Below, in pieces: positions 1-29,569 of a stretch of DNA of 29,569 bases. This DNA comes from a virus. The translations under genes and the position numbers were made by a program. Where the stretch lies: the IMG/VR virus record IMGVR_UViG_3300027749_000383, positions 1-29,569 of that record. The stretch is one strand, 5' to 3'. The notes under the pieces are model-generated. The model saw only the letters and a program-made list of their open reading frames with translations, was not told the origin of the DNA and did not search any database. Numbering within the stretch: the stretch's first letter is position 1; each line of letters begins with the position of its first letter.

Positions 1-69
1 CCACCATCCTACGGAACACCAACAGGCAATTTGACTGTCGCACCGCGTCTACAAGTGAGGGTCGTATGA
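1..69 (+). CDS. C-terminal end of an upstream phage gene (partial)
   Basis: The first forward frame is open from the window edge and stops with TGA at 67-69, giving 22 residues that end in LQVRVV. Its stop overlaps the ATG of the next gene (ATGA at 66-69), the same coupling used throughout this block, so it is probably the true end of the preceding gene. In phages with a MuF-like head gene the upstream neighbour is usually the portal protein, but 22 residues cannot show this. The frame of the next gene is also open to the window edge, which keeps confidence low. Confidence 0.4.
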   Translation, partial: PPSYGTPTGNLTVAPRLQVRVV

Positions 70-272
70 TTCAAACAGTTTATGGCGCTGGCGGTTTTTG
101 CGAAAACTGCGACACCACACACGACCATCCTTTGCACAACATTATTGAGATTATTGAGACTCAAGACGAACCTGCAAGCCAAATGGATGTAGCGCGCAAG
201 TCTGCCATCGACAAACTTATTAAATTAGGTTTATCAATGGAAGAAATTGCTGCTATTAGCGGAAACATTTAG
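66..272 (+). CDS. Small Cys/His-containing hypothetical protein
   Basis: A 68-residue protein of unknown function. The N-terminal third has C12-x2-C15 followed by H19, H21 and H24, a spacing that could bind one metal ion, though no named zinc-finger family is evident. The C-terminal part (about 45-68) is predicted helical and contains KLGLSMEEIAAISG, which resembles a helix-turn-helix-like element seen at the ends of small phage proteins. The start is supported by GAGG about six bases upstream and by ATGA overlap with the upstream gene. It lies directly before the MuF-like head gene, so a packaging or head-assembly accessory role is possible but is only inferred from position. Confidence 0.6.
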   Translation: MIQTVYGAGGFCENCDTTHDHPLHNIIEIIETQDEPASQMDVARKSAIDKLIKLGLSMEEIAAISGNI

Positions 273-288
273 CGAAAAGTAGATAGAT

Positions 289-2547
289 ATGCCTGAACAG
301 TTATTCGCACAGCCAGAAGATATTCTTAAGACTCCAGCAGTAACTTACCTTACTGTGGGAAAAATTAATTATGTTTCGTATACGCCACCACAGCAGCCGT
401 CCCATAATTATCTACAAGCTGCGGCCGGCATAGCAGCGGCCTTCTTGGCCTTTCGTTGGATGATGACGGTTGGGCTAAATGAAGAAAATGTTAGAAAACG
501 CGAAGATATTGATAAATCCTTACAAAAGCTCCAAGATATTGTTCTTCCTGAATTCACCGTATTAGCCGAACCTCATATTCACCTTGCAGCTTCTTTGGTC
601 AATAATAAAATTGAAGATAATTATGCCAAGGTGTATTCAGACGAATTGGGAAAATATATCTCTGACACTTCGTCACAAGCTGTTTTAGATGGATATATGG
701 CTGCCGTAAACGCAGGAATTGAGCGCATGCGCGCGTGGGAAATTGCTGCAAGCGGATACGGTTTAGATCAAACTCAAATGCGTCAATATGTAACTGCAAG
801 TATTTCAGAACACAATGCAATCAAACCTGGGTATGACACCCGCAATAAAACTAAACCATCCGAAATTCTTTTACAGAAACTCATTGATAGCCGGGCAGAA
901 AAAATTGGCTCTAATGAGTCGTTTGCTGCAGCGCAGATGTCTACTATTGTTTCTTTTCAATCTTCACAGTATCGCGGTGAACTTCAAAATGGCATTAGAC
1001 GCTGGGAAACTGCTCAAGATGAGCGCGTGTGTCCCACCTGTGGACCACTAGACGGCGTTGAAGCGGACATGTTTGAACCATTCTCAGTCAATGGTAAACA
1101 AATTTGGGCTCCAGGTATTCATCCGAATTGTCGGTGTTCTGTGTCGATTATGTATCCAGCACAAGTTATTTCCAAGGCTGGATGGACGTACAACGAGGCA
1201 ACGGCGGAAGAAGATCCGTTTGATAGAGATAGCAACGGACGATTTAGCAGAGTAGAGTCTCGTACCAAAAAGGCCACCGTTCTTGACAGAAAAGCGGCTC
1301 AAAAGGTAATAGAAGAACTCAAGCAAGTAAAGTCCCCTTTCGCCCCAGTAGAGACGTCTCCTTTTGTTTCAGGACAAATAAAACAGACTACAGCCTCTGC
1401 GTTTTCTCCAGCTAAAACGGCATTTGCCCCAACGGCAACCGAAACCTCCGTATTTGCGCCAGCGCAACAATCCGTATTCGTGCCTACAGAGACCTCTGCG
1501 TTTGTTGGAACTTCTGCGTTCACACCAATAAAACAAGAACTAGCAATAGTCGTAATTAATGGCATTAAAATGAAAAGAATGGCAAAAACTGAACCGGTAA
1601 AGGTTGATACTGATTACGCAGACGATGGTGAACCCAACGAGCCGGATACTGATCCATATTACATTGGTGACCCGCTATACATGTTCGGCACGCACATCGA
1701 AAACGAATATGAAAAACAAGAAGGTGACGGTTTAAGAGTTGGTTCTATTGTTGACTTTGATCAATTAAATCCATTAGACCAAGACCCTGATACTGGTGAG
1801 CGTATGCACGTTGGTTTCACATATACTGGAAATGGAATGATTAATCCTCGCGCTTTAGCTTTTAGCGCAGGCTCAGCTCAAGAGTTTATGAGCTATCAAA
1901 AAGAGGTTGGGGAATCTCCTGATATGGCTGGATTTAATTCTAGTATGACTGAAACTGCGTATGAATATATCGACAACGAAGTTGAATACTCGGACGTTTC
2001 CGACTTGGTTGACGCTTACGCCACCAATAACAATCAGTGTATTCACATTTATCAAAACTACTTAAAAGAACTAAAAGGTAGTTCTATGGATACGCTTACT
2101 TACGAACAATTCAGCCGCTTGTCCTTGCACGAAAAACAAGAAGCATTAATAGACACTTCACTTAAGAGTTACGAAGATGATTATGCGATTAAAATGGCGT
2201 TTTCTTACCTTGTTGCTGGAAATACTCCTGAAGTTTTAAGATCAGAAATGGGCATGTACAAAGAGGGTAGTTCAATGTCAGGCAAAAACTTAGACGTTTT
2301 GTTCAAGTTTGATGGTGGATACGAAGGTTACAGGCTTGAAACAGATATGGGACTTGACGCCGGACAGGTAACTGGGCAATACGAAGTCACAAATATTGAA
2401 CTTGAGAACGATTTGCCTGAGACTGATATTGAAGACGCTACGCTATATATGAACGGAAACCAGCATTTAATTCCAAATGAATGGCGTTTAATTACCCTTA
2501 GACCAATTATAAATTACAATTTTTCTGGCTATCCAGAGGCTGAGTAG
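289..2547 (+). CDS. MuF-like head morphogenesis protein with long C-terminal extension
   Basis: A minor head protein of the Mu gpF / SPP1 gp7 family, which in known phages sits near the portal inside the capsid and may be ejected with DNA. The diagnostic part is residues about 236-283: RRWETAQDERVCPTC, then LDG, and HPNCRCSV, with paired cysteines at 248/251 and 281/283. A hydrophobic stretch lies near residues 43-62. Residues about 349-413 form an unusual array of [ST]xFxP repeats (separate entry). Residues about 430-752 are acidic and unrecognised; in MuF proteins this position often holds a variable effector domain, but I see no toxin motif. The family core is usually 250-400 aa, so this 752-aa form is long. 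No clear Shine-Dalgarno precedes the ATG. Confidence 0.85.
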   Translation: MPEQLFAQPEDILKTPAVTYLTVGKINYVSYTPPQQPSHNYLQAAAGIAAAFLAFRWMMTVGLNEENVRKREDIDKSLQKLQDIVLPEFTVLAEPHIHLAASLVNNKIEDNYAKVYSDELGKYISDTSSQAVLDGYMAAVNAGIERMRAWEIAASGYGLDQTQMRQYVTASISEHNAIKPGYDTRNKTKPSEILLQKLIDSRAEKIGSNESFAAAQMSTIVSFQSSQYRGELQNGIRRWETAQDERVCPTCGPLDGVEADMFEPFSVNGKQIWAPGIHPNCRCSVSIMYPAQVISKAGWTYNEATAEEDPFDRDSNGRFSRVESRTKKATVLDRKAAQKVIEELKQVKSPFAPVETSPFVSGQIKQTTASAFSPAKTAFAPTATETSVFAPAQQSVFVPTETSAFVGTSAFTPIKQELAIVVINGIKMKRMAKTEPVKVDTDYADDGEPNEPDTDPYYIGDPLYMFGTHIENEYEKQEGDGLRVGSIVDFDQLNPLDQDPDTGERMHVGFTYTGNGMINPRALAFSAGSAQEFMSYQKEVGESPDMAGFNSSMTETAYEYIDNEVEYSDVSDLVDAYATNNNQCIHIYQNYLKELKGSSMDTLTYEQFSRLSLHEKQEALIDTSLKSYEDDYAIKMAFSYLVAGNTPEVLRSEMGMYKEGSSMSGKNLDVLFKFDGGYEGYRLETDMGLDAGQVTGQYEVTNIELENDLPETDIEDATLYMNGNQHLIPNEWRLITLRPIINYNFSGYPEAE
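1333..1527 (+). repeat. [ST]xFxP degenerate peptide repeat array within the MuF-like protein
   Basis: Residues about 349-413 of the MuF-like protein contain about eight short related units: SPFAP, SPFVS, SAFSP, TAFAP, SVFAP, SVFVP, SAFVG and SAFTP. Each has a small residue before an invariant Phe, usually with Pro two positions after it. Spacing is irregular, mostly 6-10 residues with one longer gap. The region looks disordered and sits between the MuF core and the unknown C-terminal domain. Function unknown; it could be a flexible linker or a multivalent docking strip. Confidence 0.75.
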
Positions 2548-2569
2548 ATAATGTATGGAGAATAGTAAT

Positions 2570-3790
2570 ATGACTAATCCCATTTTTAGTGAACTTGTGT
2601 CCGCTATCTACGGTAATGCCGTAGACGAACGCGAGATTTGGGATGTTATTTCTAAATCCGGAAACATGCCAAAAGATGCTTCTCTTAAGGAAACACGCAC
2701 TGGTCAGGCATTAAACGTGGTGGCTGGCACTGGCGGAGGTTTAGCCTTGTACCACGCTACAAAGCGCATGAATTTGGCTAGAAAAGGCATTGATGTCGAA
2801 GGCTCTAGAAAATCCTCAAAACTAATTTCTGGAATGAAAAGAGTTCCGGGTCTAAAAGTAATAGCAGAGCATCCAAAGGGTGCTGCTGTGACCGCAGCTG
2901 GCGCCGCCATGACGCTTCACGGAGCAGAACTTGCTGGAGACGCTATCGCAGCAAGATCATTGCACCGTTCAGCGCAAAGAGCTAAATACAACAAATCGCA
3001 AATCAAAAAGTCTATTGGCGATGTGATTGAAGCGCGTAAATCTGGAAGAATTACTACCGAGCAAGCAATATCTCTCGCAGATGACGTAATTCAAAAAGGT
3101 TTGATTTCTGAAGTTGCAAGAGGAGCTTGGAAAGGCCTCAAGGGAACAAAGGGCTTACCAAGTGGTGTAAGACAGGCTCCGGGCGCTTTTAGAAGACTCG
3201 TGGGAAACGCTGGAAAAAAAGTTCATCTACCGGTACAGCCGCTTAATAATAAACAACTTGCTAGAGGTTCGGCCGCTGTTGGTGCCGTAGCTGGCGCTGG
3301 AGGAACTCTTGCCTACCAGAATAGACAACGTAAATCTGCCATACCACCTAATCCAACCGTTGCTAAATCTGATTCAGGAATGACTTGGAAAGGCGAAATT
3401 TCTAAGGTTGATACTGATAAGCGTCAGGTATTTGGCTGGTGCAGTCTCACCTCCATGAATGGTCAGCCTGTTATTGACCTTCAGGGCGATTATGTCCCCT
3501 TAGAAGAAATTGAAAAAGCCGCTTACGAGTATGTAATTCATTCCCGTAAGGGCGGAGACATGCACGCGAGAGACGGAGAAGGCCCTAAACATACCGCTGA
3601 TCTTATTGAGTCTTTCCTTGTTACTCCAGAGAAACTTAAACAAATGGGTCTTTCTGACAACGCTCTGCCGCACGGATGGTGGATTGGCATGAAAGTTAAT
3701 GACGATGAACAATGGAACCTAGTTAAAAGCGGTGGCCGCACTGGTTTTTCCATTCACGGTAAAGGTTCACGCATCGAGAAAATGCTCTGA
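2570..3790 (+). CDS. XkdF-type prohead protease with Gly/Ala-rich N-terminal extension
   Basis: The C-terminal ~125 residues match the PBSX XkdF-like putative serine protease family (Peptidase_S78_2 type). With residue numbers from the ATG at 2570 these span about 273-398: VFGWCSL near the start, IDLQGDYVPLEEIEKAAYEYV, then H341 and the ADLIESF segment with S348, GWWIGMKV, and finally TGFSIHGKG. H341 and S348 are the best candidates for catalytic residues by comparison with the family. Its role would be processing of scaffold and head proteins in the procapsid. The first ~270 residues are not protease: they hold two Gly/Ala-rich hydrophobic segments and basic helices like those of nearby genes. 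ATG 2570 has GGAG nine bases upstream; ATG 2555 (five residues longer) has no good ribosome site. Confidence 0.8.
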   Translation: MTNPIFSELVSAIYGNAVDEREIWDVISKSGNMPKDASLKETRTGQALNVVAGTGGGLALYHATKRMNLARKGIDVEGSRKSSKLISGMKRVPGLKVIAEHPKGAAVTAAGAAMTLHGAELAGDAIAARSLHRSAQRAKYNKSQIKKSIGDVIEARKSGRITTEQAISLADDVIQKGLISEVARGAWKGLKGTKGLPSGVRQAPGAFRRLVGNAGKKVHLPVQPLNNKQLARGSAAVGAVAGAGGTLAYQNRQRKSAIPPNPTVAKSDSGMTWKGEISKVDTDKRQVFGWCSLTSMNGQPVIDLQGDYVPLEEIEKAAYEYVIHSRKGGDMHARDGEGPKHTADLIESFLVTPEKLKQMGLSDNALPHGWWIGMKVNDDEQWNLVKSGGRTGFSIHGKGSRIEKML

Positions 3791-3807
3791 GAGCAGAAGG
3801 AACAAAA

Positions 3808-4242
3808 ATGACACTTGCTGAAGCCCTAGGCGTGGTCCTGGCGAATACCTTCCAAATGTATATGAAAGCTCATAAACATCACTTTAACGTGGTTGGAGAG
3901 GGATTTCCCTACTACCACAAATTCTTTAATAAAATATATGAAGATGTTTATGGGGCAATTGACCCAACTTCCGAGAACATTAGAAAACTCGGAGAAAAAG
4001 TTCAATTTGAAGCTGAGTGGATGCTCGTACATTCCACAATTCAAAATGAAATTACTATTAATGCTCAAGCTATGTGCCAAGATTTATACATAGCTAACAA
4101 CATTATTTTAGACAGTTTAATGCTGGCTTTCAAGATAGCGGATAATAGTAACGAACAAGGTATCTGCAACTTCCTTGCGGATAGAATCGATTCTCACGAG
4201 AAGCATCGTTGGATGCTAAAATCTTCAATGAAGGAGCAATAA
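3808..4242 (+). CDS. Dps-like ferritin-fold protein
   Basis: A 144-residue protein resembling Dps mini-ferritins, which form dodecameric shells that oxidise and store iron and can protect DNA. The N-terminal half carries AHKHHFNVVGEGFPYYHKFF and later IDPTSENIRKLG, which align with the Dps HWNVxGxxF-x3-H and D-x3-ERI-x2-LG signatures. Placed on E. coli Dps, ferroxidase ligands H25, H37, D52 and E56 are present, but the position equivalent to D67 is N41. The last helix has EKHRWMLKSS, like the Dps EKxxWxL ending. Length is close to that of bacterial Dps. It lies between the protease and a Cys-cluster protein, in operon (AGAAGGA before ATG; its stop directly precedes the next ATG). Whether it is in the virion or acts in the cell is unknown. 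Confidence 0.75.
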   Translation: MTLAEALGVVLANTFQMYMKAHKHHFNVVGEGFPYYHKFFNKIYEDVYGAIDPTSENIRKLGEKVQFEAEWMLVHSTIQNEITINAQAMCQDLYIANNIILDSLMLAFKIADNSNEQGICNFLADRIDSHEKHRWMLKSSMKEQ

Positions 4243-5094
4243 ATGTGCGCTAGTTGCGGCTGTGGATGCAAAAAAGGTAGTCCGGAAAAGGGTTGTAAAT
4301 GCGATTGCAAAACCTGTGCTAATGCCAGAGAAGGTGCTAAGCATGAGTCTTCTGAAAGCAAATCTTATGAAGGCAAAGAAAAAGAAGTAGAAAAAGCTTT
4401 TAAAGACGCTTCAGATATTCTTAAAGCTTATACTAATTCTCAATTAAAGCGCAAGCGCAATATTGGTCTTGGTGCTGCTGGGGTAGGAGCCTTAGGCGTT
4501 GCCGCCGGACGACCAATGGTGGACATGGTGCGTGCGCGCACACTACAGTCGGTGATGACTCCAGATGCAGCTAAACAAGCAAAATATATTAAATCCGCCG
4601 TTAGATATGCACATGGTGCTACTGGTCTCGGACTAGGCGGGGCTGCAATCGTTGCTGGTGGACTTGCTCAGGCTGGTAAATCTCAAATACGCTTATCTCA
4701 TAGAAATAGAAAAATGGACGTCACTAAGGCTGCCTTTTTTGCAGAAGATGTGGAAAAAGGTATGCCGAATATCGCCGCAATGGGCGGACAATTAAAAGCT
4801 CTTGGTGGCGCCCTAAAAACTGGAGCAAAGGCTTTTGTGAGTGGTGCAAAAACTGGTGAAAAATTTGGTTCCGCTGGTGTTAAAAATGCCGTATCTCCAT
4901 ATGGCGTTGCTAACGCAGCTCAAAAGGTAAAGACTGCTGGTTTTAAAACTGGAAATGCTTATGGCGCTGGTAAGAAATACGCCATGGCAAATCCTGGCAA
5001 GACTGCCGCAATGGGAGCCGGAGCCGGAGTAGTTGGTTACGGAGCAACAAAAATTAATAAGTCTGCAGTATCAGCGTTTGGCGTAGAACACTAA
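4243..5094 (+). CDS. Metallothionein-like Cys cluster fused to glycine-zipper region; head-operon protein
   Basis: A 283-residue protein of unknown function. All eight cysteines fall in the first 25 residues (2, 5, 7, 9, 18, 20, 22, 25) as CxxCxCxC and CxCxCxxC, a metallothionein-like arrangement likely to bind Zn, Cu or a similar ion. The rest is basic, with Gly/Ala-rich hydrophobic segments near 75-92, 124-146 and 253-273 that resemble glycine zippers. Tetrapeptides VEKA, VTKA and INKS recur, and the protein ends in SAFGVEH, a signature shared with two later genes. It starts right after the stop of the Dps-like gene, with AAGGAG at 4231-4236. An internal virion or ejected membrane-interacting protein is one possibility; this is inference. 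Confidence 0.6.
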   Translation: MCASCGCGCKKGSPEKGCKCDCKTCANAREGAKHESSESKSYEGKEKEVEKAFKDASDILKAYTNSQLKRKRNIGLGAAGVGALGVAAGRPMVDMVRARTLQSVMTPDAAKQAKYIKSAVRYAHGATGLGLGGAAIVAGGLAQAGKSQIRLSHRNRKMDVTKAAFFAEDVEKGMPNIAAMGGQLKALGGALKTGAKAFVSGAKTGEKFGSAGVKNAVSPYGVANAAQKVKTAGFKTGNAYGAGKKYAMANPGKTAAMGAGAGVVGYGATKINKSAVSAFGVEH

Positions 5095-5096
5095 AA

Positions 5097-5843
5097 ATGT
5101 CAAAACAAATGACGCCTGAAGAACTTGCTAGACGCAAAAGAATTCAGGCACACCTTTCTGTCGCCGGAGGCACCCTTGGCTTAACCGCCCTGGGCGCTAA
5201 AGGCGCTGGATTGGCATTAGGACGCGCCGGTAAGGCCGTTCATGCTGTAAAGGCAGACAAAACAGCTATTGGAATATTGACCGGCGGAGCTGGTCTTGGC
5301 GGTGTTGGAGCTTTTAATTTCGCCGCCACACAAAAAGCAGAGGCAGCCGGAGTGAAACCTAAAATGGTACTAGTCAAAAAAGCATACAATCCTGAACGAA
5401 ATCGGGAGCGTAGAGCCAACGTTTATACGGGTGCGGCAATAGCGGGTACGGGTGCTGGAGTATTAAGATCAGCCAAAGCATTTAATAGCGCAGGCGGCGT
5501 GGGACATCTGAAACTAGCAGGAGCTAGAAGAAAACAAGCTTCTGATTTTATTTCCAGGTCAAAGACAAGAACTGGCAAGACCGCCGCTGCAAATATTGCA
5601 AATGACACGAAAAAAGCTTCTGCTTTTAAAAACCTATCACGCTCGCATGTCGTTTCAGCCGGTAAAATTGTAAGGACAAGAGGAGTTCTAGTTCCTTTGG
5701 GGGCTTCTGCGGCTCTTGCCGGAACCGCCGGGGCTATTCAGCGTCAGAAAAAGAACAGCGGTCGCCCCTATAGCGGCTGGTACGACGGTAAGCAAAAACC
5801 AAAGTTTTCTCGTGTGGATAACACAACTGCAACAAGTAATTAA
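5097..5843 (+). CDS. Basic glycine-zipper protein, unknown function
   Basis: A 248-residue, strongly basic protein that I do not recognise. It has four Gly/Ala-rich hydrophobic segments near residues 20-45, 55-75, 105-125 and 198-214, separated by Lys/Arg-rich stretches. The pattern resembles the preceding gene, the N-terminal part of the protease gene, and the genes at 8660 and 10039. It contains LVKKAYNPE, related to the xKA tetrapeptides common in this head region. The C-terminus (about 220-248) is polar with YSGWYDGKQKPKFSR. The ATG lies two bases after the upstream stop. Position suggests a head-associated protein, perhaps internal or ejected. Confidence 0.55.
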   Translation: MSKQMTPEELARRKRIQAHLSVAGGTLGLTALGAKGAGLALGRAGKAVHAVKADKTAIGILTGGAGLGGVGAFNFAATQKAEAAGVKPKMVLVKKAYNPERNRERRANVYTGAAIAGTGAGVLRSAKAFNSAGGVGHLKLAGARRKQASDFISRSKTRTGKTAAANIANDTKKASAFKNLSRSHVVSAGKIVRTRGVLVPLGASAALAGTAGAIQRQKKNSGRPYSGWYDGKQKPKFSRVDNTTATSN

Positions 5844-5901
5844 TTTCACTAAAAAACCTTAGCGTAATGTGAATTGCGTTATAGACAATAATATGTAATA
5901 C

Positions 5902-5907
5902 AGGAGG
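5902..5907 (+). promoter_or_regulatory. Strong ribosome binding site supporting a GTG start
   Basis: AGGAGG lies six bases before GTG at 5914. It is one of the strongest Shine-Dalgarno sequences in the window and fixes the scaffold start at GTG. The 70-base gap before it is the largest gene-free gap between 1 and 27338, so a promoter may lie there, but I could not identify a convincing one. Confidence 0.8.
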
Positions 5908-5913
5908 CGAAAA

Positions 5914-6690
5914 GTGTCTAGGCGAGTAAAAGAACTAAGCAACATTGAAATTGATGAAATTTCTCTTGTTGACAAACCCGCAAACCAGCATGCCAAGGTG
6001 GCTATCGCCAAAAGGGCTCCCGAGGAGGAAACAGTGCCCGAAGAAATCTATGATGAGAACGGCAACTTTGTCGATATCGCATCTCTTCAAGAGGGTGACA
6101 TCATTGTTGACGAAGAAGGTAACGAATACGTTTGGACATTCGAAGCTGACGACGAAGACGAAGAATCTCTCACTGAAGAATTAGAAGCAGTTGGCAAATC
6201 ATTTGCTAACGACATCAGAGAAGAGCTATCAAAGGCTCTTACCGATATTGACCGCGATGATGTAATCGCTAAATATGTTGGTGAAATTAGCAAGGCAGAA
6301 GCTCGTGCATACGAAGCAGAAAGCATCGCTAAAGCAGAGCGTACTTTGCGTCTTGAAAGAGAATACATCTCTAAGGCTGCAGAATACAATGTGCCAATCG
6401 CACCAGAAGATCTCGGTCCAGTTCTCATGCGCATGGCTGAAACCATGTCGTACGACGATTGCGCAGTTATCCACAAGGCTCTCACCGCTTCAGGTGAAAT
6501 CCTTTGGGAAGAAGTTGGCTATCAGGGTCTCTCTGATAACTCAGACGTTTTCTCTCAGGTAGACGCTCTTGCCGGTGAATTTATCAGCAAAGCAAACAGT
6601 GGTATCAGCAAGCACGCAGCTGTTGCAGATCTGTTTTCGCATAATCCACGTGCATACGACGAGTACCTCGCTGAAAAGCGCGGATACTAA
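5914..6690 (+). CDS. Capsid scaffold-like protein with SLVDKPAN N-terminal motif
   Basis: A 258-residue acidic, helix-rich protein placed directly before the decoration and capsid genes, the normal scaffold position. The N-terminus reads IDEISLVDKPANQHAKVAI, a motif common at the protease/scaffold junction of XkdF-type phages. Residues about 60-115 are very rich in Asp and Glu, followed by coiled-coil-like helices (about 85-145). At least six tetrapeptides of the form [VIL]xK[AS] occur (LSKA, ISKA, IAKA, ISKA, IHKA, ISKA), which could be cleavage sites for the protease encoded upstream. GTG start with AGGAGG. Expected role: template capsid assembly and then be degraded. The scaffold call rests on position and composition. 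Confidence 0.65.
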   Translation: MSRRVKELSNIEIDEISLVDKPANQHAKVAIAKRAPEEETVPEEIYDENGNFVDIASLQEGDIIVDEEGNEYVWTFEADDEDEESLTEELEAVGKSFANDIREELSKALTDIDRDDVIAKYVGEISKAEARAYEAESIAKAERTLRLEREYISKAAEYNVPIAPEDLGPVLMRMAETMSYDDCAVIHKALTASGEILWEEVGYQGLSDNSDVFSQVDALAGEFISKANSGISKHAAVADLFSHNPRAYDEYLAEKRGY

Positions 6691-6707
6691 GAAAGGATGT
6701 AAGTTAA

Positions 6708-7340
6708 ATGGCTTACGATGAGGGTCTACGGACTATCTCCCTGAATGCTGATGCTACATTAGCAGCCAGAACTGGATCGCCAACTGTCGTTGCGCTTACC
6801 GTCACCAACAAAGCACTTACTTCTAACGTTGCAACCTTGACTGTTAACGCAGCTCACGGTTTCTCTGTTGGTCAGCAAGTGGTTGTTGCGGGCGTTGACG
6901 CGACTTTCAATGGCATTCAGGTTGTCACCGCAGTTGGTTCTGCAGTGACTTTCACATACGCAAAAACGGCTACTAACGTTACTTCTGCTGCCGCGACTGG
7001 AACCGTAACTGGTACCGCTCCAAGCATCAAGGGTAATCAGTACCGCTTTGTCAAGGTTACCGGAGCTCATACTGTCGGTCTCGCTACTGACTCTGACAAT
7101 GGTGCTTTAATCATTGGTGTTTTGCAGAATAAACCGCAGGTTACCGGTACTGCTGCTTCCGTTGCAATTGACGGTGTCAGCCTTATTGAAGCAGGCGCAA
7201 CAATTGCCGCAGGTAATGCAGTAAAGGCTGACTCTCTTGGTCGCGCCGTTGCGGCAACCGTCGGTACCGACGTAGTAAGTGGTTTTGCATTGGCAGCAGC
7301 CTCTGTTGGACAACTTTTTCCCGTTAAACTACGGGTCTGA
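6708..7340 (+). CDS. Capsid decoration-like protein with inserted beta module
   Basis: A 210-residue protein immediately before the major capsid gene. Residues 1-27 plus about 103-210 look like a small beta-rich head decoration protein (DUF2190-like: KGNQYRFVKVTG, then GALIIGVLQNKPQ, then VSLIEAGATIAAGNAVKADSLGRA near the end). Residues about 28-102 look like a separate domain: VATLTVNAAHGFSVGQQVVV, FNGIQVVTA, VTFTYA. The same pattern appears in the tail proteins at 19420 and 21451 and resembles the FCCH-like beta module that searches often report in phage structural proteins. Such a protein would sit on the outer capsid surface and stabilise it. AAAGGA precedes the ATG. Confidence 0.6.
   Translation: MAYDEGLRTISLNADATLAARTGSPTVVALTVTNKALTSNVATLTVNAAHGFSVGQQVVVAGVDATFNGIQVVTAVGSAVTFTYAKTATNVTSAAATGTVTGTAPSIKGNQYRFVKVTGAHTVGLATDSDNGALIIGVLQNKPQVTGTAASVAIDGVSLIEAGATIAAGNAVKADSLGRAVAATVGTDVVSGFALAAASVGQLFPVKLRV
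6789..7013 (+). other. FCCH-like beta module inserted in decoration protein
   Basis: Residues about 28-102 of the decoration-like protein have the pattern valine-rich strand, AHGFSVGQ, V-x-V, FNGIQVV and VTFTYA. This pattern recurs at 19648-19839, 19867-20064 and 22654-22902 in tail genes. Boundaries are by eye. Confidence 0.55.
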
Positions 7341-7363
7341 AGAAAGGTAAAGGAAAAGCTTAA

Positions 7364-8365
7364 ATGCCAACTCCATCACAATCCGATTTACATATTAATG
7401 CTCCCCTTACGAGCGTTTCGGTTGCTTACCTTCAGGATTCCGATGTCTTTATTGCGGACAAAGTTTTCCCAAAGGTTCCAGTTCAAAAGCAATCTGACCT
7501 CTACTGGAAGTATTCAAAGTCCGACTGGCGTCGTACTGACGTCCAGCGTCGCGCTCCATCTACCGAGTCACCTGGTGTCGGTTGGAACGTAACTACGGAT
7601 CAGTACTTTGCACACGTCTACGCTGTCCATAAGGATATCGACGATCAACTACGTGCAAACGCTGACTCTAACTTCAATCTCGATTCAGACTCAACCAAGT
7701 TCATCACAAATCAGCTTTTGCTGAAGCGTGACCTTGATTTTGCTGCAACCTACCTGCAAACAGGTGTTTGGGCAACTGAATATACTGGTGTTTCTGCAAG
7801 CCCAACCGGCTCACAGTTCCTCCAGTGGAACAACGCTTCATCTGACCCAATCATGGCTATCAATAGCTGGATTGTAAGTTTCCGTCAGTTGACAGGTTTT
7901 GCTCCGAATATTCTTGTTCTCGGTGCTCTTACTTTCCAGACGTTGCGTCAGCATCCTCTGATTGTTGATCGCATCAAGTACACCCAGCGCGGTATTGTTA
8001 CTGAAGAATTGCTTGCAGCGTTGTTTGGTGTTCCAAAGATTGTCGTTTCATACGCAACCAAGGAAACATCTAGCGCACAGTATGGTGATTCAATCGTTCA
8101 GGACGCAAACGCATCATATGCATTCATCACCGACAGCAAGTCTGCAGCGTTGTTCTACGCTCCTCCTGCTGCTTCCCTGATGACTCCATCTGCAGGTTAC
8201 ATCTTTACCTGGAATGGTTACGCAGCTGGTAACGGCGAAGGCATCCGTGTCAAGAGTTTCCGTATGGAACATCTTGCATCAGATCGCATTGAAGCTGAAA
8301 TGACTTACGACATGAAGGCAGTTGCTACCGACATGGGCGTATTCATTAACAGCGCAGTCGCATAA
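7364..8365 (+). CDS. Major capsid protein
   Basis: A 333-residue protein in the canonical position after scaffold and decoration genes and before a strong terminator. Features common to HK97-fold capsid proteins of this type include the N-terminal SVAYLQDSDVFIADKVFPKV, a central ring of polar residues around WRRTDVQRRAP, DFAATYLQT, ILVLGALTFQTLRQHP, and a C-terminal strand set with FRMEHLASDRIEAEMTYDMKAV. It would form the icosahedral shell. The codons contain more C-ending choices than the tail genes, as often seen for very highly expressed genes. No obvious N-terminal delta domain long enough for HK97-style processing is apparent, consistent with a separate scaffold. Confidence 0.85.
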   Translation: MPTPSQSDLHINAPLTSVSVAYLQDSDVFIADKVFPKVPVQKQSDLYWKYSKSDWRRTDVQRRAPSTESPGVGWNVTTDQYFAHVYAVHKDIDDQLRANADSNFNLDSDSTKFITNQLLLKRDLDFAATYLQTGVWATEYTGVSASPTGSQFLQWNNASSDPIMAINSWIVSFRQLTGFAPNILVLGALTFQTLRQHPLIVDRIKYTQRGIVTEELLAALFGVPKIVVSYATKETSSAQYGDSIVQDANASYAFITDSKSAALFYAPPAASLMTPSAGYIFTWNGYAAGNGEGIRVKSFRMEHLASDRIEAEMTYDMKAVATDMGVFINSAVA

Positions 8366-8378
8366 CGAACAAATAAGT

Positions 8379-8420
8379 CTAAGAGGTCGCTGTCACTTTT
8401 GGCGGCGACCTCTTAGTTTA
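8379..8420 (+). terminator. Hairpin terminator after the major capsid gene
   Basis: A perfect 12-bp stem pairs 8379-8390 (CTAAGAGGTCGC) with 8405-8416 (GCGACCTCTTAG). It can extend inward by four more pairs, two of them G-T, leaving a 6-base loop ACTTTT. It is followed by TTTA, a short T run, so termination is probably partial. It lies 14 bases after the capsid stop and would raise capsid transcript relative to downstream genes. Confidence 0.85.
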
Positions 8421-8432
8421 CATAGGAGAGAA

Positions 8433-8630
8433 ATGTATATTGCCCGCAGACCTATGCAAATTGATGGAGAATGGCGCCAAATTGGAGAGCCAGTTCCAGA
8501 AGCCAATGAATGGCTACGTGTTGAGTCTTATGTTAATACAGGTTTTATCGTATGGGTTGAAGACCCAATCGAAGAAGTAATTATAGATACTCCGATTCCT
8601 GTTAAAAAAGTTGCTAAAAAATCCAAATAG
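8433..8630 (+). CDS. Small conserved-type hypothetical protein after capsid
   Basis: A 65-residue protein starting at the ATG after AGGAGAG (8424-8430), which lies just past the capsid terminator. A longer reading from 8322 would run through the capsid gene and terminator and is unlikely. Notable segments are RRPMQIDGEWRQIGEPVPEA near the N-terminus and a lysine-rich end (KKVAKKSK). The idG-x-GepVPEA-xW pattern is familiar from small proteins encoded between capsid and neck genes in siphophages, but no function is known to me. Probably structural or assembly-related by position. Confidence 0.65.
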   Translation: MYIARRPMQIDGEWRQIGEPVPEANEWLRVESYVNTGFIVWVEDPIEEVIIDTPIPVKKVAKKSK

Positions 8631-8659
8631 CGGAATGACCAGCGTTGGATAATGGAGTT

Positions 8660-10039
8660 ATGCCATTTAAATCCGAGCAGCAGAGACGTTATATGTTCTC
8701 GCAGCACCCAAATATCGCTAGTCGTTGGGTGAAAGAAGAAAAGGCTAAAGCCAAAAAGGAAAAGCGTGTGCCTAACTATGTAGTCGCCAAATCAGCGTTT
8801 GGTATCGAACACGCTGGCGAAGAAATTAACAAGGCTGGTTTTGGTAGTCTTTTGCGTCTCGGAGCTTCAGGAGAAAAAGGCGCTAATGCCGCTTTAAAGG
8901 GAACTCGCGAAGTAAAAGCTGTTCACGACATGCCAAATGTCGCAGCAAAGCCTAAAGATATTTTAAGTAGCGTTAGAACCGCTCAAGCGCGTGCTAAATC
9001 AGTTCACCCGCCAATTGCTCTTGGTACGGGCAAAGAACTTGTTCCCTTTAAACCAGCTCCATTTGTTGCAAAGCCACGTCCTGTAGGAATTAAGGGAACT
9101 GGGAATCCAGTTAAACCAAAAATTTCCTTACCATCAGCACCAAAACCAAAAGTTCCAGGTCGTGCATCTAGCGGTTTTACTGGTTTTAAATCTGGCATTA
9201 AAACTGGGGCAGTTCCAAATCCAACAAGAGCCGGAGTATCCAGTGGAAGACTCGCCCCACTCACGTCTAGTCAAAAGGCTACGCAATCTGGCGCAAAAGT
9301 TGGCGCTAAAGTTAGAAACGCACCAGCAGCAGCCAAAGGAAGACTTGTTGCTACCGGCAGAAACGTTTCCGCCAAGACAAAAGCTGTCGCAGGCAATGCT
9401 AAGGGCAAGCTTGTCTCCACTGGAAACAAGGCCAAGAATGGTGCTAAAGCGACAGCCGGAAAACTCGTTACGACTGGAAGAAACGCGAAACAGACTGCTA
9501 GCGCTAATATTAATGCCGTTAAAAGAGGCTACAACACGGCCGCGGCAGGCAAAGAGGGTGGACTTCATGGCGCACTTCGAACTGGAGAAGCTTCTTCTTA
9601 CCGTGCAGGATCGGCAGCAGGAAAAGCCAAGGGCAAAATGGTTTCAACTGGTTCGAAAGCTAAAGCAGGCGCGAAAGCCGCTCCAGGAAGATTAATGACT
9701 TCTGGTAGAAATGTTAAAACTACAGTTGGGGATAACGCACATGCCCTTAAAAGCGGCTACAGGATGGGTAGAACGGGTCAAGAAGGCGGTTTGCATGGAG
9801 CACTTAGGTCTGGCGTAAAGACGTCTGAAAAGGCCGGTAGAGGCGCTGGAAAGGCCGTTGCTACGCGTTCAGCTAATAAAGCCTCTAAAGTAAGAATTAA
9901 AGCAGTTCAAAATGGTCCAAAGTCTCAGGTTGCAAACAAAGATATTAATCCAGCCACTGCGGCACTCGCAGGCGGCGCTCTCGTTGGCGCTGGTGCGGGC
10001 GGAGCAGCATTAGTTAGTCGCCGACGCAAGGAACAATAA
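8660..10039 (+). CDS. Basic repeat protein with MPFKSEQQRR N-terminus and C-terminal hydrophobic anchor
   Basis: A very basic ~459-residue protein. It opens with MPFKSEQQRRYMFSQHPNIA, a motif common in small phage proteins (PFKSExQRRxxxxxxPxIAxxW), here followed by a long extension. Near residues 45-51 is SAFGIEH, then INKA. Residues about 75-190 are Pro/Lys-rich and probably disordered. Residues about 248-399 are two 76-residue tandem repeats (separate entry). The end has a Gly/Ala-rich hydrophobic segment followed by RRRKEQ, like a membrane anchor. Composition recalls H1-type DNA-binding tails, so an internal DNA-associated or ejected protein is plausible, but unproven. ATG 8660 fits the motif start; TTG 8645 in the same frame is an alternative, as spacing from GGAG to 8660 is very short. 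Confidence 0.6.
   Translation: MPFKSEQQRRYMFSQHPNIASRWVKEEKAKAKKEKRVPNYVVAKSAFGIEHAGEEINKAGFGSLLRLGASGEKGANAALKGTREVKAVHDMPNVAAKPKDILSSVRTAQARAKSVHPPIALGTGKELVPFKPAPFVAKPRPVGIKGTGNPVKPKISLPSAPKPKVPGRASSGFTGFKSGIKTGAVPNPTRAGVSSGRLAPLTSSQKATQSGAKVGAKVRNAPAAAKGRLVATGRNVSAKTKAVAGNAKGKLVSTGNKAKNGAKATAGKLVTTGRNAKQTASANINAVKRGYNTAAAGKEGGLHGALRTGEASSYRAGSAAGKAKGKMVSTGSKAKAGAKAAPGRLMTSGRNVKTTVGDNAHALKSGYRMGRTGQEGGLHGALRSGVKTSEKAGRGAGKAVATRSANKASKVRIKAVQNGPKSQVANKDINPATAALAGGALVGAGAGGAALVSRRRKEQ
9401..9856 (+). repeat. Two tandem 228-bp (76-aa) coding repeats
   Basis: Unit 1 (9401-9628) and unit 2 (9629-9856) are in frame and encode parallel sequences: KGKLVSTGNKAKNGAKA with KGKMVSTGSKAKAGAKA, GKLVTTGRNAK with GRLMTSGRNVK, and KEGGLHGALRTGE with QEGGLHGALRSGV. 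A partial earlier unit (GRLVATGRNVSAKTKA) lies just before. The DNA copies have diverged while the protein pattern is kept. Confidence 0.85.
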
Positions 10040-10524
10040 TGCTATCTGCATTTGGAATTAATCACGGTTTAATATCAAAAATGGATCCAGGTTCTACCGA
10101 TATGCACGTAAATAGACCAATTGGTACCGCTAATAAATACGTTCAAACCATAAATACCGGAAATAAAAAGGTTCCTAAAAAAGCATACCCATTTCTTCAT
10201 GCTTCCGTAGTTAGAGCTTACGATGATACTCGGGCACATAAAGTTAGGGCTGCTACAAAACAAGCAGGAGCCGCCTCAATAGGTGGTGCCGCTGGAAGTT
10301 TAGCGGGTTTAACTGCAGTTTCACTGGCTGGTAAAAGAGTGCCAGCACTTAGAAATTCTTCCAAAATTCTAGGAAGAACGCTCACATCTGAAAGAAAAAT
10401 TGGTCTAGCGGCAGGTGTTGGCGCTGGAGCCGTTGGTGGAACAGGTGGCGCAGCAGCAAACTACTACGCGCTTGAAAACACCAAGAAAAATAAAAAATAC
10501 AAATTTAGGAGTCATAATGGATAG
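10039..10524 (+). CDS. Glycine-zipper protein with N-terminal SAFGINH signature
   Basis: A 161-residue basic protein of unknown function. It begins MLSAFGINHGLISKMDPG, sharing the SAFG[IV][EN]H signature with the genes at 4243 and 8660, followed by ISKM. Two Gly/Ala-rich hydrophobic segments lie near 78-102 and 125-148, the second with AAGVGAGAVGGTGGAAANYY. The C-terminus is Lys-rich (KKNKKYKFRS). The start overlaps the upstream stop as TAATG. It belongs with the other glycine-zipper proteins of this head block and may be a virion-internal or membrane-interacting protein. Confidence 0.6.
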   Translation: MLSAFGINHGLISKMDPGSTDMHVNRPIGTANKYVQTINTGNKKVPKKAYPFLHASVVRAYDDTRAHKVRAATKQAGAASIGGAAGSLAGLTAVSLAGKRVPALRNSSKILGRTLTSERKIGLAAGVGAGAVGGTGGAAANYYALENTKKNKKYKFRSHNG

Positions 10525-10729
10525 TCTTAATGTAAATGCTCTTAAGGATTACGCTTCATCTTTTGCGGCAATTCTTCTTACCTTCTTTGTCGCAAGCGGC
10601 GCAGATATTACAAAAATTCACGCAAACGATATTAAAGTGTGGATTGCGGCTGGTCTAGGAGCTGTTTTACCTCCAATTATTGCAGCTCTTGACAAGAAAA
10701 ATCTACGTTACGGTCGCAAAGGCGCGTAA
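10517..10729 (+). CDS. Small two-helix membrane protein, holin-like
   Basis: A 70-residue protein with two hydrophobic helices, about 13-27 (SFAAILLTFFVASGA) and 40-58 (VWIAAGLGAVLPPIIAAL), ending in a basic tail (KKNLRYGRKGA). The arrangement, with a short polar turn containing ADITKIHANDIK, resembles small two-segment holins of actinobacterial phages. Holins form membrane lesions that release the lysin at the end of infection, but no lysin gene is next to it. The location between head and connector genes is unusual, so a head-associated membrane role is an alternative. TAGGAG precedes ATG 10517, which overlaps the upstream gene; a longer reading from 10415 has no ribosome site. Confidence 0.5.
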   Translation: MDSLNVNALKDYASSFAAILLTFFVASGADITKIHANDIKVWIAAGLGAVLPPIIAALDKKNLRYGRKGA

Positions 10730-11208
10730 TGACGTTTACGTATTCTGGAAACCCATCCAACTCCCCGTTGGACGAGGTTCGCTTTTACATCCAGGATACC
10801 AATACTAGCGATCAGTTACTATCCGATGAGGAAGTCAACTATCTAATTGGCAAATGGTATCCAATATATGTTTCTTTTATTCTGGTTGCCGCTAACGCCT
10901 GCGATATTATTTCATCGAAGTTTGCTAGAGAAGTCACTTACAGCGCAGATGGTGTTTCTGTTGGAGCCAATGAACTCCAGCAGAAATACACTCAATTGGC
11001 AAAATCTTTGCGTGATCAGTACAAACTGGAAAAAGAAGTAGGTGGCGCTCCAGATGTTGGAGGTATCATCTATGGAGAAGAATTTGACCCAACGATTGCT
11101 CCATTGAGCTGGTCAAAGGGCATGCACGACAACTACCGAGGCGGCCAGCAAGATTATGGCGGCGCCTGGAGAAGCCCAGAACCCGAGACCGGAAGTACGT
11201 ACCCATAA
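10729..11208 (+). CDS. Head-tail connector (adaptor) protein
   Basis: A 159-residue protein matching the gp6-like/gp15-like connector pattern: DEVRFYIQDTNTSDQLLSDEEV near the N-terminus, a helix with AANACDIISSKFAREV, then SADGVSVGANELQQKYTQLAKSLRDQY. In known siphophages such proteins form a dodecameric ring beneath the portal. The C-terminal 40 residues are Gly- and Pro-rich and probably flexible. TAATG overlap with the holin-like gene and with the next gene shows tight coupling. It begins the conserved neck gene order connector, stopper, gp10-like, tail terminator. Confidence 0.75.
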   Translation: MTFTYSGNPSNSPLDEVRFYIQDTNTSDQLLSDEEVNYLIGKWYPIYVSFILVAANACDIISSKFAREVTYSADGVSVGANELQQKYTQLAKSLRDQYKLEKEVGGAPDVGGIIYGEEFDPTIAPLSWSKGMHDNYRGGQQDYGGAWRSPEPETGSTYP

Positions 11209-11645
11209 TGCCTAGGACCATATCTGCAATGGCGGTTAAATACGTCAGAGTTCACGCTGAAGCACAGATGGAAGATACGGTCCGTATTTACAGAAACAAA
11301 CCTTCTGCTCTAAATACAGACAACGGACTAATTGAAGCTGGCCAAGGTTATATAGTCTATGAAGGAAAAGCCAGAATTCAGAATGTTAATGGACCCGCTC
11401 CAATTGTTATTTCCGAGGGAGATTTAACATTTTCTGACACCTTTGGTTCAATCCCCGTTGATATTGACGGACCAATTCCGATAACTGACGATACTCTTAT
11501 TGTGCTTACGCATAAAACGGATCCAGATTTAGTCGGAAAGTCTTTTCGCATTACTGGCGTACATGGCGGCGGGTATCTTATGGCTGTAAGAACTATGCAC
11601 CTCAGAACCATGGCAGACAACAGAACTTGGCACGAACATGACTGA
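11208..11645 (+). CDS. Head-tail stopper-like protein (DUF6093-like)
   Basis: A 145-residue beta-rich protein placed second in the neck cassette. The sequence has EDTVRIYRNKP, VYEGKARIQNVNG and DTLIVLTHKTDPDLVGKSFRITGV, a pattern seen in head-closure proteins of actinobacterial siphophages annotated DUF6093. The expected role is to close the head after packaging and dock the tail. It starts by TAATG overlap and its end overlaps the next gene by eight bases. Identification rests on motif impression plus order. Confidence 0.6.
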   Translation: MPRTISAMAVKYVRVHAEAQMEDTVRIYRNKPSALNTDNGLIEAGQGYIVYEGKARIQNVNGPAPIVISEGDLTFSDTFGSIPVDIDGPIPITDDTLIVLTHKTDPDLVGKSFRITGVHGGGYLMAVRTMHLRTMADNRTWHEHD

Positions 11646-12123
11646 TGTTGCTGCCGCTACGGCAGATTTAACATCATTGATTGGTAATCTGCAAAATGCC
11701 CCCAAACTTGTTGAAAAACTGACCAAAGAACTAATTCACGACACTGCTGATAAAATTGCTCAAATTGCTAGATCCAAGGCTCCGATTAGGACTGGCGCTT
11801 TACGTGAAAGTATCAACATTCAATATGATGGAGATTTTTCAGCAACCATCGGTCCGCACGTTGATTACGGTGTTTACCAAGAATTTGGTACGGCGTCCAG
11901 GGGAGAGTTTGGTGGACAGCCATACACAATTGTTCCCAAAAAGGGAAAATATTTGGTATTCACAATTAATGGCAGAAAGATATTTGCTAAAAAAGTAACG
12001 CATCCTGGAATTAAACCAAAATACTACATGCGTGGAGCGTTAGAAGCAGTTTTGCAACCTTTTATTGATGAACTTACAGAAATTGGTGCTTTGGTTATCG
12101 TAAAGGGAAAAAATGCTAAATAG
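11638..12123 (+). CDS. HK97 gp10-like tail completion protein
   Basis: A 161-residue protein with the HK97-gp10 family signature: helix at the start, then SKAPIRTGALRESI (residues about 45-58), DYGVYQEFGT (about 78-87), and VTHPGIKPKYYMRGALEAV (about 120-138). This family acts at the head-tail joint or tail tube completion step. The gene overlaps its neighbours on both sides (8 and 11 bases), typical of translational coupling. Confidence is high because three family blocks occur in order. Confidence 0.8.
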   Translation: MTDVAAATADLTSLIGNLQNAPKLVEKLTKELIHDTADKIAQIARSKAPIRTGALRESINIQYDGDFSATIGPHVDYGVYQEFGTASRGEFGGQPYTIVPKKGKYLVFTINGRKIFAKKVTHPGIKPKYYMRGALEAVLQPFIDELTEIGALVIVKGKNAK

Positions 12124-12571
12124 ACGTATTCTTACTAAAACAATAATTGATAAGGTCAAATTAACTGGTAAACCTGTTGGAGACGGCGTAACCCCTAAGG
12201 GGGCAGGCTGGACGGGCGGACAACCAAACGCGGAAGGGACAAACTTTGTTCCGTTCTGTGTTGTCGGTATTGGCACTTCTTCAAGCAGTTCGGGGCCAAT
12301 TAGTGATTTTCAAGCAGACTGGCAGACAACATACACAGTCAGTTCGTTTGGTGTTTCAAGAGAACAAACTGAGTGGACGGCCGATTTAGCGCGAACCAAT
12401 CTTGCGTTGCTAAAGGGCACTACACTTAATCTAGGAGACGCTAACTATAAAGTAATTTCAGTTAGAGTTGACGCAATTGGTGGTATCCAAAGGGTGGATG
12501 CTACTGAACCACAATATTGGGGCCAAACAGATGCGTATACCGTCTGGGTCACAAAAACAGCTACTGCATAA
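12113..12571 (+). CDS. Tail terminator-like protein
   Basis: A 152-residue protein directly before the major tail protein, where the tail terminator (DUF3168/gpU-type) lies in siphophages. Residues about 65-150 show the mixed pattern expected: SDFQADWQTTYTVSSFG, REQTEWTADLARTNLA, and a final strand set ending in YTVWVTKTATA. Terminators cap the tail tube and join it to the neck. AAAGGGA lies just upstream of the ATG. The family match is by position and overall pattern, as no single motif is decisive. Confidence 0.6.
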   Translation: MLNRRILTKTIIDKVKLTGKPVGDGVTPKGAGWTGGQPNAEGTNFVPFCVVGIGTSSSSSGPISDFQADWQTTYTVSSFGVSREQTEWTADLARTNLALLKGTTLNLGDANYKVISVRVDAIGGIQRVDATEPQYWGQTDAYTVWVTKTATA

Positions 12572-12598
12572 TGCAGTACCTTTCGCGGAGGTAAAAAT

Positions 12599-13378
12599 AT
12601 GGCCCGTTTAATTCCAAACGGCAACACGAAAATTTACTACCTGGACACTGCAACTCTTGGCGTTCCAGCTTCTGTCAGCGCTACAGACTTAGCGAGCACT
12701 GGTATTGATGTAACTCCTTATGTTATGTCACTTCAGGCTTCTGTTGCTGCGCAGGCACTTCCTATCCCGGCAATGGATTCGCGTTTTGAACCCGCTATTC
12801 GTGGTGTGGAACAAGGCACTTTCCAGATTGATCTCTATAGAGACGATTTGACCGAAGGCGGATCAGACACTGCATGGAACACTCTTTCTCGTGGAAACAC
12901 TGGAATTTTTGTAATTTCACGCACAACAAATACTATTTCAAATGGCGATTATGTTGAAGTGTGGCCAGTATTGGTTCTTTCACGCTCAATGGCAAATATG
13001 TCAAGCAATGGTCTATTGACATTCACGGTGCAGGCAGCTTTGACAGGCGCACCTAATGAACACTTCCAACTAACAGCAACCGCAGTTCCATCAGCACCAA
13101 TTAACGTTGTTGCAACCCTTGGAGCTTCTACCGGACTTGTTACTCTCGATTGGGATCTCCCAACACAGGGCGGAACAATTACTGGCTACAAGGTCTACAA
13201 GGATTCTACTGCGGGCGGAACATTTGCCACACAGATTTCCACCAACATTGTTATCACTGGAACGACAGCCGCGCTTACTTCACAGGCGACTAGTCTTACG
13301 TTCTACAAAATCGTTGCTACAAACGCAACTGGCGATAGCGCCAAGTCGTCTGTATCTAACGGTGTAACCGTAGTCTAA
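12599..13378 (+). CDS. Major tail (tube) protein with C-terminal FN3-like domain
   Basis: A 259-residue protein located between tail terminator and tail chaperones. Residues 1-160 form the tube domain (MARLIPNGNTKIYYL, SRFEPAIRGVEQGTFQIDLYRDD, GDYVEVWPVLVLSRS). Residues about 163-259 are a fibronectin type III or Ig-like domain: PSAPINVVATLG, VTLDWDLPTQGG, ITGYKVYKDS and FYKIVATNATGDSA. Such appended domains decorate the outer surface of the tail tube and may bind the host surface weakly. GCGGAGG (12585-12591) seven bases before ATG is a strong ribosome site, in keeping with high expression. Confidence 0.8.
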   Translation: MARLIPNGNTKIYYLDTATLGVPASVSATDLASTGIDVTPYVMSLQASVAAQALPIPAMDSRFEPAIRGVEQGTFQIDLYRDDLTEGGSDTAWNTLSRGNTGIFVISRTTNTISNGDYVEVWPVLVLSRSMANMSSNGLLTFTVQAALTGAPNEHFQLTATAVPSAPINVVATLGASTGLVTLDWDLPTQGGTITGYKVYKDSTAGGTFATQISTNIVITGTTAALTSQATSLTFYKIVATNATGDSAKSSVSNGVTVV

Positions 13379-13396
13379 TAATAGGAGAAACTGCAG

Positions 13397-13828
13397 ATGC
13401 CCACTAAAGCAGAAGGTGTAACAGCACGTCAAAAGCAAAGCGACGCTTCAAAAAGAGTCACTTTTGAAATGCTAAAAACAAAGCCTCGTGCGGAACAAGA
13501 AATTACGTTTCTTATGAACACCGAAGGTGGAAAAAAAGAAGAAGTAACATTCTTGTTCCGCTCGATCGGCTCTGTTGATTATGACCGCCTTTTAACTAAA
13601 AATCCTCCAACAACTGAACAAAGAGCAGAAGGCGCTTCGTATAATATTAATACGTTTGCTCCAGCAATTCTTTCGTCTGTGTGCGCAGAGCCTGAAATGA
13701 GCCCTACGCAATGGTCGGAAATCTGGAATTCTCCAGACTGGAACCGAGGCGAAATTATGCAGTTGTTTGTATCAGCAGTTGAACTTTGCAATCAGGGGAT
13801 GGATATCCCTTTTTTCGACAGAGGCTGA
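13397..13828 (+). CDS. Tail assembly chaperone (G-like), short form
   Basis: A 143-residue protein between the major tail protein and the tape measure gene, the fixed place for the G-type tail assembly chaperone. It has a basic N-terminus, EEVTFLFRSIGSVDYDRLLTK, then APAILSSVCAEPEMSPTQWSEIWNSPDWNRGEIMQLF, a pattern often seen in actinobacterial-phage chaperones. The zero frame stops soon after a slippery TTTTTTC site, so most ribosomes make this short form and some make the G-T fusion with the downstream frame. It would bind the tape measure protein during tail assembly. AGGAG precedes the ATG. Confidence 0.8.
   Translation: MPTKAEGVTARQKQSDASKRVTFEMLKTKPRAEQEITFLMNTEGGKKEEVTFLFRSIGSVDYDRLLTKNPPTTEQRAEGASYNINTFAPAILSSVCAEPEMSPTQWSEIWNSPDWNRGEIMQLFVSAVELCNQGMDIPFFDRG
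13810..13816 (+). promoter_or_regulatory. Programmed -1 frameshift site TTTTTTC
   Basis: In the chaperone frame the codons read CCT TTT TTC GAC, giving a perfect T TTT TTC slippery heptamer. Slipping back one base moves translation into the frame of 13816-14184. The zero-frame stop is at 13826-13828. A six-pair hairpin (13841-13846 with 13851-13856) lies 24 bases downstream, farther than the usual stimulatory spacing, so it may be irrelevant. Confidence 0.8.
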
Positions 13829-14184
13829 GATATGACAATCAGTTCTACTCAGAACTTCAGCTATGCAATGAATACGGAATTCCACATTCAGAATTTCTAA
13901 CCTGGTCCTATGAGGACAGAGCTAAGTCGTTGGCCTTTCTCATAGAAAAGGGACTTAGATGCCAATTGTGCGGAACTGCGCAATGGGAGTGGGAAGAAAG
14001 TAAATATGCATACGAACCAGTGTCTCAATTCTGTCAGGGTTGTTACACAAAGCACGTCACAGAAGACGACAACGCGCTTCCTGGGACAACCGTAACCTTG
14101 CTGCCCACCTCTGGGCAGGCGGCTGCGAAACGTCGCGTGAAAGAGAAGCGTATAGCCGAAAGGACGTCGTCAGATAATGGCTGA
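13816..14184 (+). CDS. Tail assembly chaperone T-like extension (made by -1 frameshift), zinc-ribbon containing
   Basis: This frame lies one base back from the G-like gene and is open from 13786 through 14184. Reading from TTTTTTC gives 122 residues, making a G-T fusion of about 262 aa. Independent initiation is unlikely: the upstream candidate is a TTG without a ribosome site and there is no internal Met. Residues begin RQRLRYDN, then HSEFLTWSYEDRAKSLAFL, then CQLCGTAQWEW and FCQGCYTK, two CxxC pairs that look like a zinc ribbon. Such CxxCGT-x-WxW...C-x2-C segments are familiar in second-frame chaperones of actinobacterial phages. It overlaps the tape measure gene by eight bases. Confidence 0.8.
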   Translation, partial: RQRLRYDNQFYSELQLCNEYGIPHSEFLTWSYEDRAKSLAFLIEKGLRCQLCGTAQWEWEESKYAYEPVSQFCQGCYTKHVTEDDNALPGTTVTLLPTSGQAAAKRRVKEKRIAERTSSDNG

Positions 14185-17100
14185 ACAAACAGCTAATGTA
14201 GTTTTAACCGCCGACACTTCCCAATACAATTCTGAAATAGACGCTTCCGTACAAAGAACAGAGAAGCTAAAACAATCTGTCAATGGCCTTGTTACTACCA
14301 TGGACAAGATTGGTAAAGGTGTACGGAAGGGTCTATTCGGCTTTGCCGCAGCAGACGCTGTACTCCTTACTGGCCTTACTCTTTCGGCCTCAAAATTTGA
14401 AAAAGAGCTTGGTACCTTAAAGGCTACTTTAACTTTAAGCCAAAAAAACACCGATGCGGCTAGCGCCTCTTTGTCATCGTACCGAAAAGAAATTCAAACT
14501 CTTTCTGCCACGATTCCCGCTTCTCGCCAAGAAGTGACTGGTCTTATGACCATGATGGCAAAATTGGGCGCTAGTTCCGATTCCGCCACAAAAGCAACAA
14601 AATCTGTACTTGAACTGGGTCACGCTACTGGCGAATCTGCTACGGCAATTGCTAACAATTTAGTTCAATTAAACACCCAAATGGGAACATCCATGGGAAC
14701 AGTATCTAAGTTCTCTGACCAATTGGCAGTACTATCAGTAAAAGCTAACTCTTCTGTTGAATCCATTACTTCTTTTGCGTCCTCCTTAGCTCCAATTGCT
14801 CGTACCGCTGGGATGACGCAGCAGCAATTACTTGCCGTTTCGGCTGCCTTTAATAAAGCTGGCGCTGAAGGTTTTGCTGCAGCTAACGCGTATAACACTA
14901 TTCTTTCGGATATTACAAATTCTATTCAAACCGGTTCTCCTGCAATTTCTAAATATTCGAATCTTCTTGGTGTTACTGTAGAACAATTCAAAAAAATGGG
15001 TGCCGCGGAATACACCTCTAAGCTTTTTAATGAAATTTCACGTGGTGGCCCTGGAGCAATTAATCTTTTAAATCAGCTTGGAATTGAAGGAATTAGGGCT
15101 CAAAGGGCCATTCAAGCCGTTGCATCTTCTGGCGGTATTGAGGCAATGCTTGGCGCCTCTCAAAATTCTGGTGGTGCGGCCGAAAAGGGAAGTGGAGCGG
15201 CAACACAAAATCTATTTGATGAACTGCAAAAGAATAAAAATAGAATTGAAAATTTTACTACGGAAGTTGGCAAACCTTTAGCTGACATGGCAACTAAATT
15301 TTTGTCCGTATTTAATACGGTTGCAGAAAAAATTGATGAAATTACAAAGCCATTTCAAGGTTTTCTTGGTGTTGTCTTAGCGGTTTCTGGGGCTATCGCA
15401 ACCCTGGTTGCCGGAATGCTTTCTTTGACCAAAATTATGGCAATTCCAGCGATGCTTTCTTTTCTAGGTAAATCAACACTAGTAGGGTCTTTTAGAGCAG
15501 GAGCTGGATCCTCATCATCTTTAGTTCAGTCATATAATGATAAGCAAGGATATTATCAAAGTTTAAGAAATCAAGGGCTTTCTCACGCCGAAGCAAATAA
15601 TGAAATGCGTAGTCCTTCTGGAGCGTATGGGCCAATGGCTCCTATGAAACCGATGGGATTGGTAGAAAAAGGTTCTTATCAGTTTGGGCAAATGGCACGT
15701 CAAGCTGGTTTTACTGAAGGTGGCGGCGGCAATGCTCTATTCAAGGGCATAGGCGCTGGTCTACAAGGTTTTGCTGCCTACAACAGATGGTCTGCTGGGT
15801 TTATGGACGATGCCCGCAAAGATGGCTGGGCTAGAGGTAGTGTGCCCGGAACAACCCCTGGTGGTTCTGGCATGGGATTTGGTGCCGGAATGAAAGATAT
15901 CGGAGCCAGTTTTAAAGGATTATTTGATGGAACGAAAACTCTTGGCGAAGGATTTAAAGATTTAGGAAAGTCAACTTTAACACTTGGCCCAGCATTTCAA
16001 AATCTTGGGAAAAAAATTGGTGAAAGTGCCATTCTCAATTCCACCGTATCTAGGGGAGTTGCGGCTTTAGTGGGATCTTTTGCCCAGTTGAGTTTTGCCT
16101 CCTTGCGTCTTGCTGCCAGTTTTGTTGGCGCCATTGGAAAATTCATGATGCAGCAAATTGGCGGCAGCCTTTTGGGTATGGCCACAAACCCAATCATGCT
16201 GCTAATGGGTGGCATGATGCTAAAAAACAAATATGATGAAGATTTAGCAGCGTTGAAAAAACCCTTTGATGAAGCATCTATGGCTATTAGAAAATATGAT
16301 GATGCACTTGGAATTTCAACAAAGAAAATTTTGTCGTTTTCAGATGCAGTAGACCAGGCACGAGGAAATACTACAAACAATGCCGTGAATGTATCTACCG
16401 CTTCTACCGTAAATTCTAGCGACACCGCCATAGCTGCATCAAAACCATATACAAACGACGCTGTAAAAAATCTTACTAAAGACGAAGCTCCGTCTTGGGT
16501 TAGGCGTCTTGGAATTACAGATCCAAAAGAAATGGAAGCTGTAAAGTTTGATTTAATTAAAAGGTTTGGATCCGTTGATGCACAAAAAATAATAGATAGC
16601 GCAGTGGGGTCTACAAACACCGCAAAAGATATCAGAGTTCAAGACTTAGAAAAATCAGTATCGTTTGGAACTACCGTTACACAGTCCGCTAGAGGTAAAT
16701 ATAATACGCCAACAACAGACTGGAGAAGCGAAATGACTCCAGAGGCTATAAGCAAATTTAAAGAGAATTCTTTTGGAGCAGTTGGAACTTTTTCAGCACA
16801 GCAGACGCAAAAATACGGAGTTAAAGCTGGAGAACAAGCTGGCTACGTAGGATTTCTTAGACTTTTAAAGGGAATTAAAGATATAGATCCTACTTATCGA
16901 ACAAAATATATAGAAATGCTGCAAGACCAATATCTTGGCGGAAAAAGTATCGGATACGACAGCACGGATACCGAAAAAACAATTCTTAAAAAAATTGGAA
17001 ACGAGACAATAAAGAAGCAGTTTGGAGATGACGTTTCTGCCACTGGGATTAAAGAGGCTGAAGCTACTCTAAAAAGAATGCAAACAACTGGTAGAAATAC

Positions 17101-18958
17101 AATTACAGACAGAATTCAAAATTCTGGAGCAATTGGAATTTTTGCTACCGACAGAAATATTCAACAAATTGGAGTAGCCGATCAGGGTGGCCTATATGGT
17201 GCGCAGATGGCACTGTCGGAACAAGCAAAATCTTACGCAAATACTTTTGGAAAAGGGCTTACCGGAGCATATGATGAACTTCAAAAATTTAAAACAGCCG
17301 TTGGCAATACTGAAGACAAACTTTACAAGCTTGCACAAGCCGCTCAAGATGTTATTCTTTACGAACAGCAAAGAAAGCAGCCATTTCAAACAAGAAATCA
17401 AAATTTCACTGACGTAACGGATAGATTCACAAATGCTGCCGAAGCTTACAAAAAGAACCCAAATGACAAATCTGTTCTTGACGAGTTTACTGCGTCTAAA
17501 ACTGAATACGAAAAAAAGTCTGACGAATATCAATCTTTTGTTCAAGGTATTGTACAGACAACAATAAGTTTTCAAAAGCAGATGACAAGATCCGATAGAG
17601 ATTATAAAATTTCTATGAATCATTCTGAAAGAGATCATAATAAACAAATTCAAAGAATGATTGAAGATGGAGCCAAGTCTTTATACGATCCATATTCAAG
17701 AATGACACCGCAAAGACGCAGTAGTGCGAATAGCCTTATTGGCAATATGGCTTCACAAACTCAAGCCCTTACTCAACAACGTCACAATTTGGACATTCTT
17801 AAAAAGGCAGGACTTTCAATAAAAGTTATTGACGCTTTAGGTCTTGGCACTCCAGATAAAGCTGGGCAAGCCGCTAGCCTTGTTGCTGAAATAAATTCTG
17901 ACCCAGAGCTTATCGGTCAGTTGAATAGAGCTGTTCAGGGACAAATTAGCGCCGCCGGAAGTCTCCTTAAAAGTCAGTACAATAGATCTTATCGGCTTGG
18001 TGAAGAAGATAGAGCAACACAAATTAAAGACACCGCTGCGCAAAGAAAACAAGCTTTAGCAGATGCTACAACAGACTTAGCGGATTCATTCAAACAGATA
18101 ACCGGTTCTATGAATGATATGGCCGCTACTGCTTTAACAAACCTTACAAAAATTCTTGGTAAGCAGGGCGGAGCAATCGGTAGGGAAATAAAAACTGCTG
18201 TTAAGTCTTATAAAAATGCTCAATTAGAGATGAGTCAAACAAGCGCTAGTGCAATTTATGCAACAGCTGGAAACATTGCAACTGGCGCGGCAACAAGTTT
18301 GTGGGGAAGAGGTCTTGAGCAGGGAGACGGCGGGCCTAAAATTGTTAAGCATAAAGGCGATGATACCGGATTGTATTCGGTTGCTTACACTCTTGCCGCA
18401 ATGGATAAAATTGACGCTGTCGATATTAAAAAAGCTTACGCATTCATCGCTGACCAATCTAAGTTGATTGGGATGCCGGCTGCGGGTCACGCTGTAGGAA
18501 CTTACACAGACTCTAGCGGGAAAAATCCGCTTTATACTATTTTTCTTGGAGATGGGCAGGTCTCGTTTAACGGTGCTGCAATGTCCGAATCTGATTTCCG
18601 CAAACAGCACAAGGGTTATGTTTCAAAGGGTTGGAAAGCGTTTGCTGACGGCGGTATTGTAACTGGCCCTACGGCTTCTGTTATTGGTGAGGCGGGACAT
18701 CCCGAAGCGGTTATTCCGCTTAATTCCAGAGGATTTGGATTTATGGCTAACTACACCAATCAGGTGGCTAGAGAAGTCATGCAACTAAGCTACAAGTCTC
18801 CATTAAACCGCCCTACTGAATCTATGGGCAACACTTCAATTAACCGCTCTACGAACTTCTCTGGAGACGTTACCGTGGTTGCTAGCGACCCTAATGCTAT
18901 GGCAAGACAACTTGAGCAAAAGGCAAGAATGAGCGCCTTGACGGGAGGCAGAAGATGA
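14177..18958 (+). CDS. Tape measure protein
   Basis: The longest gene, 1593 aa. The N-terminus (ANVVLTADTSQYNSEIDASV) is typical of tape measure proteins, and residues about 110-310 match the TP901/PhageMin_Tail-like core. Hydrophobic helices lie near 395-430, 626-655 and 662-683. Residues about 1130-1340 are polar and helical with repeated Arg/Asp pairs, and the end has GGIVTGPTASVIGEAGHPEAVIPL (about 1491-1515), a common tape measure ending. It sets tail length during tube assembly and is ejected before DNA; at the general rule of about 0.15 nm per residue the tail would be near 240 nm. It starts within the chaperone extension and its stop overlaps the next ATG (ATGA). Confidence 0.92.
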   Translation: MAEQTANVVLTADTSQYNSEIDASVQRTEKLKQSVNGLVTTMDKIGKGVRKGLFGFAAADAVLLTGLTLSASKFEKELGTLKATLTLSQKNTDAASASLSSYRKEIQTLSATIPASRQEVTGLMTMMAKLGASSDSATKATKSVLELGHATGESATAIANNLVQLNTQMGTSMGTVSKFSDQLAVLSVKANSSVESITSFASSLAPIARTAGMTQQQLLAVSAAFNKAGAEGFAAANAYNTILSDITNSIQTGSPAISKYSNLLGVTVEQFKKMGAAEYTSKLFNEISRGGPGAINLLNQLGIEGIRAQRAIQAVASSGGIEAMLGASQNSGGAAEKGSGAATQNLFDELQKNKNRIENFTTEVGKPLADMATKFLSVFNTVAEKIDEITKPFQGFLGVVLAVSGAIATLVAGMLSLTKIMAIPAMLSFLGKSTLVGSFRAGAGSSSSLVQSYNDKQGYYQSLRNQGLSHAEANNEMRSPSGAYGPMAPMKPMGLVEKGSYQFGQMARQAGFTEGGGGNALFKGIGAGLQGFAAYNRWSAGFMDDARKDGWARGSVPGTTPGGSGMGFGAGMKDIGASFKGLFDGTKTLGEGFKDLGKSTLTLGPAFQNLGKKIGESAILNSTVSRGVAALVGSFAQLSFASLRLAASFVGAIGKFMMQQIGGSLLGMATNPIMLLMGGMMLKNKYDEDLAALKKPFDEASMAIRKYDDALGISTKKILSFSDAVDQARGNTTNNAVNVSTASTVNSSDTAIAASKPYTNDAVKNLTKDEAPSWVRRLGITDPKEMEAVKFDLIKRFGSVDAQKIIDSAVGSTNTAKDIRVQDLEKSVSFGTTVTQSARGKYNTPTTDWRSEMTPEAISKFKENSFGAVGTFSAQQTQKYGVKAGEQAGYVGFLRLLKGIKDIDPTYRTKYIEMLQDQYLGGKSIGYDSTDTEKTILKKIGNETIKKQFGDDVSATGIKEAEATLKRMQTTGRNTITDRIQNSGAIGIFATDRNIQQIGVADQGGLYGAQMALSEQAKSYANTFGKGLTGAYDELQKFKTAVGNTEDKLYKLAQAAQDVILYEQQRKQPFQTRNQNFTDVTDRFTNAAEAYKKNPNDKSVLDEFTASKTEYEKKSDEYQSFVQGIVQTTISFQKQMTRSDRDYKISMNHSERDHNKQIQRMIEDGAKSLYDPYSRMTPQRRSSANSLIGNMASQTQALTQQRHNLDILKKAGLSIKVIDALGLGTPDKAGQAASLVAEINSDPELIGQLNRAVQGQISAAGSLLKSQYNRSYRLGEEDRATQIKDTAAQRKQALADATTDLADSFKQITGSMNDMAATALTNLTKILGKQGGAIGREIKTAVKSYKNAQLEMSQTSASAIYATAGNIATGAATSLWGRGLEQGDGGPKIVKHKGDDTGLYSVAYTLAAMDKIDAVDIKKAYAFIADQSKLIGMPAAGHAVGTYTDSSGKNPLYTIFLGDGQVSFNGAAMSESDFRKQHKGYVSKGWKAFADGGIVTGPTASVIGEAGHPEAVIPLNSRGFGFMANYTNQVAREVMQLSYKSPLNRPTESMGNTSINRSTNFSGDVTVVASDPNAMARQLEQKARMSALTGGRR

Positions 18959-19419
18959 CAGATATTCCCACGCGTCCAATCGCTGATTCCGCGTTTGCAA
19001 TGTCTATTTATACATCTGCTGGAACCTGGCTAAATTTAAACGATAAATCGAATTATGTTGTAGCTGGAGATTCCTTGGGAAACGTTGCTACCTCGTGGAG
19101 AAAGACTGAAGTTCAAAACCCTTACGTTGAAGGAAAATTTCTCGTTCACGCTGTCAAAGAAATGGTTACTGAGGACATTAAAGTTTGGGTTTCAGGATCA
19201 AGTCAATCTTTATTACGAGACAATATAGACGCTATTGTTGATCAATTTAGTCAACTTAGTTACCAAGTTAAATTTAATTTTGGAAACTCTCAAATTACTT
19301 GGAATTGCCAAACTGCCGATTATTCAATTGAAATGACAAGAGAGTACATGCACGCAATGTACGTACCTGTAAAATTTAGTGTACCAAGATTTCCAACCGT
19401 TATCAGGAGTACGATTTAA
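18955..19419 (+). CDS. Distal tail-like minor tail protein
   Basis: A 154-residue protein directly after the tape measure gene, where the distal tail protein sits in siphophages. It begins MTDIPTRPIADSAFAMSIYT and includes NYVVAGDSLGNVATSWRKTEVQNPYVEG and a pattern of alternating strands ending in PVKFSVPRFP. This fits the small tail-tip proteins that cap the tube, but no named motif is decisive. GGGAGG six bases before ATG and ATGA overlap show strong coupling to the tape measure gene. Confidence 0.55.
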   Translation: MTDIPTRPIADSAFAMSIYTSAGTWLNLNDKSNYVVAGDSLGNVATSWRKTEVQNPYVEGKFLVHAVKEMVTEDIKVWVSGSSQSLLRDNIDAIVDQFSQLSYQVKFNFGNSQITWNCQTADYSIEMTREYMHAMYVPVKFSVPRFPTVIRSTI

Positions 19420-21450
19420 ATGGCTCAATTGTCCACGTACGGAGCTAAATACTTTATAAATTGTCTATTTGGTAAATCTCAAACTCCATATAGCACGTTT
19501 TATTTGGGCCTTTCGACGGCACCAATTTACGAATATAATAACGGTTCTGGTATTTCTGAGCCGAGCGCTGCCAATGGATATGCTAGACAATCGTATGTAA
19601 ACTCTTATTCCGGTGCCCTAGCAACCATTATTGCCAAGAAAATTGAATCAAGCGTTGCAACTGTAATCACGCAGGCTTCGCATGGATATGTCGCTGGGCA
19701 AAGAATTAGCGTATCGGTCAATGACCCCCAATTTGATAAAACTGGTAAGTCAACTTCGTACTGGACTACTGATGCAACCGAAGTTGTAGCGGCTCCTACG
19801 ACCACTTCTTTCACTTACGCGTGCGTAGCCGCAAACGTTGGCGGGGCAATTACTTCTTTAACTAGATCCTCCAATGTAGTTACGGTCGTAACAAGCGCAG
19901 CCCATAACCTATCTATAGGTCAAACTATATACATAACAAACACAACTAGCGGAACTTTTAATGGAATTTATAAAATTCAAAGTTCATCAAGTGCTAGTAA
20001 TTTTACCTATAGTCAAGTTGGAGCAAATGAAACCGAATCATCTTCTCCAGGATTTGTTTACGTATCGACTTCTGGTTCCGCTAAGCCCTTCGTCAACATA
20101 GTTGGTGCGCGACAAGTTTCTTCAGCATCAGCGTTTCTTTTTACAGATACAAGTTCTTTACTTTCAGCTGGCGATTATGTTTCTATTTCAAGTGGAAGCA
20201 ATTCAAGCGTAGATACTTTTAGAACTACACAATTACCCAATCTGGCAATAGGAAACGACTACATTGACGATTCTAGACAAGTTCTTTCCGCGAATAACTC
20301 TTTAAACATTGTTTCCTACGCCAATAGTACATTTGAAGGAACACACGGATGGACCGCCACTGGTGGAACCACATCGACTGTTTCAAAATCTGTTGCAGGA
20401 GAGACTAACTATTTTCAAGCAGTAAGAGCTTCTGGCACAACAAACTTAGTATTTACCTCTGATTACGTTATTGGAATTACCGCTGGATCAAGATACGCAA
20501 TTGGTTTAGATTACCAAGCGTCTTTGGCTGGCGCCACTGGAACTGTATTAACCGTAAGTTGGTATCCATCATCTGGATCTACACCTATAACCGGCTCCCC
20601 GGTAACGGTAAAGGCGCAAACTGGAACAACGACTGGCTGGTCTACACTTTACGAAACTTTAGTTGCTCCAGCACTTGCTACTAGGGCAAAAATAACGTTT
20701 ACTCACGTTAGTGCCACTGGCGCGAATACTGTAAAAATTAGAAAGCCAATCATTGCCCTTACTCCAGAGGCGCCAACAATTACTCAATCTGGTGGAACAA
20801 TCCCTACACATTTTAGAATTAGCGCGATAACTCCGAGCGGAGAAACTCCTCCAGGTGCTTTTGTTCAAGCTAGTATTTTAACCACTGGAACCGTCAGTTA
20901 TACGATTCCAACCGTTTATTCTGGAGCAACTGCATACAGGATTTATGCGTATGTTGGAAACATTGAAAACTCTGTTATTAACAATGCATATTTAAAACCG
21001 CAACTAGTTACTACCGTTACAGCCACGAGCGGAACTTTTGCAGCCTCACTAGTGCCCTCCACGGGTTTTTCTAAAACTTGGTCAGCTTTTTGGTATCCAG
21101 GAGGATACACAGCTGGCATAACTAGTGTAGTTTCAGATTCAATTAGAGATGGTGTCTATTCGGATACTAGATTTTCTCCAGCAAGCAATGGCGCTTTTGG
21201 GTATGCATCAAAACTTGCGAATTGGATTACCGAATCAGATGGACATGTCTTTAACGGGTCTAATATTTTATTTGGTCCATGTACTACTTCTGATTGGGGA
21301 ACTTTAGTTAGTTGGTTTATTAGCGACAGCCAATATGGCGGAAATGTAATTGCGTATGGAACCCTATACGATAAAATTAACATTTCAGTTGGAGACACTT
21401 TTTCTTTTGGTTACGGATCTATTTCTTTCAAGCTTTTCTCTGGATATTAA
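19420..21450 (+). CDS. Tail fibre/tip protein: fibre-like domain interrupted by multiple inserted beta domains
   Basis: A 676-residue, Ser/Thr/Gly-rich protein. Residues 1-65 (FYLGLSTAP, ISEPSAANGYARQSY) and 600-676 (ILFGPCTTSDWGTLVSWFI, GGNVIAYGTLYDKINISVGDTF) look like the two halves of one small fibre domain, whose uninterrupted form may be the gene at 26964. Between them lie FCCH-like modules (about 77-140 and 150-215), a carbohydrate-binding-module-like jelly roll (about 295-447, with STFEGTHGWTA), and an FN3-like part (about 448-545). The protein is probably an external tail-tip or adhesion component. AGGAG precedes the ATG. No enzyme motif is evident. Confidence 0.6.
   Translation: MAQLSTYGAKYFINCLFGKSQTPYSTFYLGLSTAPIYEYNNGSGISEPSAANGYARQSYVNSYSGALATIIAKKIESSVATVITQASHGYVAGQRISVSVNDPQFDKTGKSTSYWTTDATEVVAAPTTTSFTYACVAANVGGAITSLTRSSNVVTVVTSAAHNLSIGQTIYITNTTSGTFNGIYKIQSSSSASNFTYSQVGANETESSSPGFVYVSTSGSAKPFVNIVGARQVSSASAFLFTDTSSLLSAGDYVSISSGSNSSVDTFRTTQLPNLAIGNDYIDDSRQVLSANNSLNIVSYANSTFEGTHGWTATGGTTSTVSKSVAGETNYFQAVRASGTTNLVFTSDYVIGITAGSRYAIGLDYQASLAGATGTVLTVSWYPSSGSTPITGSPVTVKAQTGTTTGWSTLYETLVAPALATRAKITFTHVSATGANTVKIRKPIIALTPEAPTITQSGGTIPTHFRISAITPSGETPPGAFVQASILTTGTVSYTIPTVYSGATAYRIYAYVGNIENSVINNAYLKPQLVTTVTATSGTFAASLVPSTGFSKTWSAFWYPGGYTAGITSVVSDSIRDGVYSDTRFSPASNGAFGYASKLANWITESDGHVFNGSNILFGPCTTSDWGTLVSWFISDSQYGGNVIAYGTLYDKINISVGDTFSFGYGSISFKLFSGY
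19648..20064 (+). other. Two tandem FCCH-like modules within tail protein
   Basis: Residues about 77-140 (ASHGYVAGQ, then TTSFTYA) and 150-215 (AAHNLSIGQ, FNGIYKIQ, SNFTYSQ) repeat the module seen in the decoration protein. The second copy matches the decoration copy most closely: AH-x-[FL]S[VI]GQ, then FNG[IV], then FTY. Confidence 0.6.
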
Positions 21451-24033
21451 ATGACAGATTACATTAGTCAGGGAGTCGGAGAAATTCTTGTTTCTTTTGA
21501 GGGAAAAGCAAAAGGAAAAAATAGTCAATATTCCGTTTCAGCAAATAGTTCTTTGGCAAAAATTGTTCCTTTGAGAAAAGCTTACATTAAGCTCGACGAT
21601 TATGTAATTGTCGACGGCGTTCCTAGAAAGAAATTTGATGCTGGTGCTAGATATTCCGTAACCTCTACTGCTTCGGCAACAAAAACTTTTTACGAAAAAT
21701 CAAGTAATCCAAAATCTGTAGATTTGGGACAAACTTTAAGATTTGCTCTTGGAGAATCTTCCGATAGCGTTGGAAGATGGCGTGGAGACGGCAACGACAA
21801 ATATGCGGTTACTTATACTGGCGGCGTAGCAACAAACGGATATTATCACCCGGCAATCATTGGACCAGCTGGATACGCAGCAAATTTTAAAATTGGTGAT
21901 TTTGTTACCCTTGAATCAAATGGCAGCGGATCTGGAAATTACGTTATTTACGACATAGCGTCTGACAATAGTTTTGTAAATCTATTATCTTCTATAGATA
22001 TTGGAACTAGTAGCGACGGTACTGCGCGTTTGTATCTTAAAAAACAAATTTCTCCATATTCATCAGGAACAATCAGAGATTCTGTTTTATTTAATTTGTA
22101 CTCTCCAACTAAATATTCTGGAAAAGTTTCTCTTGGTTCCACCTATACAGTTGATACTGACCTTGGAGATTATTCAGTTTTAAATATAACAACGAGCAAT
22201 ACCCATTGGTTTTATTCTGGTTTAGAAATTATTATTCCAGCATCTGCCTGGAGTGGTTCCACTACTTGGACTGGAAAAAATGGTACTGAAGTCTATGTGG
22301 TAGATGGAGTTTCTGGTGATAAAAGTTTTACAATTTTAGCTAGAAAAAATTGGACTCCAGCAACCCCTACATACACATTTAACTCTGGGTATTACGCGTA
22401 TCCAAATATAACTCCAGAATACGGAAACCACTCATACATTCAAGAAGAAAAATTATATTCATATAACTCTTTAGATTTTTATAATACAAATTTAAGTCAT
22501 CTATACACATCTCCGAAGCGTTTGGGGGCGGTTGACGAATTTAGCATGTGCATAGTTGCGGCTCCAAAACAAAATGACAGTCTTATGTCAATTCTTAGTG
22601 GCGTGGATACAACAATTTATGAATCAAATAATTATGCATTCAATGATAGAAACGCATCTGCATCTTGCAGAATTTTGTCAATTTCAAGAGCCGCCGGCAT
22701 AACCACTGTAAACTTGGCTACTCCTGGATTTCAATTTTCAGTAGCAGATTCTTTTACCATTAAAAACATTTTTGATAATAGTTTTAATGGAACTTACACA
22801 GTATTAACAGCTCCCAGCGCAGTTCAGTTTACATATAAAAATCCCGGACAAGATGTTACCTATACAACGGTTCCAGATGGTTCTGTTTTTATTTATACAA
22901 CCACAGAAGACGATAAGTACAGAACGGGATCTCCGTTTATTTGGCAAAGAGGCGATACTGTATTTTTTGGTGATGACCAAACTAATTTAGATTTTGTAAA
23001 AACTAGCTCTAATGCGTCTAAAGAGTCTCCAAACTATTATCTTATTTCTTGTGCAAAAGACAGTATTAGTCTTTATGTTTCAAATAAATACGGAGTAGTT
23101 AATAAAACCGTTTCAAGAAAACTACAAAAGAATAGAAAAAATTTAATTACAAATCCAGATTTTGCAGCCGGCTCCTCTGGTTGGACTGGCGGTACAAGAA
23201 CTCTTTCTGCCAATAATGCATTTTACGGAAGTGATTATGTACTTGCGTTGGGAACAGAAACATCAGCAACTGCTCCTTTTTCTGCGTATGCTAGAGACAC
23301 CTCTGGAAACGTTACACTGACAGTAGCAAATGCTTTTACGGCTGGAGAGTTCTTTTACATTCCGCAGATGTCAGATGCAAACTGGGTTTCAAATTTTCCT
23401 ACTGCTTTGTACGGAGTAATTCAAAGCAGGACTTCTACGACAATTGTTTTTAATCAGGGAAATACAAATTACCCACTTTCTTCGTATACAGCACTATCGG
23501 TCTCAGGATTGTCACTATCTCAACTTCCGCGACAAAGCGCTAAAACATATACAACCGCCTTTGTAGACCAAAAAGATAATATTGGTTTTAGTTTTGCCGC
23601 AATGGGATCTGCAGGATCTGTGTGGGCAGCTTTTTATAATGGTGCAACGTTACTTGAAACCAGATTCATTTCCGCCTTTAGTGATGCTTCTCCACTTTCT
23701 GGAACGTGGTCAGATTATTTAATTATTAATAGAGCTTCTTCACTTGTTAAAAACTCTCCCGCTACTACTACCGCAATTAGATTTTATATTGCAGGGAACA
23801 CGACTAAAATTAGCGGCGTAGTAGCTGAGCCAAATCCTCAAAATTATAATTATTTTGTAGGAGATGGTCCAAAATATGACCTTGATTTTTCCGTAGGTAG
23901 AATGACCGGAACATTTTCACCAGAAACCATATTTAACGGAGCCTTGTTAGAAGTGGATTATTGGAATTCAGCGCTAGACTATTCCGCAGTTAACGAAGTG
24001 TTTGCCAAACTTAGAACGGTTTATGGTGGTTAA
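21451..24033 (+). CDS. Large tail protein with LamG-like and carbohydrate-binding-like domains (receptor-binding candidate)
   Basis: An 860-residue protein. The N-terminal 80 residues (MTDYISQGVGEILVSFEG) are unlike the rest and may attach to the tail tip. The region from about 330 to the end fits a LamG/concanavalin-like fold in pieces: 330-401, 485-560 and 803-860, the last with FSPETIFNGALLEVDYWNSAL. It is interrupted by an FCCH-like module (about 402-484; SFNGTYTVL, VQFTYK) and by a carbohydrate-binding-like domain (about 561-795; NLITNPDFAAGSSGWT), which itself seems to hold another module (about 618-690). Further modules may lie at 140-200 and 240-300. Binding of host surface glycans is a reasonable inference. 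The stop of the upstream gene abuts the ATG; the ribosome site is weak. Confidence 0.6.
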   Translation: MTDYISQGVGEILVSFEGKAKGKNSQYSVSANSSLAKIVPLRKAYIKLDDYVIVDGVPRKKFDAGARYSVTSTASATKTFYEKSSNPKSVDLGQTLRFALGESSDSVGRWRGDGNDKYAVTYTGGVATNGYYHPAIIGPAGYAANFKIGDFVTLESNGSGSGNYVIYDIASDNSFVNLLSSIDIGTSSDGTARLYLKKQISPYSSGTIRDSVLFNLYSPTKYSGKVSLGSTYTVDTDLGDYSVLNITTSNTHWFYSGLEIIIPASAWSGSTTWTGKNGTEVYVVDGVSGDKSFTILARKNWTPATPTYTFNSGYYAYPNITPEYGNHSYIQEEKLYSYNSLDFYNTNLSHLYTSPKRLGAVDEFSMCIVAAPKQNDSLMSILSGVDTTIYESNNYAFNDRNASASCRILSISRAAGITTVNLATPGFQFSVADSFTIKNIFDNSFNGTYTVLTAPSAVQFTYKNPGQDVTYTTVPDGSVFIYTTTEDDKYRTGSPFIWQRGDTVFFGDDQTNLDFVKTSSNASKESPNYYLISCAKDSISLYVSNKYGVVNKTVSRKLQKNRKNLITNPDFAAGSSGWTGGTRTLSANNAFYGSDYVLALGTETSATAPFSAYARDTSGNVTLTVANAFTAGEFFYIPQMSDANWVSNFPTALYGVIQSRTSTTIVFNQGNTNYPLSSYTALSVSGLSLSQLPRQSAKTYTTAFVDQKDNIGFSFAAMGSAGSVWAAFYNGATLLETRFISAFSDASPLSGTWSDYLIINRASSLVKNSPATTTAIRFYIAGNTTKISGVVAEPNPQNYNYFVGDGPKYDLDFSVGRMTGTFSPETIFNGALLEVDYWNSALDYSAVNEVFAKLRTVYGG
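22654..22902 (+). other. FCCH-like module interrupting the LamG-like domain
   Basis: Residues about 402-484 contain ITTVNLATPGFQFSVADSF, FNGTYTVL and VQFTYKN, the same order of motifs as the modules at 6789 and 19867. LamG-like sequence lies on both sides. Confidence 0.5.
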
Positions 24034-26964
24034 ATGAACGGTACAACTGCTTACATGTACGACAATTCAGCGCTTGGATATTACAGAGTTTTTGCCAAGC
24101 CAAACGGCAGCGATGTTAAATATGAAATTACGTTTTTCAGGGATTCTCCGATAAATATCGGCAATATCTCTCATGCGGATCCGTTTGGCGATAAATCGCT
24201 TTCTTTTACAGTCAATAGCGCTACCGTATACGACACTCCTGGTACCGGTGATTTATCTTGGCTATCTCCTTGGTCTCAAATTGAAGTTGTGTGGCAGGTA
24301 GACGAAAATGCAGATGCAGTTACTTCAAGACTTCTAAGTAACTGGAAGTGGGAAGGCGTAATTGCATCATGGAGCTTTTCTCAAAATGAGACTACTGGAA
24401 ATATATCTGTTGAATGTGTGGGGGCTTTGTATATTCTTGACAATATGCTTGCTATTCCATTTTATCCAACGCGACCAATACCAAAAGAAATACTCATTAG
24501 AAAGATTATGGATAGGGCTCACGACTACCATTACGGCCTTGGAGAATTTAGCGGCATATCTTCTGATACAAGTCCAACAGAATTAGAAATTTACAGATCT
24601 AGCGATTATCAATATACTATTAAAAATCCAGCTTATCTAAATGACGGAGACCTTTGGTCTGGATCCGCTACGCGAGATACTGGACAACGCGATAAAGCTC
24701 TTACGGGTTTTATAAATCAATTGCTTTCTGATATGTATTCAAAAACTGGCAAACAGTGGACCTTAATGAATCTTAAGGATAGAAAATCTGTTTTAAAAGT
24801 TAGAAAATATTATGATGAAATATATGCAGATAACAACAAAACTAACGAAGAAATTTTGTATATCGATGCCCTTACGCCTGGCGTCACAATTAATTTAACT
24901 CAAGATTTTTCTCAAACTGCAAATGTTGTCTATGGCACTGGCTCTTCAAGCGAAGGAAAAAAGTTTACTTCTCCCAATGGAGATTACATCTTTAGTCCGC
25001 AGGGTCAAAACTCAAGTTCATATTTTTATACTGAACAAATAGCTCAACCTTTTTCTTTTGAAAAAACTGTTCACCCAATATCGAATAATCCAGAGTTAAA
25101 TACTAACTTTTTAAGAAAAGAAGCAAATGTAGATTTTACTACATCTTTAGATGCTCTTCAGGCTAAAGCGGTTGCTGATAGGCAACTTGCGATTATGAAA
25201 GATGCTGGTTATACGGGAACAATAAACATTAAAGTAGATCCGCACCTTGGCAATGATTTTGCTTTTCCTCGTTATTTAATTCAGGCCGGACAATCAATAA
25301 TTGTTTATTTTGGCAACACTGGTAAAAGAGTTATCTTTAATATTGCCGAATGCAGTTTAAACATTGAATCTGGAGAAGTATCTCTTACTGTTGACTCAAA
25401 AAGGCGCGATTTAATTACTTTACAAGAGGTTCACGCTAGAGCTTACGATGCCTTAAATATGAAGCGCGCTCTTTCCATCGCTGGAATTTCAAACGATATT
25501 CCACAACAAGATATTTTACTCCCTTGGAATCCAAGTACTTCTGGAATATTTCCTCAAGGAAAAATTGGAAAAATTGTGTCTAAAAAAGTGTGGAGCAGGG
25601 ATCTTCGCAAATTAATTACAAAAAAAGTTATGGAATACACCACCTACAACGGCGCTAATCTTTTTAAAATTATTGATAACGCAAATGAAGTATTTCCGTG
25701 GACAAATGTAACCGAAGCGCACCCACCAACTGGTGCGTATGCAAATAGTTACATTAAAAAGGGCGTAGCTAGTGCAAGCAATCCGAACAAAAACTGGGTT
25801 GGACCAATACCAATTCTTTTGTCATCTCAGGGAAACATCGGTTTAACGCAAATTGCTGCCTATTATGCGGATGGAACTATTGCTCCAGTTGAATTTCACG
25901 TTTCTTTGTATTATGAGCCAAGCGTTAGCGCATCAGCAATGCCTCAAATTTTTACCAGAATTCAATCATATTTAAAACCCATTAAAAGCAGTAAATACTC
26001 AAGTGGATATGTTTTTTACACTTTTAAAGAAAAGCACGGAGTTCCTCTAACTGCAACCGATTGGTTAGTTGCAGCTTCTAGCCTTACTCATCCAGATACA
26101 ACTCCTGCTGCCGATTGGTCTACTACTGCGGTAGCCCTCATCCCCGTTGATGAATACACGGTCAAATGGGCTAAAGCCACTTCTCCAACTGGAATTGCTC
26201 CCAATTCTGGAAGCGCCACATTAAGCAAAACAACAAAACCAAAACAGAGAACAACAACAGGAGCGTCTATAAATTGCAGTGAATACACGATTAGTTTCAA
26301 CGCAACAAAACAGGTTTACTTGGTAATGATGAAAATTCAAGGCAGTGGTCCCAAGGCATGGCAAGATTTTGTTTCTTACGCTGGAGCTCCCATAGTAACA
26401 ACGGGATTTACTAACGCGGTTCTTAATGGCTCTTTTACAACGGTAAATTCTGGAATATCTGGTTATATTGCTTATCAAGTAGACGCAACCGCTGGAGCGG
26501 TTCAAGTAGGAAATTTTCCTAATTCGCAGTATCCAGAAACAATTAAAATTAGTTCTGGGACTACTGGATATCAGAATGGAGCGTATCCATTTTTTGAATA
26601 TGCTTTTGAAACAAGATTCGAAGACGGAACTACAATCGATTCCGATATTAGTAATGCCCAATATGCATTTCCAACCGTTGCACTAGTAGTGGGCTGGGGA
26701 AATTATTGGCAACCAGCTGGCTATGGAAATGGCCTATATACAACTGGGGCACAAAAAACTGGAACTTTAATAGACCAAGATTCTTGGAGTTATAACACAG
26801 AAACCTACGCTTCTGGAGTAAACGCGGTAAACTACCAACAGCCTGCGGCAAACGCTGGCGAACAACAATTTGGCATTGTATACGCGATGATTTATTGTGA
26901 TGATAACGCAGAAACGCCCGTTTACTTTCTCGGTAGAATGTGGCCAGATACGAGGAGCATGTAA
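24034..26964 (+). CDS. Tail tip hub / tail-associated minor tail protein
   Basis: A 976-residue protein. Residues about 1-130 (YYRVFAKPNGSDVKYEITFF, LSFTVNSATVYD, IEVVWQV, WKWEGVIASWSF) fit the hub beta domain of siphophage tail-associated proteins, and residues 130-470 continue the pattern with LYILDNMLAIPFYP, TGFINQLLSDMY and, near 450, GEVSLTVDSKRRDLI. The C-terminal half (about 490-976) is beta-rich and contains ATSPTGIAPNSGSATLSKTTKP and PFFEYAFETRFEDGTTI, perhaps attached carbohydrate-binding or Ig-like domains. The hub would form the trimeric end of the tail and carry receptor-binding parts. No peptidase motif is visible. It joins the next gene by TAATG overlap. Confidence 0.65.
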   Translation: MNGTTAYMYDNSALGYYRVFAKPNGSDVKYEITFFRDSPINIGNISHADPFGDKSLSFTVNSATVYDTPGTGDLSWLSPWSQIEVVWQVDENADAVTSRLLSNWKWEGVIASWSFSQNETTGNISVECVGALYILDNMLAIPFYPTRPIPKEILIRKIMDRAHDYHYGLGEFSGISSDTSPTELEIYRSSDYQYTIKNPAYLNDGDLWSGSATRDTGQRDKALTGFINQLLSDMYSKTGKQWTLMNLKDRKSVLKVRKYYDEIYADNNKTNEEILYIDALTPGVTINLTQDFSQTANVVYGTGSSSEGKKFTSPNGDYIFSPQGQNSSSYFYTEQIAQPFSFEKTVHPISNNPELNTNFLRKEANVDFTTSLDALQAKAVADRQLAIMKDAGYTGTINIKVDPHLGNDFAFPRYLIQAGQSIIVYFGNTGKRVIFNIAECSLNIESGEVSLTVDSKRRDLITLQEVHARAYDALNMKRALSIAGISNDIPQQDILLPWNPSTSGIFPQGKIGKIVSKKVWSRDLRKLITKKVMEYTTYNGANLFKIIDNANEVFPWTNVTEAHPPTGAYANSYIKKGVASASNPNKNWVGPIPILLSSQGNIGLTQIAAYYADGTIAPVEFHVSLYYEPSVSASAMPQIFTRIQSYLKPIKSSKYSSGYVFYTFKEKHGVPLTATDWLVAASSLTHPDTTPAADWSTTAVALIPVDEYTVKWAKATSPTGIAPNSGSATLSKTTKPKQRTTTGASINCSEYTISFNATKQVYLVMMKIQGSGPKAWQDFVSYAGAPIVTTGFTNAVLNGSFTTVNSGISGYIAYQVDATAGAVQVGNFPNSQYPETIKISSGTTGYQNGAYPFFEYAFETRFEDGTTIDSDISNAQYAFPTVALVVGWGNYWQPAGYGNGLYTTGAQKTGTLIDQDSWSYNTETYASGVNAVNYQQPAANAGEQQFGIVYAMIYCDDNAETPVYFLGRMWPDTRSM

Positions 26965-27338
26965 TGGCAATTTTAGGAGATGCAACAATTAATGGGTGGT
27001 TAACCTATTTGTCTGGTTTCACTTACCAAGTCTCCCTTCATACGTCCAATCCGGCTGACAATCCAGTAAATCCAGCGGCCAGTGAAATTTCTGGTGGCAC
27101 CTACACACGCAAGACTACTGGCTTCACTGCGGACCTAACCAATAACAAGTTCTCCAATAGCGCCATAGTGGCTTTTGACGGGCTTCCAGCGGCCTACATA
27201 ACTCACGTGGGTATCTGGTATACCTCAGGGTCTTCTAGCGGCTCTATGGCCTTTGCATTGCCTTTGAGTAGCCCATTTACCAGTACAAACGGATCAACTT
27301 GGAGCATTGCCGCTGGAGAAAGTTCACTTCTTCTGTAA
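26964..27338 (+). CDS. Small tail-fibre-like protein
   Basis: A 124-residue protein, start chosen at ATG 26964 (GAGGAG six bases upstream; TAATG overlap), not at the earlier in-frame start 26940. It has YQVSLHTSNPAD, AASEISGGTYTRKTTGF, KFSNSAIVAFDGLPAAYITHVGIWYT, then GSMAFALPLSSPF and WSIAAGESSLLL. This is a compact tail-fibre-type fold in which the strand order parallels the two ends of the protein at 19420. It is the last gene of the plus-strand operon, ending 16 bases before the hairpin region. Possibly an adhesion tip or tail accessory. Confidence 0.65.
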   Translation: MAILGDATINGWLTYLSGFTYQVSLHTSNPADNPVNPAASEISGGTYTRKTTGFTADLTNNKFSNSAIVAFDGLPAAYITHVGIWYTSGSSSGSMAFALPLSSPFTSTNGSTWSIAAGESSLLL

Positions 27339-27346
27339 AATGGCAC

Positions 27347-27397
27347 AAAAAAAGGACCGCCCACCGCCCCCGAAGGGGCGGCAGACGGTCTCTTTTT
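27347..27397. terminator. Bidirectional terminator between convergent operons
   Basis: A GC-rich hairpin pairs CCGCCCC with GGGGCGG around a short CGAA loop, and the outer GACCG (27355-27359 region) with CGGTC. An A-tract lies to its left (27347-27353) and TCTTTTT to its right, giving a T-tract for both reading directions. The plus-strand genes end at 27338 and the minus-strand genes end at 27396, so it serves both. Confidence 0.85.
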
Positions 27398-27698
27398 ATA
27401 GGCAACAATCAGCTGCTTCTTCTGCAGTGTAGTACTTGTACTCACATCTACCACACTGCCATAGTTCGCTTATAGTGTCTGGTTCCTCTTCTAAATCGCA
27501 ACTATCTTGACATCGCCAACGATTTTCGTGATGCCAAGATTCGGAAAAGTAGTTGCCATTATTGTCTCTTGAGGCGTCGTCATTATTAATGACTATGACT
27601 TCAATTTCATATAACGTATCAGCGTCGTAGTAGCAATCGCAACCAGGACACCGATAAACGGTGTCACTCTTCAGTTTTTTCGCGTGCATCTTTATCAT
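27396..27698 (-). CDS. Cysteine-rich zinc-ribbon-like hypothetical protein
   Basis: A 100-residue acidic protein with paired cysteines: CPGC near residue 18-21, CQDSC near 63-67, CGRC near 82-85 and a CC near the end. This looks like metal binding, perhaps two ribbon-like sites. The middle contains a very acidic stretch. It is the last gene of the leftward operon, its end touching the bidirectional terminator. The start overlaps the preceding gene by 35 bases and lacks a clear ribosome site; an inner ATG at 27689 is an alternative, and translation probably depends on coupling. No function recognised. Confidence 0.6.
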   Translation of the reverse strand: MIKMHAKKLKSDTVYRCPGCDCYYDADTLYEIEVIVINNDDASRDNNGNYFSESWHHENRWRCQDSCDLEEEPDTISELWQCGRCEYKYYTAEEAADCCL

Positions 27699-28116
27699 CA
27701 GATTTTGAAGGACTAAGCTTTAAAAGAATTTGTTTAAAATCTTCTGCTAATAAAGCTCTTTCTTCTGCTTTAACTTCTTGAGAATGCATTCCAAGATAGA
27801 ACATGTGAAGTCCAACGTTCACAATTCCCGCGATCCATGCCTCTTCATTTCTTGGATACAGTTCCTTAGCGTCCTGAAAATCGCTCAGTAAATCAGTATG
27901 TTTAACGATTACTGACATAATCTGAGGTCCGACATCATTGATGAAATCAATAACAATTTCAGGATTCATCATGGACTCTAATTCTTTAAATGCCAAAATT
28001 GTATCTGGGTCAGTCATTGGCAGTGGTGACTCGTCTTTGGAAGTTCCAAAAGACCTAATCGCCGAACTAGCTTGTTGTCTCATATTTGCTATCATAATTA
28101 CTTCTTGGTCTTTCAT
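27664..28116 (-). CDS. Hypothetical protein, helical
   Basis: A 150-residue protein beginning MKDQEVIMIANMRQQ, with the start at the ATG that overlaps the upstream gene stop (ATGA) and GGGAG upstream; a TTG four codons earlier is an alternative. The sequence is mostly helical: LAFKELESMMNPEIVIDFINDVGPQIMSVIV, then AWIAGIVNVGLHMFYLGMHSQEVKAEERALLAEDF. The end is Lys/Asp/Glu-rich and likely disordered. Function unknown; the same operon holds other small acidic helical proteins. Confidence 0.6.
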   Translation of the reverse strand: MKDQEVIMIANMRQQASSAIRSFGTSKDESPLPMTDPDTILAFKELESMMNPEIVIDFINDVGPQIMSVIVKHTDLLSDFQDAKELYPRNEEAWIAGIVNVGLHMFYLGMHSQEVKAEERALLAEDFKQILLKLSPSKSDDKDAREKTEE

Positions 28117-28376
28117 GCTGACTCCCAAATCGCTAGCGCAGCTTTAAAGACTTTGGAGATAATATCTTTCGAAATCTCATCAGTCCAAACCACACCAAGA
28201 ATTAAAGCACCGGCTGCAAACAAAGCAGCAATGGCAAGTTTAATGTATCGGTGAGCTACGGCTTTGTCTTCGTGAATGTAAACTGCCAATTTGTCAATAG
28301 CCTTGCCGATTGCAACCTTAAAATCACCAACGATTGCTTCGGGAACGGCTATACCTTCCACTTGCTCCATAATCAT
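28113..28376 (-). CDS. Small single-span membrane protein
   Basis: An 87-residue protein with a soluble helical N-terminal half (FKVAIGKAIDKLAVYIHEDKAVAHR) and one strong hydrophobic segment near 45-64 (IKLAIAALFAAGALILGVVW), followed by a short helix with ISKDIISKVFKAALAI. It overlaps genes on both sides by ATGA. The topology could suit a membrane-associated regulator or a lysis accessory such as a holin partner, but there is no diagnostic motif. Confidence 0.6.
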   Translation of the reverse strand: MIMEQVEGIAVPEAIVGDFKVAIGKAIDKLAVYIHEDKAVAHRYIKLAIAALFAAGALILGVVWTDEISKDIISKVFKAALAIWESA

Positions 28377-28786
28377 TCACCATCCTGTAGGGAGATAGAC
28401 ACCCAAGTCTGAACGACCTGAGCAATCTGTTCCTTTGTAAGATTGAGGTTATAGCCTGAAGGAGAAGTTTGGGCTGAAGCAACCCAAGCACCCATCATGA
28501 ATGACAAGAAAACAACAGAAGTGATGTTTTCAATAGACTCTTCGGAGTCCTCAGCAAAAGAATCTTCAATCTTTTGTTGTAGAACCTCAAAGGCTGACTC
28601 AGTATCAATAACTCCTGGAACAAATGGATAAGCCTGAAGAATTCGGCCATCTTCCGTTACAAGATTTTCAACATAGTCAAAAGCGGCTGCGTAGAGGTTA
28701 TTAGACCAATCCTCAACCTTAGGTGCTGCATCCCAGAAGGGAGTAGTAATAACCTCTTCCGGCTGAGTTACTTCTTCTTCGTTCAT
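28373..28786 (-). CDS. Hypothetical acidic protein
   Basis: A 137-residue acidic protein with a Glu-rich N-terminus (MNEEEVTQPEEVITTPFW) and helical segments: DWSNNLYAAAFDYVENLV, SAFEVLQQKIEDSFAED, and a hydrophobic SVVFLSFMMGAWVASAQ near 90-106 that could be buried rather than membrane-spanning. ATGA overlap with both neighbours. A ribosome site with GGTGGA lies before the start. I do not recognise it. Confidence 0.55.
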   Translation of the reverse strand: MNEEEVTQPEEVITTPFWDAAPKVEDWSNNLYAAAFDYVENLVTEDGRILQAYPFVPGVIDTESAFEVLQQKIEDSFAEDSEESIENITSVVFLSFMMGAWVASAQTSPSGYNLNLTKEQIAQVVQTWVSISLQDGE

Positions 28787-28977
28787 GATTGTTCCACCTT
28801 TTCCTTAGTGTTTTTCATTTCTTCTGGGAATACAGCAAGAGCCATTGCAATAAGCAAATTTGACGCCTCAAGCTGGTGGTTATCTTTAAGGAAGTTAGCA
28901 CAAAGCAAAACTCCATTAAGTTGACTTTTTCTACTAAGATCTTTAACCCGATTCGACAGGTTGGAATCTTCAATCAT
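28783..28977 (-). CDS. Small hypothetical protein
   Basis: A 64-residue helical protein: SNRVKDLSRKSQLNGVLLCANFL followed by EASNLLIAMALAVFPEEM. AAGGAG lies five bases before the ATG, a good ribosome site, and the start overlaps the upstream gene end by eight bases. No function recognised. It shares the operon and the style of its small neighbours. Confidence 0.6.
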   Translation of the reverse strand: MIEDSNLSNRVKDLSRKSQLNGVLLCANFLKDNHQLEASNLLIAMALAVFPEEMKNTKEKVEQS

Positions 28978-29188
28978 TATTGCTCCTTAGTATTAGTTTC
29001 TGACCTAGACCTAGACCCAAGCCAATTCCTAGTTCTTGAAAATGGGGACAACAGAAAAATGCCCAGGTAGTGCTACCTCTTAAACAGGCATCATATTCGG
29101 CGGGACTGTCACAGAAATCACATGTTGGCATAACGTCTATATACGCCCAATGAGAATCCTTGGTAGACAAACCTTGGTAGATACTCAT
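28970..29188 (-). CDS. Small conserved-type zinc-binding protein
   Basis: A 72-residue protein with CDFC near 23-26, another Cys about nine residues later, then WAFFCCPHFQELGIGLGLGLGQKL. The order CxxC, WAxxCxxHF and GxGLGxGxGQxL is a pattern I recognise from small proteins of unknown function in many actinobacterial phages, with likely Zn binding by the Cys and His residues. AGGAG sits a few bases before the ATG. It is the first gene after the hairpin at 29200-29262 and leads the overlapping leftward series. Confidence 0.7.
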   Translation of the reverse strand: MSIYQGLSTKDSHWAYIDVMPTCDFCDSPAEYDACLRGSTTWAFFCCPHFQELGIGLGLGLGQKLILRSNND

Positions 29189-29199
29189 AATGGTCTCCT

Positions 29200-29262
29200 A
29201 AAAAGGTAGAGGGGCATAGAGACGGCTATCACTAGACCTGTCTCTATGCCCCTAAGCCTTTT
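29200..29262 (-). terminator. Hairpin terminator on the minus strand
   Basis: A perfect 14-bp stem pairs 29210-29223 (AGGGGCATAGAGAC) with 29240-29253 (GTCTCTATGCCCCT), with further AAAAGG/CCTTTT pairing outside. Read leftward, it is followed by a run of five T. It lies directly after the stop of the gene ending at 29265 and before the next leftward gene, so it separates or attenuates the two. Confidence 0.85.
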
Positions 29263-29264
29263 AC

Positions 29265-29569
29265 CTAGACGCCAACCTCAACCGATTCACCATTTACATA
29301 GGTGCGGTTAAGGATCTCGGTAATCTTTTCAGCAACAATGGAGGCCACTGCTGTATCGATTGCCGGAGCTGGGCGGTGTTCGCCAGCGTCATTGTACTGT
29401 TCCCATTGGAACTTGAGAGACTCGCTCGACCACACAAAGTCTTCTGTGGTAAGAGTTACGTCCTCTTTATCCAAGTTGAACAGATCTGCCCGCTTGATAG
29501 CTTCCGCCACAAACGCTGGTTCATAAGACTCAAGAGCCTTACCGACCACATGAAGGTCGATACCAGCAT
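29265..29569 (-). CDS. Hypothetical protein, C-terminal part (runs off the window)
   Basis: At least 100 residues are readable on the minus strand, ending at TAG 29265-29267. A GTG at 29549 could start it, but the frame is open to the window edge (AGIDLHVVGK before the GTG region) and no ribosome site is visible, so the gene most likely begins outside. The sequence is acidic and helical: SYEPAFVAEAIKRADLFNLDKED, then FVWSSESLKFQWEQYNDAGEHRPAPA, then AVASIVAEKITEILNRTYVNG. I do not recognise it. The strong hairpin just past its stop is its terminator. Confidence 0.6.
   Translation of the reverse strand, partial: AGIDLHVVGKALESYEPAFVAEAIKRADLFNLDKEDVTLTTEDFVWSSESLKFQWEQYNDAGEHRPAPAIDTAVASIVAEKITEILNRTYVNGESVEVGV

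Follow-up and report, generated by a model that had tools for sequence, protein, structure and literature searches.

The analysed DNA is an IMG/VR viral fragment of 29.6 kb (hereafter, the window) that carries a run of head genes, all on the plus strand. The series begins with a gene for a Mu gpF-like minor head protein (positions 289–2547; PF04233, E = 4e-9), followed by the gene for an XkdF-like (Peptidase_S78_2) head protease (2555–3790), which matches PF14550 in its C-terminal part (amino acids 281–408, E = 8.1e-19) and has an N-terminal region rich in Ala, Gly and Lys. The next gene (3808–4242) encodes a mini-ferritin of the Dps family. Downstream of it lie genes for an Ala/Gly-rich protein with a Cys-rich N-terminus and a terminal SAFGVEH peptide (4243–5094), an Ala-Gly-rich protein (5097–5843), a probable scaffold-like head protein of uncertain identity (5914–6690; a weak match to phrog_13547, a family of unknown function, at 8e-6, and still weaker matches to head families), a head cement/scaffold-like protein (6708–7340; phrog_673, 9e-15) and the major capsid protein (7364–8365; phrog_1005, 1.4e-85). 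The location proposed in the initial annotation, inside a phage head operon, is thus borne out by the XkdF-like protease and the Mu gpF-like protein upstream and by the phrog_673-related protein and the major capsid protein downstream.

The dps gene is tightly packed between its neighbours. Its ATG lies 17 nt after the protease stop codon and is preceded, at a distance of 6 nt, by the Shine–Dalgarno-like sequence AGAAGGA (3795–3801, plus strand), while its TAA stop codon directly abuts the ATG of the following gene, leaving a zero gap. The product is encoded as a stand-alone ORF, with no fusion, no recognised targeting signal and no SAFG tag of the kind carried by its neighbours. Rfam and tRNA scans of the window were empty, a promoter scan gave matches no better than those in shuffled sequence, and a nearest-DNA search with the window matched no phage record.

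The SAFG tag, with the consensus SAFG[IV]xH, is found in Ala/Gly/Lys-rich proteins of the head operon. In the window it occurs at the C-terminus of the 4243–5094 product, near amino acid 48 of the 8645–10039 product and at the N-terminus of the 10039–10524 product, and it recurs in the loci L010–L092, often as M-x-SAFGVDHGxISK at the N-terminus or as SAFGVDHGY at the C-terminus. There are 89 matches in 1.22 million residues from the loci of capsid relatives, all on the capsid strand; four cultured relatives gave none, and neither did 2.06 million residues from other loci of phages and bacteria. The peptide may serve to tag cargo or direct targeting, or else represent a protease site.

The identity of the 3808–4242 product (144 amino acids, pI 5.75) as a Dps-family mini-ferritin is confirmed, with a similarity beyond chance. 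The Pfam Ferritin profile PF00210 matches amino acids 5–139 with E = 2.8e-17 and phrog_3636 matches at 4e-24, while the NCBIfam Dps equivalog models match only below their curated cut-offs. A phmmer search of the PDB retrieved 8ff9 (Pseudomonas aeruginosa Dps PA0962) as the best match (2.8e-15), along with dozens of further Dps chains. An AlphaFold2 model, computed from an alignment of 61 viral sequences, reached a mean pLDDT of 96.3 and a pTM of 0.90. In this model, the four-helix bundle of the ferritin fold is predicted (helices at residues 3–27, 33–48/51–60, 86–113 and 117–141), with the short BC helix (69–75) placed in the B–C loop. Foldseek and VIA searches with the model returned Dps or Dps-like proteins in every top row, with a TM-score of 0.93 and a Z-score of 22.5 against 8ff9 and a Z-score of 22.6 against MrgA. 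Since profile, PDB and structural matches are all Dps, the family call made at first from a residue motif no longer depends on that motif.

The protein shares the fold, the BC helix and four iron ligands with PA0962 and with other canonical bacterial Dps (MrgA and those of Vibrio cholerae and Listeria innocua), at an identity of around 29%. It differs from canonical bacterial Dps in being phage-borne and encoded in a head operon, and in having no N-terminal tail. The basic N-terminal tail that serves DNA binding, which only a subset of Dps possesses, is missing, as helix A starts at residue 3; together with the acidic pI, this leaves the suggestion of DNA protection through direct binding without support, and DNA coating is not proposed here because the tail is absent.

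The residues H25, H37, N41, D52 and E56 follow one another with the 12-4-11-4 spacing of Dps. By alignment, H25 (codon at 3880–3882), H37 (3916–3918), D52 (3961–3963) and E56 (3973–3975) correspond to the PA0962 residues H37, H49, D64 and E68, which alone hold both irons in iron-soaked crystals of that protein (PMC10002758). The ligand set of a putative intersubunit ferroxidase site, to which one subunit would give the two His and the other the Asp and Glu, is thus present, and all four residues are invariant across the 61-sequence viral alignment. Invariant in the same alignment is Y44, which occupies the place of L. innocua Y50, a radical trap (PMC10002758), and is common to the window protein and canonical Dps; the adjacent E45 (Y44 and E45 codons at 3937–3942) is found in 56 of the 61 sequences, one of the two sampling patterns having covered both of these sites. 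F26 (3883–3885) takes the place of a Trp that lies next to Fe1 in PA0962 and is kept in nearly all viral relatives. Judging from the retained catalytic ligands, the protein is probably catalytically competent as a ferroxidase.

The remaining position is N41 (3928–3930), four residues after H37 (H+4), where most cellular Dps have Asp or Glu and PA0962 has E53, a residue outside its iron ligands. The acid at this site is absent from the window protein and was not treated as family-defining. The initial annotation had counted four of five ferroxidase ligands; the residues and their spacing stand, while the five-ligand picture does not, and the count was too pessimistic, because the irons of the nearest solved relative are held by four side chains that are all conserved here. 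E45 (H+8) might conceivably take the place of the lost acid, an idea that the data neither favour nor reject; PA0962 needs no fifth ligand. Among the matches listed, Asp or Glu occupies H+4 in 29 of 120 viral Dps (24%) and is lost in the other 91, 62 of which have Gly, whereas 94 of 118 cellular Dps (80%) keep the acid, with 24 missing it and only two having Gly; the combination of Gly at H+4 with Glu at H+8 was found in 45 viral and no cellular Dps among the same matches. Both samples were drawn with one DNA pattern for HWNVxGxxFxxxH, which is blind to position 41 and demands Trp at position 26, so that the window Dps itself would be missed. The loss of the H+4 acid thus appears to characterise viral Dps in general, with N41 as one form of it. 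As most viral Dps lack this acid, N41 does not set the window protein apart, and the idea that it alters the metal chemistry is weakened, all the more so as the four PA0962 ligands are kept.

The distribution of the gene was followed through phages related by their major capsid protein. In the locus L011/L091, the capsid protein is 72% identical to that of the window and a Dps domain is 39% identical to the window Dps. In L091, it forms an in-frame fusion with a domain similar to the C-terminal half of the window 5097–5843 product (31% identity over about 150 amino acids). L090, a near sister of L091, carries the same gene without the Dps domain, with nearly identical DNA on the 3´ flank. A third arrangement is seen in L105, which shares a contig with the capsid relative L026, as judged by comparing contig names; there, the dps gene lies between a terminase-like gene (TerL) and the portal gene. 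Within one capsid group, three phages therefore have Dps in the head-gene interval, each at a different place. Overall, of about 48 capsid relatives whose sequence extends for at least 4.9 kb on the upstream side of the capsid gene, in loci that partly overlap, one was found to have Dps, and in cultured phages whose capsid proteins are 40–46% identical, no Dps is annotated in the head interval. The Dps domain is accessory in this phage group, given that it is absent from the corresponding place in the sister L090.

Two further likenesses were noted among these loci. A Cys-rich N-terminus (MCASCGCGCKKGSPEKGCKCDCKTC), encoded beside Dps at 4243–4330 in the window and at 7164–7260 in L091, and at about 4950–5050 in L090, is conserved in L090/L091 and looks like a metal-binding segment. 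The proteins encoded at 8660 in the window and at 8426 in L105 have a short N-terminal domain in common (MPFKSEQQRRYMF and MPFESKSQAKWMF, respectively; 37% identity over 38 amino acids), and the L105 protein is encoded directly after Dps.

The accessory nature of the domain bears on one of the roles first suggested, a repurposed structural protein, in which the Dps cage would form a shell or scaffold at the prohead core, its iron chemistry gone. Such a role would fit the position in the head operon and the fusions to head proteases described below. However, the invariance of H25, H37, D52, E56 and Y44 in the 61 relatives favours chemistry over a purely structural function. The domain is missing from a close sister phage that has these head genes too, and none is annotated at this place in the cultured phages whose capsid protein is related. 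This explanation is accordingly disfavoured and considered very improbable.

The same distribution is in keeping with a late accessory gene, or moron, whose cytoplasmic product would keep down the levels of free iron and of peroxide and thereby allow the infected cell, and the phage DNA replicating in it, to last until lysis; its location would be due to a head interval that tolerates cargo genes and is strongly transcribed. Absence from L090 and presence in a single one of the capsid relatives agree with this explanation. It is also in line with previously known phage Dps, which belong to the same PHROG (3636) and fold family as the window protein and occur in Aeromonas, Cronobacter, Streptomyces and Bacteroides phages, Lactobacillus myophages and Gratiaviridae. 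In the cultured phages examined, dps lies in non-head regions, in four of six cases beside nrdD, dCTP deaminase or primase/polymerase genes, and the published explanation for the Lactobacillus phages (PMC6669764) and Gratiaviridae (PMC8008677) is that Dps helps the infected host cell. Furthermore, Arthrobacter phage Kovu (L412), one of the relatives, encodes an RNA ligase, a nuclease, a ribonuclease and endonuclease VII in the interval between its capsid maturation protease and capsid genes (3957–7670). The presence of these non-virion genes indicates that the interval accepts varied cargo-like genes, and it may be a mere insertion hotspot.

Relatives of the Dps protein itself present a different picture. 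A scan of IMG/VR for close relatives with the window protein alone found none, while a two-sequence profile retrieved 234 relatives from two patterns, 80 of which were kept. In a search for a bacterial source, the same profile found no relative in 84,980 species genomes, the patterns being so window-specific that bacterial members could escape them. Many of the retained viral relatives lie beside or within head genes. A recurrent order is TerL–portal–[HAD phosphatase–Dps–S78 protease]–capsid, in which HAD, Dps and S78 form one ORF in five contigs (L138, L141, L142, L151 and L152, with domains assigned by local profile and alignment in L141, L151 and L152); the same single-ORF fusion is found in L178 and L236. 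Other combinations are phrog_2859–Dps–S78 (L205), Dps–S78 (L226), S78–Dps (L256), a phrog_2753 protease joined to Dps (L233), a phrog_9427 protease followed further along by Dps (L264) and phrog_859/18402–Dps (L114, L119 and L185). In eight of the ten long fusion ORFs scanned from a 120-locus sample, a head-maturation protease or a phrog_859/18402 domain was present on either side of Dps. At 16 loci, the portal gene (phrog_776) lies directly upstream of dps. The fusions are unlikely to be assembly artefacts, because they recur in contigs of 48–65% identity. Their linkers are mostly acidic and of low complexity, and an AlphaFold2 model of the HAD–Dps–S78 fusion from six sequences reached a pLDDT of only 48.

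The HAD phosphatase domain that precedes Dps and S78 in these seven loci has a conserved DxDxT-type motif and is apparently a second enzyme of the head polyprotein. Four loci (L114, L117, L119 and L120) encode ORFs of about 2000 amino acids that join phrog_2859, DUF5824, the phrog_859 head domain and Dps, with a match to a ParB-like region as well.

S78 proteases (HK97 gp4-like) do their work within the prohead, at a stage when DNA has yet to be packaged, and a Dps domain fused to one of them is thus expected to be carried inside. The fusions of homologues to head-maturation proteases, together with adjacency to the portal gene, provide independent support for the idea of a packaged protein. 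Repeated in-frame fusions to head proteases, in varied orders, are not predicted if Dps is a late cytoplasmic protein, nor is the finding that head-linked Dps are concentrated in a single clade.

This concentration is apparent in a Dps tree of 257 rows and 148 columns. One branch sets apart 135 of the 140 IMG/VR Dps, and the side on which they lie contains neither cellular nor cultured-phage Dps; the SH-aLRT support for it is 87, which is not strong. Within this group, the window Dps falls in an all-viral clade of 59 rows with a support of 96. The window protein would thus belong to a large virus-only Dps group represented in IMG/VR. The eight known phage Dps included in the tree all fall outside the virus-only clade of the window, the known phage Dps have no head-protease fusion, and no isolate carrying a head-clade Dps was found. 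Among the matches listed, recognised head genes accompany Dps in 12 of the 27 pattern-sampled loci that belong to the window's clade, compared with 3 of the 71 that do not. This contrast is inflated to some degree, the head profiles having been drawn largely from this clade, and related loci are not independent of one another. Head genes were recognised in 25 of the 120 sampled viral Dps loci (21 when virion protein vir1645 is excluded), among the matches listed and with an incomplete set of head profiles. In the longer Dps records, the S78 profile matched 3 of 50 and the T4-type portal profile likewise 3 of 50. Head linkage is therefore a minority state among viral Dps and not a general one.

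Taken together, the reading preferred here, held tentatively and at somewhat less than even confidence, is that the window Dps is a late-made mini-ferritin loaded into the prohead as cargo, where it would limit iron and peroxide damage to DNA. The place of the gene in the head operon, with its 17-nt and zero gaps, the protease fusions of its homologues, the 16 portal-adjacent loci, the Dps of L091 and L105 and the share of head-linked loci in the window's clade all support it. Against it stand the stand-alone form of the protein, which carries no recognised targeting signal, the minority status of head linkage among the sampled viral Dps and the chance that the protease-to-capsid interval is just a site of frequent insertion. 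Late cytoplasmic stress protection is nearly as likely.

As prohead cargo, the protein would be a late product of the same coupled operon as the head proteins and would presumably assemble into a 12-mer. It may then enter the prohead along with the protease and scaffold, an expectation drawn from the homologues and from the adjacent XkdF-like protease, and stay in or on the particle. There it would oxidise Fe(II) with H2O2 and store the ferric iron, and Fenton nicking of packaged or newly injected DNA would thereby be prevented, to the benefit of the phage. A broader proposal, more doubtful than the one for the window alone, is that in several uncultured phage lineages a virus-specific Dps subfamily is prohead cargo, often within a HAD phosphatase–Dps–protease polyprotein, with the capsid as an iron-detoxifying compartment.

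Encapsulins combine an HK97-fold shell with iron-oxidising cargo, which is sometimes fused to it. The likeness to the window is one of analogy only, in that an iron-oxidising ferritin-like protein is encoded with an HK97-type shell. Encapsulin cargo (EncFtn type) belongs to another ferritin-like family and is loaded via a targeting peptide, whereas the window ferritin is of the Dps type, the group in which sequence and fold searches place it. Moreover, the shell for the window Dps would be, unlike that of an encapsulin, a phage capsid with a protease and packaged DNA. If the cargo reading is true, the capsid around the packaged genome would be a counterpart to ferritin-loaded encapsulins, and head-linked Dps would bring together the fields of capsid assembly and encapsulin-like enzyme loading.

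The nearest published parallel from phage particles is gp217 of Kuttervirus (Vi01-like), a ferritin-like protein seen by mass spectrometry in phage preparations (PMC10892097). It was identified by Phyre2 and mass spectrometry, its gene and that of a tail completion protein are proposed to share an operon, and it is likened to the window Dps here by description. The finding was interpreted under the published "Ferrojan horse" idea, in which Dps would load the virion with iron so that host iron uptake is used for entry. For the window protein this appears the least probable of the explanations considered, with hardly any weight, as its gene lies among those for the head and a receptor-binding fusion was not observed; in addition, dependence on the pathway was not seen in the host tested by that study (PMC10892097).

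Dps and phage Dps were already known; what appears to be new is a virus-only clade tied to the portal, protease and capsid module, with protease fusions. Known phage Dps have been explained as helpers of the host cell, and the head-linked clade points instead to the virion, or the genome on its way into the cell, as what is protected. It suggests that some phages may pack a guard against iron and oxidative damage inside their particles. Protection against iron and peroxide by phage heads is a function undescribed in the open literature searched, where no description turned up of a Dps either joined to a head protease or encoded alongside one, most subscription papers lying outside the scope of that search.

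Finally, one viral locus (L169) encodes two Dps domains (7947–8411 and 9136–9705), 1.3 kb apart. The second has lost its ligands (H37 to R, D52 to H and E56 to V), so that, by its residues, the arrangement resembles a catalytic/non-catalytic pair.
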